A stretch of 64,000 nt of DNA from Erwinia rhapontici. Its GTDB lineage: Bacteria > Pseudomonadota > Gammaproteobacteria > Enterobacterales > Enterobacteriaceae. Below, one piece after another: positions 1 through 64,000 of this stretch. The DNA lies in assembly GCF_012271765.1 (NCBI RefSeq), contig NZ_VRKO01000016.1:682001-746000 (forward strand). The letters are read 5' to 3'. A program made the translations under genes and the position numbers. The notes beneath the pieces were generated by a model, which worked only from the letters and a program-made list of their open reading frames with translations, was not told the origin of the DNA and did no database searches. Numbering within the stretch: position 1 is the stretch's first letter; each line of letters opens with the position of its first letter.

Positions 1-89
1 CGCCTTTCTCACAGTACGTGGTACGTGGTCTGATATTGTTAGCAGCGGTGATTTTCGACCGTTACAAACAAAAAGCGAAAGCGGTCTGA
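1..89 (+). CDS. araH: L-arabinose ABC transporter permease AraH, C-terminal end (partial)
   Basis: The window opens inside a reading frame that ends at the TGA at 87-89. The visible tail, about 28 residues, contains [20 protein letters not shown] followed by a short lysine-rich end. This is the last membrane helix and cytoplasmic tail of AraH, the inner-membrane permease of the high-affinity arabinose importer AraFGH. Only the 3' end is present; araF and araG would lie upstream, outside the window. The stop is 11 bases before the araC start, so the permease and its regulator look co-transcribed here, whereas in E. coli araFGH and araC are separate loci. Confidence 0.85.
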
Positions 90-100
90 CAGGAGGCGTT

Positions 101-1021
101 ATGTATCATCGTCTGGCGCCCGTGGCGCAATCCAACCCGTTACTGCCCGGCTATCCGTTTAGCGCCTGGCTGGTGGCGGGGCTGACGCCCATTAATGCGA
201 TGGGGCCGCTCGATTTCTTTATCGACCGTCCCCACGGCATGAAAGGCTACATTCTCAACCTGACCATCAAAGGGCGCGGGCGGGTGTTTGACGGTGAAGC
301 GGCATTCGATTGTGAACCCGGTGACCTGCTGCTGTTTCAGCCTAAAACGCCGCATTATTACGGACGCCTCCCGGACAGCGATTGCTGGTATCACCGCTGG
401 GTTTATTTTCGTCCGCGCGCCTACTGGAGCGACTGGCTGGAGTGGCAGGATGAGGCGCAGGGCGTGGGGCGACTGCGGCTGCCGGAGTCATTACGCGGTG
501 AGTTTGACCGTCTGTTTGCCAATATCGAACATACCCATAATTCCGGGCGTCCGTTCGCCGAAGAGCTGGCAATGAACCTGCTGGAGCGTTTGCTGTTGCG
601 GGCGGTACAGGAAGATCCGCGCAGCCAGCAGCAGGTGCGCGATGCACGTGTGGTAGAAGCCTGCCAGTATGTGACCAACAACCTGGCCGCAGAGGTGAAA
701 ATCGAAGAGGTGGCCAAACATGTCTGTCTGTCACCGTCACGGCTGGCGCATCTGTTCCGTGAGCAAATGGGCGTGAATCTGCTGCGCTGGCGTGAAGACC
801 AGCGGGTGATCCGGGCCAAACTGCTGTTGCAGACCACTCAGGAGCCGATAGCCAGCATTGGCCGTGAAGTGGGCTATGACGACCAGCTCTATTTCTCGCG
901 CGTGTTCCGTAAGCGGGCGGGCGTCAGCCCCAGCGACTTCCGTCGCCGCAGCCTGGATGCCCATGATGCGCTGGTTGCTCAGGAAACCTGGCATTTACCC
1001 CGACGTGCCCAGGAGGCGTAA
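101..1021 (+). CDS. araC: Arabinose operon regulator AraC
   Basis: This 306-residue protein has the two-domain AraC layout. The N-terminal cupin arabinose-binding domain (about 1-170) carries the recognisable stretch [20 protein letters not shown]. The C-terminal AraC/XylS double helix-turn-helix (about 195-285) includes [16 protein letters not shown] and [20 protein letters not shown]. It activates or represses ara genes in response to L-arabinose. The ATG has an AGGAGG-type ribosome site in the 11-base gap after araH. Identity as AraC rather than a generic family member rests on similarity along the whole length. The C-terminal tail differs from E. coli, as is usual. A candidate AraC half-site lies near araD at 49.1 kb. 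Confidence 0.92.
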
Positions 1022-1093
1022 TTCAGCCAAATCCTTCTTGTGGTTAGTGAGTTGATCGTCTTAAATCAACGGGTAACCACGAGAGGGATTAAT

Positions 1094-2134
1094 ATGAGTG
1101 ACAAGATTCGAGTTGGCCTGGTCGGCTACGGCTTTGCCAGTAAAACCTTCCATGCACCGCTGATTGCCGGCACATCAGAAATGGAACTGGACGCCATTTC
1201 CAGCAGCGATGCGACCAAAGTCCATACTGACTGGCCGTCGGTGCAGGTTGTGTCCGATCCCCAGACGCTGTTTGACGATCCCACCCTGGACCTGATCGTT
1301 ATTCCTACCCCCAATGAAACCCACTTTCCGTTAGCCAAAGCCGCGCTCACCGCGGGTAAGCATGTGGTGGTGGATAAGCCGTTTACCGTGACGTTGTCAC
1401 AGGCGCGGGAGCTGGATGCGCTGGCGAAGGCCAAAGGCCTGTTGCTGTCGGTGTTCCATAACCGCCGCTGGGACAGTGATTTCCTGACGGTTAAAGCGCT
1501 GCTGGCTGAAGGGACGCTGGGGGACGTGCGTTATTTCGAGTCACACTTTGACCGTTTCCGCCCTCAGGTGCAGCAGCGCTGGCGCGAGCAGCAGGTGCCG
1601 GGCAGCGGCATCTGGTACGATTTGGGTCCACATCTTATCGACCAGGCATTACAGCTGTTCGGTTCTCCGGTGGCGATTAATGTTGATACCGCCGAGTTGC
1701 GTGCGGGTTCAGTGACGACCGACTATTTCCACGCCACGCTGATCTATCCACAGCGCCGCGTGGTGCTGCACGGCAGTTTACTGGTGGCCGCCGAATCTGC
1801 GCGTTATCTGGTGCATGGCACCAAAGGCAGCTATGTCAAATTTGGCCTCGATCCGCAGGAAGACAGCCTGAAGTCCGGTGCACGTCCGCCGCAGGAAGAC
1901 TGGGGCTACGATATGCGTGACGGCGTACTGACGCTGGCGGATGGGGATGTGATGATAGAGAAAGCGCTGCTGACCATTCCCGGTAACTATCCGGCGTACT
2001 ATGCCGCGATCCGTGATGCGGTGAACGGTACAGGCGAAAATCCGGTGAAAGCGGAAGAGGCGATTCAGGTGATGGAACTGATCGAGCTTGGCCTGCAATC
2101 GGCTGAGAAACGCCAGACGATGTCACTGAAATAG
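1094..2134 (+). CDS. ydgJ: Gfo/Idh/MocA-family NADH-dependent oxidoreductase YdgJ
   Basis: This 346-residue protein begins with a Rossmann fold (VGLVGYGFASKTFHAPLI, residues 6-23). It continues with the family motif for the nicotinamide site (HVVVDKPFTVT, about residue 95) and an alpha/beta C-terminal substrate domain (GSGIWYDLGPHLIDQ). Members oxidise or epimerise sugars and cyclitols; E. coli YdgJ has been linked to scyllo-inositol dehydrogenase activity, but the substrate here is not shown. I chose the ATG at 1094 because GAGAGGGA precedes it and it matches the YdgJ start; an upstream in-frame start at 1040 has no such support. It is convergent with add, as neighbours in E. coli. Confidence 0.9.
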   Translation: MSDKIRVGLVGYGFASKTFHAPLIAGTSEMELDAISSSDATKVHTDWPSVQVVSDPQTLFDDPTLDLIVIPTPNETHFPLAKAALTAGKHVVVDKPFTVTLSQARELDALAKAKGLLLSVFHNRRWDSDFLTVKALLAEGTLGDVRYFESHFDRFRPQVQQRWREQQVPGSGIWYDLGPHLIDQALQLFGSPVAINVDTAELRAGSVTTDYFHATLIYPQRRVVLHGSLLVAAESARYLVHGTKGSYVKFGLDPQEDSLKSGARPPQEDWGYDMRDGVLTLADGDVMIEKALLTIPGNYPAYYAAIRDAVNGTGENPVKAEEAIQVMELIELGLQSAEKRQTMSLK

Positions 2135-2154
2135 CAGACGGGCTGATGCCCCGG

Positions 2155-2178
2155 TAGGGGCGGGTCATGACCCGCCCT
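2155..2178. terminator. GTAGGGGC-type palindromic hairpin between ydgJ and add
   Basis: A perfect 20-base palindrome, GGGCGGGTCATGACCCGCCC (2158-2177), is preceded by GTAG and lies between two convergent genes. It can fold as a GC-rich hairpin usable in both directions, although the T-run after it is weak. The same GTAGGGGC opening occurs at 11725 and 46313, so this is probably also one copy of a small dispersed intergenic repeat. Confidence 0.6.
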
Positions 2179-2186
2179 TGTTAGCG

Positions 2187-3185
2187 TTACGCCGCTACGC
2201 GAGCGCGAACCGCTGCTTTCTCAGCATCGCTGAGGAACGCAATCTTCAATCCGTTCTCCTGCGCCGTCCGCATTTGTGCCTGGCTTAAACCGGCTGCCGG
2301 GGCTGCCACATGGTACTCGTGACCAATCTCAATCCCCTGGACTGCTGGGTCATCCGTGTTGATCGTGGCCAGGATGCCGTGCTCCAGGAACGCTTTCAGC
2401 GGATGACGGTCCAGTGAAGCTACGGTGCTGGTCTGAATATTGGAGGTCAGGCAGGATTCCACACCAATGCTGTGTTTCACCATAAAGTCCATCAGCGCCG
2501 GGTCTTCCACCGCTTTCACGCCGTGACCAATACGTTCTGCCCCCAACTCACGAATCGCCTGCCAGATGCTTTCCGGCCCTGCGGCTTCTCCTGCGTGGAC
2601 GGTAATGCGCAGTCCGGCATCGCGGGCGCGCGTAAAGTGGCTGAGGAACTGGCTGCCAGGGAAGCCAAGCTCATCTCCTGCAAGGTCCAGTGCGGTAATG
2701 CTGTCACGGTGTGCCAGCAGGCCGTTCAGCTCATCCAGACAAGCTTCTTCACCAAAGGTACGGCTCATAATGCCAATCAGACGCACATCAATATTGTTTG
2801 CGCTGCAACCCGCTTTAATCCCGTCGATAACGGCTTCAACCACACCCGCAATCGGCAGGTTGTGGGTCATCGCCATATAGCCCGGGGAGAAGCGCAGTTC
2901 AGCATAATGAATCCCGGCACGTGCCGCATCCTGCACGTTTTCCAGCGCCACACGGCGGCAGGCATCCAGAGAGCCCAGCACTTTTACGCCCCAGTCCAGC
3001 TTATTGAGGAAACTCACCAGGTCAGGCTCGGTTTCAATCACCTGCACATGCGGGCGCAGGGTTTCCAGCGTGCTGGCAGGCAGCGTCAGATTAAACTCAC
3101 GGCCTAAATCGAGGATGGTTTGTGCGCGAATATTGCCGTCAAGGTGGCGGTGAATGTCGGTGAGGGGAAGCTGGGAATCGATCAT
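2187..3185 (-). CDS. add: Adenosine deaminase
   Basis: This 332-residue cytoplasmic enzyme hydrolyses adenosine or deoxyadenosine to inosine or deoxyinosine plus ammonia in purine salvage. All metal and catalytic motifs of the family are visible: DIHRHLDG near the N terminus (zinc histidines), HAGEAAGPE (His and catalytic Glu), ERIGHGV, and NTDDPAVQG near residue 280. Length and sequence match E. coli Add throughout. The start has weak AGAG spacing upstream but coincides with the conserved [17 protein letters not shown] start. It is convergent with ydgJ, as in E. coli. Confidence 0.96.
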
Positions 3186-3357
3186 ATCGGCACTCTCTGT
3201 TTTTTTAATAAAGTGCGGAGCATTATAAAAACTTATTGCGCAACAGCGCCAGTTAATTGCGCATCAGGTTAAAGGTTTTAGTTTTTTTGCCGAAAATAGC
3301 ATCAGAAGTACCACATTTACTGTGACGCTACGGCGTAAGACCAAGGGACTGAACGCA

Positions 3358-4698
3358 ATGACTGCTATTTCTTCTGTTGGAAACCTGTCAGTGAACATGT
3401 TGCCGGGCGCAACGAAACTGGCCACTACCGCTGCGGCGGTAGACACGTTACAAACGCCGCTCCTCTCCTCAACCTCGGTGTCTCTCGGCCAGTCTGCGGC
3501 CGCGCCCCCCGTTTATTCTCTGCCACGTATTTCAACGGCTACGACGCAAACCGACAATCAGGGGATTCTGAGCGTAAAAACCGCCAGCGGCGCAGAGGTT
3601 GAACTGACCCAGGCCAGTGACGGGTCGGGTATTCAAATCAAAGTGAACAAGGGAACCTTGAGTGAAACTGAACGCAGCGCGCTTGAGAAGCTGTCGGACG
3701 GTTTTAAGAAGGCGATGGAAGGACTGACAGGTCAGCCACCGCGTCTTGACCTGAGCGGCTTGACCAAATTTAACAGTGCAGTACTGACGTCAGTCGATCT
3801 GCAGGCGAAGGTGACAGGCGAAAATAAGCTGACGCTGGCTTTTCATGCTGACACTAATACGCGTTCGGTAAAATCCACCGGCACCCTCGGCACCGTAGAT
3901 ATCAGCGTGGATATGAGTAAGCGGGCGATCCTGGGTAATGAGAGTCAACAGCAGCGGGCGCTGAGCCAGTATCTGAAGCAGTTCGACCGGGCGCAAAGCC
4001 GGGGTGAGGGTAACAGTACGCTGATGACCATGTTCAAGGATGCCTTTACGGCGCTCAACAGTCACTACGACAGCAGTACGCCCGCCCAAAGTCGTCCGCA
4101 AACCCTTTATCTCTCCCTGACGCGGACGGACAAAAACATGCTGACCGGACTGGCCGATTTTACGGCTTCTGTCACGCAAACCCCGCAGTCGCCAAATCCG
4201 ATACGTCTAAGTGAGGGTGATACCTTCTCGTATCAGGTATCGCAAACCAGCACGCTTTCCGGCACCAGCGACCAGAATCGTCATATCACCCAGAAGCAGC
4301 AGTCGCATCTGACCGCCAGCTACCATAAAGCGCTGACCTCCGGGCTGCAACTCGCGCTGACCGCGGACAGAAACGCGCAGAATTATTTCTACACGCAGAT
4401 TGATGATAAGGCGGAAAGCACCACAGAAGTGCAGTATCGCAAAGGGGCGCTGGTGTCGGCGACGCTTGACCAGTCGGCGAGTACCTCAACGCGAGTGCAA
4501 AAGTATGTGAAAGGGGAGCTGATGTCTGATGTGACAACCCCTGAGCAGAAATCAACGTCAACCGACCTGCTCGGAAAGTTGCAGTCAGCCTGGAAAGCGG
4601 AGAATCCACGGGCATCCTTTGCGGATTATCTGCGCCAGCATACACTGCCAGATTTCGGGGAAGAGGTGCTGTTAAATTCAGATCCTTCCAGTCTATAA
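3358..4698 (+). CDS. Uncharacterised 446-residue protein
   Basis: I do not assign a function. The protein starts with about 60 Ser/Thr/Ala-rich residues lacking a clear signal peptide. It then has a predicted mixed alpha/beta body with many Thr, Ser and Gln residues (for example LSETERSALEKLSDGFKKAMEGL near 100-125) and ends in a helical segment LLGKLQSAWKAENPRASFADY. No enzymatic motif or membrane segment is evident. The ATG at 3358 follows AAGGGACTGAACGCA and is preferred over the GTG at 3322. It sits where E. coli has the mal/uid region between add and ydgA. Its last 25 codons and terminator are repeated at 6088, beyond the amidase cassette. Confidence 0.7.
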   Translation: MTAISSVGNLSVNMLPGATKLATTAAAVDTLQTPLLSSTSVSLGQSAAAPPVYSLPRISTATTQTDNQGILSVKTASGAEVELTQASDGSGIQIKVNKGTLSETERSALEKLSDGFKKAMEGLTGQPPRLDLSGLTKFNSAVLTSVDLQAKVTGENKLTLAFHADTNTRSVKSTGTLGTVDISVDMSKRAILGNESQQQRALSQYLKQFDRAQSRGEGNSTLMTMFKDAFTALNSHYDSSTPAQSRPQTLYLSLTRTDKNMLTGLADFTASVTQTPQSPNPIRLSEGDTFSYQVSQTSTLSGTSDQNRHITQKQQSHLTASYHKALTSGLQLALTADRNAQNYFYTQIDDKAESTTEVQYRKGALVSATLDQSASTSTRVQKYVKGELMSDVTTPEQKSTSTDLLGKLQSAWKAENPRASFADYLRQHTLPDFGEEVLLNSDPSSL

Positions 4699-4782
4699 AG
4701 CCAACGGGCCGCTGTTGCGGCCCGTTGGTTAACACATCTTACTGCGGCATACCTTCTGGTATGGCATAACTACCCAGCATAT
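4623..4782. repeat. 160-bp direct repeat, copy 1 (5' boundary of amidase cassette)
   Basis: This copy spans the last 25 codons of the 446-residue gene, its terminator, and a tail that reads on the minus strand as the end of ydgA (ending MLGSYAIPEGMPQ, stop at 4739). It aligns without gaps to 6088-6247, offset exactly 1465 bases, with roughly 13 mismatches by eye, most of them in the ydgA tail. In this copy the ydgA portion is an orphan fragment of a divergent allele, because nothing upstream continues the YdgA frame. Confidence 0.9.
4701..4730. terminator. Intrinsic terminator after the 446-residue gene (repeat copy 1)
   Basis: A perfect 12-bp inverted repeat (CCAACGGGCCGC, loop TGTT, GCGGCCCGTTGG) starts 3 bases after the stop codon. 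It is symmetrical, so it could serve both strands. The same hairpin is present in repeat copy 2. Confidence 0.75.
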
Positions 4783-5063
4783 TTTGTTGCGAAACGCCGA
4801 GTCGGGGCAACAGTTTTCGGACTTTCTGATATACCGTGCCCGCTGGACTCACGCTGAGTCCGTCCGTAAGTGGATCGTCCAGCGGACAGTAAAGACGGAT
4901 TTATTGTATTCCAGGAAAATCACTACTGACGCAGTCTCATACGACTGGTACAGTATCAACCTTTATTACCGAACCCTAATCGGACACGTAATAAAATAGG
5001 AGAGTGATGGTTTATAATATGAAAAGGACTGCTGCAATTTAACATCATGTAAAGGAATACACT
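4783..5063. other. Gene-free leader of the amidase cassette
   Basis: This is about 280 bases between repeat copy 1 and the amidase start. It contains an imperfect inverted repeat (CGCTGGAC near 4836 with GTCCAGCG near 4873) around a smaller hairpin GGACT..AGTCC, then becomes AT-rich toward the amidase. A 71-codon open frame runs through it, but it has no ribosome site and no recognisable product. It most likely holds the cassette promoter. Confidence 0.4.
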
Positions 5064-5675
5064 ATGTACGTAGATGAAGACGGTTATATTTTTGACGTCC
5101 GAATTGAAAGGAAAATATTTAAAGGGATAGAACGGGGTAACCTGGATAACGTCAATGGCATTATTGTCCATCAAACTAACAGTACGTCGGCTCAGAGTAC
5201 ATTTAATAGCTATAATAATACGTCCGCGAATGGGGCGCATTTTTTAATTGATAAAGATGGAACGGTCTATCAAACAGCCTCTCTATTAAAAATGACATGG
5301 CATGTTGGATTGATGCAATCCCGATGTATTTTAAAGAAAGCATGTAACCCTACTGAAACCACATTAATAACGTTGCATAATGGCCACTGGAACTCTACAA
5401 AACCTAAAAAGATATCAGATTTAGAAAAGGAGAAACGTTTCCCCGATCGCTTTCCGAACAACACTGACAGTATCGGCATTGAAATAGTGGGTAAAGCTCT
5501 TGGTCCCAAAGATAAAGCAGTCTATGAGACCGTTACAGATAAACAGAATGAGTCTCTTAAATGGCTGATCGCCGAGCTTACATCTAAATTCAATGTCCCT
5601 ATGACTGAGATTTACAGGCATCCTGATGTAGGTAGAAAAAACGAAACTGAGGCCAGCACAGCGATATGGGAATAA
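5064..5675 (+). CDS. N-acetylmuramoyl-L-alanine amidase-family enzyme (amidase_2/PGRP fold), putative secreted effector
   Basis: This 203-residue protein covers a single amidase_2 domain. Visible signature parts are IIVHQTNS (His36, likely zinc ligand), GAHFLIDKDGTVYQTA (57-72), TWHVG (His80), SIGIEIVG (Glu140) and YRHPDVGRK (His186, Lys192). Such enzymes cut the amide bond between MurNAc and the L-Ala stem peptide. There is no N-terminal signal peptide, so if it works on the cell wall it needs a dedicated export route, as type VI effectors have. AAAGGA precedes the ATG. The next gene overlaps it by 10 bases and encodes an exported protein, an effector/immunity-like arrangement. Base composition is clearly AT-richer than its neighbours, pointing to transfer. 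Confidence 0.75.
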   Translation: MYVDEDGYIFDVRIERKIFKGIERGNLDNVNGIIVHQTNSTSAQSTFNSYNNTSANGAHFLIDKDGTVYQTASLLKMTWHVGLMQSRCILKKACNPTETTLITLHNGHWNSTKPKKISDLEKEKRFPDRFPNNTDSIGIEIVGKALGPKDKAVYETVTDKQNESLKWLIAELTSKFNVPMTEIYRHPDVGRKNETEASTAIWE

Positions 5676-6073
5676 AAAATCTCTTACTAAGCGCTATGTT
5701 CTTATTATCTTTGTATGCACAGGCCGGTAGGGAAGTAGTGCAACTCGAAATATTACAAAGCGGTCATTATGGGGGGGCTTCTAAGGAAGATCCCTACAAC
5801 TACACTACGGAATGTAAAGGCTGGAATCCCACCAAAGAACAATTGATGGACTACTTTGTCAATGCTAAAGAAGCGGATTCTAGCGAGGGTTGGCTACACG
5901 AATACTATTCTCCCTGCATTGCGACTGGGAAAGTAACCTTTAAAGATGAATCCTTTGGGGAGTGGGGGATTTACGATACCGGTTATGGGGTGGTGGATTT
6001 TAAGGACAAGGCGAATAAAACCGTAAAGCAAAAATATTTCCTTAACTTAAAGAATGGATGGGATAGCGAATAA
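5666..6073 (+). CDS. Small exported protein, putative immunity partner of the amidase
   Basis: This 135-residue protein starts with a classical signal peptide (MGIKNLLLSAMFLLSLYAQA, cut probably after AQA). The mature domain, about 115 residues, has paired cysteines (TTECKGW and SPCIATG) that could form a disulfide in the periplasm. I do not recognise a family. The start codon lies inside the end of the amidase gene (10-base overlap), so translation is probably coupled. A periplasmic partner encoded directly behind a peptidoglycan amidase fits an immunity protein that protects the producer; this is inferred from context only. Low GC content like the amidase. Confidence 0.65.
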   Translation: MGIKNLLLSAMFLLSLYAQAGREVVQLEILQSGHYGGASKEDPYNYTTECKGWNPTKEQLMDYFVNAKEADSSEGWLHEYYSPCIATGKVTFKDESFGEWGIYDTGYGVVDFKDKANKTVKQKYFLNLKNGWDSE

Positions 6074-6087
6074 GTAAACGTCTTACT

Positions 6088-6247
6088 GGATTATCTGCGC
6101 CAGCATACACTGCCAGATTTCGGGGAAGAGGTGCTGTTAAATTCAGATCCTTACAGTCTATAAATTAAACGGGCCGCTGTTGCGGCCCGTTGGTTAACAC
6201 ATCTTACTGCGGCATACCTTCCGGTACCGCTCCGCCACCCAGCATAT
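6088..6247. repeat. 160-bp direct repeat, copy 2 (3' boundary of amidase cassette)
   Basis: This is the counterpart of 4623-4782. Its first part reads LDYLRQHTLPDFGEEVLLNS followed by DPYSL and a stop, a detached tail of the 446-residue protein with one Ser-to-Tyr change. Its last part is the authentic 3' end of ydgA. It includes the duplicated terminator (6168-6191). The similarity stops abruptly on both sides. Confidence 0.9.
6168..6191. terminator. Terminator in repeat copy 2, shared by the cassette and ydgA
   Basis: The hairpin AACGGGCCGC-TGTT-GCGGCCCGTT lies between the immunity-like gene and the convergent ydgA gene. It is the duplicate of the hairpin at 4701-4728. Confidence 0.7.
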
Positions 6248-7706
6248 AGCGGGAGAGGAACTGTTCCAGCGGCATCTTCTCACCGTTCATGGTGATCTGA
6301 CCGGCGCCATATTGCAGGCTGATGGTGATGTTATTATCCTGCTGCGTGGTCAGTTTGAACATCTGGCCCATCGCCGCCAGGCCTTTCACCTGCTGGTCAG
6401 CCAGTTTCACCGCATCTTCCTGCTTGTAGCCTTCACCCATGGCGACGTGAGTCATCATTTCGGTCGCCATTGGCATCGAAACAGCCAGTTTGGTATCCAG
6501 CGTTTTCAACACACTGTCCACTTGCTGACCCAGATTCTGCACAGGGGCAGTGGCAGTAGACGGATCTTTGAACTGTGCATTCAGGGTATAGGTGCTTTCC
6601 CCTTTGTCATTTTTCCAGCTAAATGGCGCAATGCTGATGGACGGATCGCCCTTCAACAGCAACGACAGGTTAGCCGTCAGCAGTTCACTGGCGCGCTGCT
6701 GATAAAGCTCAGGGTTTTCCTGCATCGCTGGATCGTTGGTCAGTGCCTGCACCTGGCGATTATAGTTTTCAGAGAAGGTCTTGACGGCTTTGCCATCGAA
6801 GCCATCCAGTTTAATCGTCAGCTTGCCCTGGCCAAAAGGCTGACCCTGCAATTTCAGGCTGTCTAAACTGTAGTCAATCAGACCGGAAACGCGGTTGTTG
6901 GTGGAGTCAAAACTGGACTTACCGTTCAGTCCTTCAGCCACCATCGCTTCTTTACCTTCCACCGCCGCGCTCAGTTTTTTCAGATTGATGGTCTGATCGC
7001 CAATGCGCAGTCCTTCTGGGCTGAGATGGGTATTGGCATCAATTTTCAGGCCGTTGACGGTAAACAGCACCGGCATATCCAGCTCATTTTTGGTGGTCAT
7101 CACCAGGCTGTCGATATCACCGCTAAAGTCGACCTTATCGCCTTTGTCATCGGCGCTCACCTTCAGGGTGCCGCCATTGAAGGCAAAGCGCTCACCGGTT
7201 TGCGCATTGCTGTAATCGGCCGGCAACAGGCGAATGTCTGAATCGGTGCTGCCGCCGTAGCCGATACGGGTTTCTGCCTGCACGATGGACTGACCTTTGG
7301 TGATTTCAAACAGCTTTTTCACCACATCGGTATTCTCCAGTTCACTATGAACGGAGGCCATGCTCGGCATCAGGTTGAATTTTTTCAGCTGGGCCAGCGG
7401 GAAAGGGCCATGATCGATATTTTCACTGAAAATGATGCTCTGGCCTGGCTTCAGAATAGAGTTATCTTCGGTTTGTGAACTCGACTGTAAGACAAAGCGC
7501 GCATGGCTGCTGAATACGCCACGCTGGAAATCCTGGTAGCTCAACTTCAGCCGGCTTTCCGGTGCCGTGTTCTGGATTTGCGCGTTAGCCTGCTGAACCA
7601 TCTGGTCCATGTTTTTTTCCAACTGCTTGCCAGTAAACCAGGCTCCCGCAGTCCAGGCCACGCCAAGAGCAATCACTACACCCACGGCAATCTTTGTTTT
7701 TTTCAT
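6204..7706 (-). CDS. ydgA: YdgA family protein (DUF945)
   Basis: This 500-residue protein has one N-terminal signal anchor (MKKTKIAVGVVIALGVAWTA) followed by a long beta-rich periplasmic domain typical of the YdgA/YihF DUF945 family. Its molecular function is not established. The ATG at 7706 is chosen because it gives the conserved anchor start and has AAGGACG upstream; the frame stays open another 49 codons upstream but overlaps manA and lacks support. Position next to manA is as in E. coli. The 3' end of the gene is part of direct repeat copy 2, so the terminal sequence may have been replaced by recombination. Confidence 0.92.
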   Translation of the reverse strand: MKKTKIAVGVVIALGVAWTAGAWFTGKQLEKNMDQMVQQANAQIQNTAPESRLKLSYQDFQRGVFSSHARFVLQSSSQTEDNSILKPGQSIIFSENIDHGPFPLAQLKKFNLMPSMASVHSELENTDVVKKLFEITKGQSIVQAETRIGYGGSTDSDIRLLPADYSNAQTGERFAFNGGTLKVSADDKGDKVDFSGDIDSLVMTTKNELDMPVLFTVNGLKIDANTHLSPEGLRIGDQTINLKKLSAAVEGKEAMVAEGLNGKSSFDSTNNRVSGLIDYSLDSLKLQGQPFGQGKLTIKLDGFDGKAVKTFSENYNRQVQALTNDPAMQENPELYQQRASELLTANLSLLLKGDPSISIAPFSWKNDKGESTYTLNAQFKDPSTATAPVQNLGQQVDSVLKTLDTKLAVSMPMATEMMTHVAMGEGYKQEDAVKLADQQVKGLAAMGQMFKLTTQQDNNITISLQYGAGQITMNGEKMPLEQFLSRYMLGGGAVPEGMPQ

Positions 7707-7780
7707 CTGTAATATCGTCCTTTTCTGTTCACGAAGACGGGCGTACCCGTTCAGGTCCTGCAGGTAACCCTTTGGCGATA

Positions 7781-7803
7781 AAAAACGCCATAACGGCGTT
7801 TTT
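7781..7803. terminator. Terminator downstream of manA
   Basis: The inverted repeat AAAAACGCC-ATAAC-GGCGTTTTT is flanked by A and T runs on both sides, a textbook intrinsic terminator. It is oriented to end manA transcription before ydgA. Confidence 0.8.
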
Positions 7804-7843
7804 GATAATTCCTGGATAATCTTAGCAATTATGGTCGCTGACG

Positions 7844-9028
7844 TCAGCCGCAATTCGGCAGATCGTTATAGACTCGCGCCACGCGACCGCTACCCCTTAG
7901 CGTAAGGGGAGACTCGCTGGCGGTAATCCATGCCGATTCGCCTGCTGTTAACGACAACATCTGTTCACCACAGTTCAATAGCGCTTCACCGTCAATACAA
8001 AAAAGGATCGCAGCGCTTTGCTGGCTAACGGTTAACGGATCGTCGGTCAGCGTGTGGATGGCAAAGGCGAAATCATCCACCGGAATCGGGAAGTTAAGCG
8101 TCGTTCCCTGCTGCACGGGTGTGGTCAGCAGACTCTCTGCTGGACGGGAATCAAAGCGCAGATTGGCCAGCAACTCCGGGACATCGATGTATTTCGGCGT
8201 CAACCCGGCACGCAGCACATTATCTGAATTTGCCATCACCTCCAGCGCCACACCGTGCAGGTAGGCATGCGGTGTTTCGGCGAACAGAAACATCGCATCA
8301 GACGGCTGTAAGGTGATGACGTTCAGCAATAGCGGGGCAAACAGGCCGCTGTCATCAGGATAAACGTCAGCGATCTCAGCGATGGTCTGCCAGGGTTCAA
8401 CAGACTGACTGGCAACGGTGGTGCGCAGGATATCCAGCGCGAGGGATTTCTCTTCATCCTGCATAGAGAGCAGGCTGGCAAACAGCGAAGCGAGAGACGT
8501 GGTATCTGGCGTATTTAGAAAATGGGCAATGGCCGGATGAGCGCCTGCGACCGGCTGTAGCAGCGAGACGATTTCAGACAGCGGACGGAAGCCGTTAATT
8601 GCTTTAAACGGCGTCAGCGCGTACACCAGCTCCGGTTTATGATTGGCATCTTTATAGTTTCGCGTGGCCGCATCCAGCGGAACGCCGCTGGCGTTTTCGC
8701 GTGCATAGCCAACTTCGGCCGCCGCTTTACTCGGATGCACCTGAATCGACAGCGGCTGTGCAGCGCACAGCACTTTAAATAAAAACGGCAACTCGCCAAA
8801 ACGCTGCGCCACACCGGCACCTAACTGCGCAGGCGGGTCAGCATCGATCACATCGCGTAGCGAGCGAGATTTGCCATCGACGACGATGTGCGATGGGCTT
8901 TTCGGATGGGCTCCCATCCATAATTCGGCCATCGGCTGCTGCGACGGATTAGCGATCCCATACAGTTCAGTGAGCGCGGTTTTACTGCCCCATGCATAAT
9001 TTTGCAGCGAATTGATTAATTTTTGCAT
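7844..9028 (-). CDS. manA: Mannose-6-phosphate isomerase
   Basis: This 394-residue type I phosphomannose isomerase interconverts fructose-6-phosphate and mannose-6-phosphate, linking mannose use to glycolysis and supplying GDP-mannose synthesis. The start MQKLINSLQNYAWGSKTALT is conserved. The zinc site is visible in QVHPSK (about residue 98) and in FLFAETPHAYLHG (about residue 255). Two ATGs lie in tandem; the second (9028) has the better spacing from GGGAG. In E. coli it is divergent from fumA-fumC; here only fumC follows. Confidence 0.95.
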   Translation of the reverse strand: MQKLINSLQNYAWGSKTALTELYGIANPSQQPMAELWMGAHPKSPSHIVVDGKSRSLRDVIDADPPAQLGAGVAQRFGELPFLFKVLCAAQPLSIQVHPSKAAAEVGYARENASGVPLDAATRNYKDANHKPELVYALTPFKAINGFRPLSEIVSLLQPVAGAHPAIAHFLNTPDTTSLASLFASLLSMQDEEKSLALDILRTTVASQSVEPWQTIAEIADVYPDDSGLFAPLLLNVITLQPSDAMFLFAETPHAYLHGVALEVMANSDNVLRAGLTPKYIDVPELLANLRFDSRPAESLLTTPVQQGTTLNFPIPVDDFAFAIHTLTDDPLTVSQQSAAILFCIDGEALLNCGEQMLSLTAGESAWITASESPLTLRGSGRVARVYNDLPNCG

Positions 9029-9227
9029 CATATCTCCCTGGTCATTCACTGGTTACTGGATGTATTAAAGCAGAAAAGCACCGCTGAAAGACAATCGGGA
9101 TGCAATAAACGCGAATGAGTCGCATAATCGTAACCTGGTGTATGTCAGACTACCGCCGCGCTTTTTAACCGCAAAACGGCTAATCAGCGTCAATAATATT
9201 CATATGTTTGTGCTCAAGGAGACAGAA

Positions 9228-10625
9228 ATGGCTGCGAACCGCGTTGAAAAAGACTCAATGGGACCGATTGATGTACCTGCCGACAAACTCTGGGGGGCGC
9301 AAACGCAGCGTTCTCTGGAACATTTCCGTATCTCCACGGAGAAAATGCCTGCTGAACTGGTGTATGCGCTGGCGCTGACTAAGCGTGCGGCGGCAAAAGT
9401 GAACAATGACCTTGGTCTGTTACCGGATGACCGCGCGGGCGCGATCATCAAGGCGGCTGATGAAGTGCTGGCCGACAAGCATCAGGGTGAGTTCCCGCTG
9501 GCTATCTGGCAGACCGGTTCGGGTACACAGACCAATATGAATATGAACGAGGTGCTGGCGAACCGCGCCAGCGAGATCCTCGGTGGCGAACGCGGCATGT
9601 CACGCCTTGTGCATCCCAATGATGATGTGAACAAGAGCCAGAGTTCCAACGATGTCTTCCCAACCGCGATGCATGTGGCGGCGGTGGTGGCCGTGCAGGA
9701 ACACCTGATCCCTGAGCTGAAAGTGCTGCAACAGACGCTGCATGAAAAAGCTGAAGCTTATAAAGACATTGTCAAAATTGGTCGTACTCACTTGCAGGAT
9801 GCCACACCGCTGACGCTGGGCCAGGAGATCTCCGGGTGGGTGGCGATGTTAAGCCACAGCCTGAAGCATATTGAACAGAGCATTCCACATGTTGCCGAGC
9901 TGGCACTGGGTGGTACAGCGGTCGGTACCGGGCTGAATACTCACCCTGAATATGCCGTGCGCGTTGCCCAGGAGCTTGCTGAGCTGACTAAACAGCCTTT
10001 TGTCACCGCGCCGAACAAGTTCGAAGCCTTAGCCACCTGTGATTCGCTGGTTCATGCCCATGGTGCGCTAAAAGGCCTGGCGGCATCACTGATGAAAATC
10101 GCCAACGACGTGCGCTGGTTATCATCCGGCCCGCGCTGTGGCATCGGTGAAATCGCTATCCCGGAAAACGAGCCGGGTAGCTCCATCATGCCGGGTAAAG
10201 TGAACCCGACGCAGTGCGAAGCCATGACCATGCTGTGTTGTCAGGTGATGGGCAATGATGTGGCAGTAAATATCGGTGGCGCATCCGGTAACTTCGAGCT
10301 GAACGTTTACCGTCCGATGGTGATCCATAACTTCCTGCAATCTGTTCGTTTGCTGGCGGATGGAATGGACAGCTTTAATCACCACTGCGCTATCGGTATT
10401 GAGCCAAACCGCGATCGTATTACTCAATTGCTGAATGAATCTCTGATGCTGGTGACCGCGCTGAATACGCATATTGGCTACGATAAAGCGGCTGAAATTG
10501 CCAAGAAAGCGCATAAAGAAGGGCTGACCTTGAAAGGGTCTGCGCTAAAGCTGGGTTATCTGACGGAAGAAGAGTTTGATGCCTGGGTGCGTCCGGAAGA
10601 GATGGTCGGCAGTATGAAGGTATAA
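9228..10625 (+). CDS. fumC: Fumarate hydratase class II
   Basis: This 465-residue oxygen-stable, iron-independent fumarase converts fumarate and malate in the TCA cycle. Visible motifs are [21 protein letters not shown] (about 103-123), [14 protein letters not shown], and the superfamily signature [15 protein letters not shown] (about residue 318). AAGGAG precedes the ATG at 9228; in-frame starts further upstream lack this. In E. coli fumC belongs to the SoxRS superoxide response, but I could not identify a convincing soxbox here. fumA, its E. coli neighbour, is absent between manA and fumC. Confidence 0.96.
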
Positions 10626-10634
10626 GCTGCTGCC

Positions 10635-10665
10635 AAAAGCCAGGTCTAAGACCTGGCTTTTTTTA
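10635..10665. terminator. Bidirectional terminator between fumC and tus
   Basis: The stem AGCCAGGT-CTAAG-ACCTGGCT lies between an A-rich left flank and a T7 run, so it can terminate fumC on the plus strand and tus on the minus strand. Confidence 0.85.
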
Positions 10666-11598
10666 TGCCTGCACCAGACGATCGGTATAAAGATGTAAGC
10701 GCGGGATCAGTAAATAGAGCGGCTGAGCATCAGGTTTGTAACGATGGGTCACGTTAGCGGCATCATAATTCAGCAGCTCTCCCAGTTTTGGCACGCTATT
10801 GGCGTCCTGGCACAGTACCAGCAACGGAGAAGGGCAGGCCAGCTGGGTTTGTTTCCGATCGCTGCTGCTCCAGACGCGGGCAATCGGTTGTACTTTCACC
10901 GGGCGTTTAATTTTCAATGCCGCGCCTGCAGGCAGTGATTTTACCGCTTCAATTTCGCTCTGGACGCGTTCGGCCCATTGCTCACGTGTCCAGGGGGCTA
11001 CGGCACGCCCGGCCTTCAGGCTTTTTTCCAGCGTTGCCAGCATCTCATCGCGACTGATATTTTTAATAATATGCTTATTCGCCCAGCCAAAGCGCACGGA
11101 ATCGGGCGCTTCAAGCAACGTCAGCGAACGGTAAGCGTTCAGGGTAATCAACCCGCGCAGATGGCGGTGGACAAACTCGAACCGCTCCTCGCTCGGCAGG
11201 CCCGATTCCACGGTAATAATCTGCTCCAGCCGTTGTTTCAGTTGATTGATTGAGGCGACCTGCTGGTGGAGCAGGGCAGACTGCGTATTATCGGCTTCTA
11301 AGCACACCGCACCAGGAAGACGTACTGCCGCCTTAGTGCTCAGTTTTTCTGACTGGTGCTGCATAAACAGACGCGCAAAATGCGTCAGGGAGCGCTGCAG
11401 GGCTGCCTGGCCGGTTAGCTGCTCGACCTTAACCTGCGTCAGCGGATCGTGTTCCTTACCTTTTTCCACCTCAGGCAGTTCAAACACCCTGGCGGTCAGC
11501 AGACGCATACTCAGGATCTGCTGCTGTAATACCTCCAGTTCCTGCTCGAGATCGGCCACACAGCGGTGAAGCTGCTCAACAGTATCGTAATGACGCAT
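10663..11598 (-). CDS. tus: Replication terminus-binding protein Tus
   Basis: This 311-residue protein matches Tus over its length. The core DNA-binding block is highly conserved: FGWANKHIIKNISRDEM, APWTREQWAERV, and LKIKRPVKVQPIARVW, which contains the strand pair that contacts Ter DNA. The C terminus keeps YLLIPRLHLYTDR. Tus bound to Ter stops replication forks from one side by blocking DnaB helicase. A Ter site sits about 10 bases upstream of the start codon, so Tus should repress its own gene, as in E. coli. Position beside fumC is conserved. Confidence 0.95.
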   Translation of the reverse strand: MRHYDTVEQLHRCVADLEQELEVLQQQILSMRLLTARVFELPEVEKGKEHDPLTQVKVEQLTGQAALQRSLTHFARLFMQHQSEKLSTKAAVRLPGAVCLEADNTQSALLHQQVASINQLKQRLEQIITVESGLPSEERFEFVHRHLRGLITLNAYRSLTLLEAPDSVRFGWANKHIIKNISRDEMLATLEKSLKAGRAVAPWTREQWAERVQSEIEAVKSLPAGAALKIKRPVKVQPIARVWSSSDRKQTQLACPSPLLVLCQDANSVPKLGELLNYDAANVTHRYKPDAQPLYLLIPRLHLYTDRLVQA

Positions 11599-11605
11599 GA
11601 CACCT

Positions 11606-11628
11606 CCATTAGTTACAACATACTAATG
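11606..11628 (-). promoter_or_regulatory. Ter site (TerB-like), replication fork arrest and tus autoregulation
   Basis: Read on the minus strand the site is TTAGTATGTTGTAACTAATG, which contains the Ter core GTATGTTGTAACTAA (plus-strand 11609-11623). It lies immediately upstream of tus like E. coli TerB. By analogy with TerB, whose blocked fork runs in the direction of tus transcription, it should arrest forks moving from high to low coordinates in this window. Confidence 0.88.
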
Positions 11629-11724
11629 ACTATAGCAGTGGAAAACAGAGATGAACATCAACAACGGTGTTTTTTGCGTCGGGCAGGGGAAAATGGTGCC
11701 ATTGATCAGAGGGATTCATTTTTT

Positions 11725-11754
11725 GTAGGGGCGGACCTTCTTTTTCGGTCCGCC
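11725..11754. terminator. GTAGGGGC-type hairpin between tus and ynfM
   Basis: GTAG is followed by GGCGGACC, a 9-base pyrimidine-rich loop and GGTCCGCC. It lies downstream of ynfM and upstream of tus, so it probably terminates ynfM transcription. It shares the GTAGGGGC opening with the elements at 2155 and 46313. Confidence 0.6.
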
Positions 11755-11779
11755 TGTGACAACACATTGTGCCCGGAAG

Positions 11780-13048
11780 TTAGAGTTTTCGTCCGTGTAG
11801 ACGGCTTCCTACCAGTAACGCCAGCACCAGCATGGCAGCAATAAACGCTGTAATTCCGTACCAGCCAAAATGATGCCAGAACACACCGCCGAGCGTACCG
11901 GCAACGCTTGACCCCAGATAATAACTGAACAGGTATAGCGATGATGCCTGGCCTTTAGCGCGGCGCGCACGATGGCCAATCCAGCCGCTGGCAACGGCAT
12001 GTGCAGCAAAAAATCCGGCTGTAAACAACATCATACCTGGCAGAATAAACCAGATATTGCTGGCGAGAGTGATCAGAAGACCGCTCAGCATCAGTGCGGT
12101 GGAGAACAGCAGCACCGGTGCGCGTCCATATTTTGCCGTCATCGCACCCGCTTTAGGCGAACTCCATGACCCCGTGAGATAGACCACCGACAGCAGGCCG
12201 ACAATCGCCTGATTCATTGAATAAGGCGGCGAAAGCAGACGGTAGCCGATGTAGTTAAACAGGGTGACAAAGGCCCCCATCAACAGAAAACCTTCGGCAA
12301 ACAACAGCGGCAAACCGTTATCGCGCCAGTGCAGCCGGAAGTTAATCATCAAACTACGCGGTTTAAGCGAAGCAGGGCGGAAATGGCGCGAGGCAGGCAG
12401 AATTTTCCAGAACATCAGCGCAGCGGCCAGTGCACAGCAGCCGATGGCCATCACGGCAATGCGCCAGCTGCTGAAATCGGTGATCACCCCGCTGAGTAAA
12501 CGGCCGCTCATACCGCCAATCGAGTTCCCGCTGATATACAACCCCATTGAAAACGCCACCATACTGGGATGAATTTCTTCACTCAGGTAAGTCATCCCCA
12601 CGGCCGCAACACCGCTCAGCGACAGGCCGGTCAGCGCACGCATCAGTAAAATCCCGTGCCAGCTGGTCATGGTCGCGGACAGCAGGGTACAAATTGCGGC
12701 CAGCATCAGCGCGGTCACCATCACCGATTTACGCCCGATGGCATCAGATAACGGACCGGTTACCAGCAGCCCAAGCGCCAGCATCCCGGTGGAAATCGAC
12801 AGGGAAATACTGCTGGTCGCCGGGGAAACGCCAAACTCCTGCGACAGAACCGGAAGGATCGGCTGTACGCAATAGAGCAGGGCAAACGTCGCCAGCCCGG
12901 CTGAAAATAGCGCCAGCGTGACGCGCATAAATTGAGGAGTACCACGTTTGATATAGAGATTTTTATCGACAGCAGGTGAGTCGGTGATGGCAAGAGATGC
13001 ACGGTCAGCAGAATACGGCGGTCTGACGGCATGGGATGAGCGGTTCAC
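11780..13048 (-). CDS. ynfM: MFS transporter YnfM
   Basis: This 422-residue 12-helix major facilitator of the drug/proton antiporter type has the motif A loop GPLSDAIGRKSVMVTA after helix 2. The stretch GLSLSGVAAVGMTYLSEEIHPS matches E. coli YnfM closely. The first 35 residues are hydrophilic. The predicted start is a GTG preceded by AAGGAT with normal spacing. The substrate is unknown; YnfM has been described as an arabinose efflux-like transporter. It is divergent from the LysR gene ynfL over a 102-base gap, so YnfL probably controls it. Confidence 0.9.
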   Translation of the reverse strand: MNRSSHAVRPPYSADRASLAITDSPAVDKNLYIKRGTPQFMRVTLALFSAGLATFALLYCVQPILPVLSQEFGVSPATSSISLSISTGMLALGLLVTGPLSDAIGRKSVMVTALMLAAICTLLSATMTSWHGILLMRALTGLSLSGVAAVGMTYLSEEIHPSMVAFSMGLYISGNSIGGMSGRLLSGVITDFSSWRIAVMAIGCCALAAALMFWKILPASRHFRPASLKPRSLMINFRLHWRDNGLPLLFAEGFLLMGAFVTLFNYIGYRLLSPPYSMNQAIVGLLSVVYLTGSWSSPKAGAMTAKYGRAPVLLFSTALMLSGLLITLASNIWFILPGMMLFTAGFFAAHAVASGWIGHRARRAKGQASSLYLFSYYLGSSVAGTLGGVFWHHFGWYGITAFIAAMLVLALLVGSRLHGRKL

Positions 13049-13150
13049 AACAGATCCTTAGAGATATTCAGGGAGTTCACGTTGTAAAGGGTAAGAAAGT
13101 CAGATTATGATGTCTAATATATTAATAATCTCGAATGATACTTTTAACAT

Positions 13151-14038
13151 ATGAATATCGAGTTGCGTCACCTGCGTTACTTTATCGCCGTGGCAGAAGA
13201 GCTACATTTTGGCCGTGCGGCACTGCGCCTGAATATTTCCCAGCCGCCGCTCAGCCAGCAAATTCAGATCCTCGAGCATGAAATAGGCGCACGCCTTTTC
13301 GCCCGTACCAACCGCAGCGTCCAACTGACGGCGGCCGGGCAGCAGTTCCTGCAGGATGCTCGTCTGGTACTGCAACAGGTCGATCAGGCTGCCGACAAAG
13401 CTGCGCGCCTGCATCGCGGTGACGAAGGCGAAATACGTATTGGTTTTACGTCATCCGCCCCGTTTATCACCGTCGTATCAGACGCATTGTTCACCTTTCG
13501 TCAGCGCTTCCCGGCGGTCCATATCCAGATGCAGGAGATCAATACCCGCCAGCAACTGGCGCCGCTGGGTGACGGGCGGCTTGATTTAGGCGTGATGCGC
13601 AATACCCTTCTGCCGGAAACCCTCGATCATCAGCTGCTGCTTCGTGAACCCATGTATGCGCTGGTGCATCGTGCCCATCGCCTGGCAGGCAGGCCGCAAA
13701 TTGCACTGAGCGATTTGGCGCAGGAGCCCTTTGTCTTCTTTGACCCGCAGGTGGGAACAGCGCTGTACGGTGAAATTCTGGGGTTACTTGGCCGTTACGA
13801 TATTCAACCTAATATTGCTCAGGAAGTGGGGGAAGCAATGACGATTATCGGCCTGGTGTCTACCGGACTGGGCGTCTCTATTCTTCCGGCATCTTTCCGA
13901 CGCGTGAGCCTGAGCGATGTGGTGTGGATCCCGCTGGTGGAGCAGGACGCGCGTTCGGAAGTGTGGCTGGTGTGGTCGAAGCAACGTGAGATTCCTGCCG
14001 TGGTTGCCGCGATGATGACGTTGTTATTGCCGAAATGA
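13151..14038 (+). CDS. ynfL: LysR-family transcriptional regulator YnfL
   Basis: This 295-residue protein has a winged helix-turn-helix at residues 1-60 (MNIELRHLRYFIAVAEELHF, then ISQPPLSQQIQILEHEIGARL). A type 2 periplasmic-binding-like effector domain follows (IRIGFTSSAPFI near residue 95; GEAMTIIGLVSTGLGVSILP near 225). It matches E. coli YnfL along its length. It is transcribed divergently from the exporter gene ynfM, the usual layout for a LysR regulator and its target. The inducer is unknown. Confidence 0.9.
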   Translation: MNIELRHLRYFIAVAEELHFGRAALRLNISQPPLSQQIQILEHEIGARLFARTNRSVQLTAAGQQFLQDARLVLQQVDQAADKAARLHRGDEGEIRIGFTSSAPFITVVSDALFTFRQRFPAVHIQMQEINTRQQLAPLGDGRLDLGVMRNTLLPETLDHQLLLREPMYALVHRAHRLAGRPQIALSDLAQEPFVFFDPQVGTALYGEILGLLGRYDIQPNIAQEVGEAMTIIGLVSTGLGVSILPASFRRVSLSDVVWIPLVEQDARSEVWLVWSKQREIPAVVAAMMTLLLPK

Positions 14039-14218
14039 TCTGGCAATCGCGGAAAACATGAGCGTTCAGCAACGGTTTATGTGCGGCAAATCACATATCG
14101 AATCAAATATTTGACGCCATCTGATAAGTGTTTCACCATGAGCGAAATGCTTTATTTTGAAGCGTGAAAATAACAGACAGCAGCGCCTTTTAAGACAGGT
14201 GATAAGTGGGAGTGGGGT

Positions 14219-15436
14219 GTGATTGCGGATAGTCAGCCTGGTCATATTGACCAGATTAAACAGACTAATGCCGGAGCGGTGTACCGACTGATTGATCGGT
14301 TTGGTCCCATCTCGCGTATAGAGCTGTCCAAAAAAGCGCAACTGGCCCCGGCCAGCATCACGAAAATTGTGCGTGAAATGTTGGAAGCGCATCTGGTGCA
14401 GGAAACGGAATTTCAGGACCCAGGCAGTCGTGGTCGTCCGGCTGTCGGACTGGTGCTGGACACCCAGGCCTGGCACTTCCTGTCTGCCCGTATCGGTAAT
14501 GGCGAAATCACCCTCGCGCTGCGCGATCTCAGCAGCAAAATGGTCGTTGAAGAGCAATTCCCCCTTCCCGCAGAGGCCGATTTGCCGTTGTTGACGCGTA
14601 TCGTCCAGCAAGTCGACCAGTTCTTTATTCACCACCAGCACAAACTCGAGCGTCTGACGGCCATTGCCATCACACTGCCGGGCATCATGAACAGCCAGTC
14701 AGGTATTGTTCACCGCATGCCGTTTTACGAGGTTGATGATATGCCGCTGGGCCCGGTTCTTGCCGAGCGCACCGGATTGCCAGTGTATATTCAGCATGAT
14801 ATCTGCGCCTGGACGATGGCAGAATCGCTGTTTGGTGCTTCACGCGATGCCAGCGATGTGCTTCAGGTGGTGATTGATCACCATGTGGGCGCCGGGGTGA
14901 TTACCGGTGGGCGCTTGCTGCACGGTGGTAGCAGTTCGCTGGTTGAAATCGGTCATACCCAGGTCGATCCCTGGGGAAAACGCTGCTATTGCGGGAATAA
15001 TGGCTGCCTGGAAACCGTGGCCAGCATCGACAATATGCTTGAGCTGGCAGCGCAGCGCATGCAGGCGTCGATGAGCTCGGTCCTGCATAATCAGCCGTTG
15101 ACCATTGATGCACTGTGTGAGGCGGCGCTGGCGGGCGATCATATTGCCTGCGATGTCATTACCGGCGTTGGTAACAGCGTAGGGCGCATTCTCGCCATCA
15201 TGGTCAATCTTTTCCATCCACAAAAAATCCTGATTGGTTCCCCGCTTAATCAGGCGCAACGGATTCTCTTCCCTGCCATCGTTAACTGTATTCGCCAGCA
15301 GGCATTACCGCGCTACAGTGCCGATCTTAAGGTAGAACCTACTGAGTTTGTGAATCTTGGCACCATGCCGGGTGCCGCACTGGTGAAGGATGCGCTCTAC
15401 AACGGATCCTTATTAATCAAACTGCTACAAGGCTGA
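14219..15436 (+). CDS. mlc: Glucose-responsive repressor Mlc (DgsA), ROK family
   Basis: This 405-residue repressor has an N-terminal helix-turn-helix (GPISRIELSKKAQLAPASIT) and a ROK domain with the zinc motif CYCGNNGCLE (about residues 259-268). The C-terminal end GSLLIKLLQG matches E. coli Mlc, including the amphipathic tail needed for membrane sequestration by the glucose PTS permease. It represses ptsG, ptsHI, manXYZ and malT in the absence of glucose. Translation starts at a GTG, as in E. coli, after GGGAG. ynfK follows, as in E. coli. Confidence 0.94.
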   Translation: MIADSQPGHIDQIKQTNAGAVYRLIDRFGPISRIELSKKAQLAPASITKIVREMLEAHLVQETEFQDPGSRGRPAVGLVLDTQAWHFLSARIGNGEITLALRDLSSKMVVEEQFPLPAEADLPLLTRIVQQVDQFFIHHQHKLERLTAIAITLPGIMNSQSGIVHRMPFYEVDDMPLGPVLAERTGLPVYIQHDICAWTMAESLFGASRDASDVLQVVIDHHVGAGVITGGRLLHGGSSSLVEIGHTQVDPWGKRCYCGNNGCLETVASIDNMLELAAQRMQASMSSVLHNQPLTIDALCEAALAGDHIACDVITGVGNSVGRILAIMVNLFHPQKILIGSPLNQAQRILFPAIVNCIRQQALPRYSADLKVEPTEFVNLGTMPGAALVKDALYNGSLLIKLLQG

Positions 15437-15558
15437 TAAATTCACTAAACATTGCGCTAACGCAATCCCCGACATCCGGCACTACCCTACAATTTTCGTT
15501 CATTCATCATGTTCGAAAATTATCAATGAGGCCAGGCAGTGCCTGTCGGAGTCATCCC

Positions 15559-16224
15559 ATGTTAAAACGTTTATTTGTCACCGGCACAGATACGGAAGTC
15601 GGTAAAACCGTGGTGTCGCGCGCGTTATTACAAAAGCTGGCAACGGGCAGTAAACAGGCCGTAGGATATAAACCCGTCGCGAAAAGTAGCCAGCAAACGG
15701 AAGAAGGGCCACGTAATAAAGATGCTCTGGTTCTACAGGCATCCTCCTCAGTGCAGTTGCCTTACCATGCCATTAACCCGGTCACCTTACTGGAAGATGA
15801 GATCAGCACCAGTTGCACGCCCATCAGCTATGCCGCGCTCAGTAGCGGCCTGCAAGCGTTGGATCAGCATGCGGACTATATCGTGGTGGAAGGGACGGGC
15901 GGCTGGCGTAGCCTGATGAATGATCTGCGCCCGTTGTCTGACTGGGCAGTGCAGGAGCAGCTTCCGGTCGTACTGGTGGTAGGCATCAAACTGGGTTGCA
16001 TCAGCCACGCTTTGCTAACCGCGCAGGCGGTGATCAACGATGGATTGCCGCTGTTGGGCTGGGTAGCGAACCGCATCAATCCGGGGCTGGCACATTACGC
16101 GGAAATCATTGATGTGCTGCGCGATAAAATCCCGGCACCGCTGCTGGGCGAACTACCGTATCTACCACGAGCGGAGAGTCGCGATCTGGCGCATTATTTG
16201 GATTTGACTGCGCTGAATTTGTAA
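15559..16224 (+). CDS. bioD2: Dethiobiotin synthetase paralogue YnfK (BioD2)
   Basis: This 221-residue ATP-dependent carboxylase-fold enzyme has the P-loop VTGTDTEVGKTVVSRALL at the N terminus, the DAP/ATP-binding GYKPVAKSS (about residue 36) and VEGTGGWRSL (about residue 110). It is the second dethiobiotin synthase of enterobacteria, normally encoded beside mlc; its physiological role beside BioD1 is unclear. The ATG at 15559 is preferred to in-frame codons upstream because it gives the family N terminus. Confidence 0.9.
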   Translation: MLKRLFVTGTDTEVGKTVVSRALLQKLATGSKQAVGYKPVAKSSQQTEEGPRNKDALVLQASSSVQLPYHAINPVTLLEDEISTSCTPISYAALSSGLQALDQHADYIVVEGTGGWRSLMNDLRPLSDWAVQEQLPVVLVVGIKLGCISHALLTAQAVINDGLPLLGWVANRINPGLAHYAEIIDVLRDKIPAPLLGELPYLPRAESRDLAHYLDLTALNL

Positions 16225-16514
16225 CAATCACCTCCTTGTACTGGCCAAAGTCGCTGCTTATTCGGCCGTTTTTCGGACGGTCGGATAAGCTCAGGCATGG
16301 TGTAATACTGCAAACATATAGCCTGAGTATGCGACGTAAATGCCCCCTGGATGCTCATTCCCCTCTTGTTTTATCCTCCCTTTCTGTCCTTCAGGCTTCA
16401 GTGTCAAATGCGTCTGAATGACAAATTTATAAACAAATCATTTTTTTTGTAAATTTAGTTAAATAAATGTGATTAATGTCACGATTTTGTTATTAAATTG
16501 TGAAGGATAACTGA
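16225..16514. other. AT-rich spacer between ynfK and the ATP-grasp remnant
   Basis: The first part contains an imperfect hairpin (CGGCCGTTTTTCGGACGGTCGG near 16263), possibly the ynfK terminator. From about 16425 the sequence becomes strongly AT-rich and carries a CRP-like site. No gene is supported in this stretch. Confidence 0.45.
16468..16483. promoter_or_regulatory. CRP-like binding site
   Basis: TGTGATTAATGTCACG matches the CRP consensus TGTGA-N6-TCACA at 9 of 10 half-site positions and sits in an AT-rich promoter-like stretch about 30-100 bases before the truncated ATP-grasp frame. It suggests that the cluster once had, and may still have, a cAMP-controlled promoter. Confidence 0.5.
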
Positions 16515-16973
16515 TATTTCTTTGCTCCAATCAACGCTAATGATAAGTATTGTTACTATATTATTCTGCTGGTGACGTTAGTTTTCCTCGAAGTCGCGGC
16601 ACGTTCACCAGGACTGATGACGGTACCGGCTTATCAACGCTGGGAAGGCGTCAATATGTATGACTTGGAGTTGCTGATCCAGTGTGGTATGCCTGCTTCC
16701 GATATTGCATTACCGCACAGTCAGCACCGGTCACGCCCCTCCTTCTTTGTCGTCTACCCGAAAATTTCCGGTAGCATCAATGCCCTGAACACCCCTGAAA
16801 CAGAGGCTGAGATTGACATTGACTGGCAGGTCACGGCGGGGCAGGAGGTCAGCGATACCACCACGAATATTGATTATGCGGCGCGATTTTTTGTCACCTG
16901 TAATAACGTCGATGAGGCAAAGCGTACGTTTGAATACCTCACTCGGGAATTTAAAGCCGTTGACTATGCATAA
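16515..16973 (+). pseudogene. C-terminal remnant of an ATP-grasp carboxylate-amine ligase
   Basis: The open frame (from the stop at 16512; first GTG at 16572) reads VFLEVAARSPGLMTVPAYQR, then WEGVNMYDLELLIQCG. This resembles the metal/ATP-binding Glu-Arg end and C-terminal lobe of ATP-grasp ligases of the peptide or amino-acid ligase type. Those enzymes are about 400 residues; only about 130 remain, with no N-terminal or central ATP-grasp domain upstream. A separate ATG frame at 16540 encodes 11 hydrophobic residues and stops at 16575, which could be the original N terminus joined out of frame by an internal deletion. The stop overlaps the MFS start by 8 bases. Confidence 0.65.
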
Positions 16974-18246
16974 AAGCGACGTGACCTTAAGAAAGGAAAA
17001 AGTGCCACTTTTCCGTCCTTTCCGACACCGGACTTTTCGCCATCTGTGTGTGGCGAACTTTATGGCGAATATCGGTAGCTGGATGCAGATTTTTGCCACG
17101 GGTTGGCTGGTCGCCTCGCAAACCCGGGACCCTTCCGTCGCGGCGCTGGCGCAGACACTGACTCAAATTCCGGTTTTTCTCTTTTCCGTGATGGGGGGAG
17201 TGCTGGCGGACAGATATGCAACCTACCGCTATCTTGGTGGTGTGAATAGCATGATGTTCCTGTCGGCAGCGGTACTGGGAGGGATATCTGTTTTTGCCAC
17301 TCCGGAGATCAGCGTCATTTTCCTGTTCACCTTTCTGACGGCAACGGGGACCGCCTTGAAAGCCTCTGGCTGGCAAGCGTCAATGTCATCAATGGTTGAG
17401 CCGGATGAAATAGAGGCTGCAGCAACCCTGAACGGATTGAGCTATAACCTCGCCTCCGTTATTGGTCCTTCTCTGGGCTCTCTGCTTTTCCTGCTGGCGG
17501 GACCTTCCATCCTCTATTTCACTCATGCACTTTGTCTGGCATCTCTGGTGATGATTTATATCTGGATGCAGCGAAGAGACCACCAGGCCGTGTCGCAAAA
17601 GCGACAGAGCTATAGCGCCCTGCTGGCCGAAGGCATGAAGGTGAGTGCCGGTAATCAACATTTTCGCAGTATTTTGTTTACGACGGTCATCGTGTTTTTT
17701 TCTGTTTCAACGTTTCAGGCTTTGTTACCTGCCTATGTCAGTCTGGCATTAAACGAAGACAGCCACGCGCTGGGACTATTGATGAGCGGATTCGGCTGCG
17801 GTGCAGTGATTTCAGCGTTTGCATTGCCCACGCTAAGAAGCGTGTTTGAGCGACACCAGCTTCTGGGAGGGGCTGCTCTGATTTACGGTATTTCTCTGCT
17901 GGTGTTTTCCGCTACTTTACCGATGGTTGCGCTGGTGCCAGTGGCGGTAGTGGGAGGTTTTTCATGGGCGGCGATTGTCTCGACGCTTAACTCAGCGGCG
18001 CAGTCTGTCTTTGGCGTATCCGTCCGGGCGAGGGCGTTGTCGGTGTACAGCATGTGCTTTTACGGTGCGCTGACGCTGGGCAGCCTGACCTGGGGAAAAG
18101 TTTCCGGGCTTCTGACTATCCGCAGTGCTTTTCTGATTGCCGGGTGCCTGATGATCTGCACGGCATTATATGTATGGGCTGCGCGTAAAACCACGGACGA
18201 AAATACGGGTCATAATCTGGCCTCCGATTTAACCGATAAGAGATAA
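16966..18246 (+). CDS. MFS exporter of the EntS/MFS_3 type
   Basis: This 426-residue 12-helix transporter opens with FRPFRHRTFRHLCVANFMAN, typical of the MFS_3 family that includes the enterobactin exporter EntS, and has the loop GGVLADRYATYRYLG after helix 2. The start chosen at 16966 overlaps the end of the ATP-grasp remnant, implying translational coupling; the frame extends further upstream but only antisense-like over the ligase. NAT-type acetyltransferase follows after 3 bases. The three genes look like a peptide or small-molecule synthesis and export unit. The exported product is unknown. Confidence 0.8.
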   Translation: MHKSDVTLRKEKVPLFRPFRHRTFRHLCVANFMANIGSWMQIFATGWLVASQTRDPSVAALAQTLTQIPVFLFSVMGGVLADRYATYRYLGGVNSMMFLSAAVLGGISVFATPEISVIFLFTFLTATGTALKASGWQASMSSMVEPDEIEAAATLNGLSYNLASVIGPSLGSLLFLLAGPSILYFTHALCLASLVMIYIWMQRRDHQAVSQKRQSYSALLAEGMKVSAGNQHFRSILFTTVIVFFSVSTFQALLPAYVSLALNEDSHALGLLMSGFGCGAVISAFALPTLRSVFERHQLLGGAALIYGISLLVFSATLPMVALVPVAVVGGFSWAAIVSTLNSAAQSVFGVSVRARALSVYSMCFYGALTLGSLTWGKVSGLLTIRSAFLIAGCLMICTALYVWAARKTTDENTGHNLASDLTDKR

Positions 18247-18249
18247 AAC

Positions 18250-19074
18250 GTGTCTGAACAGATGACGATATCACCGGCACTGGCGGAACAGGTGTTGGAA
18301 AAACTCGCCTTCAGCTATTTTCCTGCGGTGACAGAAGCAGGACTGGCTGCCCTTTATCAGGCGTGGTGCAGGAAAGTGCCTTTTGACAATATCCGCAAGC
18401 GCATCGACGCCTGCAGTGAACAGCGTCGCCATTTGCCTGGCGCAACGGCAACGGATTTTTTTGATCACTGGCTCAGATTAGGTACCGGCGGCACCTGCTG
18501 GGCAGGGCATGGTGCGCTTTATGCATTGCTGCGTTTTCTTGAATTTCCGGTCTCCGTGGGCCTGTCTACCATGCTCTCTCAACGGACATCACTTGCGGGT
18601 TCTCCGGGTCACGGTACCTTGCTGATTAACCTGGAACAGGGCAGCTTTATTGTCGATGCCACCATGCTGCATGGTGAGCCACTTCCTCTCAGAGAGTGGT
18701 ACTCAACCGATCCATTGTGGGGGACGCAGGTGCATCGCAGTGACGGTTACTGGTGCGTCAACTGGAAACCGTTGGGACGCCCCCGACTGGATTGTCGCCT
18801 CCTTGAGCGAAATGCCCCGACCAGTGAGTATCCGCGCCGTCATGAGATGAGCAGGCACAACAGCCGCTTTGATGGCGCACTGCTGATCCGTCTCGCCGAG
18901 CCTGAGGCGATTATTGGCATTGTGAAGGGTGAACAGGTGGTCAGAAATGCCACCGGCACTGAAACCAAAATGACGCTTTCAAATGAAGAACAGCGTAAGC
19001 TGCTGATAGAACAATTTGGCATTGCTGAAGAGATCGCCGTCATGCTCCCGGATAATCTTGTCGAAACACATTGA
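18250..19074 (+). CDS. Arylamine N-acetyltransferase-family protein
   Basis: This 274-residue protein has the NAT fold markers: VPFDNIRKRI near residue 43, the nucleophile region GTGGTCWAGHGAL (Cys83), PGHGTLLINL (His121) and FIVDATML (Asp136), giving a plausible Cys-His-Asp triad. NAT enzymes transfer acetyl or acyl groups from CoA to amines; relatives in biosynthetic clusters form amide bonds. The usual RGGYCFE is replaced by GTGGTCWAGHG, so this is a divergent branch. Translation starts at GTG 3 bases after the exporter gene; an ATG four codons in is an alternative. Context suggests a biosynthetic rather than detoxifying role. Confidence 0.72.
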   Translation: MSEQMTISPALAEQVLEKLAFSYFPAVTEAGLAALYQAWCRKVPFDNIRKRIDACSEQRRHLPGATATDFFDHWLRLGTGGTCWAGHGALYALLRFLEFPVSVGLSTMLSQRTSLAGSPGHGTLLINLEQGSFIVDATMLHGEPLPLREWYSTDPLWGTQVHRSDGYWCVNWKPLGRPRLDCRLLERNAPTSEYPRRHEMSRHNSRFDGALLIRLAEPEAIIGIVKGEQVVRNATGTETKMTLSNEEQRKLLIEQFGIAEEIAVMLPDNLVETH

Positions 19075-19078
19075 GTAT

Positions 19079-19104
19079 AATGGGGGGACCGTTTACCCCC
19101 CATT
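19079..19104. terminator. Bidirectional terminator between the NAT gene and osmV
   Basis: AATGGGGGG-ACCGTTTA-CCCCCCATT lies between convergent genes, with a T-rich right side and an A-rich left side. Confidence 0.8.
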
Positions 19105-19115
19105 TTCTCTGTTCG

Positions 19116-20255
19116 TTAAGCCGGGTTCAGTACCCGCCGCGTACGCCCTGAACTGAGGTAATCTGCAATATAATCCTGCGAAATCTCCCCGCTGTAACGA
19201 CCCTCTTCATCGACAATCGGCATCCATACCATATTGTGTTCGTACAGTTTCGACAGCACCACGCGCAGGTTCTCTTCAGCCCGTCCCGTCACCGTAAAGT
19301 GGTGCAACAGGTCAGCACACTGACCGCTGGCACCACGCGCCTCACGGCGCTTCACAAAGCCCAGTGGTTTACCGTCCTCGTCCACCACGGTAATCGAGCG
19401 CAGATCGTTATCATCCATGATGCCGAATGCATCAGACAGCGGCGTGGATTTACGCACGGTGAGGGTCGGTTGCTGGTCGGTCACATCACCGGCCTGCACC
19501 AGAAGCAGACGTTTTAACGTGCGGTCCTGGCCGACAAAGGAGCCGACAAACTCATTGGCGGGTTTCGCCAGCAGCTCGTCCGGGCTGGCACACTGCACGA
19601 TTTTACCCTGGCCAAACACGGCAATACGGTCACCCAGCTTCAGCGCCTCATCAATATCATGACTGACCAGCATCACGGTTTTTTTCAACTGACGCTGCAT
19701 ATCCAGAAACTCATTCTGAATCACTTCACGGTTGATCGGGTCGACCGCACCGAAGGGTTCATCCATCAGCAGCACCGGAGGATCCGCCGCCAGCGCACGG
19801 ATAACGCCAATACGCTGCTGCTGTCCGCCGGACATCTCACGCGGATAACGATGCAGGAATTTCTTCGCATCCAGCGCCATCATGCTCATCAAATCGCTGG
19901 CGCGTTCTTTACAACGCTGCTTGTCCCAGCCCAACATCCGCGGCACCACGGTAATATTCTCTTCAATGGTCATATTCGGGAACAGACCAATCTGCTGAAT
20001 GACATAGCCAATATTACGGCGTAACGTCACGGTATCCAGCCCGCTGGTGTCTTCTCCGTTGATCAGGATCTTACCGCTGCTGGCAGGGATCAAACGGTTA
20101 ATCATTTTCAGCGTGGTGGTTTTGCCGCAGCCGGAAGGGCCGAGCAGCACGCACATTTCACCCTCCGGGACGTTCAGGCTGACATTGTCCACCGCATTCA
20201 CGCTGGAGCCATTTTTCTGTTTGAAGGTTTTGGTGAGATTTTCCAGTTTTATCAT
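19116..20255 (-). CDS. osmV: Osmoprotectant ABC transporter ATPase, OsmV type
   Basis: This 379-residue ATPase has Walker A GPSGCGKTTT, signature MSGGQQQRIGVIRAL, Walker B VLLMDEPFGAVDP and the switch His in MLVSHDIDEA. A C-terminal pair of CBS domains follows (from about residue 255). CBS-bearing ATPases energise uptake of glycine betaine-like compounds. Length with CBS pair matches Salmonella OsmV better than the shorter E. coli YehX. The start overlaps the osmW stop as TAATG, so the two are translationally coupled. It is the last gene of a four-gene operon. Confidence 0.88.
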   Translation of the reverse strand: MIKLENLTKTFKQKNGSSVNAVDNVSLNVPEGEMCVLLGPSGCGKTTTLKMINRLIPASSGKILINGEDTSGLDTVTLRRNIGYVIQQIGLFPNMTIEENITVVPRMLGWDKQRCKERASDLMSMMALDAKKFLHRYPREMSGGQQQRIGVIRALAADPPVLLMDEPFGAVDPINREVIQNEFLDMQRQLKKTVMLVSHDIDEALKLGDRIAVFGQGKIVQCASPDELLAKPANEFVGSFVGQDRTLKRLLLVQAGDVTDQQPTLTVRKSTPLSDAFGIMDDNDLRSITVVDEDGKPLGFVKRREARGASGQCADLLHHFTVTGRAEENLRVVLSKLYEHNMVWMPIVDEEGRYSGEISQDYIADYLSSGRTRRVLNPA

Positions 20256-20902
20256 TATCGGATCCCCTTAGGTGTCAGTGCGACCTGCAAACGGTGCAGC
20301 AGCCAGTCAAGAACGACGGCCAGTAAACAAATCATCAGTGCGCCAGCGACCAGCATGCGGACGTCACTTCCGCTAATACCATCCAGCAGCAGCAGGCCCA
20401 GACCGCCAGCACCAATCACGGCCGCGATAGCCATCACGCCAACATTCATCACAACGGCGGTACGAATACCGCCAAAAATCACCGGTAACGCCATCGGAAT
20501 TTCTACCCAGCGCAGACGTTGCCAGAAGGTCATGCCAATACCTCGTCCCGCCTCGCGCAGCCCGCCGGGCAGATTCTCCAGCGCAGTGTGGGTGTTGCGC
20601 ACAATCGGCAGCAGGGAGTAGAGAAACACTGCCGTGACGGCGGGCAGCACACCAATACCCTGACCGATCAGCGAAAACAGTGGGATCATCAGACCAAACA
20701 GGGCGATAGAGGGAATGGTCAGTACAATGGTGGCCAGACCGAGTACCGGGGTGGCCAGCCACTTAAAACGCACAATCAGAATACCGACGGGGACGCCAAT
20801 TACGATAGCGAAACCCACAGCCAGCGCCACCAGCCACAGATGCTGGAAGGTGAGGCTCGCCAGGTAACCGCTGTTGTCCATGATGTAATGAATCGTTTCC
20901 AC
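20255..20902 (-). CDS. osmW: Osmoprotectant ABC transporter permease, OsmW type
   Basis: This 215-residue permease has about five to six membrane helices and the EAA-type loop LREAGRGIGMTFWQRLRWVEIP, which contacts the ATPase. The start is GTG with a strong AAGGAGG site 5 bases before it. It sits between the binding protein and the ATPase genes. Confidence 0.88.
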   Translation of the reverse strand: METIHYIMDNSGYLASLTFQHLWLVALAVGFAIVIGVPVGILIVRFKWLATPVLGLATIVLTIPSIALFGLMIPLFSLIGQGIGVLPAVTAVFLYSLLPIVRNTHTALENLPGGLREAGRGIGMTFWQRLRWVEIPMALPVIFGGIRTAVVMNVGVMAIAAVIGAGGLGLLLLDGISGSDVRMLVAGALMICLLAVVLDWLLHRLQVALTPKGIR

Positions 20903-20911
20903 CAGGCCTCC

Positions 20912-21838
20912 TTAAAGCATGTTATGGGATGTCAGGAAATCATGTGCCACCTGTTGCGGCGACTGATGATCGATATCCACACGTTTGTTCATTTCAGTAA
21001 TCGCCTCATCGGTGATTAACGGCGACAGCTTATTCAGTGCGGCATCCAGGCCCGGATGGTCCTTCAGCGCTTTTGCCGTGACCACGGGCGTTACGGCGTA
21101 GCTGGGGAAAAATCCTTTATCATCTTTCAGTACTTTCAGGTCGAAGCCTTTTACGCGGCCATCGGTGGTGTACACCAGCCCGGCATCGACAAAACCGTCG
21201 CGAATGGCGTTATACAGCAGCCCCGGATCCATCTGGCGGATCTGCGGACGATCCAGCGGCATGTTGTAGGCTTTTTGCAACGGTTTCAGGCCATCTGAGC
21301 GCCCGGCGAATTCCAGATCCAGTCCCAGCATCCAGTTGTTATCCGGGTCGGTTTGACGCACGTGCTCCAGCTTCGCCACCATCTGTGAAATCGTCTCAAT
21401 ATGCTCGGCTTCGGCCCGTTTGGCCGACATGGCAAAAGCATAGGTATTGTTCATCGGTGCCGGGTTAAGCCATACCAGACCCAGCTTCGCATCCAGTTTT
21501 TTCACCGTCTGCCAGGTCTCATCGGGTGACATCCGCTGCGTGATATGGTTGAAGATAATCAGTGAGGTCCCGGTGTATTCCCAGGTCATATCAACCTGCT
21601 TATTGATCATCGCATTACGACCAATTACCGTGGCGATATTGGTTTTGGGTTCGATCTCAAAGCCCTGTTTGCGCAGATACTGCGTGGTCAGCGCAGACAA
21701 AATATGCTGCTCGGTAAAGCTTTTGGTGGTCATCACAATCGGGGCTGCCGTTGCCATGCTGCTCAGTGTCATCGAGGCAGCAAGGGCGAGGGCGGCTGCA
21801 CGCAGCCAGCGGGTCAGTACAGTAGCATCAGCCATCAT
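20912..21838 (-). CDS. osmX: Osmoprotectant periplasmic binding protein, OsmX type
   Basis: This 308-residue protein has a signal peptide (hydrophobic [17 protein letters not shown], cut around residue 31). The mature OpuAC/QAT-type domain begins [16 protein letters not shown], a start typical of glycine betaine/choline-binding proteins of the OsmX/YehZ group. Ligand-contact motifs include [10 protein letters not shown] and [15 protein letters not shown]. Tandem ATGs at 21838 and 21835 are both possible behind AAGGAACGG. It supplies substrate to the OsmW/OsmY permeases. Confidence 0.88.
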
Positions 21839-21852
21839 CCGTTCCTTATTCT

Positions 21853-22566
21853 TCAGGCAGTGTGTGGGCTGAGGAGACGGCCAAGGCCGGCCAGCAACAG
21901 ATCGAGGATCAGGGCAAACAGCGCAGTTGCCGCAGCACCCAGGATCAACGTCGGGAAATCATTGAGGTAAATACCGGGAAAAATCAGCTCGCCGTAGCTA
22001 CTGGCCCCAATCAAAAACGCCAGTGGGGCGGTGCCAACGTTGATGGCCATTGCCACGCGGATGCCGGACAGCATCACCGGCATAGCGTTCGGAATTTCCA
22101 CCTGACGCAGGCGCTGACCTTTGGTCATGCCGATGCCATTGGCAGCCTCAAGCAGGGAGTCCGGCACTGAACACAAGCCGGAATAGGTGTTGCGCACGAT
22201 GGGCAGCAGTGAGGCCAGGAACAGCGCGATGATCGCCGGGCGATCGCCAATGCCGATCACCACCATTGCCAGCGCCAGTACCGCCAGCGGGGGTAACGTA
22301 TTACCGACGTTAAAAATCTGCATCACATACTCGGCCCAGCGACGGGCGCCGGGACGGCTGAGAATGATACCGCTGGGAATACCGATTAACAGGGCAAACA
22401 GCATAGACCAGAACACCAGCGTCATGTGTTGTTGCCCGAGGTAGATCAGATCGACGCGTTTCGCCTTAATGGTCTCAATCCCCAGCCCCCAGACCAGCAG
22501 GGCGATGATCGCAGCGACAAACAGCGTCGCCAGTAAGGCACGCCGTAACAGCGTGGAATGTGGCAT
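21853..22566 (-). CDS. osmY: Osmoprotectant ABC transporter permease, OsmY type
   Basis: This 237-residue inner-membrane permease contains the EAA loop [22 protein letters not shown]. The ATG at 22566 follows GGGAGAA; the frame extends 70 codons upstream but that part has no ribosome site and poor coding character. It is the first gene of osmYXWV on this strand, so the operon promoter should lie in the 312-base gap upstream. The symbol follows the Salmonella OsmU naming and is not the unrelated E. coli osmY lipoprotein-like gene. Confidence 0.82.
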
Positions 22567-22878
22567 ATCAGTGTTCTCCCTGGGGGGCAAATAAGCATTA
22601 AAAGTGTTTATCTCATGGGCGATTATCACTTTGCCCGGTAAACTTGCTTTCAAAGCTATAGCAGCGTAACGGCAGATTTGCCAAATTTCTGGCCGAAAAT
22701 CAGCAGGATACTTTTTCGGCAAAACAGGCGTCAGCCGTTGATAGCGCTGGGAAAATCGTCGATGAAAAAAATTCATCGATGTTAAGTGACACCGTCACAG
22801 ACGGCATAGAGCACAATCCGAAAACTGTTGTGTGGAATATCATGCACACTTTCAGGACGTACGACAGAAAGGGGATAT
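22567..22878. other. Divergent promoter region between osmYXWV and the DHA2 exporter
   Basis: This gap holds divergent promoters. An inverted repeat GATGAAT/ATTCATC lies around 22758-22778. No gene is supported. I could not place -10/-35 elements with confidence. Confidence 0.4.
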
Positions 22879-24336
22879 ATGACGGAACAGACTGCGACAC
22901 AAGTGACACACCGTCACTGGGTGCTTATCGCTTCAATGCTGGCGATGTTTATGGCAGCCATTGAAGTCACGATTGTGGCCACCGCCATGCCAACGATTAT
23001 TGCCGAGCTGGGGGGCTTCTCTCAGTTTGGCTGGGTGTTTTCAATCTACCTGCTCACTCAGGCGGTCAGCGTGCCGATCTACGGTCGTCTGGCAGATCTC
23101 TGGGGCAGAAAGCGGATGTTTTTTATCGGCACCGGGCTGTTCCTCATCGGGTCGGTGTTATGTGGGTTCGCCACCAATATGGGCTGGTTGATCCTGTTCC
23201 GCGCCTTCCAGGGGCTGGGGGCCGGGGCGATTATGCCGCTGACCTCGACGATTATTGCCGATGTCTATCCGCCGAAAGAGCGCGCGGGCGTGCAGGGTTG
23301 GCTGTCGAGCGTGTGGGGCATCGCGGCGATTGTCGGGCCGCTGACCGGGGCCTGGCTGGTGCAGCACTTTAACTGGGCGTTGATCTTCTGGGTCAATGTC
23401 CCCATTGGCATTGTGTCGATGCTGTTGCTGGCGCGGTTTTTCCCTGAGTCGAAGGAACGTAGCCCGCATCGGCTCAATCTGGCAGGCAGCGCCTGGCTGA
23501 TGCTGACCGTCAGTGCATTGCTGGTGGCCCTGCTGCAGGCAGAAGCACTTGGCACCCTGTTTGTTGTTGCACTACTGGTCCTGGCCGTGCTGGCGGGTAC
23601 CGCGCTACTGCGGCATGAGCGTCGGGCCAGCGAACCGCTGTTTCCACTGGCGATCTGGCGCAGTCGCACACTGCTGGCGGGTAACGCGGGAAATCTGCTG
23701 ATTGGTGCGGCGATGATGGGGATCAGTGCGTTTCTGCCCACCTGGATCCAGGGCGTCAATGGCGGAACGCCACTTCAGGCGGGCAGCGCACTGGCGATGA
23801 TGTCGATCGGCTGGCCGCTGGCCAGTACGCTCAGCGGGCGTCTGATGCAGCGTACCTCGTACCGGTTTACCGCGCTGCTGGGTTCCGCCTTGCTGATCGC
23901 CGGCACCGCATTGTTACTGACGCTGTACCGGGAAAGCCCGGTATGGCACGCCGGGCTGTTTGCTTTTGTCATTGGCACCGGCATGGGCATGACCAGCACC
24001 ACTTTCCTGATCGCGGTCCAGAACACGGCCGACTTTGCCATCCGGGGCATTTGCACTGCCTCGATTATGTTCAGCCGTATGCTGGGATCGGCACTGGGAA
24101 CAGCGTTAATGGGTGCGGTACTGAATTACAATTTACTGCTGCGTTTGCCTGGCGATAATGATCCGGTACAGCAGGTGATGTCACACGCTCAGCGACAGCA
24201 GATTGATGCCCCCAGTCTGGAGGTGATGTTGAGTGAAATTGCGCATTCGCTGCACTGGGTGTTTGCGGTATCGACGGTGATTGCGGTAATGAGCCTGGTG
24301 ATTGCGCGCTTTGTGCCGGCAGAGAAGCCACACTAG
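22879..24336 (+). CDS. DHA2-family multidrug exporter (MFS, about 14 helices)
   Basis: This 485-residue protein has the DHA2 hallmarks: IEVTIVATAMPTII in helix 1 (the conserved D of the usual LD-TIVN-ALP is replaced by E), GRLADLWGRKRMF (motif A), and FQGLGAGAIMPLTSTI with ERAGVQGWLSSVWGIAAIVGP (motif C). It exports drugs or other amphipathic compounds by proton antiport; substrate unknown. The ATG at 22879 follows AAGGGGATAT. It is transcribed divergently from the osmoprotectant operon with no regulator gene beside it. Confidence 0.85.
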   Translation: MTEQTATQVTHRHWVLIASMLAMFMAAIEVTIVATAMPTIIAELGGFSQFGWVFSIYLLTQAVSVPIYGRLADLWGRKRMFFIGTGLFLIGSVLCGFATNMGWLILFRAFQGLGAGAIMPLTSTIIADVYPPKERAGVQGWLSSVWGIAAIVGPLTGAWLVQHFNWALIFWVNVPIGIVSMLLLARFFPESKERSPHRLNLAGSAWLMLTVSALLVALLQAEALGTLFVVALLVLAVLAGTALLRHERRASEPLFPLAIWRSRTLLAGNAGNLLIGAAMMGISAFLPTWIQGVNGGTPLQAGSALAMMSIGWPLASTLSGRLMQRTSYRFTALLGSALLIAGTALLLTLYRESPVWHAGLFAFVIGTGMGMTSTTFLIAVQNTADFAIRGICTASIMFSRMLGSALGTALMGAVLNYNLLLRLPGDNDPVQQVMSHAQRQQIDAPSLEVMLSEIAHSLHWVFAVSTVIAVMSLVIARFVPAEKPH

Positions 24337-24345
24337 CGGTAAGGC

Positions 24346-24370
24346 AGGGCGGCCCTGGAAGGATCGCCCT
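24346..24370. terminator. Possible terminator between the DHA2 exporter and the DUF1161 gene
   Basis: The inverted repeat AGGGCG ... CGCCCT with a 13-base loop lies between convergent genes. The stem is short and the T-run weak. Confidence 0.4.
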
Positions 24371-24378
24371 AAAGAAGA

Positions 24379-24678
24379 CTACTGCGCAGGGGCATCCTGA
24401 GAGGTGCCTGCACTGGCGGGAACACTGCTGTCACCATCGTTGCCCGTGCGTTTGTAGACAATTTTCTGTGTGTCATTTTCGCAATGCCCGACAACCTGTC
24501 CTGCAGCCTGATCGGCCTGGTCGTTAGGGACAATATCAAGCGTAAAACCGGAAGCCGGCACGCCATTGTTAATGATTTTCTGATTAATATCGGCTTTGAC
24601 CGTTTCGCACGACGCCTGAACAGCGAGTGGCATCGCAACAATCAGCCCGGTTAACATCCACTTAAACCCTTTCATCAT
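24379..24678 (-). CDS. Small exported DUF1161-type protein
   Basis: This 99-residue protein has a signal peptide (hydrophobic WMLTGLIVAMPLAVQA, cut before SCETV). The short mature domain has two cysteines (SCETVKADINQKIINNG and VVGHCENDTQKIVYKR), the pattern of DUF1161. The function is unknown, probably periplasmic. The tail after residue 80 is low-complexity Ser/Ala. Tandem ATGs at 24678 and 24675 lie behind AAGGAT. Confidence 0.75.
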   Translation of the reverse strand: MMKGFKWMLTGLIVAMPLAVQASCETVKADINQKIINNGVPASGFTLDIVPNDQADQAAGQVVGHCENDTQKIVYKRTGNDGDSSVPASAGTSQDAPAQ

Positions 24679-24728
24679 TTCATCCTTATCTGTGTGAAAA
24701 TCCCGCTAACTATAGCAGTTAAATCCAC

Positions 24729-25076
24729 TTATGGCGCAACCGGACGGCCGGTGCGACGGTCGAGGCAACGCAGCGTATTGGGTTCCCAATAGGCATTCAC
24801 ATTCAGGCTATGTTCGCAACCGTCACGGGTATCAAACGCACGGTCAGTTTTATCAAACTCTTTCTCCACGCGGGTGTTCACCTTGTTACGCAGGCTACGG
24901 GTCGCATCCCACTGCTCTTTCTGTTCGCGTGCCTGCTCGGTCGTGAGGGCATTATCGCCTTCTGAAATAATCAGACGGTCAGTACGCGCCTGAGCGCTGT
25001 GCTGAACAGAAAACAACGCGGTCAGCAGCAGCAGTGGGACAGTGGCTTTTGTCAGACGGCTTTTCAGGGTATTCAT
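24729..25076 (-). CDS. ynfB: YnfB family exported protein (DUF1283)
   Basis: This protein of about 115 residues has a signal peptide followed by a charged helical domain. The C-terminal block [20 protein letters not shown] then RRTGRP is nearly identical to E. coli YnfB. Two adjacent ATGs (25079 and 25076) lie behind AAGGAA; I list the second, but either is possible. It is divergent from ynfA as in E. coli. Function unknown. Confidence 0.88.
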
Positions 25077-25208
25077 CATCGGTTCCTTTATATGGGCAGC
25101 CACGGCAACGGCGACTGAACAGGTCATGTCATGTAGTATATCACCAGCTTTCAGGCCCTCACCAGTCTGCCTGACACTGCCGTTTACCATTGAGAGAGAA
25201 AAGAAAAC

Positions 25209-25535
25209 GTGCTGACCACGACACTGCTATTTTTTGCCACGGCATTAGCCGAAATCATCGGCTGTTTCCTACCCTGGTTGTGGCTGAAGAAAAATGCGTC
25301 TGCCTGGCTGTTGCTGCCTGCGGGCGTCAGCCTGATGGTGTTCGTTTGGTTGCTCACGCTGCATCCGGCAGCCAGCGGGCGTGTTTACGCGGCTTACGGC
25401 GGGGTTTATGTGGTCACGGCGCTGTTGTGGTTGCGTATTGTCGATGGGGTAAAACTGAGCACCTATGACTGGGTGGGTGCCGCCGTGGCGTTCTGCGGAA
25501 TGTTGATTATCGTAGCAGGATGGGGACGGGCCTGA
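25209..25535 (+). CDS. ynfA: Inner-membrane protein YnfA (UPF0060)
   Basis: This 108-residue four-helix membrane protein of the SMR-like UPF0060 family carries [20 protein letters not shown] and [21 protein letters not shown], almost identical to E. coli YnfA. It starts at GTG. A purine-rich GAGAGAAAAG stretch upstream may act as ribosome site. A role as a small efflux transporter has been proposed for the family. Confidence 0.9.
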
Positions 25536-25546
25536 AGGCAGGCCCG
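25527..25546. terminator. Hairpin overlapping the ynfA stop, shared with ydfG
   Basis: CGGGCCT-GAAGGC-AGGCCCG spans the end of ynfA and lies between convergent genes. The T-run is weak. Confidence 0.5.
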
Positions 25547-25557
25547 AACAGCGTTGA

Positions 25558-26304
25558 TTACGCCTTGTGCACGCGCAGGCCCGCCTGGCTCTGACCCACC
25601 GGCATCATCTCCAGCGCGCTGATATTGACATGCTTCGGCAGGGTGGCAACCCACCAGACGGCTTCGGTCACATCTTCCGGCGTCAGCGGTTCAGTACCGT
25701 CGTACACGCTGCCCGCACGGGTGTCATCACCTTTGAAACGCACGTTGGAAAACTCGGTGCCGCCGACCAGACCGGGTTCGATATCGGTCACGCGTAACGC
25801 CGTGCCGTGCAGGTCGGTACGCAGGTTGAAGCTGAACTGGCGTACAAAGGCTTTGGTGGCACCGTAAACATTCCCACCGGGATAAGGCCAGCTTCCGGCG
25901 ATTGAACCGATGTTGATAATGTGGCCAACATTACGTTCTACCATCGCGGGCAGCAGGGCGCGCGTCATGTACACCAGCCCTTTATTGTTGGTGTCGATCA
26001 TATCTTCCCAGTCTTCCAGGCTGGCACGCTGCGCAGGCTCAATACCGAGCGCCAGCCCGGCGTTGTTGACCAGAATATCAATGTTGCGCCACTCAGCAGG
26101 CAGGCTGGCGATGGCGGCATCAATGCCCGCGCGGTCGCGCACATCCAGTACCAGCGTATAAATACTCTCACCAAACTCCTGTTGTAGGGCGTCGAGACGC
26201 TCCTGACGGCGACCGGTCGCAATGACTTTATGGCCCTGGGCGATAAAGCGGCGGGTAATGCTTTGACCAAAACCGGCGGTGGCGCCGGTAACAAATACGA
26301 TCAT
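25558..26304 (-). CDS. ydfG: NADP-dependent 3-hydroxy acid dehydrogenase YdfG (short-chain dehydrogenase)
   Basis: This 248-residue SDR has the cofactor site VTGATAGFGQSITRRF, the structural NNAG (LVNNAGLALG), the catalytic Ser (NIGSIAGSWPY) and Tyr-X3-Lys (VYGATKAF). E. coli YdfG oxidises L-serine, L-allo-threonine and other 3-hydroxy acids and reduces malonic semialdehyde. The ATG at 26304 gives the conserved N terminus; the longer frame upstream is not supported. In E. coli dcp is the direct neighbour, while here 8.4 kb of other genes separate them. Confidence 0.94.
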   Translation of the reverse strand: MIVFVTGATAGFGQSITRRFIAQGHKVIATGRRQERLDALQQEFGESIYTLVLDVRDRAGIDAAIASLPAEWRNIDILVNNAGLALGIEPAQRASLEDWEDMIDTNNKGLVYMTRALLPAMVERNVGHIINIGSIAGSWPYPGGNVYGATKAFVRQFSFNLRTDLHGTALRVTDIEPGLVGGTEFSNVRFKGDDTRAGSVYDGTEPLTPEDVTEAVWWVATLPKHVNISALEMMPVGQSQAGLRVHKA

Positions 26305-26466
26305 CTCACTGTTCCTCAACACATTTTGGATTTTTATCACCTTACCATCTGATGGCCGAGGTGATAAGAAGCGAATTGTTATGATGAATGAGAAAGAATG
26401 GATAACACCCCCTGGCAATAAAAACTGCACAAATTTCACGCACCCCCTGGCTGCTTCTATGCATGA

Positions 26467-26895
26467 TCAGAACTGTGGTGAGTTATCGACTTGCACCATC
26501 ACCACATTAATTTTTGAAACTGAACTAACAGTGACAGTTTCAGCAGGATCACTGCCTTTCCAGCAATATCCCTCCACTGAACAGAAATTTTGCTTAGTGT
26601 AGCCAAGAGATGCCAGATAAGCGTTAACCCTACTGGCATCAATTGTATTGTAAAACGTAACCGAATAGACAAGTGATCCGGGACCCGCCACGTTATAAAA
26701 ATCAAACTCATAGCGGTCAGATATTCTTGGTATTTTTTTCAGGATGTCCGGGGTGTAAAATTCATATTCCCGCTTATCTTGTTCAGTGTAGTGTGCGCTA
26801 CCCGCCAGCTCTATTTTTATCGTTGGCCAGCAGTAAAAAAACACGCCTGCTATCACAACGATAATGAACAGTGTTGCTTTAAGTGAGCTTTTCAT
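26467..26895 (-). CDS. Membrane-anchored small protein, putative immunity protein
   Basis: This 142-residue protein has one N-terminal membrane segment (ATLFIIVVIAGVFFYCW) and a periplasmic-facing domain with two cysteines (NFCSVEGYCWKG). I do not recognise a family. It overlaps the preceding gene by 4 bases (coupled translation) and is third in the hcp module. Together with the topology this points to an immunity protein acting in the periplasm. Low GC content compared with flanking core genes. Confidence 0.62.
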   Translation of the reverse strand: MKSSLKATLFIIVVIAGVFFYCWPTIKIELAGSAHYTEQDKREYEFYTPDILKKIPRISDRYEFDFYNVAGPGSLVYSVTFYNTIDASRVNAYLASLGYTKQNFCSVEGYCWKGSDPAETVTVSSVSKINVVMVQVDNSPQF

Positions 26896-27593
26896 ACAAT
26901 TAAATCCTTCCTCTTGCCATCTTGTATGAAAGAGCCATCCATGGTTGCAATAGCAACGTTTCCTGATTTCCAGTCATTGTAGGGTTTTATGGCCTGCATG
27001 AAATTAGGCAACTGGCCTAAGCGTGGTTTAGCGTTTGGGAATCGCTCTGGGTTCGGGAATAATAATGGTCGGAAGGTTTCATTTTTCCAGGAACCGATTT
27101 TTCCGTAATAATCCCATCTTTTCAGTGCCTCTGCTTTGCTGACTGGACGCAGCATTGCGAAAGGATTCTGAACGGAAACAACACGGTAAAAGCCCAGCAA
27201 GTCTGACACCAGGTCTTCTCCACTAAATCCACTGTCAGTCACCATATTGTTAGGAAATGAACCCTGAAATGCTTCAAACTTTCGCGCCATTGTCATCATC
27301 ATAGCGAGTGCGATGCTTTTGCGTTCTTGATAAGGACGTCCCTTTCGTATACGCCATTTGATAAACTTTCCTACCCGAATTATCCGGTACGGAGATACCA
27401 TAAACTGGGCATAGGTGGCATCGTAGCGACTTGCACTCATTGCTTCACCAGCGTCGAATTTGCTCATCAATATTCTGATGTCATCTCCTCTCGCATGACC
27501 AAGATCAATCCAGCCCAGCACTTCCGTGTAGATCAGGCCACCTCTGGCACTTGCCGCTTGTGAGCCATCAATGATTTCATTCCGTGTACTCAT
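26892..27593 (-). CDS. Putative T6SS effector, DUF4056-like
   Basis: This 233-residue protein has no signal peptide or membrane segment. The block QAASARGGLIYTEVLGWIDL, then GHARGDDIR (residues about 13-41), resembles the conserved GG-Y-GxIDxxHxR..D signature I associate with DUF4056; the His-Arg-Asp residues may be functional. Later motifs include SGEDLVSDLLGFYRVV. It is encoded 114 bases after hcp and immediately before a membrane-anchored protein, the layout of Hcp-delivered effector/immunity pairs. The periplasmic orientation of the partner suggests a target in the cell envelope. Biochemical activity is unknown. Confidence 0.58.
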   Translation of the reverse strand: MSTRNEIIDGSQAASARGGLIYTEVLGWIDLGHARGDDIRILMSKFDAGEAMSASRYDATYAQFMVSPYRIIRVGKFIKWRIRKGRPYQERKSIALAMMMTMARKFEAFQGSFPNNMVTDSGFSGEDLVSDLLGFYRVVSVQNPFAMLRPVSKAEALKRWDYYGKIGSWKNETFRPLLFPNPERFPNAKPRLGQLPNFMQAIKPYNDWKSGNVAIATMDGSFIQDGKRKDLIV

Positions 27594-27707
27594 TCCTCAA
27601 AATTCCCTTTCTGTTAAAAAATACAATTTAATTATTACGGCATAGCAAGTCTGGGCTCCAGGCTTACGCTTAGCAGGGATGGCATTGGTTAAATCTGACA
27701 ATCAGGG

Positions 27708-28190
27708 TTATATCTCTCTGTTTTCTTTGATATTCCATCCTGACGAGAATTCAGCGCCACGGGAACCTTCCTGTGTTTGCTCAAAATAATGATTACTGAC
27801 CTCTGCTGCTCTGAAGCAATAGGTGACGCCAAATAAATCCTGTTCCGATGCACCATTAAATATTACATCCGTTACCATAACCTGCTTTAGTGTTATCCTA
27901 AAAAATTCTAGTTGTTCGCCACCAGCCTTACATGAAGAAAGCTGTACCGAATTAATATGTTTCCCATTCGATACATAGCGCACAAGACCAGATGTTGCTT
28001 TATCGATAAACGCATTCACCGTTAAATCACGATATATGACTTTCCCGGAGCCTCCGCCGCTTCCTGTTTCCATGCCAGATGGTTGCGTAGCACCCCAGCT
28101 GAATGATTCTATCTGTATCCATCCCTGATGGCGGGCATCTCTTGACTCCCCTGTGACACCATCAATTTTTAAGAAAATGTCCGTACTCAT
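27708..28190 (-). CDS. hcp: Type VI secretion system tube protein Hcp
   Basis: This 160-residue Hcp starts MSTDIFLKIDGVTGESRDAR and has the family features HQGWIQIESFSWGATQP and GKVIYRDLTVNAFIDKATSG. Hcp hexamers stack into the T6SS inner tube and carry small effectors in their lumen. No other T6SS structural gene is in the window, so this is an orphan or accessory hcp that needs a secretion apparatus encoded elsewhere. Two downstream genes on the same strand look like its cargo and the matching immunity protein. Confidence 0.9.
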   Translation of the reverse strand: MSTDIFLKIDGVTGESRDARHQGWIQIESFSWGATQPSGMETGSGGGSGKVIYRDLTVNAFIDKATSGLVRYVSNGKHINSVQLSSCKAGGEQLEFFRITLKQVMVTDVIFNGASEQDLFGVTYCFRAAEVSNHYFEQTQEGSRGAEFSSGWNIKENREI

Positions 28191-28488
28191 ATCGTTCTCC
28201 CTTAGTTATATATTATGTGGACATTACCTTAAAAAGGGAATTATGGGAAGTGGACATAAACATTGAATTACATATTAAAAGCACAAAGGATATTTCTTAA
28301 ATAAAGCCAGTAATTTTTAAATGAAAGTGTTTTTTATTATTATTTTTTTAAAATTAGTTTTTAATATCAGGTTGATATAATAATTCTTCTGCCCATGAAA
28401 TTATATAGATGTTTTTGGTTATCTTTTGTTGTTATTTGTCCAGGCCGGTATATCTCTGTGTTTCTATAAAAATTGTCACAAGGCATAT

Positions 28489-28505
28489 TGCACCGTCAGC
28501 GCGCA
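28489..28505. promoter_or_regulatory. NtrC-like enhancer site 1
   Basis: TGCACC-GTCAG-CGCGCA matches the NtrC consensus TGCACC-N5-GGTGCA with a perfect left half and 4 of 6 bases in the right half. It lies about 230 bases upstream of the predicted guaD transcription start. Confidence 0.5.
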
Positions 28506-28519
28506 ACGGCGGGAGATTC

Positions 28520-28536
28520 TGCGTTAGCGCGGTGCA
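28520..28536. promoter_or_regulatory. NtrC-like enhancer site 2
   Basis: TGCGTT-AGCGC-GGTGCA has a perfect right half and 3 of 6 in the left half. Its centre is 31 bases from site 1, three helical turns, the spacing of the paired NtrC sites upstream of glnA. Confidence 0.5.
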
Positions 28537-28580
28537 ACGCCATCAGGATGATGAGGTAAAACCGGATAAAAGCTGGGTAA

Positions 28581-28611
28581 GCAATCGGTTGCTTTTCAGG
28601 CAACCGATTGC
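28581..28611. promoter_or_regulatory. Inverted repeat with two PurR-like arms upstream of guaD
   Basis: A perfect 12-bp inverted repeat (GCAATCGGTTGC, 7-base spacer, GCAACCGATTGC). Each arm alone is a near-palindrome matching the PurR core GCAAACGTTTGC at 10 of 12 bases. It could be a double operator for a LacI-family regulator, or an RNA hairpin, but it lies upstream of the predicted start site, so a DNA role is likelier. Confidence 0.45.
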
Positions 28612-28699
28612 GTGGGCATTTTCCGAAAAAGAGAAGATAACGTGCAATTAAAATATATAACTAATTGTTTTTTAATGTTAATTAACAGGAGTTCTTTCA

Positions 28700-28715
28700 T
28701 GGCATAACTCTTGCA
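28700..28715 (+). promoter_or_regulatory. Sigma-54 promoter of guaD-xdhABC
   Basis: TGGCATAACTCTTGCA has the invariant GG and GC doublets with the exact -24/-12 spacing of RpoN promoters (TGGCAC-N5-TTGCA), differing at one main consensus base. Transcription would begin near 28726, about 57 bases before the guaD start codon. Confidence 0.72.
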
Positions 28716-28782
28716 TTATTGCTTTCATCTGCCAGCCCGCCATGACGCACCATGAGCAGGCCGCTTAATGAAAGGAATTGTT

Positions 28783-30114
28783 ATGTCTCAGAATGCAACC
28801 CAGGCTATCCGCGCCAGTTTTTTTGATATCAGCCACACGGTGGACCATCCGCAGCAGTTGCCGGAGGCCGCTCGCTATATTGCCGACGGGCTGCTGTTGC
28901 TCAATCAGGGCGTTATCGTCGGGTTGTCAGACTGGGAAGAGGGGCAGCACCGGCTGACGCCGGAGGTGGATCTGCTGGACTGCCGTGGTCGGTTAATTGT
29001 TCCGGGTTTTATCGATACGCATATCCACTACCCGCAAACCGAAATGATCGGCGCATTTGGTGAACAGCTGCTGGAGTGGCTAAATCAGTACACGTTCCCG
29101 GTTGAAAGCCAGTATCACTGTCCGCAGCATGCGGCACGCATGTCGGCATTTTTCCTGCAACAGCTGCTGAGTAACGGTACCACCACTGCTCTGGTGTTTG
29201 GCACCGTCCATCCGCAGTCGGTGGATGCGCTGTTTACCGCGGCATCGGCCCTCGAAATGCGGCTGATTGCGGGCAAAGTGATGATGGATCGTAATGGTCC
29301 GGATGCGCTGATGGAGACGCCGGAGCAGAGCTACCAACAGACCCGTGAACTGATTGAGCGCTGGCATAATAAAGGGCGCCTGAGCTATGCCCTGACACCG
29401 CGCTTTGCCCCGACCTCATCGCCCGAACTGCTGGCGAAAGTGCAGCAGCTGCGTCATGAGTTCCCGGATACATGGGTACACACGCACCTCAGCGAAAACC
29501 CGCAGGAGATCGCCTGGGTAAAAACACTTTTCCCGCAGCATAACGGCTACCTGGATGTGTATCACCAGTATCAGTTGACCGGGAAGCGCAGTCTGTTTGC
29601 GCACTGCCTGCATCTGGACCGACACGAATGGGACTGCCTCCACCACACCGATTCCGCCGTCGCATTCTGCCCGACCTCCAATCTGTTCCTGGGCAGCGGC
29701 CTGTTTGACCTGAAAACCTGCTGGCACAAACGGGTGAAGATGGGCATTGGTACGGATGTCGGCGCGGGCACGACCTTTAACATGCTGCAAACAATGGGAG
29801 AAGCTTACAAAGTGGGGCAGCTCCAGCGCTATACACTTTCAGCCTGTGAAGCCTTCTACCATGCCACGCTGGGCGGGGCGAAAGCGCTGGATCTCGATGA
29901 CCGCATTGGCAACTTTATGCCGGGTAAAGAGGCCGATTTTGTGATCCTCGATCCGGCAGTCTCCCCGCTGCAACAGATGCGCCACGCCAACAGCCGTGAT
30001 ATCTGGGAGAAACTGTTTGTACTGATGACGCTGGGTGACGATCGCAATATCGCCGCCACCTGGGTCAATGGTCGCTGCGTCTGGCAGCGTGAAGAGAAGG
30101 AGCAGGCCGCATGA
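28783..30114 (+). CDS. guaD: Guanine deaminase
   Basis: This 443-residue amidohydrolase converts guanine to xanthine and ammonia, the first step feeding xanthine dehydrogenase. Zinc-site motifs are DTHIHYPQTEM (about residue 75), WVHTHLSEN (about 230), FAHCLHL (about 272) and GIGTDVGAGTTFNML (about 323). The ATG at 28783 follows AAAGGA; the ATG five codons upstream has no ribosome site. Its stop overlaps the xdhA start (ATGA), so translation is coupled. It is first in the guaD-xdhABC operon behind a sigma-54 promoter, so it probably responds to nitrogen limitation. Confidence 0.93.
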   Translation: MSQNATQAIRASFFDISHTVDHPQQLPEAARYIADGLLLLNQGVIVGLSDWEEGQHRLTPEVDLLDCRGRLIVPGFIDTHIHYPQTEMIGAFGEQLLEWLNQYTFPVESQYHCPQHAARMSAFFLQQLLSNGTTTALVFGTVHPQSVDALFTAASALEMRLIAGKVMMDRNGPDALMETPEQSYQQTRELIERWHNKGRLSYALTPRFAPTSSPELLAKVQQLRHEFPDTWVHTHLSENPQEIAWVKTLFPQHNGYLDVYHQYQLTGKRSLFAHCLHLDRHEWDCLHHTDSAVAFCPTSNLFLGSGLFDLKTCWHKRVKMGIGTDVGAGTTFNMLQTMGEAYKVGQLQRYTLSACEAFYHATLGGAKALDLDDRIGNFMPGKEADFVILDPAVSPLQQMRHANSRDIWEKLFVLMTLGDDRNIAATWVNGRCVWQREEKEQAA

Positions 30115-31553
30115 TCCAGTTTTTACTTAACCAGCGCCTGGTCAGTGAGCAGGACCTTGACCCCAATACCACGATCCTGAACTACCTGCGCCAGAACCAC
30201 CGGCGTTGCGGCACCAAAGAGGGGTGTGCCTCCGGGGATTGCGGTGCCTGCACCGTCACGCTGGGCCATGTGGATCAAGGGAAAATGCGCTATCAGACGG
30301 TGAACAGCTGTCTGACGTTTGTCAGCCATTTACAGGGAAAACAGCTGATCAGCGTGGAAGATCTCCGCCAGCCGGAGGGCCTGCATGGCGTACAGCAGGC
30401 GATGGTGGACTGCCATGCTTCACAGTGTGGTTTCTGCACGCCGGGCTTTGTGATGTCGATTTTCACCCTGCAAAAAAATGGCGGCGGTCATCACCAGCAG
30501 ATCGAACAGGCGCTGGCCGGCAATCTTTGCCGCTGCACCGGCTACCGTCCGATTGTCGATGCCGCCCGCCAGGCCTGCGCGCTGGCACAGCAGGACAGCT
30601 TTGATCGGCAGGAAGCGGCGACTGTGGCGCAGTTGCTGACGCTGCAAACCCCGGAGATGCAGGAAATTAACCACCGGGGCAACCGCTGCCTGCTGCCGAA
30701 AACAGTGAAGCAGCTGTCCGATGCGCTGCTTGCCCATCCGCAGGCGAAACTGCTGGCCGGGGGAACTGACCTGGCGCTGCAGGTGACCCAGCGCGGCGAA
30801 GCGTTACCGCTGTTGGTCGCCCTTGATCAGATCGATGAGCTGAAGCACTGCACGCTCAGTGACGATGAGATGGTGCTGGGCGCCGGGACGTCCCTGAGCG
30901 ACTGCTGGCAATGGCTGGAGGAGGGTATCCCCGCGCTGACGCAGATTCTGGCGCGTTTTGCCTCGCAGCAGATCCGCAACCTCGGCACGCTGGGGGGGAA
31001 TATTGGCAACGCCTCCCCGATTGGCGATATGCCGCCTATGTTGCTGGCGCTGGATGCATCGCTGATTTTGCAACAGGGCGGCAGCCAGCGTCGTCTGCCG
31101 TTAGACGACTTCTTCCTCAGTTACCGTAAAACGGCGCTGCGCGAGGGCGAATTTATCCGCGCTGTGGTGATACCACGGGCCATGATCGCGCAGCATTTCC
31201 GCGCCTGGAAAGTGTCTAAACGGCGGGAGGATGATATTTCCGCTGTGTTTGCCGCCTTCACGCTGGCGACGGATGACGCGGGCCGCATCAGCAGCGTGCG
31301 CATCGCGTTTGGCGGGATGGCCGAAACACCACGCCGTGCCCATCACTGTGAGCAACAATTACTGGGACAAATGCTGACGACGACCGCGGTAGAAAGCGCC
31401 TGTCGTGCACTGGAACAGGATTTTCAGCCGCTGAGCGATTTCCGCGCCAGCGCTGAGTATCGCCTGCAACTGGCGAAAAACCTGCTGCGGCGTTATCACG
31501 CCACGCTGAGTGGCGAACTGACCGTGACGGAGGTATCAGACTATGTCTTATAA
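30111..31553 (+). CDS. xdhA: Xanthine dehydrogenase small subunit (2Fe-2S and FAD domains)
   Basis: This 480-residue subunit has two 2Fe-2S clusters: the plant-ferredoxin type GTKEGCASGDCGACTV near residue 40 and the all-alpha type CHASQCGFCTPGF with GNLCRCTGYRP near 103-145. After a linker comes the FAD-binding domain (LLAGGTDLALQVT near 217; RNLGTLGGNIGNASPIGDM near 290). It passes electrons from the molybdenum site to FAD and NAD. It overlaps guaD by 4 bases and xdhB by 11 bases, typical of a tightly coupled operon. Confidence 0.93.
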   Translation: MIQFLLNQRLVSEQDLDPNTTILNYLRQNHRRCGTKEGCASGDCGACTVTLGHVDQGKMRYQTVNSCLTFVSHLQGKQLISVEDLRQPEGLHGVQQAMVDCHASQCGFCTPGFVMSIFTLQKNGGGHHQQIEQALAGNLCRCTGYRPIVDAARQACALAQQDSFDRQEAATVAQLLTLQTPEMQEINHRGNRCLLPKTVKQLSDALLAHPQAKLLAGGTDLALQVTQRGEALPLLVALDQIDELKHCTLSDDEMVLGAGTSLSDCWQWLEEGIPALTQILARFASQQIRNLGTLGGNIGNASPIGDMPPMLLALDASLILQQGGSQRRLPLDDFFLSYRKTALREGEFIRAVVIPRAMIAQHFRAWKVSKRREDDISAVFAAFTLATDDAGRISSVRIAFGGMAETPRRAHHCEQQLLGQMLTTTAVESACRALEQDFQPLSDFRASAEYRLQLAKNLLRRYHATLSGELTVTEVSDYVL

Positions 31554-33906
31554 ACCCCCGGCGTTAAGCCCGGACGCGCTGGCCCGCCAGTTTCAACAAC
31601 ACAATGCGGGGGGCGTGGGTAAAAGCACGCGACATGACAGCGCAGCGATGCATGTCGCCGGAGAAGCCCTCTACATTGACGACCGTCTGGAACTGCCGGG
31701 CATGTTGCATCTCTCTCCGCGCCTTAGCGAACATGCCCATGCGCGTATTCTCAGCATCGACGTTGAACCGTGCTACCGCGTACCCGGCGTGGTGCAGGTG
31801 CTGACCTGGGAAAACGTTCCCGGTGAGCTGGATATTGGCCCGCTGGAGCCGGGCGATCCGTTGATGGCGAAAGCGATCGTGGAATACGTCGGGCAGATGG
31901 TGTTGGTGGTGGCCGCAGAAAGTGAGCAGGCGGCGCGTCAGGCGGCCGCGCTGGCGGTGATTGAATATCAGCCGCTGACCCCGTTGCTGGACGTGAAGCA
32001 GGCGCTGGAGCAGGGCAGTTTTGTCCAGCAACCGCATATCCACCAGCGCGGGGATGCTGATGCAGCGCTGGAGAAGGCACCCCATCGCCTGAAGGGCGAG
32101 TTTCATATTGGCGGCCAGGAGCATTTCTATCTGGAAACCCAGGTGGCGCTGGTGGTGCCGGGCGAAGATCGCGCGTTGCAGGTTTACTCCTCTACCCAGA
32201 ACCCCACCGAAGTGCAGAAGCTGGTGGCATCGGTGATGGGGCTGACGATGAATAAAGTGACCATCGATATGCGCCGCATGGGAGGCGGTTTCGGCGGTAA
32301 AGAAACGCAGGCAGCAGGCGTCGCCTGCCTCTGTGCGCTGGCGGCACGTCTGAGCGGGAGGCCTGCCAAAATGCGGCTGTCGCGGCGTGACGATATGCTG
32401 ACGACCGGAAAACGGCATCCGTTTTTCGTGCGTTATGACGTGGGTGTGGAGGCTGACGGGCGTTTCAGCGGGGTGAAGATCGACCTGGCGGGGAACTGTG
32501 GCTACTCGCTGGATCTGTCCGGTTCGATCGTCGATCGCGCCATGTTCCACGCCGACAACGCCTACTATCTCGGTGATGTGCTGATCACCGGCTACCGCTG
32601 CCGCACGAACACCGCGTCCAATACCGCCTATCGCGGTTTTGGCGGCCCGCAGGGCATGGTGGCGATTGAGCAGATCATGGATCATATCGCCCGTGAGCTG
32701 GGCCTTGACCCGCTGGAGGTGCGCAAACGTAACTACTACGGCAAACAGACGCGCAACGTCACCCACTATTATCAGACGGTCGAGGATAATCTGCTGGATG
32801 AGGTCACCGCACAGCTGGAACAGAGCGCGGACTATGCCGCACGCCGTGCGCAGATCACCGCCTTTAATGCTGCCAGCCCGGTGATGAAACGCGGCCTGGC
32901 CCTGACACCCGTGAAGTTTGGCATCTCCTTTACTTCCAGCTTTCTCAACCAGGCGGGAGCACTGATCCTGATTTACACCGATGGTACGGTACAGTTGAAT
33001 CATGGCGGCACCGAAATGGGCCAGGGGCTGAACACCAAAGTGGCGCAGATTGTCGCTGAGGTGCTGCAAATCGATATTAACAGCATTCAGATCACCGCTA
33101 CCGATACCGGGAAAGTGCCTAACACCTCGCCCACGGCGGCCTCCAGCGGCACAGACCTTAACGGTAAGGCGGCGCAGAATGCGGCTGAAATCCTGCGTGA
33201 AAGACTGGTCAGCATGCTGTGTAAGCTGCATGACTGTCGCGCAGAACAGGTAACGTTCAGCAACGGCATTGTTCACGTCGGCGATAAATACTTTACCTTT
33301 GCCGATGTCGCCCAACTGGCATGGCTGAATCAGGTTCCGCTTTCTGCCACCGGCTACTACCGTGTGCCGGGCATCCACTACAACCGCCTGGCCGGGCGGG
33401 GGCAGCCGTTTTATTACTTTGCCTATGGCGCGGCCTGTGCCGAAGTGCTGATCGACAGCCTGACCGGGGAATACCGCCTGCTGCGTGCCGATATTCTGCA
33501 TGACGTGGGGGCTTCGCTGAACCCGGCCATTGATATCGGTCAGGTAGAGGGCGGTTTCGTACAGGGTATGGGCTGGCTGACCAGCGAAGAGCTGGTGTGG
33601 AACGACAAAGGTCGTCTGCTGACCGATGGCCCGGCCAGCTACAAAATTCCTGCGATTGGCGACGTGCCGCACGATCTGCGGGTGACGCTGGTCGAAAATC
33701 GCAAAAATCCGCAGGACACCGTGTTCCATTCTAAAGCGGTGGGAGAACCGCCGTTTATGCTGGGGATCGCCGTCTGGTGCGCCTTGCAGGATGCGGTGTC
33801 CAGCGTGGGCGGCTACCGCCAGCATCCGCTGCTGGATGCACCCGCCACGCCAGAGCGCGTGTTCTGGGGCGCGGAGAAACAGCGTTCAGGAGGTGAAGAT
33901 GCGTAG
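31543..33906 (+). CDS. xdhB: Xanthine dehydrogenase large subunit (molybdenum cofactor domain)
   Basis: This 787-residue molybdopterin subunit has the substrate and cofactor motifs GGQEHFYLETQ, RMGGGFGGKETQA (about residue 245), AYRGFGGPQGM (about 362) and the catalytic-Glu motif KAVGEPPFMLG near residue 735. It oxidises hypoxanthine to xanthine and xanthine to urate together with XdhA. A minus-strand open frame of 753 codons covers it, a by-product of strong codon bias. xdhC overlaps its end by 8 bases. Confidence 0.93.
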   Translation: MSYKPPALSPDALARQFQQHNAGGVGKSTRHDSAAMHVAGEALYIDDRLELPGMLHLSPRLSEHAHARILSIDVEPCYRVPGVVQVLTWENVPGELDIGPLEPGDPLMAKAIVEYVGQMVLVVAAESEQAARQAAALAVIEYQPLTPLLDVKQALEQGSFVQQPHIHQRGDADAALEKAPHRLKGEFHIGGQEHFYLETQVALVVPGEDRALQVYSSTQNPTEVQKLVASVMGLTMNKVTIDMRRMGGGFGGKETQAAGVACLCALAARLSGRPAKMRLSRRDDMLTTGKRHPFFVRYDVGVEADGRFSGVKIDLAGNCGYSLDLSGSIVDRAMFHADNAYYLGDVLITGYRCRTNTASNTAYRGFGGPQGMVAIEQIMDHIARELGLDPLEVRKRNYYGKQTRNVTHYYQTVEDNLLDEVTAQLEQSADYAARRAQITAFNAASPVMKRGLALTPVKFGISFTSSFLNQAGALILIYTDGTVQLNHGGTEMGQGLNTKVAQIVAEVLQIDINSIQITATDTGKVPNTSPTAASSGTDLNGKAAQNAAEILRERLVSMLCKLHDCRAEQVTFSNGIVHVGDKYFTFADVAQLAWLNQVPLSATGYYRVPGIHYNRLAGRGQPFYYFAYGAACAEVLIDSLTGEYRLLRADILHDVGASLNPAIDIGQVEGGFVQGMGWLTSEELVWNDKGRLLTDGPASYKIPAIGDVPHDLRVTLVENRKNPQDTVFHSKAVGEPPFMLGIAVWCALQDAVSSVGGYRQHPLLDAPATPERVFWGAEKQRSGGEDA

Positions 33907-34672
33907 CGATGACTGGATTACTGTTCTGGCAAACCTGCGCGATCGTGCAGAGCCCTGTGTGCTGCTGACGGTACTGGATGATAAAGGGTCTGTCCCACGC
34001 GATCGCGGCAGTAAAATGGTGGTGACCGCCGATAAAACCTGGCTGACCATCGGCGGCGGCCATCTTGAGTTTCAGTCGGTTGCCATTGCACGCGAGATGC
34101 TGCTTGCCGGGCAGACGCAGGCGCGCTACGAGCAGTTTAACCTCGGGGCGCGTCTTGGGCAGTGCTGTGGCGGCATCAGCAGCGTGCTGTTCGAACCGCT
34201 GATCCAGGCGCAGCCGCAGATAGCGGTCTTCGGTGCCGGGCATGTTGGTCAGGCACTGGTGACGTTACTGGCAACGTTACCCTGTCACGTTCACTGGGTG
34301 GATGAACGGGCGGAACAGTTTACCCAGGTGCCACCCGGCGTCACCGTTTGCTGCCTTGAAGACCCGACAGAGCAGGTAAAACGTATGCCTGCGGGCAGCT
34401 ACTACGTGGTGATGACCCATCATCATCCACGCGATCTTGAACTCTGTGAAGCGATCCTCCGCCGTGATGATGTCGCTTATTTCGGCATGATCGGCTCAGA
34501 CACCAAACGCCAGCGCTTTGACTATCGGCTGGAGGGCAAAGGCTTCAGCCGTGACCAGCTCAATCGTCTGCGCTGCCCGATTGGCTTGCCGGATGTGAAA
34601 GGTAAACTCCCTGCGGAAATCGCGGTGGCCGTGGCGGCGGAGATTATTGCCTGCTATCAACGACGGGAATGA
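33899..34672 (+). CDS. xdhC: Xanthine dehydrogenase maturation protein XdhC
   Basis: This 257-residue XdhC/CoxI protein inserts the sulfurated molybdenum cofactor into XdhB. Visible features are GSVPRDRGSKMVV and TIGGGHLEFQ near the N terminus, LGQCCGG (about residue 88), and a Rossmann domain IAVFGAGHVGQALV (about 107). YFGMIGSDTKRQRF lies further on. The ATG at 33899 has an AGGAGG site inside the end of xdhB. The frame extends upstream over xdhB but that is not used. It ends the operon. Confidence 0.92.
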   Translation: MRSDDWITVLANLRDRAEPCVLLTVLDDKGSVPRDRGSKMVVTADKTWLTIGGGHLEFQSVAIAREMLLAGQTQARYEQFNLGARLGQCCGGISSVLFEPLIQAQPQIAVFGAGHVGQALVTLLATLPCHVHWVDERAEQFTQVPPGVTVCCLEDPTEQVKRMPAGSYYVVMTHHHPRDLELCEAILRRDDVAYFGMIGSDTKRQRFDYRLEGKGFSRDQLNRLRCPIGLPDVKGKLPAEIAVAVAAEIIACYQRRE

Positions 34673-34736
34673 TTTTGCGCCACGGCGCGCGGGCGATTAT
34701 GCTGGAGGTTCAGCCAAAGGGAATGGGAGCAAGGAA

Positions 34737-36881
34737 ATGAGGATCGCACCGTTAGTCTGGGCCATTAGTCTGGCACTGACCGCCAGCGCACAGAGCGCAC
34801 TGGCGGCAGAGCCGCAAAAGGAGAGTCGTCACATGTCGTCGCAGCACAACAACCCCTTCAGTCAGGCCAGTTCACTGCCTTTCCAGGCACCGCCTTTTGA
34901 CCGTATCACTATCGATGACTACCGTCCGGCGCTGATAGCGGCGGTAGCGGAAAAGCGCGATGAGATTGCACGCATTGCAGATAATCCCGCCACGCCGACG
35001 TTTGAAAATACCTTCCAGGCACTGGAACAGAGTGGGCAACGCCTGCGACGCGTCAACAATGTGTTCAGCGCCATGACCTCGGGAAACACCAGCGATGAAC
35101 TTCAGGCGCTGGATGAGGAGATGTCACCGACGCTGGCCGCACTGGATGATGATATCAAGCTGAACGGTAAGCTGTTTGCCCGGCTGGATGCGGTTTACCA
35201 GCAGCGGCAGCAACTGGCGCTGGACCCGGAGTCACTGCGCCTGGTCGAGGTCATCTGGCAGGCGTATGTGCTGGCGGGCGCACGCCTGACGGAGAGCGAC
35301 AAAACGGCGCTGAAAGCTCTGAATCAGGAGTCAGCCACACTCAGTACGCGCTTTACCAACCGTCTGCTGGCCGCCACCAAAGCGGGAGGCGTGGTATTTG
35401 ACGATGCGCAGGCACTGGCAGGACTGAGTGATGCAGAAAAGGCGGCGGCGGCGGAAGCAGCAGGGGCGCGCGGATTAAACCATCAGTGGCTGCTGGCTCT
35501 GCACAACACCACACAGCAGCCCGATCTGCAAACCCTGACGGATCGCGCTACCCGTGAGACGCTTTTCACCGCCAGCTGGACGCGCGCCGAAAAAGGCGAT
35601 GCCAATGATACCCGCGAGGTGATCGTGCGTCTGGCGCAGGTGCGCGCACAGCAGGCAAAACTGCTGGGTTTTGACAGCTACGCTGCCTGGAAATTACAGG
35701 ATCAGATGGCGAAAACCCCGCAGGCGGCTTTTGACTTTATGCGTCAAATTGTGCCGGCCGCCACTGCGCGGGCGCAGCGTGAAGCGGACGATATTCAGGC
35801 AGTCATTGACCAGCAGAAAGGCGGCTTTACTCTGGCCCCCTGGGACTGGCAGTTCTATGCCGAGCAGGTCCGTCGTGCGAAATACGACCTCGATGAAACG
35901 CAGATTAAACCGTATTTTGAACTGAACAACGTGCTGGAAAATGGCGTATTTTATGCGGCCACCCAGCTGTACGGCATCACCTTTAAACCGCGCCCGGATA
36001 TCCCGGTTTATCACCCGGATGTGAAAGTCTATGAAGTGCTGGATAAAGACGGCAGTTCGCTGGCGCTGTTCTACGCCGACTGGTTCAAACGCGACAACAA
36101 GGGCGGTGGCGCATGGATGGGCAATTTTGTTGAGCAGTCGACGCTGTTAGGGACAAAACCGGTGATTTACAACGTGGCTAACTACAGCAAGCCCGTAGTC
36201 GGGCAGCCTGCGCTGTTGTCATGGGATGATGTGATCACCATGTTCCACGAGTTCGGCCATGCGCTGCACGGCATGTTTGCTGAACAGCGCTACCCGAGCC
36301 TATCCGGTACCGAAACGCCACGAGATTTTGTCGAGTTCCCGTCGCAGTTTAACGAGCACTGGGCCAGCAACACTCAGGTTTTTAACCACTTTGCCCGTCA
36401 TTACCAGAGCGGGGAGCCGATGCCTGCGGCATTGCGTGAAAAGATGCTGCGCGCCAGCACCTTTAATAAAGGTTATGACATGAGTGAACTGCTGGCTGCC
36501 GCGCTGCTGGACCTGCACTGGCACAGCCTGAGTAACGGGCAGCCCTTGCAACAGGCCGATCGCTTTGAACAGGCGGCGCTGGAGAAAGAACATATCCATC
36601 TGGCTGCCGTACCGCCGCGCTACCGTTCCAGTTATTTCCAGCATATCTGGGGCAATGGTTATGCCGCCGGCTATTACGCCTATCTGTGGACCGAAATGCT
36701 GGCCGATGATGGATTTGCCTGGTTTGAAGAGCACGGCGGGCTGACGCGGGAAAATGGTCAGCGTTTTCGCGATAATGTGCTGTCGCGCGGTAACAGTGAA
36801 GACCTCAAGCAGCTCTATCATGACTGGCGGGGACAGGAACCGGCCATTGAACCGATGCTGCATCACCGTGGGTTGAAATAA
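34737..36881 (+). CDS. dcp: Peptidyl-dipeptidase Dcp, exported form
   Basis: This 714-residue M3-family zinc metallopeptidase releases C-terminal dipeptides. The zinc motif is TMFHEFGHALHGMF (about residue 505) with FVEFPSQFNEHW further on; the C-terminal LKQLYHDWRGQEP block matches E. coli Dcp. An N-terminal signal peptide (MRIAPLVWAISLALTASAQSA, cut near ALA-AEP) precedes the usual Dcp start, so this version should be periplasmic. The ATG at 34737 follows AAGGA. An internal ATG near residue 33 would give a signal-less form close to E. coli Dcp. ydfG, its E. coli neighbour, lies 8.4 kb upstream. Confidence 0.92.
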   Translation: MRIAPLVWAISLALTASAQSALAAEPQKESRHMSSQHNNPFSQASSLPFQAPPFDRITIDDYRPALIAAVAEKRDEIARIADNPATPTFENTFQALEQSGQRLRRVNNVFSAMTSGNTSDELQALDEEMSPTLAALDDDIKLNGKLFARLDAVYQQRQQLALDPESLRLVEVIWQAYVLAGARLTESDKTALKALNQESATLSTRFTNRLLAATKAGGVVFDDAQALAGLSDAEKAAAAEAAGARGLNHQWLLALHNTTQQPDLQTLTDRATRETLFTASWTRAEKGDANDTREVIVRLAQVRAQQAKLLGFDSYAAWKLQDQMAKTPQAAFDFMRQIVPAATARAQREADDIQAVIDQQKGGFTLAPWDWQFYAEQVRRAKYDLDETQIKPYFELNNVLENGVFYAATQLYGITFKPRPDIPVYHPDVKVYEVLDKDGSSLALFYADWFKRDNKGGGAWMGNFVEQSTLLGTKPVIYNVANYSKPVVGQPALLSWDDVITMFHEFGHALHGMFAEQRYPSLSGTETPRDFVEFPSQFNEHWASNTQVFNHFARHYQSGEPMPAALREKMLRASTFNKGYDMSELLAAALLDLHWHSLSNGQPLQQADRFEQAALEKEHIHLAAVPPRYRSSYFQHIWGNGYAAGYYAYLWTEMLADDGFAWFEEHGGLTRENGQRFRDNVLSRGNSEDLKQLYHDWRGQEPAIEPMLHHRGLK

Positions 36882-36894
36882 CGTTATCTAAAAC

Positions 36895-36918
36895 GGGCAG
36901 GCCGGTAAAGGCCTGCCC
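36895..36918. terminator. Terminator between dcp and the nucleoside hydrolase gene
   Basis: GGGCAGGCC-GGTAAA-GGCCTGCCC is a perfect 9-bp stem between convergent genes. Confidence 0.7.
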
Positions 36919-36925
36919 CTGACGC

Positions 36926-37909
36926 TTACTGACCGTAGGCCAGCTGTAATTTGGCGTAAAAATCTTCCAGCACAAAGCGCGCATCAATTGCGTTATAGAC
37001 ACGAATTTCGCGATGGCTTTCATCGATACTGTATGTCAGATCATCATTCAGCTTCGGTGCTTTCACCATCGTATAGTGATACTCGTGATCGTCCAGCAGC
37101 AGGGCAATCGCCGGGTTGTCGCCCAGCACCCAGACCTCACTTTTTGGCCAGGGAATGCCTTTCAGATTAGCCGATGCCCAGTCGTTAAATTCCAGCATCT
37201 GCTGCCAGAGATACTCCCCGGTTTTCCCCTGCGGTTTGACTTTCACGGCCAGCTCGGCCAGTGACACACGCATCGACATATAAACGTTGTGCGGTACCTG
37301 CCACAGCGGGGCTTTTGATGCGAACAGAATGCGTCCGGCCTGCGGGTCGTTATACAGGTTGTATTCCCAGCCGCCTTTTGGATACGGATTGCCGCCAATC
37401 CATACCAGGGTTAAGCGACTGGCAATCTCAGGCCGCGCCTGCAAGGCCAGCGCCACATCGGTGGCCGGGCCGAGCACCAGCACAAACAGCGGGCGTGTGT
37501 CGTTGCTCAACGCTTCCCGAATAATGCCCTCAGCACCTTCACTTAGCGGCTGGGTCTGTTGATTGATTTCATGCTGTGCACCGTGCCAGACCGGGGTGGA
37601 GGCTTGCATCAGCGAGGTCAGATGCTGCAACTCCTGATAGCTTTTCGGTTCGGTCGGGTCAAATTTCTTCATCATTTTTGCCGTGCGCTGGTAGTGGGCA
37701 GCAATCAGCCCGCGCACATCAAAGGTCGGTGTCAGCAGGGCGTGTGCCACGGCAAAGTCATCATCCGCTTCATTTTTGGCATCGCTGCTGATAATCACCC
37801 GCACCTGTTTCGCCACATCGGGTTTGAAAGGCAGTGGATGCCCGGGCGTGGTGGCCAGCAGCGGGGCAGAAAACGACAATGCCAGCACCATCAATAACGG
37901 TTTGAACAT
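36926..37909 (-). CDS. Exported nucleoside hydrolase-like protein (IunH superfamily)
   Basis: This 327-residue protein has a signal peptide (MFKPLLMVLALSFSAPLLA, cut before TTPGH). The fold is of inosine-uridine nucleoside hydrolase type: the calcium-binding Asp cluster appears as SSDAKNEADDDFAVAHAL instead of the usual DTDPGxDDA, a variant found in exported relatives. LFVLVLGPATDVALAL and VWIGGNPYPKGGWEYNLYND are the other family motifs. It may cleave nucleosides in the periplasm, supplying bases to the nearby guaD-xdh pathway, but substrate and activity are not shown by the sequence. GGAGAG precedes the ATG at 37909. Confidence 0.82.
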   Translation of the reverse strand: MFKPLLMVLALSFSAPLLATTPGHPLPFKPDVAKQVRVIISSDAKNEADDDFAVAHALLTPTFDVRGLIAAHYQRTAKMMKKFDPTEPKSYQELQHLTSLMQASTPVWHGAQHEINQQTQPLSEGAEGIIREALSNDTRPLFVLVLGPATDVALALQARPEIASRLTLVWIGGNPYPKGGWEYNLYNDPQAGRILFASKAPLWQVPHNVYMSMRVSLAELAVKVKPQGKTGEYLWQQMLEFNDWASANLKGIPWPKSEVWVLGDNPAIALLLDDHEYHYTMVKAPKLNDDLTYSIDESHREIRVYNAIDARFVLEDFYAKLQLAYGQ

Positions 37910-37938
37910 GATCTCTCCAGAGGATGTCACATAAAACA

Positions 37939-37974
37939 ACGCCCTGCGCGATAGTGCGCATCGTCGCAGGGCGT
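37939..37974 (-). terminator. Terminator of the beta-glucoside operon
   Basis: ACGCCCTGCG and CGCAGGGCGT form a 10-bp stem with a structured loop, followed on the minus strand by TGTTTTAT. It ends transcription after the 6-phospho-beta-glucosidase gene. Confidence 0.75.
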
Positions 37975-38007
37975 GGAGTAAAGAGCAGTCAGACTGCCAG
38001 GGAGGCG

Positions 38008-41387
<3,380 letters not shown>

Positions 41388-41436
41388 TTATGTTGGGTCT
41401 ATGTTTTCGGGCCGTTGCTGAATTCAGGCCAAAAAA

Positions 41437-41489
41437 AAACCTAAACTGCTTCAACATCGCCGAACGGGCGTGAAAAGCAGTTTAGGTTT
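41437..41489 (-). terminator. Leader attenuator of the beta-glucoside operon
   Basis: A perfect 15-bp inverted repeat (AAACCTAAACTGCTT with AAGCAGTTTAGGTTT) precedes, on the minus strand, a run of nine T residues at 41439-41431. It lies 120 bases before the bglF start, so it would stop leader transcription by default. Confidence 0.88.
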
Positions 41490-41512
41490 TGCCTGAAAAT
41501 CAGTAGCAATCC
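41485..41512 (-). promoter_or_regulatory. Ribonucleic antiterminator (RAT) site for a BglG-type protein
   Basis: On the minus strand the site begins GGATTGCTACTG and ends GGCAAAACC, matching the BglG-family RAT consensus at both conserved ends. Its 3' end overlaps the 5' arm of the leader terminator by 5 bases, so the two RNA structures are mutually exclusive. The rest of 41513-41725 holds the promoters for this leader and for zntB; I could not place their boxes firmly. Confidence 0.88.
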
Positions 41513-41725
41513 TGTTTTTGTTGCAGCGATATTTCCTTACTCGCTGCGGGTTAGCAATAGGCAGGGGGTAGAATAAGTGGTTTTCGTGACCGGGATCGAC
41601 TTTTATCCCGCGCTTTGTTTGCAGATTGTCACGATTTTTAACGTTCAGGAAGTGGGTCAGATTAGGCAACCGCTTCAGCACAGGCTAGACTGTATCGCAT
41701 TGATTCTGTTGAGGGCGACGCAAAC

Positions 41726-42709
41726 GTGGATGTTATTGCTGGTAAATCATTGCAGGTGTCTGACGCGATTATTTCCTGTCAGTTAGATGGAAAGGGCGGG
41801 TTAATCCCGATCGACGACAGCGATGTGCTGACGTGTGACAAGCCGTGCTGGCTGCACCTGAATTATACCCACCGTGAGAGCGCAGACTGGCTGGTGTCGA
41901 CCCCGCTGCTGCCTGACGCGGTTCGTGATGCGCTGGGCGGCGACAGTATGCGTCCACGCGTTAACCGGCTGGGTGATGGCACCATGATCACCCTGCGTAG
42001 CATCAATCTCAACAGCGAATCACGCCCGGAACAACTGGTAGTGATCCGCGTTTTTATCAACGAGAAGCTGATTGTTTCAACCCGGCAGCGCAAAGTCTTT
42101 GCCATCGATGAAGTACTGACCGACCTGAAAAATGGCAATGGCCCGGTGGACGGTGGCAGCTGGCTGGTGGATGTCTGCGATGCGCTTACCGATCACACCA
42201 GCGAGTTTATTGAAGAGTTGCACGATAAGATCATCGACCTGGAAGATGCGGTGGTTGATCAACAGGTGCCGCCACGCGGTGAGCTGGCATTGATTCGTAA
42301 GCAACTGATTATCATGCGGCGCTACATGGCACCGCAGCGCGATGTCTTTTCACGTATTGCCAGTGAACGTCTTCCCTGGATGAGCGATGACGATCGTCGT
42401 CGTATGCAGGATATTTCTGACCGCTTAGGGCGGGGGCTGGACGACCTTGATGCCAGCGTGGCACGTACTGGCGTGCTGGCGGATGAGATCAGCACGGTGA
42501 TGGCAGAAGCGATGAACCGCCGCACTTATACCATGTCGCTGCTGGCAATGGTTTTCCTGCCGACGACCTTCCTGACGGGGTTGTTTGGCGTCAATCTGGG
42601 TGGGATACCGGGGGGGGAATGGCATTATGGTTTTGCGACCTTCTGCCTGCTGTTGACGCTTCTGGTTATCGGGGTTGCCTGGTGGTTACGGAAACGTAAA
42701 TGGTTGTGA
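41726..42709 (+). CDS. zntB: Zinc transport protein ZntB (CorA-like)
   Basis: This 327-residue protein has a long cytoplasmic N-terminal domain and two C-terminal membrane helices. The pore signature is [10 protein letters not shown] rather than GMN-MPE of CorA, as expected for ZntB. The block [20 protein letters not shown] matches E. coli ZntB. It moves zinc with protons. The start codon is GTG behind GAGGGCG. FnrS follows downstream, as in E. coli. Confidence 0.93.
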
Positions 42710-42754
42710 TAAATGATAATTATTGCGGAAGAGACGCAACAAACGGCCCGAAAG

Positions 42755-42768
42755 CTGATCGACATCAA
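42755..42768. promoter_or_regulatory. FNR box of the fnrS promoter
   Basis: CTGATCGACATCAA fits the FNR consensus TTGAT-N4-ATCAA with one mismatch. Its centre is about 42 bases upstream of the fnrS start, the class II activation position. Confidence 0.78.
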
Positions 42769-42803
42769 TAAATCCCCCCGTGGTTCAGGGCAAACTCTTT
42801 CCC

Positions 42804-42923
42804 GCAGGTGAATGCAACGTCAAGCGATGGGCGTTGCGCTCCATATTGTCTTACTTCCTTTTTTGAATTAATGCATAGCACATTTGATTCGTACGACGCC
42901 GGCTATCCGCCGGCTTTTTTTTT
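42804..42923 (+). ncRNA. fnrS: Small RNA FnrS
   Basis: The region beginning GCAGGTGAATGCAACGTCAA and continuing through GCGTTGCGCTCC and TTACTTCCTTTTTTGAATTA reproduces E. coli FnrS nearly base for base, including the 5' and single-stranded segments that pair with targets such as sodB, maeA and gpmA. It ends in a GC hairpin (GCCGGC-TATCC-GCCGGC, 42898-42914) and a T9 run. FnrS is an Hfq-dependent RNA induced by FNR without oxygen that represses aerobic genes. Location after zntB is conserved. Confidence 0.93.
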
Positions 42924-42988
42924 GCGCGTTTGCCAGCGCGGTCAGATGTCCTACGCTTAAGGTTCATGCAATGTTTGAGGAGGAAGGT

Positions 42989-43147
42989 ATGCCTGTTGAC
43001 CGTATTATGGCGATTCGCTCATCTGAACCACTCAGCGACCCGGCGCCCGTTCCTGGTCCCATTCCCACACCACAGCCGTTACCCGATCCACCGCCGATTG
43101 ACCCCGACCCGATTATTGATCCGCCACCGCATGTGCATCTTCAATAA
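42989..43147 (+). CDS. Proline-rich 52-residue protein
   Basis: The ATG at 42989 is preceded by AGGAGGAAGG, a very strong ribosome site. After a short N-terminal segment (MPVDRIMAIRSSEPLSDPAP) the product is almost entirely Pro with Asp/Ile/His, in repeats such as PVPGPIPTPQPLPDPPPIDP. It has no signal peptide and no cysteine. It has no recognisable family. It lies between fnrS and ttcA. Coding status is supported by the ribosome site and biased composition only. Confidence 0.55.
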   Translation: MPVDRIMAIRSSEPLSDPAPVPGPIPTPQPLPDPPPIDPDPIIDPPPHVHLQ

Positions 43148-43175
43148 AATCTCTGGTCAGGAAAAATTGATGGCA

Positions 43176-43251
43176 GGGCCCTGGGAAACTTCCGTATAAT
43201 ATCCCTTTAAAGAGTCAGCTGATATACATCGCTATAAAGCTCCCAGGGCCC
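43176..43251. repeat. 11-bp inverted repeat in the ttcA upstream region
   Basis: GGGCCCTGGGA (43176-43186) is repeated in inverse as TCCCAGGGCCC (43241-43251), flanking a TATAAT-like box (43195-43200) and ending 12 bases before ttcA. It could be a paired operator, or the second arm may affect ttcA translation. Confidence 0.55.
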
Positions 43252-43263
43252 AGAGAAGTATTT

Positions 43264-44157
43264 ATGAATCAAGTGGATGTAAGAAAAGAAACCCTGGAGA
43301 TTAATAAACTCCAGAAACGCCTCAGAAGAAATGTTGGCACTGCCATTACCGATTACAACATGATTGAAGACAACGATGTGGTAATGGTCTGCATGAGCGG
43401 GGGCAAAGATTCATTCGCCATGCTGGATATTCTTCTCGGCCTGCAAAAGGTGGCACCGATCAAATTTGAGATTATTGCCGTCAATCTGGACCAGAAGCAG
43501 CCAGGGTTTCCTGAACACATTCTGCCCGCCTATCTCGATAGCTTAAATATCCCTTATTACATTGTGGATAAAGACACTTATTCAGTGGTTAAAGAGAAAG
43601 TCCCGGAAGGAAAAACGACCTGTGGCTTATGTTCGCGCCTGCGTCGCGGCACGCTTTATTCCTTTGCCGAGAAGATTGGCGCAACGAAAATCGCGCTGGG
43701 CCACCATATGGATGACATCGTTGAGACGTTGTTCCTTAATATGTTCCATGGTGCAAAAATGAAGGCGATGCCCCCTAAGCTGCGTTCTGATGACGGGCGT
43801 AACGTGGTTATCAGGCCGTTGACGTACTGCCGGGAAAAAGATCTGATCGCCTGGGCAGAATATAAAGCATTCCCGATCATCCCCTGTAATCTGTGCGGTT
43901 CGCAGGAAAATCTCCAGCGTCAGGCCATCAAGGCGATGCTGATGGAGTGGGATAAAAAGACGCCGGGCCGTGTCGACAGCGTTTTCAAGTCCATCCAGAA
44001 TATCAGTCCAAGCCAGTTAGCGGACAAGAACCTGTTCGATTTTGAGGCGTTACCTCTGGATCGTAGCGGTGACAGAGCGGAATATGCCTTTACCGAGGCC
44101 ACCGTTTCGTCAACCAACATTGATAAATCGCTCTATATTGACGTTGCCAATCTCTGA
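43264..44157 (+). CDS. ttcA: tRNA 2-thiocytidine(32) biosynthesis protein TtcA, divergent type
   Basis: This 297-residue protein has the PP-loop ATPase motif [12 protein letters not shown] (residues 44-55), the cluster cysteines [12 protein letters not shown] (Cys120 and Cys123) and IPCNLCGSQ (Cys208/Cys211), and the long conserved [12 protein letters not shown]. TtcA thiolates cytidine 32 of some tRNAs. The N terminus and the C-terminal 60 residues (ending SLYIDVANL) differ from the enterobacterial form and resemble the shorter Pseudomonas-type enzyme. The usual GHHRDD reads GHHMDD. The gene is AT-richer than neighbours. Function is well supported; its origin may be foreign. Confidence 0.88.
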
Positions 44158-44269
44158 TTCTGACACAGGCAACACCTGCCTGCGCCGATGCCCCTGACAT
44201 GACTTAGGAAGAGTGAAAGATGGGGCGTCATCAACTACGCTTAGTGTAAACAAGCGAGAGGAGGGCGTA

Positions 44270-44395
44270 ATGTCGAAAGAAAAACCAAAACCCGATCAAC
44301 ATCCGGCCAAAGATAATCCTAACGAGCATGGTGAGATCCCACGTACACGCGACGACAGTGATGATGACAAAAAAGATCCTTATCAAGATCAATAG
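44270..44395 (+). CDS. Small hydrophilic 41-residue protein
   Basis: The ATG at 44270 follows GAGAGGAGGG. The product is very polar: SKEKPKPDQHPAKDNPNEHG at the start, then an Asp/Lys-rich end. It has no hydrophobic residues to form a core, so it is probably disordered. No family recognised. A terminator follows directly, which supports a short independent transcript. Confidence 0.55.
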   Translation: MSKEKPKPDQHPAKDNPNEHGEIPRTRDDSDDDKKDPYQDQ

Positions 44396-44405
44396 CCTGG
44401 TTCGA

Positions 44406-44432
44406 CTGTCGCCCCGTTATCAGGGGCGGCAG
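44406..44432 (+). terminator. Terminator after the 41-residue gene
   Basis: CTGTCGCCCC-GTTATCA-GGGGCGGCAG forms a near-perfect 10-bp stem 10 bases after the stop codon. No clear T-run follows. Confidence 0.55.
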
Positions 44433-44707
44433 ATAGCCTCACATCACTAAGAATATTCTGGATTTCCTAAAGCCCCTTAAGTTTTCGCTTTTCCCGCCGT
44501 TAATTCCTTCAGTACTTACATCAAATTTTTATTGCTCATTTTCCCCCCTGTTTTGCTCAGGGCCGGTTCCTGGCGCGGGTATCCTCATAATAAACAGGCG
44601 ACACCCGGGGCCTGGCTTGACTATAATGACCACCGAGAATTTCGGATTAATCCCACCTTTTACATGCGTGGTGGCGTTAAGATCGAAAGTAAGGAGAAGG
44701 ACTATCT
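44433..44707. other. Spacer upstream of the 28-residue membrane protein and dbpA
   Basis: This AT-rich start turns into a GC-rich stretch with an imperfect hairpin (CACCCGGGGCC near 44602). A TTGACTATAATG stretch near 44618 resembles promoter boxes, but they are adjacent rather than spaced. No other feature seen. Confidence 0.35.
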
Positions 44708-44794
44708 ATGAAATGGACCCGGAGAAATACCTGGATTGCGATGGTGGCGGCCTGCCTGATTTTCTGGCTGTTAATCGCGTTGGTTTTATCTTAG
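44708..44794 (+). CDS. 28-residue single-helix membrane protein
   Basis: The ATG at 44708 sits behind AAGGAGAAGGA, a strong ribosome site. The product has a basic N terminus (MKWTRRNTW) and one hydrophobic helix (IAMVAACLIFWLLIALVL), so it should insert with the N terminus in the cytoplasm. It resembles the general layout of enterobacterial small membrane proteins such as YmiA, but I cannot assign it to a family. It lies 121 bases upstream of the dbpA start. Confidence 0.6.
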   Translation: MKWTRRNTWIAMVAACLIFWLLIALVLS

Positions 44795-44915
44795 TCAGAT
44801 GACACAACACACAGCGCTGCGTGGCACTATCGCCAGCGCTTTTCTCCCCGCCCCGGGTGGTTTTCTGCTACACTCAGCGCCAATAATCCTGTCCGTTTTA
44901 CCAGAGAACTCATCC

Positions 44916-46295
44916 GTGACTGCTTTTTCTACCCTGACACAACTCCCTGCCAGCCAGATCGAAAACCTGAATGAACTCGGCTACCTTGACATGACGCCGG
45001 TTCAGGCGGAATCACTGCCTGCTATTCTTGAAGGGCGGGATGTTCGCGCTCAGGCAAAAACGGGCAGTGGCAAAACAGCTGCTTTTGGTCTGGGTGTGAT
45101 GCATCGCGTGGATGCCAGCCAGTACGTTACCCAGGCGCTGGTGCTGTGCCCAACGCGCGAGCTGGCAGACCAGGTTGCCAAAGAACTGCGCCGTCTGGCG
45201 CGTTTCACCGCCAACATTAAAATTCTCACCCTGTGTGGCGGGCAACCGCTGAGCGCACAGCGTGATTCACTGGTGCATGCGCCGCAAATCGTGGTGGGCA
45301 CGCCGGGCCGTATTCTTGATCATCTGAAACGCGAAACCCTGAAGCTGGACGGGATCAATACGCTGGTGCTGGATGAAGCAGACCGTATGCTGGAGATGGG
45401 TTTCCGCGAAGACATCGACAGTATTATTCGCCACTGTCCACCAACGCGTCAGACGCTGCTGTTCTCGGCCACCTGGCCGCAGGGCATCGCTCAGATCAGC
45501 CAAAGTATTCAGCGTGACCCGCTGACGGTGGAAACGGGCGATGTGTCCGATCTGCCGAAGATTGAACAGACATTCTACGAAGCTGGTCCACGTGAGAAAC
45601 TGACGGCGCTGATTGGCCTGCTCAGCGAGCGCCAGCCGTCATCCTGCGTGGTGTTCTGCAACACCAAACGTGAATGCGATGACATTGCCTATGCGCTGAC
45701 AGCCGGTAACATCAGTGCGCTGGCATTGCATGGTGATCTTGAGCAGCGTGACCGTGACCAGGTGCTGATTCGTTTCGCGAACGGCAGCTGCCGTGTGCTG
45801 GTGGCGACCGATGTTGCCGCCCGTGGTCTGGATATCAAATCGCTGGCGATGGTGGTTAACTATCAGCTGTCGTTTGATCCTGAAGTCCATGTTCACCGCA
45901 TCGGCCGTACGGCCCGAGCCGGAGAGGAGGGCTGTGCTGTCAGCTTCGTGGCGCAGGATGAGATGATCCGTGCGCATGCGCTGGAAGATTATCTGCAACA
46001 GAAACTGGCCTGGCGCAATGTGTCCGAGCTGAAATCTGTTGCCGCGAAGCCATTACCGGCAGAGATGGTAACCGTGAGTCTGGACGGCGGGCGTAAAGCA
46101 AAGATCCGCCCGGGCGATATTCTCGGGGCATTGACGGGTGACGGTGGACTGACCGGCGATCAGGTCGGGAAAATTGATATTGGTCCAACGCAGGCGTACG
46201 TTGCTATCCGCCAGACGCAGGCGCGTCAGGTGATGGGGCAACTGAAAGACGTGAAGATCAAAGGGAAGTCGTGCCGGGCACGTTTAGTGAAATAA
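44916..46295 (+). CDS. dbpA: ATP-dependent RNA helicase DbpA
   Basis: This 459-residue DEAD-box helicase has motif I AKTGSGKTAAFG, Ia PTRELADQV, II VLDEADRM, III SATWPQG, and VI HRIGRTARAGE. The C-terminal RNA-binding domain from about residue 385 (KAKIRPGDILGALTG) targets hairpin 92 of 23S rRNA during 50S assembly. I chose the GTG at 44916 because it gives the conserved MTAFSTLTQLPASQ start, also a GTG in E. coli; a longer frame begins at 44799. Confidence 0.93.
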   Translation: MTAFSTLTQLPASQIENLNELGYLDMTPVQAESLPAILEGRDVRAQAKTGSGKTAAFGLGVMHRVDASQYVTQALVLCPTRELADQVAKELRRLARFTANIKILTLCGGQPLSAQRDSLVHAPQIVVGTPGRILDHLKRETLKLDGINTLVLDEADRMLEMGFREDIDSIIRHCPPTRQTLLFSATWPQGIAQISQSIQRDPLTVETGDVSDLPKIEQTFYEAGPREKLTALIGLLSERQPSSCVVFCNTKRECDDIAYALTAGNISALALHGDLEQRDRDQVLIRFANGSCRVLVATDVAARGLDIKSLAMVVNYQLSFDPEVHVHRIGRTARAGEEGCAVSFVAQDEMIRAHALEDYLQQKLAWRNVSELKSVAAKPLPAEMVTVSLDGGRKAKIRPGDILGALTGDGGLTGDQVGKIDIGPTQAYVAIRQTQARQVMGQLKDVKIKGKSCRARLVK

Positions 46296-46312
46296 CGATT
46301 TTTATCTCTGAT

Positions 46313-46343
46313 GTAGGGGCTGGCCTTCTGTTGCGGTCAGCCC
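46313..46343. terminator. GTAGGGGC-type hairpin between dbpA and the monooxygenase gene
   Basis: GTAGGGGCTGGCC and GGTCAGCCC pair across a 9-base loop between convergent genes. Third copy of the GTAGGGGC element in the window. Confidence 0.6.
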
Positions 46344-46356
46344 GCTAAAACACCCT

Positions 46357-46644
46357 TTAGATCTTCGTAATCACCGGGGGTTCTGCCAGCAGACCTTCAA
46401 CGCCCGCCAGCAGCGCTTTAAAGTGGGGCTGTGTTTCATGCAGTTCGATAGCCGCCGCGCTTTTCCAGGTTTCGTGGAACAGGAACAGATCGCTGTTCTC
46501 GACGCTGCGATACAGATCGTAATGTACGTTTCCTTCCTCAAGACGGCTCGGCGCCACACAGCGGTTCAGCACTTCATACAGCGCATTGCCTTTCCCTGTC
46601 GCAGCAGCAAAAGTAGCAACGATCAAAATCGGTGTATCAGACAT
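46357..46644 (-). CDS. Antibiotic biosynthesis monooxygenase (ABM)-domain protein
   Basis: This 95-residue ferredoxin-like ABM protein has ILIVATFAAATGKGNALYEV at the start and LFLFHETWKSAAAIELHETQ plus HFKALLAG in the second half, the usual YgiN/LsrG-type pattern. Members act on quinols, haem or small oxidised metabolites; the substrate here is unknown. AGGAGAG precedes the ATG at 46644; the frame continues upstream without support. Confidence 0.82.
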   Translation of the reverse strand: MSDTPILIVATFAAATGKGNALYEVLNRCVAPSRLEEGNVHYDLYRSVENSDLFLFHETWKSAAAIELHETQPHFKALLAGVEGLLAEPPVITKI

Positions 46645-46924
46645 CTGTCTCTCCTTTAGAAACGTCAAACGACGGCGTTGATAACGGAATGCCATCCCGC
46701 CGCCAGAATTTAACAGCCTGTAAGCCTGGCATGATTACACCCATTTGACATGATCTTTTCAGGCTTCATTGCATTTCGCCCGACTCGACAATAAATTAAG
46801 ACGTTGTGCTATTGATATTTCCAGTGGAATGATTTTGTAAGAATCCGTGACAGCTATCGACCTGATGCGCAACGTAGCTTATGCTGGCAAACGCATTCCA
46901 GCCTACATCCCGGAGCCTGACCTC

Positions 46925-47197
46925 ATGAAAGCAGCGACATTTTTGCTGGCGGCAGCCACGTTATTCCTGTCAGCCTGTAGTAGCGACAGTGATAATGAGC
47001 CACCGCAACAGGCCACGGCAGCCCATGTCCCGGCCCGGGTAGTGATGGCCGACATGGCTGAAAGCGCCTGTTCCAACGCGGGAGGCACGCTGGCGTTATC
47101 GCGTCAGCTGGACGGCAGCTCAGTAGGTATGTGCCAGATGGCCAATGGCCGTCGCTGTGGTGAAAGTGCGTTGATGAATGGAAGCTGTGCACGCTAA
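46925..47197 (+). CDS. Small DUF333-type lipoprotein
   Basis: This 90-residue protein has a lipoprotein signal (MKAATFLLAAATLFLSAC, lipid Cys18). The short C-terminal domain has the spaced cysteines and Gly/Asp turns of DUF333 proteins such as YoaF (SACSNAGGTLALSRQLDGS, then GMCQMANGRRC). Ser at positions +2 and +3 after Cys is compatible with outer-membrane sorting. Function unknown. Confidence 0.75.
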   Translation: MKAATFLLAAATLFLSACSSDSDNEPPQQATAAHVPARVVMADMAESACSNAGGTLALSRQLDGSSVGMCQMANGRRCGESALMNGSCAR

Positions 47198-47473
47198 GTC
47201 AGCCGTGTGTTTCCACTACCCTCGTCAGTTTACATGCATGCAGTTGATGAACCCGAGAGTCAGGGTTTAGCGGCCTGAAACTGACGATGTTGTTTTTTTA
47301 CCCCTGTAACTTCTGACCTTGCACCGCCTCCTGGCCCCATCTTGCCGTAACGCCCCTTCTGCCGATCACAATAATTCCTCATAGCTTAACTGTGCATTTG
47401 CCCGCGTCGCAGGTAGAATGCATGCCGTTTATCGTTTGCGCCATGCGGTGCTCCACTCAAAGAGGGTAAATCC

Positions 47474-48190
47474 ATGCTTTCACCTCAGGTTACCGGTTCA
47501 CCGATTGTGGTGGCGTTAGATTATGCGGACCGCAATCGCGCTCTGGCGTTTATCGATCAGATTGAACCGGGCAGTTGTCGCCTTAAAGTCGGCAAAGAGA
47601 TGTTTACCCTGTTTGGCCCACAGTGGGTGCGCGATCTGCAACAGCGCGGATTTGACGTTTTCCTCGACCTGAAATTCCATGATATCCCTAATACAACTGC
47701 CCATGCGGTGGCGGCGGCGGCTGACCTCGGCGTATGGATGGTGAATGTCCATGCCAGCGGCGGTGCGCGGATGATGAGCGCTGCGCGTGAAGCGTTGCTG
47801 CCATTTGGTAACGATGCGCCTCTGCTGATTGCGGTCACGGTGCTGACCAGCATGGATGCCGATGATTTACGCGGCCTGGGGATTGAACTCTCCCCGGCAG
47901 AGCAGGCCGAGCGTCTGGCACGTCTGACACATCAGTGTGGTCTGGACGGAGTGGTCTGTTCCGCGCAGGAAGCCCGTCATTTCAAGCAGGCGATAGGCCA
48001 GGACTTCCGTCTGGTGACACCGGGGATTCGCCCGGCAGGCAGCGATGTTGGCGATCAGCGCCGCATCATGACGCCACAGGAAGCGAAGCAAGCCGGGGTG
48101 GATTATATGGTGATCGGGCGTCCGATTACCCAATCAGCCGATCCGGCGGCAACGCTGCGTGACATCCTTCGTTCCCTGCAAGAGGCATAA
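47474..48190 (+). CDS. pyrF: Orotidine 5'-phosphate decarboxylase
   Basis: This 238-residue TIM-barrel enzyme makes UMP from OMP, the last step of de novo pyrimidine synthesis. The catalytic stretch [14 protein letters not shown] (about 60-73) with its Asp-Lys-Asp array is intact, as are [12 protein letters not shown] and LVTPGIRP near the phosphate loop. yciH follows after 2 bases, as in E. coli; the E. coli upstream gene lapB/yciM is not adjacent here. Confidence 0.96.
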
Positions 48191-48192
48191 TC

Positions 48193-48519
48193 ATGGCCGA
48201 TGACAACAGCCGCCTGGTCTATTCCACTGAAACCGGGCGCATTGATGAGCCCAAAACGACTGTGCAACGTCCGAAAGGTGATGGCATTGTTCGCATTCAG
48301 CGGCAGACCAGCGGGCGTAAAGGCAAAGGGGTTTGTCTGATTAGCGGTATCGATCTGGATGATGCCGGACTGAACAAGCTGACGGCCGAACTGAAGAAAA
48401 AATGTGGCTGCGGCGGGGCGTTAAAAGACGGGGTGATTGAGATTCAGGGCGATAAACGCGACCTGTTAAAAACCCTGCTCGAAGCGAAAGGCTTTAAGGT
48501 CAAACTGGCCGGAGGCTGA
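48193..48519 (+). CDS. yciH: SUI1/eIF1-like translation factor YciH
   Basis: This 108-residue protein has a disordered N-terminal 35 residues and a SUI1 domain (KGVCLISGIDLDDAGLNKLT, then KKKCGCGGALKDGVIEIQGD). It is proposed to act in start-codon selection or stress translation. It is co-transcribed with pyrF. Confidence 0.94.
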   Translation: MADDNSRLVYSTETGRIDEPKTTVQRPKGDGIVRIQRQTSGRKGKGVCLISGIDLDDAGLNKLTAELKKKCGCGGALKDGVIEIQGDKRDLLKTLLEAKGFKVKLAGG

Positions 48520-48528
48520 GCAATAACA

Positions 48529-48552
48529 GGGGCCTGAACAACGTCAGGCCCC
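48529..48552. terminator. Bidirectional terminator between yciH and osmB
   Basis: GGGGCCTGA-ACAACG-TCAGGCCCC lies between convergent genes. Confidence 0.75.
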
Positions 48553-48566
48553 CAACAAGCTGCTTT

Positions 48567-48785
48567 TTATTTGTCGATCTGATGTCCGATGATCCCGCCA
48601 ACTGCGGCGCCACCCACGGTGCCTAAACCACTTCCATTTGTCAGAATAGAACCGCCAATTGCGCCAGCACCTGCGCCGATGGCCGTGTTTCGATCGCGTT
48701 TAGACCAGTTTGAGCAAGCGCTCAGAGAAAGAACTAAGGTTGCGGCCAGCACGGCGGCGGTGATGCGTTTTGCAGTGATAGACAT
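48567..48785 (-). CDS. osmB: Osmotically inducible lipoprotein OsmB
   Basis: This 72-residue lipoprotein has the lipobox LSLSAC (Cys24) and a glycine-zipper domain (GAGAGAIGGSILTNGSGLG, then GGAAVGGIIGHQ) almost identical to E. coli OsmB. In E. coli it is induced by high osmolarity and in stationary phase by RpoS and Rcs. An RpoS-type -10 element lies about 40 bases upstream of the start. Confidence 0.94.
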   Translation of the reverse strand: MSITAKRITAAVLAATLVLSLSACSNWSKRDRNTAIGAGAGAIGGSILTNGSGLGTVGGAAVGGIIGHQIDK

Positions 48786-48824
48786 AATGACTCTCCTTAA
48801 AGAACAGCGACGAGATACCTCTAC

Positions 48825-48831
48825 AGTATAG
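48825..48831 (-). promoter_or_regulatory. RpoS-type -10 element of osmB
   Basis: CTATACT on the minus strand is an exact sigma-S -10 match, placed to start transcription near 48817, 32 bases before the osmB start codon. It lies in the small inverted repeat CCTCTA/TAGAGG. Confidence 0.55.
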
Positions 48832-49193
48832 AGGACGCTCTGTAATCCCGACCCGATTCCATCGTTTTTTCAAGTGACTTCTGTCACTGAACAGGCAAAA
48901 AGCAGTATAAAAAATCGCCTTCAGGATTTAGGGCTGAATCCGGGGTCGGCAACGGTACATCTGGATGGTTAGACATCTTACTATCACCCAGGTTAATTTC
49001 TGTGAACTATTTTGAATTATTACCGGATATCTTAACAGGTAAAAACTCTTAATTTCCCTTGTGTCTTAAGCGAGAGTGATCACTCAAAACCACGGGAACA
49101 GTCGGATTCTGCCGTTGATACAGCAGATGCCTCCATACCCCGATCATCAAGTGGCGCTGACAATAAATCAGCAGCCATAACGGGGACAACAAC
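48832..49193. other. Region between osmB and araD, where E. coli carries yciT
   Basis: No gene is supported. It contains a perfect 12-bp palindrome GAGTGATCACTC (49074-49085) that could be an operator, and the AraC-like half-site listed separately. The DeoR-type gene yciT and yciZ present here in E. coli are missing. Confidence 0.5.
49121..49137. promoter_or_regulatory. Candidate AraC half-site upstream of araD
   Basis: CAGC-AGATGCC-TCCATA matches the AraC half-site TAGC-N7-TCCATA at 9 of 10 specified bases, about 57 bases before the araD start codon. A second half-site at 21-bp spacing is not convincing on either side. Confidence 0.4.
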
Positions 49194-49892
49194 ATGCTGG
49201 AACAACTGAAGCAGCAAGTACTGGAAGCAAATCTGGCGTTACCGCGCTACGGACTGGTGACGTTCACCTGGGGAAACGTCAGTGCTATCGATCGCCAGCA
49301 GGGGCTGATGGTGATAAAGCCTTCAGGTGTCAGTTATGACGACATGAAGCGGGACGACATGGTCGTCGTGGCGCTGGCGTCCGGGGAAGTGATAGAAGGG
49401 GACAAACGTCCGTCATCGGATACGGACACTCACCGTGCACTCTATCTTGCCTGGCCTGATATTGGCGGCATCGTCCATACTCACTCGCGCCATGCCACCA
49501 TCTGGGCGCAGGCAGGAAAAGATATTCCCGCCTGGGGCACAACGCACGCGGATGATTTCTATGGTGCCATTCCCTGCACGCGCCAGATGCGCGATGAGGA
49601 GATCCTTGAACGCTACGAGTGGCAAACCGGGCAGGTAATCATTGAAACGCTGCAACAGCGCAATATTGACCCACTGGCGATCCCAGCCGTGCTGGTGAAC
49701 TCGCACGGGCCGTTTGCGTGGGGCCGCAGCGCGGAGGATGCGGTCCACAGTGCCGTTGTACTGGAAGAGGTGGCTTACATGGGTATTTTCAGTCAGCAAT
49801 TGACGCCGCAGCTGCCGGCAGTGCAGCAGGTATTACTGGATAAACACTATCTGCGAAAACATGGCAAAAATGCCTATTACGGGCAGAAATAG
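49194..49892 (+). CDS. araD: L-ribulose-5-phosphate 4-epimerase
   Basis: This 232-residue class II aldolase-fold epimerase makes D-xylulose-5-phosphate from L-ribulose-5-phosphate. Visible are [26 protein letters not shown], the zinc histidines in [14 protein letters not shown], and the C-terminal [16 protein letters not shown]. It resembles AraD, SgbE and UlaF at different positions, so the exact member is uncertain. AraD is favoured by the AraC-like site upstream and by araC elsewhere in the window. It stands alone without araB or araA. It occupies the place of E. coli yciT. Confidence 0.82.
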
Positions 49893-50168
49893 CCGCTAAC
49901 GTCATCAGCTGGCGTCGGGTTATAACGGCGCCAAATTAAGATTATCCTTACCTATTGTTCGACCGCGCTTGAGTATTTTATCCTTATCCTGCCGCAAGTC
50001 TCTCCTGTTATCCCGTCAATTCAGCGGTTCTGATTGCATTTCGTCGTGCACATATGGCGTGAGGAATTTCTTTATTTTATCTTAAAAATCAAACACCCAT
50101 TTAGCATGATGACACTCTGGATTAGGCTGGAGCTGCGAAGAACGCATAATGAAACAGAGGATAATGCT

Positions 50169-51038
50169 ATGACCGTTATAAATCAGACTACTTGCCGCTT
50201 GTTCAACGAAGCTGGACAAATGACGCAGCTCTCTGCCTACTATGAAGAAGAACGTCGCACCATGTGGATGATGCTGCGCGCCCAACCTCGCCCAAGTTTT
50301 AATCATCAGCTGATCGAGGAGATCATGAACCTCAGCTACGCTGCTCAGCGTTCCGGTTTGAAGATTGATTTTTGGGTCACGGGTTCGCTGGTACCGACCA
50401 TGTTTAATGCCGGCGGCGATCTGCGTTTCTTTGTCGAAACGATTAAAAATGGCCGCCGCGAAGCCCTGCGTGCCTATGCCCGTGCCTGCGTGGACTGCAT
50501 TCATGCGGCGGCGCGTGGCTTCGACACGGGTGCTGTTACCATCGCGATGGTGGAAGGGAGCGCGCTGGGCGGTGGATTTGAAGCCGCGCTGGCGCATCAC
50601 TTCATCCTGGCACAAAATACCGCCCGTATGGGGTTCCCGGAAATTGCCTTTAACCTGTTCCCTGGCATGGGCGGTTACTCACTGGTGGCACGCCGTTCCG
50701 GCATGAAACTGGCCGAAGAGTTGATCTGTGAAGGGGAGTCGCATACTGCAGAATGGTTTGAAACGCGCGGCCTGGTGGATCGCCTGTTCCAGCCGGGAGA
50801 GGGCTATCGCTGCACGCGTACGTTTATTGATACGCTGCAACCGAAGCTGAACGGTGTCAGAGCGATGCTGAAAGCCCGTCAGCGGGTGCTTCAGCTGACG
50901 CGTGCAGAACTGATGGATATTACGGAAGACTGGGTTGATTTTGCCTTTACTATGGAGCCGAAAGATATCGCCTATATGGAGCGTTTAGTCCAGTTGCAAA
51001 ACCGCCACAGTGCGCAGTCATTGCTGAAAGCGGGCTAA
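50169..51038 (+). CDS. rpfF: DSF-family signal synthase RpfF
   Basis: This 289-residue crotonase-fold enzyme is the same length as Xanthomonas RpfF. The oxyanion and active-site regions EGSALGGGFEAALAHHFILA and MGFPEIAFNLFPGMGGYS carry the two glutamates (Glu138, Glu158) that correspond by spacing to Glu141 and Glu161 of Xcc RpfF. It makes cis-2-unsaturated fatty acid signals from acyl-ACP by dehydration and thioester cleavage. The ATG at 50169 has AGAGGA upstream; a longer frame starts at 50034. It is convergent with the receptor gene rpfR with only 10 bases between. Confidence 0.88.
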   Translation: MTVINQTTCRLFNEAGQMTQLSAYYEEERRTMWMMLRAQPRPSFNHQLIEEIMNLSYAAQRSGLKIDFWVTGSLVPTMFNAGGDLRFFVETIKNGRREALRAYARACVDCIHAAARGFDTGAVTIAMVEGSALGGGFEAALAHHFILAQNTARMGFPEIAFNLFPGMGGYSLVARRSGMKLAEELICEGESHTAEWFETRGLVDRLFQPGEGYRCTRTFIDTLQPKLNGVRAMLKARQRVLQLTRAELMDITEDWVDFAFTMEPKDIAYMERLVQLQNRHSAQSLLKAG

Positions 51039-51048
51039 TTTATCGTTC

Positions 51049-53040
51049 TCAGGAAGCCGTAATGGCATGATGCCGCGTAAGCCAGTGCTCGAGTTCTTCA
51101 GCGGGCATTGGCTTCGCATACAGGAACCCCTGACGGGTATCCACACCGTTTGCCATCACAAACTCCGCTTCTTCTTCCGTCTCAATCCCTTCCGCGATCA
51201 CCTGCAAGTTCAGCGCCTTAGCAACGGCAACAATCGCCCTGACCAGTGACTGAGAGACTACCTGCTGGTTTACGCCACGGATAAAGCTCTGGTCGAGCTT
51301 AATCGCATCAATCGGCACGCGTGCCAGCTGTGACAACGACGAGTAACCCGTACCGAAATCATCCAGATGCACGGCGGCACCCAGTTTCTGAAACTGTTTC
51401 ATTAATGCCAGCGCCTGCTCCTCATTCTCAATCAGGCAGCTTTCGGTCAGCTCAATATCAATCGGGCAGACCTCCAGTCCGGCTTGATCCAGGGCGAGTT
51501 TCAGGTCGGTATAGATACTTTGGTCAATCAGCTGACGCGGCGACACATTTACCGCCACCCGCAGGTCAATGCCCTGTTTGCGCCAGCGCATGATTTGCTC
51601 CAGCACGCTCAGCATCACCCAGCGACCGAGTGGGATAATCAATCCTGACTCTTCGGCATAGGCAATAAAACTGTCCGGCGGCACCAGCCCACGCTCTGGG
51701 GACATCCACCGCACCAGCGCTTCCACACTGGTGACCGTGCCATCGGCATTCACTTTCGGCTGATAGTGGAGCACCAGCTGATGATGTTCCAGCGCCTTGC
51801 GCAGGTTGGTGTCGAGCCAGAGATATTCAAACACCCGCTGATTCATTTCCGCTGAGAAAATGCAGAATTTACCGCGTCCGTTCTCTTTCGCTGTGTACAT
51901 CGCCGTATCAGCATTGCGGATCAGGCTTTCACGATCTTCGCCATGCTGCGGAGCAAGGGCAATGCCCACGGAGCATCCGGAGTAAACCTCAATCAGCCCG
52001 ATACGGAACGGCTGCTTCAGGCGCTCAAGAATACGCGACGACATCGCTTCTAATGCGGCCTGGCTGGTGTCTTCGGCCAGCACAATAAACTCATCGCCAC
52101 CCAGGCGCGCCAGCGTCTGATCTTTATCAAGGCAGCTCAAAATCGCCAGAGAAACCGCCTGTAACAGCTGGTCGCCGAACATGTGCCCGTAGGCATCATT
52201 CACTTTTTTGAAATTGTCGAGATCAAGGTAGACCACGCCAATCTGCTGGTTAGCACGTTTTTCCAGTGCTTCAGTGATTTCGTGATTGATGGCATTGCGA
52301 TTCGGCAGCCCGGTAATGGTATCGGTATTGGCCAGCACGCGCAGACGCTCCTGGGCTCGGCGCTCTTCGGTAATATCCGTGCCGGAGCAAATCAGGTAGA
52401 TCTCATTTTTTCCGCTGCCGCTATGGACGAATTTATTGCGGAACAGGAACAAACGCTGACCTTTCTTCGTCTTGATCCAACGCTCGACTTCATAGGAGCT
52501 GCCTTCACGGAAAAACATGCTGATATTACGCCGTGAGGCCGCCGCTTCCTGGCGTGACATAAACAGCTGAAACACATTACGGCCGATCACTTCCTGTTCT
52601 TTGAGGCCGGTGTACTCTTCACTCAGGCGGTTAAAGCGCTGGATATGACCTTGCTGATCGACGATGACAATGACGGAATTGGCTTCAGATACCACCTGTT
52701 CTGCAAATGACAGACCCAGCACCAGATCGCGCGCGACCGAGGAAGTATCTCCCCATGCTGACGCGGTCCCCGCCCAGGCAATCTGGGAGACTTTCCTGCC
52801 GACCAGATGCATGGACAGTGCATTACCGTACAACGTGATGGTGAGATTCACGCTGGTGGTGATCACCGTCATGCTGCGCAACAGGCTGGCTTGCGGGGGA
52901 GTGAGCGGGACGGCAATGTTGGTTTCGCCCCCTTCGTCTTCGGCAAAATGCAGCGCATCGCTGTCGGAGGATAAACGCCAATGAGGGCTGCTGGTGCCAA
53001 AATATGCATACAGTAGCGTCTGCCCTTGTTCATCGGTCAT
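51049..53040 (-). CDS. rpfR: DSF receptor and cyclic-di-GMP enzyme RpfR (PdeR/Gmr homologue)
   Basis: This 663-residue protein has, in order, an N-terminal RpfF-interaction type domain (about 1-100, with LLYAYFGTSSPHWRL), a PAS domain (about 108-225), GGDEF (about 235-400; intact RLGGDEF at 314-318) and EAL (about 405-655; EAL at 440-442 and LDDFGTGYSSL near 560). DSF binding to PAS raises phosphodiesterase activity in Cronobacter and Burkholderia RpfR. Both catalytic signatures look intact. In E. coli the orthologue pdeR lies beside rnb; here a CstA-type gene intervenes. GGGAGA precedes the ATG. Confidence 0.9.
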   Translation of the reverse strand: MTDEQGQTLLYAYFGTSSPHWRLSSDSDALHFAEDEGGETNIAVPLTPPQASLLRSMTVITTSVNLTITLYGNALSMHLVGRKVSQIAWAGTASAWGDTSSVARDLVLGLSFAEQVVSEANSVIVIVDQQGHIQRFNRLSEEYTGLKEQEVIGRNVFQLFMSRQEAAASRRNISMFFREGSSYEVERWIKTKKGQRLFLFRNKFVHSGSGKNEIYLICSGTDITEERRAQERLRVLANTDTITGLPNRNAINHEITEALEKRANQQIGVVYLDLDNFKKVNDAYGHMFGDQLLQAVSLAILSCLDKDQTLARLGGDEFIVLAEDTSQAALEAMSSRILERLKQPFRIGLIEVYSGCSVGIALAPQHGEDRESLIRNADTAMYTAKENGRGKFCIFSAEMNQRVFEYLWLDTNLRKALEHHQLVLHYQPKVNADGTVTSVEALVRWMSPERGLVPPDSFIAYAEESGLIIPLGRWVMLSVLEQIMRWRKQGIDLRVAVNVSPRQLIDQSIYTDLKLALDQAGLEVCPIDIELTESCLIENEEQALALMKQFQKLGAAVHLDDFGTGYSSLSQLARVPIDAIKLDQSFIRGVNQQVVSQSLVRAIVAVAKALNLQVIAEGIETEEEAEFVMANGVDTRQGFLYAKPMPAEELEHWLTRHHAITAS

Positions 53041-53163
53041 TTTTATCTCCCTTGGTGCTACTTTGCAGGTGGTATCTTCTTATTTTAGCAACAGTATTCG
53101 GCAAGCAGCAGAATCACAAGCTACGAAGACAATATATTTTTTTGGTGAGAATTGATATGCAGC
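53041..53163. other. Promoter region of rpfR
   Basis: This short AT-rich gap between the rpfR start and the cstA terminator holds the rpfR promoter. No gene is supported. Confidence 0.4.
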
Positions 53164-53192
53164 ATAAAATCCCCCGACATGGCGGTCGGGGG
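53164..53192 (-). terminator. Terminator of the cstA-type gene
   Basis: On the minus strand CCCCCGAC-CGCCAT-GTCGGGGG is followed by ATTTTAT, a good intrinsic terminator for transcripts coming from the transporter gene. Confidence 0.8.
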
Positions 53193-53198
53193 AGCATA

Positions 53199-53294
53199 TT
53201 AGCAGGATAATTTGACTAAGGTGACCCCTTTGTCGGGAAAATATCCTTCAAGATAGTTGCGTTTAAAACCCTTTACTGTCAGCCGCTTACTCAT
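53199..53294 (-). CDS. Possible 31-residue protein coupled to the cstA-type gene
   Basis: A short frame starts at the ATG that overlaps the transporter stop codon as TGATG and ends 7 bases before the terminator. The product is basic with a central hydrophobic/aromatic pattern (KGFKRNYLEGYFPDKGVTLV). It is at the position where many cstA genes have a small YbdD/YjiX gene, but it is shorter and I see no similarity to that family. There is no clear ribosome site, so expression would depend on re-initiation. Confidence 0.35.
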   Translation of the reverse strand: MSKRLTVKGFKRNYLEGYFPDKGVTLVKLSC

Positions 53295-55360
53295 CAGATA
53301 TTGACTTTTTCATCGCGCAGTACGACCGGACTTTCACGAACGGTAGGTAGATCGCTGTGCAATGCGCGTCGGATGGCAAAGCATGCCGCCACCAGCATAG
53401 TGATGGCCACCAGCATAAAGAAGGCACACAGCCCGGCATTGATCTGGTTACTGATCACGATAGTCTGCATATCCGCCACGGTTTTCGCCGGGGCAATAAC
53501 GATCCCCTGGTCGATACCCTTGCTGAACTTTTTCGCCTGGGCCAGGAACCCAATGGCGGGTTTTTCATGGAAAATCTTCTGCCATCCTGCCGTCATTGAG
53601 GTAATAAATAACCAGACGGTGGGCACAATCGTGACCCAGGCGTAACGTTGCTTCTTCATTTTAAACAGCACCACGGTGCCGAGGATCAGCGCCATGGACG
53701 CCAGCATCTGGTTACCGATACCAAACAGCGGCCAGAGCGTATTAATGCCGCCAAGCGGATCGATGACGCCCTGATAGACGAAGAACCCCCAGCCTGCAAC
53801 GGCCACCGCGGTGCCGATAATATTGCCTACCCAGGAACGATTATTCGCCAGCGAAGGCACCACCGTACCTGCCAGGTCCTGCACCATAAAACGACAGGCG
53901 CGCGTACCGGCATCGACGGCGGTCAGGATAAACAGCGCTTCAAACAGAATGGCAAAGTGATACCAGAAGGCCATCATCGCCCGACTGTTAAAGACCTCGG
54001 TAATGATATGCGCCATGCCCACCGCAAAGGTGGGTGCGCCACCTGCGCGCGATAGCACTGACATCTCTCCGACATCACGGGCGATGGCGGTTAACACCTC
54101 CGGTGTAACAACAAACCCCCAGCTGTTGATCGCCTGACTGGCACTTTCGACGGTGGTGCCAATCAGCGCCGCCGGGGCGTTCATCGCAAAGTAGACACCG
54201 GGGTCGATCACGGAGGCACAGATCAACGCCATGATGGCGACGAAAGACTCCATCAGCATGGCGCCGTAGCCGATCATGCGGATGTGGCTTTCTCGCTCCA
54301 CCAGCTTCGGCGTGGTGCCGCTGGAGACCAGCGCATGGAACCCAGAGATTGCCCCACAGGCGATAGTGATAAACAGGAACGGGAACAGTCCCCCTGAGAA
54401 CACCGGGCCGCTACCATCGATGAATTTGGTCACTGCCGGCATTTTCATCTCCGGCATGGCAAAAACGATGCCAACGGCCAGACCGACAATCACGCCGATT
54501 TTCAGGAAGGTGGACAGATAGTCACGCGGTGCCAGCAGCAGCCAGACGGGAAGCACAGAGGCAACAAACCCGTAAATCACCAGTACCAGAGTCAGCGTGG
54601 TGCCTTTTAGCGTAAAGAAAGGCCCCCAGTATGGATGCAGAGCGATATCCCCGCCGTAGATAATCGCGGCCATCATCAGCACAAAGCCAATCAGCGACAC
54701 TTCAGCGATTTTTCCTGGCCGCAGGAAGCGCATATACACGCCCATAAACAGCGCGATAGGCAAGGTGGCCGCCAGCGTAAACAGACCCCAGGGGCTGTTG
54801 GTCAACGCCTTGACCACCACCAGCGCCAGCGCCGAGAGAATAATAATCATCACCCCCAGTGCGCCCAGCATGGTGATCACCCCGGCGAAGGCGCCCAGTT
54901 CCTGTTTCGCCATTTCACCCAGTGAACGGCCATCACGGCGGGTGGAAATAAACAGGATCAGGAAGTCCTGCACGGCACCCGCCAGCATCACCCCAATCAG
55001 GATCCACAGCGTGCCGGGCAGAAAGCCCATTTGTGCCGCCAGCACCGGGCCGACGAGTGGGCCAGCCCCGGCAATGGCAGCGAAGTGGTGGCCGAACAGC
55101 ACCCATTTGTTGGTGGGAACATAATCCAGACCGTCATTGTGACGCTCAGCGGGCGTCAGGCGACGGTCATCCAGTTCGAAAATACGACGGGCAATAAACA
55201 GGCTGTAAAAGCGATAAGCAATGCTGTAACAGGCGACGGCGGCCACCACCAGCCATAGCGCGTTCACGGGTTCGCCCCGGTTAAGCGCCAGCATGGCGAA
55301 AGCCACAGCACCTGCTAACGCCACCAGTAACCAGATCAATCCGGCTTTGACGTTCTTCAT
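53294..55360 (-). CDS. cstA: CstA/BtsT-family carbon starvation transporter
   Basis: This 688-residue inner-membrane protein with about 16-18 helices carries the family blocks HNDGLDYVPTNKWVLFGHHF, AAIAGAGPLVGPVLAAQMGF, GAVQDFLILFISTRRDGRSL and WLLLAPRDYLSTFLKIG. CstA and BtsT import pyruvate, and CstA also peptides, during carbon limitation. Sequence does not clearly separate CstA from BtsT/YjiY; the symbol is by family name. The ATG at 55360 follows AAGGAG. It separates rpfR from rnb, which are adjacent in E. coli. Confidence 0.88.
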   Translation of the reverse strand: MKNVKAGLIWLLVALAGAVAFAMLALNRGEPVNALWLVVAAVACYSIAYRFYSLFIARRIFELDDRRLTPAERHNDGLDYVPTNKWVLFGHHFAAIAGAGPLVGPVLAAQMGFLPGTLWILIGVMLAGAVQDFLILFISTRRDGRSLGEMAKQELGAFAGVITMLGALGVMIIILSALALVVVKALTNSPWGLFTLAATLPIALFMGVYMRFLRPGKIAEVSLIGFVLMMAAIIYGGDIALHPYWGPFFTLKGTTLTLVLVIYGFVASVLPVWLLLAPRDYLSTFLKIGVIVGLAVGIVFAMPEMKMPAVTKFIDGSGPVFSGGLFPFLFITIACGAISGFHALVSSGTTPKLVERESHIRMIGYGAMLMESFVAIMALICASVIDPGVYFAMNAPAALIGTTVESASQAINSWGFVVTPEVLTAIARDVGEMSVLSRAGGAPTFAVGMAHIITEVFNSRAMMAFWYHFAILFEALFILTAVDAGTRACRFMVQDLAGTVVPSLANNRSWVGNIIGTAVAVAGWGFFVYQGVIDPLGGINTLWPLFGIGNQMLASMALILGTVVLFKMKKQRYAWVTIVPTVWLFITSMTAGWQKIFHEKPAIGFLAQAKKFSKGIDQGIVIAPAKTVADMQTIVISNQINAGLCAFFMLVAITMLVAACFAIRRALHSDLPTVRESPVVLRDEKVNI

Positions 55361-55507
55361 CACGTAACTCCTTGTCAGATCCATTAAGAAGAGGGACAAG
55401 TTAACCGTAATGTAAAAAAGTGTTAATGACAGGCGGTAAGTAAAGAAGTGTGAGGCGCAGGCGATTTTTTCGTTTTAGAAGGGGAAGGGCAATAACAGAG
55501 GAAAATA

Positions 55508-55531
55508 CGGGATAGCCAACAGGCTATCCCG
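55508..55531 (-). terminator. Terminator of rnb
   Basis: CGGGATAGCC-TGTT-GGCTATCCCG on the minus strand is followed by TATTTTC. Confidence 0.75.
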
Positions 55532-55541
55532 TTGAAGACAA

Positions 55542-57485
55542 TCAGACAACCGGACGGGCAACGACGCTGCGGGTTTCCATACGCACTTCGGCGATGGTCA
55601 CGTCAATCAGGTCGGTGACGCGGTAAGCCACATCGCCTTTGATCTGCACGGTGCCATTCTCGTTGCTGCACACCAGCTCATCACGCACCGCGTGGATGAA
55701 CGGGGCAGGGATAAAGGCAACCGCACCATTTTCCTGAAGACGTACACGCATACCGCCACGGGAAACATCGATCACTTCCGCGCTGAAACGCTGGTCAGTA
55801 CCGACCGATTTCTGCAGGAAACGCGAGTACAACCAGTCTCCGACATCGCGCTCTGCCATACGGTTCTGACGGCGGCGTTCGCCCATCTTCACCGTGACGT
55901 CATCCGCAGGGCGGCTGGCCGCTTCCCCTTTGATGATCGCTTTCAGCAGGCGGTGGTTCACCATATCGCCATACTTACGGATCGGAGAGGTCCAGGTTGC
56001 GTAGGCATCCAGACCAAGGCCGAAGTGTGGGCCTGGTGTGGTGCTGACTTCAGCAAATGACTGGAAGCGACGAATACGGCTGTCGAGGAACTGAGTCGGC
56101 AGTGTATCCAGCTCGCGGCGCAGCGTGCGGAAACCTTCCAGCGTGGCAATGGCTGCGGGATCTGCCGTCACACCGTGGTTCGCCAGAACGGCGGCAGCCT
56201 GCTCGGCATTCACGTCGTCGAAACCAAGGTGCACGTTGTAGATACCGAAGCCCAGCTTATCGCGCAGCACGGCAGCCGCGCAGATGTTGGCCAGGATCAT
56301 AGATTCTTCAACGATGCGGTTAGCAATGCGACGATGCTCGGCAATGATATCCAGCACTTCGCCTTTCTCGCCTAACAGGAAGCGGAAGTCAGGGCGGTCT
56401 TTGAACACCAGCGCATGTGTCTGACGCCATTCGCTGCGTGCCTGGCACAGACGGTGCAGCAGACGAATCTGTTGTGCGATGGCGTCGCTTTCCGGCTGCC
56501 ATTCACTGGTACCGTTAGTTTCCAGCCAGTCAGAGACATTGTCGTAAGCCAGCTTGGATTTAGATTCAATCCAGGCCGCGAAGAACTGAATGTCATCTCC
56601 CGGTGTGCCATCAGCGGCGATAGTCACGCGGCATGCCAGCACAGGACGTCGCTCATTCGGACGCAGCGAACAGATGTCATCAGACAGCTCGCGCGGCAGC
56701 ATCGGAATGTTAAAACCAGGCAGGTAGTTAGTGAACGAGCGCTCAGCGGCAACCGCATCGAGTTTGCTCCCCGCGGGCACATAGGCCGTTGGGTCGGCGA
56801 TCGCGATGGTCAGTTTCAGCGCGCCATCGGCGGCCTCTTCCACATACAGCGCATCGTCCATATCTTCGGTGCTGGCGCTGTCGATGGTCACGAAGGTTAG
56901 GGCAGTGAGGTCTTCACGCTCCAGTTGCTCATCCAGCATCTCTTCCGGCGTTGCCACATCCGGTGCTTCACGCTCCAGATTATGGCGAGACAGCGTCACC
57001 CACCACGGCGCCAGATGGTCATCCGCAGTGGTAATAAATTCGGTCAGTTCGGCGTAGAAACTGCGATCGCCTTTGAGCGGATGACGGCGCATCTCCGCCA
57101 CTGCCCAGTCACCGGCCTGGAAGTCATGCTTCACATTACGGTCAGGACGGCACTGAATGGCGTCTCTCAGCAGCGGATGATCAGGCACAATCGACAGGCG
57201 ATCGTCTTTCTTCTGAACACGGCCAACAAAACGGGTCAGGAAGGGTTCAATTAGCGTTTCAGGGTCCGCAACTTCACGATCTTTATCGGTCTGAATCACT
57301 GCGCTAACGCGGTCACCGTGCATGACTTTTTTCATAAACGGTGGCGGAATAAAGTAGCTTTTCTGTGCATCGACTTCCAGGAAGCCGAAACCTTTTTCCG
57401 TGCCTTTTACCACACCCTCAACACGCGGCGTTTGGGAGTGGAGTTTCTCTTTTAGCTGCGCGAGCAGCGGGTTATCCTGGAACAT
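55542..57485 (-). CDS. rnb: Exoribonuclease II
   Basis: This 647-residue enzyme degrades single-stranded RNA from 3' to 5'. It has N-terminal cold-shock domains, the RNB catalytic domain with [13 protein letters not shown] (about residue 201, magnesium-binding aspartates), the clamp region [20 protein letters not shown], and a C-terminal S1 domain ([17 protein letters not shown]). Length and start [20 protein letters not shown] match E. coli RNase II. Confidence 0.96.
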
Positions 57486-57577
57486 AATTTCAACGTTTTC
57501 GTGGCCTAAGAGCGGCAGACAGTTTTACGCGATTAACCGCTCCACGGCAAGTAAAAAGCCTTTTCTGACGTGGTGGT

Positions 57578-57601
57578 GGGCGGCCATTTTTGCGGCCGCC
57601 C
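57578..57601 (-). terminator. Terminator downstream of the YdeP-type gene
   Basis: GGGCGGCC with GGCCGCCC forms an 8-bp stem across an 8-base loop, just after the molybdoenzyme stop codon on the minus strand. Confidence 0.55.
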
Positions 57602-57608
57602 GGGTCTG

Positions 57609-59915
57609 TCAGGCGATACGTCTTCCGGCCACAACAGGTGACAGACTGATCTTCACCGGCACCGACTTCGAGGTGGGCGTTCCGCTGCCGTCACCAAAAC
57701 TGGAAAGCGGCACCAGCGGATTGGTTTCGGGATAATAGGCGGCCAGATTCCCACGCGGAATGGCATAGGGCACCAGCTTAAACCCGCTGACTTTACGGGT
57801 AATACCATCATTCCACAGCGTTTCGATATCGACGTTATCTCCGGCGGCGTAGCCCATGTTGTCCATGTCTTCCGGGTTGATAAACAGCACTTCACGCTGG
57901 CCGTAAACGCCACGATAACGGTCATCCAGCCCGTAAATGGTGGTGTTGTACTGGTCATGAGAACGCAGCGTTTGCAGCGTGAACGGCACTTCAACATCGA
58001 GCGCCGGGAACAGCGAGGTCGGCAGGGAGGCCGCGCTGAACTGAGCTTTTTCATGCAGCGTATTAAAACGCAGTTCAGCCGCCGCGTTGCCTAAATAGAA
58101 TCCGCCTTTCAGATCGCATTTGGCATTGAAATCGCTGAAACCGGGCAGCGTTGCCGCAATATGATCACGAATGATATTGTAATCGTCCGCCATTCCGAGC
58201 CAGTCCACTTTGTCGCTGCCCAGTACTGCATGAGCAATGTTAGCCACGATCCAGGTTTCAGAACGCTGGGTATCGGCTATCGGTTTACCCACACCTTCTG
58301 ACGCATGCACCATGCTGAAGGAGTCTTCGACGGTAATAAACTGCGGGCCACTGGCCTGAATATCCTGCTCGGTACGGCCAATCGTCGGCAGGATCAGGGC
58401 ATCAATCGCGCCAGGGCACAGATGGCTGCGGTTGAGCTTGGTGCTGATCTGCACCGTCAGACCGCAGCGTTTCAGGGCCTCTTCGGTACGCGGGCTGTCC
58501 GGAGCGGCCGCAGCCAGGTTGCCCCCGAGGGCAATCAACACCTTGATTTCATCACGCAGCATCGCTTCCAGCGCCTGTACCGTGTTGTGCCCGACGTTGC
58601 GCGGTGGCTCGAAGTCAAAATGCTGCCCCAGACTATCGAGAAACGCCTGAGACGGCTTTTCATCGATGCCCATCGTGCGGTTACCCTGCACATTACTGTG
58701 GCCACGTACCGGGCAAAGACCTGCGCCTTTTTTGCCTAACTGCCCGAACAACAGTTGCAGGTTGACGATTTCGCGCACGGTATCGACAGAATGTTTGTGC
58801 TGGGTGATGCCCATCGCCCACGTACAAATCACACGTTCGGCGCTTTGGTAAATCGCTGCCGCTTCACGGATCTGCTGTTCGCTGAGACCGGACTGACTGA
58901 CAATCTGTGACCACTCCGTGGCATCCACGGCGGCAAGATAAGCCTCCAGACCTTCCGTTTTGGCATTGATAAACATCTCATCGAACAGGCCTTTCTCACC
59001 CGCCGCGATCAATGCACGATGGTTCTCAGCCAGCACTTTGACCATGCCGCGCACGGCGGCCATATCCCCGCCGAGGTTCGGCTGGTAATAGGTTGAGCTG
59101 ATTTTACCTGCCATGCTGGTGACCACTTCCAGCGGTTTTTGCGGATCGGCAAAACGTTCCAGCCCGCGTTCGCGCAGCGTGTTGAAGGTGACGATTTTAG
59201 CGCCGTGATCGGCCGCGTGACGCAGACTGTGCAGCATGCGCGGATGGTTGGTACCCGGGTTCTGCCCGAAGACAAAGATGGCGTCTGCATGGTCAAAGTC
59301 GTCCAGACGGATGGTGCCTTTCCCCACGCCAATACTGCGCTTCAGCCCGACACCACTGGCTTCATGGCACATGTTCGAGCAGTCAGGGAAGTTGTTACTG
59401 CCGTTCATGCGGCCGAACAGTTGATACAACCAGGAGGCTTCATTACTGGCGCGGCCGGAGGTGTAAAGCTCCATACGGTCGGGATGATCCATCGCCTTAA
59501 TATGGCGTGCGATCAGGGCAAAAGCCGCGTCCCAGCTAATCGGTTCATAGTGGTCAGTGGCGCGGTTATAGCGCAGCGGCTCGGTCAGACGTCCCTGGTA
59601 TTCCAGGAAGTAATCGCTCTGCTGATAAAGGGCGGCAACACTGTACTGGGCAAAGAAGTCAGCACCGATATGGCGGCGGGTGGCTTCCCAGGTCACGGCT
59701 TTGGCGCCGTTCTCGCAGAAGCTGAAGGTACTTTTGTTGTCATCGCCCCAGGCACAACCCGGGCAGTCGAAGCCCTTTGCCTTATTCATACGCATCAAAT
59801 TGCGCATGTTTTTTAACACTTGTTTGCTGTCGAAGACGAAACGGGTGGTGGCTTCCAGTGAACCCCAGCCGCCCGCAGCGGCCTGGTATGGCTTAATCGC
59901 TTCTTTAAATTTCAT
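57609..59915 (-). CDS. FdhF/YdeP-family molybdopterin oxidoreductase
   Basis: This 768-residue protein of the YdeP-like branch of the formate dehydrogenase H superfamily has an N-terminal cluster-type motif GFDCPGCAW (about residue 50). Cofactor motifs YTSGRASNEASWLYQLF, FPDCSNMCHEASGVGLKRSI, FVFGQNPGTNHPRML and PVRGHSNVQGNRTMG follow, with a C-terminal molybdopterin-dinucleotide domain from about residue 640. E. coli YdeP is linked to acid resistance and its electron donor is unknown. Length matches YdeP (759). No fdhD or partner subunit is adjacent. I leave the symbol blank because several paralogues share this architecture. Confidence 0.85.
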   Translation of the reverse strand: MKFKEAIKPYQAAAGGWGSLEATTRFVFDSKQVLKNMRNLMRMNKAKGFDCPGCAWGDDNKSTFSFCENGAKAVTWEATRRHIGADFFAQYSVAALYQQSDYFLEYQGRLTEPLRYNRATDHYEPISWDAAFALIARHIKAMDHPDRMELYTSGRASNEASWLYQLFGRMNGSNNFPDCSNMCHEASGVGLKRSIGVGKGTIRLDDFDHADAIFVFGQNPGTNHPRMLHSLRHAADHGAKIVTFNTLRERGLERFADPQKPLEVVTSMAGKISSTYYQPNLGGDMAAVRGMVKVLAENHRALIAAGEKGLFDEMFINAKTEGLEAYLAAVDATEWSQIVSQSGLSEQQIREAAAIYQSAERVICTWAMGITQHKHSVDTVREIVNLQLLFGQLGKKGAGLCPVRGHSNVQGNRTMGIDEKPSQAFLDSLGQHFDFEPPRNVGHNTVQALEAMLRDEIKVLIALGGNLAAAAPDSPRTEEALKRCGLTVQISTKLNRSHLCPGAIDALILPTIGRTEQDIQASGPQFITVEDSFSMVHASEGVGKPIADTQRSETWIVANIAHAVLGSDKVDWLGMADDYNIIRDHIAATLPGFSDFNAKCDLKGGFYLGNAAAELRFNTLHEKAQFSAASLPTSLFPALDVEVPFTLQTLRSHDQYNTTIYGLDDRYRGVYGQREVLFINPEDMDNMGYAAGDNVDIETLWNDGITRKVSGFKLVPYAIPRGNLAAYYPETNPLVPLSSFGDGSGTPTSKSVPVKISLSPVVAGRRIA

Positions 59916-60155
59916 AATGTCGCAGGCTTATGTTGAATAGTTGTTAAAAAATTATTGCTTCTTTTTGGCGATTTTGCGATCCGAGCGAAGAATTGTCTAA
60001 TTGATTGCAGAGATGGTGCGATAGGTCGTGTTTATCGCGATAAGACTGGAAATGTGACGTTGGTCAAAGATTGTCCGTTGAATATCCCCATTAAGGCAGC
60101 ATCCTCCGACATGCAACGCATACTTAGCCCGTGATAATGACAGCGGGAGAGACGG

Positions 60156-61745
60156 ATGAAAGCGTTTGCCAGTAAAGTCCATGCCTTCGGTAAAGCTCTG
60201 ATGATGCCGATTTCGGTGATTGCCGCCGCCGGTATTTTCTTAGGCGTTGCGGCCGCGTTGCAGAACCCGGTGATCACCGGGGATGCCTTTGCCAGCTTGC
60301 AAATACCGCAGCTGATCATTGGGTTTATCCGCAAAGTGGCGGGGGCGCTGTTTGCTAACCTGCCGCTGTTCTTTGCTGTAGCCAGCGCCATTGGCCTGGC
60401 GAAAGCAGAAAAACCCACGGCTGCCTTTACCTCGGTGATTGGTTTTATCGCCATGCACGTCGGCATCAGCGCCACCCTGGCAGCGCGGGGGCTGACGGCC
60501 GCCACCACTACCGCAGCGGCCTTGCAGCAGCAGGGGATGGATCAAACTACGGCGATGATGACCTCCGCGGAATTTATTCCCATGCTGGGCATCTTCACTT
60601 ACAACATGAGTGTGCTGGGTGGGGTGATTGCCGGGCTGGTGACGGTAATGATTCATAACCGCTTTTACACCACCGAGCTACCGACGGCGATCAGCTTTTT
60701 TGGCGGGCGACGCTTTGTCCCGATTGTCACCGTGCTGGTGCTGCCGCTGGTCGGCGTTTTGCTGGCGCTCATCTGGCCGACGATCGGTGCCGGGATTGCC
60801 TGGGTCGGCGAACTGATTGGTGAGAGTGGTCAGTACGGTGCGTTTCTCTACGGCACCAGCGAACGGTTGCTGATCCCCACCGGGTTGCACCATATCCTCA
60901 ATGAAACGGTGCGCTTTACGCCGATTGGCGGCATTGCCACGGTCGATGGGCAGACCATTGTCGGCGCGCTGAATATCTTTAATACCTCGCTGACGCACCC
61001 GGGTTCCGTACCGGATACCACGGTGCAGGACGCTACACGTTTTCTGGCGCAGGGAAAAATTCCGGTGATGATGTTCGGCCTGCCCGCCGCCGCGCTGGCG
61101 ATGTATCACTGTGCGCGTCCCGAGCATAAGCAGCGGGTGAAAGCGCTGGTGCTGGCCGGGGCGCTGACCTCCTTTACCACCGGAATTACGGAGCCGCTGG
61201 AGTTTTGCTTCATCTTTGTTTCCCCGGTGCTTTACCTATTTCATGCTTTGCTGAGCGGCCTCTCCTTTATGCTGATGTCATTGCTGCATCTGATGATTGG
61301 CAATGTGCAGGGGGGCGCTATCGATCTGGTGGTCTTCGGCATTCTGGGGGGCAGTAAAACCGCCTGGTGGTGGAGCGTGGCGCTGGGGCTGATCTATATC
61401 CCGATCTACTATTACGGTTTTCGCTTCGTCATTCTGCGGATGCGGGTGGAAACGCCCGGTCGAGAGTCAGAAGAGGCACCTCAGGCCGTTAAGGTGACGG
61501 GGGATGAACGCACCCGCATCATTATCAGCGGGCTGGGCGGTGAGGCCAATATAGAGGATGTTGATTGCTGCTTTACCCGCCTGCGGGTGAGGGTTAAACA
61601 GATGAATGAGGTGGTCGATCATACCCTGATGAGCACCGGTGCCAATGGCATCAACCGCGTCAGCGACCACGATGTTCAGGTGATTTATGGGCCGCAGGTG
61701 GAAAAAATTGCCAATGAAGTGAAAAGTGCGTTGGGTCTGGCCTGA
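60156..61745 (+). CDS. Glucose/maltose-type PTS permease EIICB (MalX-like)
   Basis: This 529-residue PTS permease has an EIIC membrane domain (about 1-430) with ERLLIPTGLHHILNE and the substrate-pocket motif GITEPLEFCFIFVSPVLY. The C-terminal EIIB domain has its phosphorylated Cys in DVDCCFTRLRVRV (about residue 469; two adjacent cysteines). There is no EIIA, so it would use the glucose-specific Crr protein. It is most like MalX and alpha-glucoside permeases. No metabolic partner gene is adjacent. GGGAGAGACGG precedes the ATG. Sugar specificity is not evident. Confidence 0.83.
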   Translation: MKAFASKVHAFGKALMMPISVIAAAGIFLGVAAALQNPVITGDAFASLQIPQLIIGFIRKVAGALFANLPLFFAVASAIGLAKAEKPTAAFTSVIGFIAMHVGISATLAARGLTAATTTAAALQQQGMDQTTAMMTSAEFIPMLGIFTYNMSVLGGVIAGLVTVMIHNRFYTTELPTAISFFGGRRFVPIVTVLVLPLVGVLLALIWPTIGAGIAWVGELIGESGQYGAFLYGTSERLLIPTGLHHILNETVRFTPIGGIATVDGQTIVGALNIFNTSLTHPGSVPDTTVQDATRFLAQGKIPVMMFGLPAAALAMYHCARPEHKQRVKALVLAGALTSFTTGITEPLEFCFIFVSPVLYLFHALLSGLSFMLMSLLHLMIGNVQGGAIDLVVFGILGGSKTAWWWSVALGLIYIPIYYYGFRFVILRMRVETPGRESEEAPQAVKVTGDERTRIIISGLGGEANIEDVDCCFTRLRVRVKQMNEVVDHTLMSTGANGINRVSDHDVQVIYGPQVEKIANEVKSALGLA

Positions 61746-61832
61746 ATGGCCCGGTATGATAGCGCCTGAGAAATGGCGCTAAGCTGCCGATAACACTGCG
61801 TAAATCTTAATACGCTGACAGGATTCACGTGC

Positions 61833-62555
61833 ATGGACAAGATTAAAACGACGGTGGTACTGCTCTTGCCGCTGCTGTTGCTTGTAGGTTGCAAGCAACA
61901 GGAAGATGAAGGTATTACCAAGAAAATCAGAAACCTGTCTTATCTATATCAGTTTGAAGCTATCCCTGGAAAACTGAAGAGCACCCATCAGACGATTTTC
62001 GAGGATAACGGTGAAAAGCGTTATGATGGGGTGTTTAATTTCGATAAAAACGGCTGCGTGACGGATTTTGAAGTTACTAATCTTGATATCGGCAGCATCA
62101 GCGCGCGGCGGGAGAAAGACCAGCTCATCGGAGAGGAAAATGGTAAACCCCTGGTCCTTAAACTGGACAGCGAGTGTAACGTGCTGTCCAAAACCAGCGG
62201 TAATTTTACCATTGATATCGCCTACAACAAGCAGGGACTGATTTCCGGACTTTCCTCCCGCCAGTCCGATTTTCGCGTCGCGCTGACCTATGATGCACAG
62301 GGCCGCCCGATTGGACAGAAAGCGTTCAGTGGCGATCGTCAGATTTCAGAAGGCGTACAAAACTACGCGTCAGACGCCGGCGATAAACCCTCTGATTCCG
62401 TCACGAAAAGCACAACGCCAGACGGCACCCGGGAGACCACCACCCGCTGTGAATATCAGCAGGCTGTGCCTGTCAGCTGCGTGTTCACGGTGAAAACCTC
62501 CACAAGCGACACAGTGACTGAACGCCATGCAAAGCTCACCAGTGAGTTTTATTAG
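61833..62555 (+). CDS. YnfC-like lipoprotein, copy 1
   Basis: This 240-residue lipoprotein has lipobox LLLVGC (Cys20) and a beta-rich domain. Shared motifs with the next gene are FEAIPGKLKSTHQT, EENGKPLVLKLDSECNVLSK, LTYDAQGRPIG and TTRCEYQQAVPVSC, and the overall layout matches UPF0257/YnfC of E. coli. Function unknown. Gln-Gln after the Cys suggests outer-membrane sorting. It forms a tandem pair with 62655-63398, including duplicated flanks. Confidence 0.8.
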   Translation: MDKIKTTVVLLLPLLLLVGCKQQEDEGITKKIRNLSYLYQFEAIPGKLKSTHQTIFEDNGEKRYDGVFNFDKNGCVTDFEVTNLDIGSISARREKDQLIGEENGKPLVLKLDSECNVLSKTSGNFTIDIAYNKQGLISGLSSRQSDFRVALTYDAQGRPIGQKAFSGDRQISEGVQNYASDAGDKPSDSVTKSTTPDGTRETTTRCEYQQAVPVSCVFTVKTSTSDTVTERHAKLTSEFY

Positions 62556-62654
62556 CAGCAGCCCGCCCATCGGGATACGCGTTCACACACTAACGAAGAC
62601 AGCATCACGCCTCATTATGAACAAATCTTACTAAACTGACAGGACTCACACTGC

Positions 62655-63398
62655 ATGGATATGATGAAGACAACGCTGGCGCTGCTGTTGCCCGCGCTGC
62701 TGCTTACAGGCTGTAAGAATGAAGAACCACAAGGGGTATCGACAACGGTCAAAAATATGTCGACGCTTTTTCGCTTCGAACCCATCCCCGGAAAGCTCAA
62801 AAGCACCCATCAGACGTTGTTCGATGCCAGCGGTGAGAAACAGCACGAAGCCACGGCCCGCTTCGATCAGCAGGGCTGTCTCACCGATGTTATCGTGACC
62901 AGCCTCTACGTAATTAACGACCGCAAAATCCACTCGAATACCAGCCTGCGGCGGGACAAAGACACGCTGGTCGGTGAGGAGAACGGTAAACCGGTATTGA
63001 TGAAACTGGACGGCAAGTGCAACGTCGTATCAAAAACCCGCGGCAATTCTACGCTGAATATCAGTTACAACGACCGTGGGCTGATTTCAGCTTACTCTTC
63101 CATCCAGGATCCTCTGCGCATTGACATAACGTATGACGAGCAAGGGCGAATGGTCAGGCATAACATAAGGGAAGGGGCTCGTCTGATCAGCGATGACAAG
63201 CAGACATTTGCTACGACAGAGGCGGATAAACGGCTGGATGGGGTGATGCTCACCACCTACCCGGCCTCGACCAGAGAAATCACGACGCGCTGTGAGTATC
63301 AGCAGGGCGTTCCCACTTCCTGCCGCTATAAAATTAAAACCTCGCCCGGTGATAACGTCATTGAACGTCAGTCGACGCTGGTCAGTGAATTTTATTAG
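62655..63398 (+). CDS. YnfC-like lipoprotein, copy 2
   Basis: This 247-residue paralogue of the preceding gene has lipobox LLLTGC (Cys20). The same blocks occur in the same order (FEPIPGKLKSTHQTLF, EENGKPVLMKLDGKCNVVSK, ITYDEQGRMV, TTRCEYQQGVPTSC). A seven-residue insertion near residue 90 (INDRKIH) distinguishes it. Upstream and downstream DNA is also shared between the copies, so the pair arose by tandem duplication. The start at 62655 follows ACAGGACTCAC; an ATG two codons later is possible. Confidence 0.8.
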   Translation: MDMMKTTLALLLPALLLTGCKNEEPQGVSTTVKNMSTLFRFEPIPGKLKSTHQTLFDASGEKQHEATARFDQQGCLTDVIVTSLYVINDRKIHSNTSLRRDKDTLVGEENGKPVLMKLDGKCNVVSKTRGNSTLNISYNDRGLISAYSSIQDPLRIDITYDEQGRMVRHNIREGARLISDDKQTFATTEADKRLDGVMLTTYPASTREITTRCEYQQGVPTSCRYKIKTSPGDNVIERQSTLVSEFY

Positions 63399-63452
63399 CA
63401 GCAGCCCGGCCGTCGGCACCCGCGTTCGCACACTAACGAAGACATCATCATA

Positions 63453-64000
63453 ATGGACATTAAACAGCTCATCTATTTATGTAACCTGGAGCGAGAGCGC
63501 CACTTTGGCCGCGCTGCTGAGGCCAGCTTTGTCAGTCAGCCCACGCTTTCCATGCGTCTGAAAAATCTGGAGCGTGAGCTGGGGCTGTCGCTGATTAACC
63601 GCAGCAATAACTTTGATGGTTTTACGCCGGAAGGGGACCGCGTGCTGTCCTGGGCGCGGGAAATCGTTTCGGTGTATCAGGGGCTCAAGCTGGAAGTGGA
63701 GTCACTCAAACACGGCGTGAACGGTACGCTGCGTATAGGCGTGGTGCCGCAGTGCAGTATTTCGCTGCCTGTGATGCTGAAAGCGATCAGCGATCGTTAC
63801 CCGCAGCTCGACTATCGTGTGGCGGTACTGAGCGCCGATCAGCTGCTGGATGCGCTGAACAGTCATACCGTGGATGTAGGAATTGGCTTCTTTGAGCTGG
63901 CTACACTGCGTGAGCTGCATTTCCAGGCGGAAACCCTGGACGATAACGGCATTGAGCTGCTTTATCATCCGCAGCATTTTCCTCAGTTACAGGGCGATGA
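63453..64000 (+). CDS. LysR-family transcriptional regulator (partial, runs off the window)
   Basis: The frame starts at the ATG at 63453 and is still open at the window end (about 182 residues seen). The N-terminal helix-turn-helix is clear (MDIKQLIYLCNLERERHFGR, then SFVSQPTLSMRLKNLERELG). The effector domain begins about residue 88 (LRIGVVPQCSISLPVM). The start of the pattern resembles OxyR-like or FdsR-like regulators, but I cannot name it. It follows the lipoprotein pair by 54 bases on the same strand. Confidence 0.82.
   Translation, partial: MDIKQLIYLCNLERERHFGRAAEASFVSQPTLSMRLKNLERELGLSLINRSNNFDGFTPEGDRVLSWAREIVSVYQGLKLEVESLKHGVNGTLRIGVVPQCSISLPVMLKAISDRYPQLDYRVAVLSADQLLDALNSHTVDVGIGFFELATLRELHFQAETLDDNGIELLYHPQHFPQLQGD

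Follow-up and report, generated by a model that had tools for sequence, protein, structure and literature searches.

Two overlapping genes between a 446-residue gene and ydgA look like a decayed, transposon-borne antibacterial toxin-immunity pair of the kind that is injected into rivals. The window, which is the whole stretch of 64,000 nucleotides analysed here, most probably (roughly 70%) holds at this place a T6SS pair that once travelled as Tn3 cargo and was later inserted between the 446-residue gene and ydgA. The duplication that brackets the pair best fits one homologous arm together with a 5-nt microhomology joint, a route that we infer.

Duplicated gene tails at a variable site

The intact 446-residue gene is an open reading frame at 3358..4698 (+ strand, stop at 4696-4698) that carries the left direct repeat in its tail and whose product matches no Pfam, NCBIfam, PADLOC or PHROGs family at E 0.001. 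The left repeat (4623..4782) consists of the tail of this gene, a terminator-like hairpin and an orphan ydgA tail. The right repeat (6088..6247) consists of an orphan 25-codon tail of the 446-residue gene (6088-6163, stop at 6161-6163), the hairpin and the genuine tail of ydgA, which is intact at 6204..7706 (- strand, stop at 6204-6206) and encodes a DUF945 protein (PF06097, E 4.8e-146). As read from the sequence, the left hairpin (4701..4728) has a 12-bp stem and a 4-nt loop, and the terminator scan gave a terminator-like score for the right copy only (6191-6168, - strand). In translation, the orphan ydgA-like tail on the left (4739..4776, - strand, stop at 4739-4741) comprises about 12 codons ending in LGSYAIPEGMPQ, and it meets tnpA at CAGCA.

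The two copies align without gaps and are identical at 148 of 160 positions, and a blastn comparison of the window with itself (limit E 1e-5) recovered the pair at E 4.5e-62. The sole further self-match at this limit is a 64% pair at 61802-63450. The first-pass annotation had placed the repeats at exactly these coordinates, in an ungapped alignment with about 13 mismatches where we count 12, and its description of each copy as a 446-gene tail joined to a ydgA tail agrees with the positions of the stops and the orphan copies. The mismatches are unevenly placed along the repeat: 8 of the 12 are concentrated in 4757-4771, and equal clustering arose in 0 of 100,000 random placements. From 4775 onward the left copy is tnpA sequence as well, and its final 8 nt (CAGCATAT) are common to ydgA and the transposon remnant, so that the repeat proper probably ends within the joint. 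The same annotation had derived the orphan ydgA tail from a divergent allele. The tail itself is present, and a YdgA ending in SYAIPEGMPQ was absent from the C-termini of 240 proteins, including 120 listed of 646 YdgA relatives. A divergent allele is nevertheless plausible because YdgA varies within the genus in a block that includes this SYAI-containing, C-terminal stretch.

A DNA-level search, with at most 8 candidates scored per genome, matched the cassette at the add-ydgA site in none of 36 other genomes of the same genus. Three related species of the genus (G011, G045 and G048) have the 446-residue gene next to ydgA with one repeat copy and no cassette, and in another genome (G005) the add-ydgA interval holds two other ORFs, one of 296 and one of 101 residues. 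Relatives with a single repeat copy and relatives with a different gene pair in the same place had both been predicted at first pass, and their presence bears out the description of the insert as a foreign, toxin-like module at a variable site. The comparison covered other genomes of the genus, as distinct from further strains of the same species; in E. coli genomes, positions 3300-8000 were unmatched at megablast sensitivity.

A predicted toxin-immunity pair and a transposon remnant

The first gene of the insert (5064..5675, + strand) encodes a 203-residue Amidase_2 protein (PF01510, E 7.7e-21), a predicted T6SS peptidoglycan amidase effector. By eye it has no signal peptide, and in a 20-row alignment it retains the invariant H36, H186, K192 and E196; the invariant His, Lys and Glu are presumably the catalytic residues. 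The second gene (5666..6073, + strand), which shares its first 10 bp with the end of the amidase gene, encodes a 135-residue predicted periplasmic immunity protein with a hydrophobic N-terminus (MGIKNLLLSAMFLLSLYAQAG) that appears by eye to be a signal peptide. This partner has no Pfam family, and its predicted model (mean pLDDT 75.8) found no fold match in the PDB at E 0.001 or better. The amidase gene has a GC content of 0.39 and the second gene of 0.42, against 0.54 for the window, as expected from the earlier description of an AT-rich insert with two overlapping genes. The amidase is 77% identical to its C2 paralogue at the protein level, with silent sites saturated (pN 0.12, pS 0.78), a divergence pattern that we take as constraint. 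Judged by sequence, the two genes look like a T6SS effector-immunity pair with putative toxicity, immunity and delivery.

It is highly improbable that the amidase is instead a phage-type lysis or cell-wall recycling enzyme. Eight of its nine PHROGs matches are to endolysin or amidase families, and it also matches the AmpD model, weakly, at 34.8 bits and far below the 143-bit cut-off. However, the insert contains only two genes, and a housekeeping or phage amidase was dropped as first choice because the hcp-amidase-partner order recurs in the source genome, in other genomes and on one plasmid.

At the left edge of the cassette lies a Tn3-family tnpA fragment (4775..4846, - strand) that comprises TnpA residues 242-261, approximately, in frame, with flanking DNA. 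These 20 residues are 70% identical, and at the DNA level the fragment is, as estimated by eye from the alignments, about 75% identical to the tnpA genes of elements L089, L067 and L148; no comparable alignment was obtained with elements L152 and L090. Next to it is a nearly full-length Tn3-family res site (4851..4989, + strand), which scored 81.3 bits in nhmmer (E 4e-23) with a model built from six res sites, the window excluded. With a second model that included the window, it was the best of three places genome-wide, and all three adjoin modules of this kind. The cassette thus retains a res site and a fragment of tnpA rather than an intact gene. No terminal IR (Tn3 IR, about 38 bp) was detected at the cassette with up to 3 mismatches in 15 specified core bases, and four matches at this limit elsewhere in the window look like chance. 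There is no tnpR match anywhere in the window. With IR, tnpR and hcp lacking, the transposon past of the cassette is read from a 72-nt piece of tnpA and a 139-nt res site.

Two further candidates were rejected. An hcp remnant between res and the amidase gave no alignment to the C2 hcp gene beyond a short chance score, and an integrase-made duplication of the gene tails was set aside because the two insert genes match no integrase family.

Related modules, elements and res sites

The source genome has nine amidases of the same type, each with a partner-like gene directly downstream (9/9). Five of the nine lie directly downstream of hcp, and five of seven hcp genes lie directly upstream of such an amidase; these five paralogues thus have hcp beside them, and the window cassette has no adjoining hcp. 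The genome has one TssC gene and so possesses no fewer than one of the core T6SS components. Weaker res remnants stand beside three further modules, namely at the C2 hcp gene (26.3 bits), at the C3 immunity module, which includes an amidase remnant (24.6 bits), and at the hcp gene of the C3 array (20.7 bits). At the two hcp genes, of C2 and C3, the resemblance to res is weak. No res match occurred in 6.32 Mb of dinucleotide-shuffled sequence from the same genome, in which a planted weak remnant was recovered. Plasmid copies of the amidase were found in four records, all from Erwinia rhapontici. The two records examined have the amidase at one and the same site but as different alleles; one has an annotated hcp, and in the other hcp appears as a tblastn match only. 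No Tn3 gene is listed in the 16.6-kb stretches of these two plasmids, for which the gene table is incomplete.

In other genomes, related transposons carry T6SS genes behind tnpR. The order is IR-res-tnpR-hcp-amidase-immunity in G052 and IR-tnpA end-res-tnpR-hcp-amidase-immunity in G205, where tnpR and the amidase are broken. Element L139 of G113 (3,730 bp) contains tnpA, res (138 bits) and a tnpR that shares 93% identity with the L089 copy, together with genes for 230- and 66-residue proteins and hcp; its ends are equal at 33 of 38 nt, and AATAC on each side forms an exact 5-bp target duplication. Its tnpA is internally deleted, and it is therefore non-autonomous. IR-res-IR elements were found in G002, G051, G009 and G195. 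Of 34 matching plasmid records, four were examined; their Tn3 elements either carry different cargo or lack any, and T6SS genes are thus no constant feature. The order-wide search added one element (G546), in which tnpA is matched over its full length and AGATA stands at both ends; its 383-residue gene has no match among the T6SS queries.

In total, at least 29 distinct res places were counted (12 in the genus, 18 in the family and 3 in the order, less 4 repeats). Their tnpR side shows a T6SS gene at 13, none at 12 and a contig edge at 4 (G124:C41, G116:C4, G116:C6 and G205:C10). The 13 comprise 7 of 12 places in the genus, 6 of 16 new in the family and 0 of 1 new in the order; two of them have hcp pieces only, of 37 residues at a distance of 1.4 kb (G286) and of 62 residues (G052 C1:2604212). 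A place was scored as having a T6SS gene when tblastn matched one of three hcp, two amidase or three immunity queries or the 230-residue protein, which was included despite its putative role. The 12 places lacking such a gene were judged with 15 queries, only 8 of them T6SS genes, and effectors of other kinds would have escaped this set. At 20.7 bits, the remnant of the C3 array lies outside the three genome-wide places and is not counted among the 29. The res searches were strictly filtered where they covered more than 40 genomes, with 7 to 150 candidates scored per genome, and places were therefore missed.

A proposed route of insertion and comparison with known systems

The ancestral Tn3-family transposon would have had the order tnpA-res-tnpR-hcp-amidase-immunity. 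During decay in the source lineage, tnpR, hcp, both IRs and nearly all of tnpA would have been lost; the amidase and immunity reading frames are still open in the window. The decayed piece may then have been inserted downstream of the 446-residue gene, before ydgA, and for this step we favour homology-facilitated illegitimate recombination. Its right end would have formed by homologous recombination through the 446 tail, hairpin and ydgA tail, and the left end would have been joined at CAGCA, the 5-nt word common to tnpA and ydgA. Such an event would put the recipient's copy of the tails at the left end and the donor's at the right, and neither flanking gene would be broken. Microhomology of 5 nt is possible by chance. 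Neither a donor of the predicted structure nor a YdgA with the SYAI tail was found. As for function, the amidase most likely rides an Hcp tube encoded elsewhere in the genome and would cut peptidoglycan in the periplasm of a rival, while the exported partner would protect kin. The first-pass annotation had proposed a single-crossover insertion or allele exchange that swaps modules without a transposase. A one-sided homologous event is still the best class of explanation, but a transposase-free history of the module is not supported, given the tnpA fragment and res site at its left edge and relatives that ride in Tn3 elements.

A Campbell-type single crossover is unlikely, if a serious contender; the circular partner would have borne the cassette and a single copy of the 446 and ydgA tails. 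A cassette between two copies of one sequence is the expected trace of such a crossover, and the genus has small circular plasmids with hcp and an effector-like gene (Erwinia pyrifoliae pEP03, 3,070 bp, and pEP05, 4,955 bp); however, the circle would already have to hold both gene tails, none of this kind was seen, and the tnpA/ydgA joint at a common word is left unexplained. It is improbable that a module-bearing Tn3 element hit the ydgA tail and that the locus was later rescued by an intact copy, with loss of the transposon's right end. The left ydgA tail ends where tnpA starts and both flanking genes are now intact, but the junction lies within tnpA rather than at an IR, and extra deletions would therefore be needed.

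Another account would have the modules spread only via homologous recombination among resident T6SS loci, the Tn3 remnants being unrelated neighbours. In the C3 array, the second unit opens with 24 codons of an hcp tail that almost match those of the first unit, at C8 a 27-residue hcp-like piece precedes the second unit, and displacement by recombination has been published for Vibrio cholerae (PMC5361080, in the text available). This account is quite improbable, as each of the three genomic res places adjoins a module and IR-bounded elements with T6SS cargo exist, one of them (L139) with a target duplication.

Beyond the insertion as former Tn3 cargo that we prefer, we tentatively suggest, at somewhat short of an even chance, that an Enterobacteriaceae Tn3 lineage acts as a T6SS weapon shuttle, with the window and the scattered modules as decayed footprints of repeated deliveries. 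The hcp, effector and immunity genes would sit directly behind tnpR and may be co-expressed with it. If this is true, a single step would bring new toxins, along with their delivering tube protein, to plasmids and unlinked chromosomal sites. Scattered orphan hcp-effector-immunity modules have so far been attributed, in the available text of the papers below, to recombination or nearby insertion sequences; an L139-like element, with both ends, a target duplication, hcp and an effector-like gene, would be a concrete vehicle for them, and Tn3 res could be used as a tracer of weapon deliveries where the transposon itself is lost. The pair beside a transposon wreck, together with weapon-carrying relatives, suggests one route of weapon movement between genomes.

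As far as the available portions of the cited papers go, several known systems are comparable. TnXax1-type Tn3-family transposons carry virulence cargo and, like the elements described here, spread genes that act in encounters with other organisms, those for cell-wall enzymes among them (PMC6304161); Xanthomonas Tn3-like transposons with T3SS effectors are also named in PMC4549250. The TnXax1-type cargo consists of plant-infection genes, such as type III effectors and lytic transglycosylases (PMC6304161), whereas the cargo here is hcp, an antibacterial-type effector and immunity directly behind tnpR. TIMEs are non-autonomous Tn3 relatives with IRs, including one derivative with res and resolvase, and resemble the IR-res-IR elements of G002, G051, G009 and G195; T6SS cargo is unmentioned in that part of the source, and the window copy, unlike TIMEs, has lost its IRs (PMC4133298). 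In orphan hcp islands on plasmids, hcp likewise lies on mobile DNA with effector and immunity genes, away from the main cluster, but with IS families nearby and 0 occurrences of 'Tn3' in the main text (PMC13098142). The MIX V effectors of vibrios are similarly mobile, as orphan T6SS effectors with immunity genes near transposases, but they are another effector class and Tn3 anatomy is absent from their description (PMC4549250). In Vibrio cholerae, pairs are added by recombination, as proposed here, homology-facilitated illegitimate recombination is discussed, and displacement leaves orphan immunity genes behind; that displacement takes place within T6SS clusters, whereas the pair in the window stands alone between housekeeping genes (PMC5361080).

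Direct repeats and the insertion site

The two 160-nt copies (4623-4782 and 6088-6247) align with 12 mismatches and no gaps and constitute the top self-match of the window (E 4.5e-62), which bears out the ungapped repeat pair of the first-pass annotation (about 13 differences by its count). Its description of their makeup also holds, as each copy joins the 3' end of the gene for a 446-residue protein (3358-4698, forward strand) to that of ydgA (6204-7706, reverse strand); a hairpin separates the two gene ends. Eight of the 12 mismatches lie inside 4757-4771, and equal clustering occurred in 0 of 100,000 random placements. The insert had been described as AT-rich, in agreement with the GC contents of the amidase gene (5064-5675; 0.39) and the second gene (5666-6073; 0.42) against 0.54 for the window. 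Elsewhere in the window, two adjacent stretches of ~830 bp each at 61802-63450 are 64% alike and are probably an old tandem duplication.

The interval between add and ydgA had been predicted to vary among relatives. In a comparison collection containing one genome per species, a relative of the 446-residue gene adjoins ydgA in three of the 36 other same-genus genomes (G011, G045, and G048), with a single repeat copy and nothing in between, while another (G005) carries two unrelated ORFs without a Pfam family in this interval. Therefore, as predicted, the add-ydgA interval is a variable slot. The cassette was found at the insertion site in none of the 36 genomes by a DNA-level search that scored up to eight candidates per genome and that a distant cassette could escape. 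Matches at the protein level point to Erwinia. The 446-residue gene is itself patchy, with a DNA match in 3/36 same-genus genomes and relatives in Rahnella, Rouxiella, Pseudomonas, and several Burkholderiales genera, and it matches no family model.

The amidase-partner pair and other T6SS-type modules

The first gene of the cassette encodes a 203-residue Amidase_2 protein (PF01510, E 7.7e-21) retaining the residues that do not vary among the 20 rows of a family alignment (H36, H186, K192, and E196 among them), and we take the invariant residues to be zinc ligands and catalytic residues. The 135-residue product of the second gene begins with a hydrophobic segment resembling a signal peptide. 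Between the amidase and its paralogue on contig C2, differences amount to 12% at nonsynonymous sites and 78% at synonymous sites, and the amidase has thus been under constraint. The genome holds 12 Amidase_2 matches; when three stronger ones are set apart, all nine remaining amidases have a partner-like gene immediately 3', and five of the seven hcp genes lie immediately 5' of one of these nine. A single TssC gene is present. The order hcp-amidase-partner is the anatomy reported in passages of PMC13098142 for orphan T6SS hcp-effector-immunity islands. The window cassette has no hcp and, strictly defined, is therefore derived from an hcp-effector-immunity module. From gene family and gene order, we infer toxicity, immunity, and delivery of the pair.

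Tandem amidase-immunity units occur in the same genome on contigs C3 (L082:9399-12562) and C8 (L085:6552-10131), where an orphan hcp piece of 24 and 27 residues, respectively, precedes the second amidase. As the second unit of the C3 array opens with such a tail, orphan gene tails recur in this module family. A second orphan hcp in the window (27708-28190, PF05638) has two low-GC genes behind it, of 233 and 142 residues, neither with a Pfam family, which makes 26467-28190 (reverse strand) another probable T6SS module. Two Erwinia pyrifoliae plasmids, NC_013264.1 (L137, 3,070 bp) and NC_013265.1 (L138, 4,955 bp), each encode hcp and a glycoside hydrolase 19 gene, with a hypothetical gene on the opposite strand in both. 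Plasmids of two Erwinia rhapontici strains (L101 and L102) carry different amidase alleles with one or two partner-like genes at the same plasmid site, a pattern that resembles allele exchange.

The Tn3 remnant and possible origins of the duplication

Within the DNA that separates the left repeat from the amidase gene, one part matches 34 plasmid records. This part precedes a recombinase gene in all four plasmids inspected, and in two of the four it lies between a Tn3 transposase gene and the recombinase. A profile of six res sites, with the window left out, matches 4851-4989 at 81.3 bits. On the strand opposite to res, 4775-4846 has ~75% identity to the tnpA DNA of three elements, with no such likeness to tnpA of two other elements, and its translation gives 20 TnpA residues at 70%. 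Strand and order fit a Tn3 tnpA-res-tnpR arrangement that has lost tnpR entirely and tnpA almost entirely, and about 210 nt suggest this Tn3 past for the window copy.

Weaker res remnants were found with the same profile 5' of the C2 hcp (26.3 bits), on C3 5' of an amidase scrap and an immunity gene (24.6 bits), and 5' of the C3 array hcp (20.7 bits). Shuffled DNA of this genome (6.32 Mb) gave no match to the profile, and a copy of the C3 remnant planted in shuffled DNA was recovered at 24.2 bits. A second model that included the window located three places in the whole genome (150 of 461 candidates scored), all adjoining these modules; the C3 array remnant is not among them.

The left ydgA tail passes into tnpA at the common word CAGCA. 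A donor fragment arranged as tnpA-res-amidase-immunity-446 tail-ydgA may have undergone homologous pairing at its right end and been joined at its left end via this short word. This would leave recipient tails on the left and donor tails on the right with both flanking genes whole, and the orphan ydgA-like end in the left repeat (SYAIPEGMPQ) would be the older ydgA end of the recipient. The single crossover favored by the first-pass annotation may instead have yielded the same final structure, but it requires a circular molecule. Homology-facilitated illegitimate recombination is discussed for Vibrio cholerae T6SS pairs, and termed rare, in passages of PMC5361080.

Related transposons and known systems

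Searches for res places with the second model gave 12 in 9/37 same-genus genomes (own genome included), 18 in 14/246 genomes of the family, and 3 in 3/394 genomes of the order, amounting to 29 distinct places. On the side where tnpR would stand, 13 of the 29, from seven genera, have a relative of hcp, the amidase, the immunity gene, or a 230-residue-type gene within about 3 kb; 12 have no T6SS-type gene detectable there with the query set, and four meet a contig edge. This association is modest in number, stems almost wholly from one bacterial family, and was counted for this Tn3 res type alone.

Four of these cases are the clearest. One (G052, L100) reads inverted repeat-res-tnpR-hcp-amidase-immunity, and another (G205, L145) reads inverted repeat-tnpA end-res-tnpR (internal deletion)-hcp-amidase (two pieces)-immunity. 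In a third (G150, L142), end repeats equal at 28/38 positions enclose remnants of tnpA and tnpR plus an immunity-like gene, and there is no target duplication. The 3,730-bp element of G113 (L139), with end repeats equal at 33/38 positions and AATAC outside both ends, holds tnpA (internal deletion), res, tnpR, a 230-residue gene, a 66-residue gene, hcp, and a 90-residue ORF. In G012, G014, G188, and G267, the 230-residue gene again has this type of hcp as its neighbor, and we infer that it is an effector. In G267, from another genus, hcp and the 230-residue-type gene lie together with a res remnant (L146:5014-6613) ~3.4 kb from ydgA, between fumC on one side and a fumA-like gene on the other; this module shares its chromosomal neighborhood with the window. 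Other elements of the group carry different cargo or none, and four res places are miniature IR-res-IR elements, which argues against strict specialization.

Tn3-borne hcp-effector-immunity modules were not found described in the open-access literature (titles and abstract openings; subscription journals and preprints lay outside). Plasmid-borne orphan hcp islands are covered by passages of a 2026 survey (PMC13098142), in the main text of which "Tn3" has 0 occurrences. Tn3 elements carrying interaction cargo are reported from Xanthomonas in parts of PMC6304161, and non-autonomous Tn3 relatives with res and a resolvase are already described in parts of PMC4133298. The four miniature IR-res-IR elements (L108, L109, L112, and L147, in G002, G051, G009, and G195) are ~260 bp long and resemble TIMEs.
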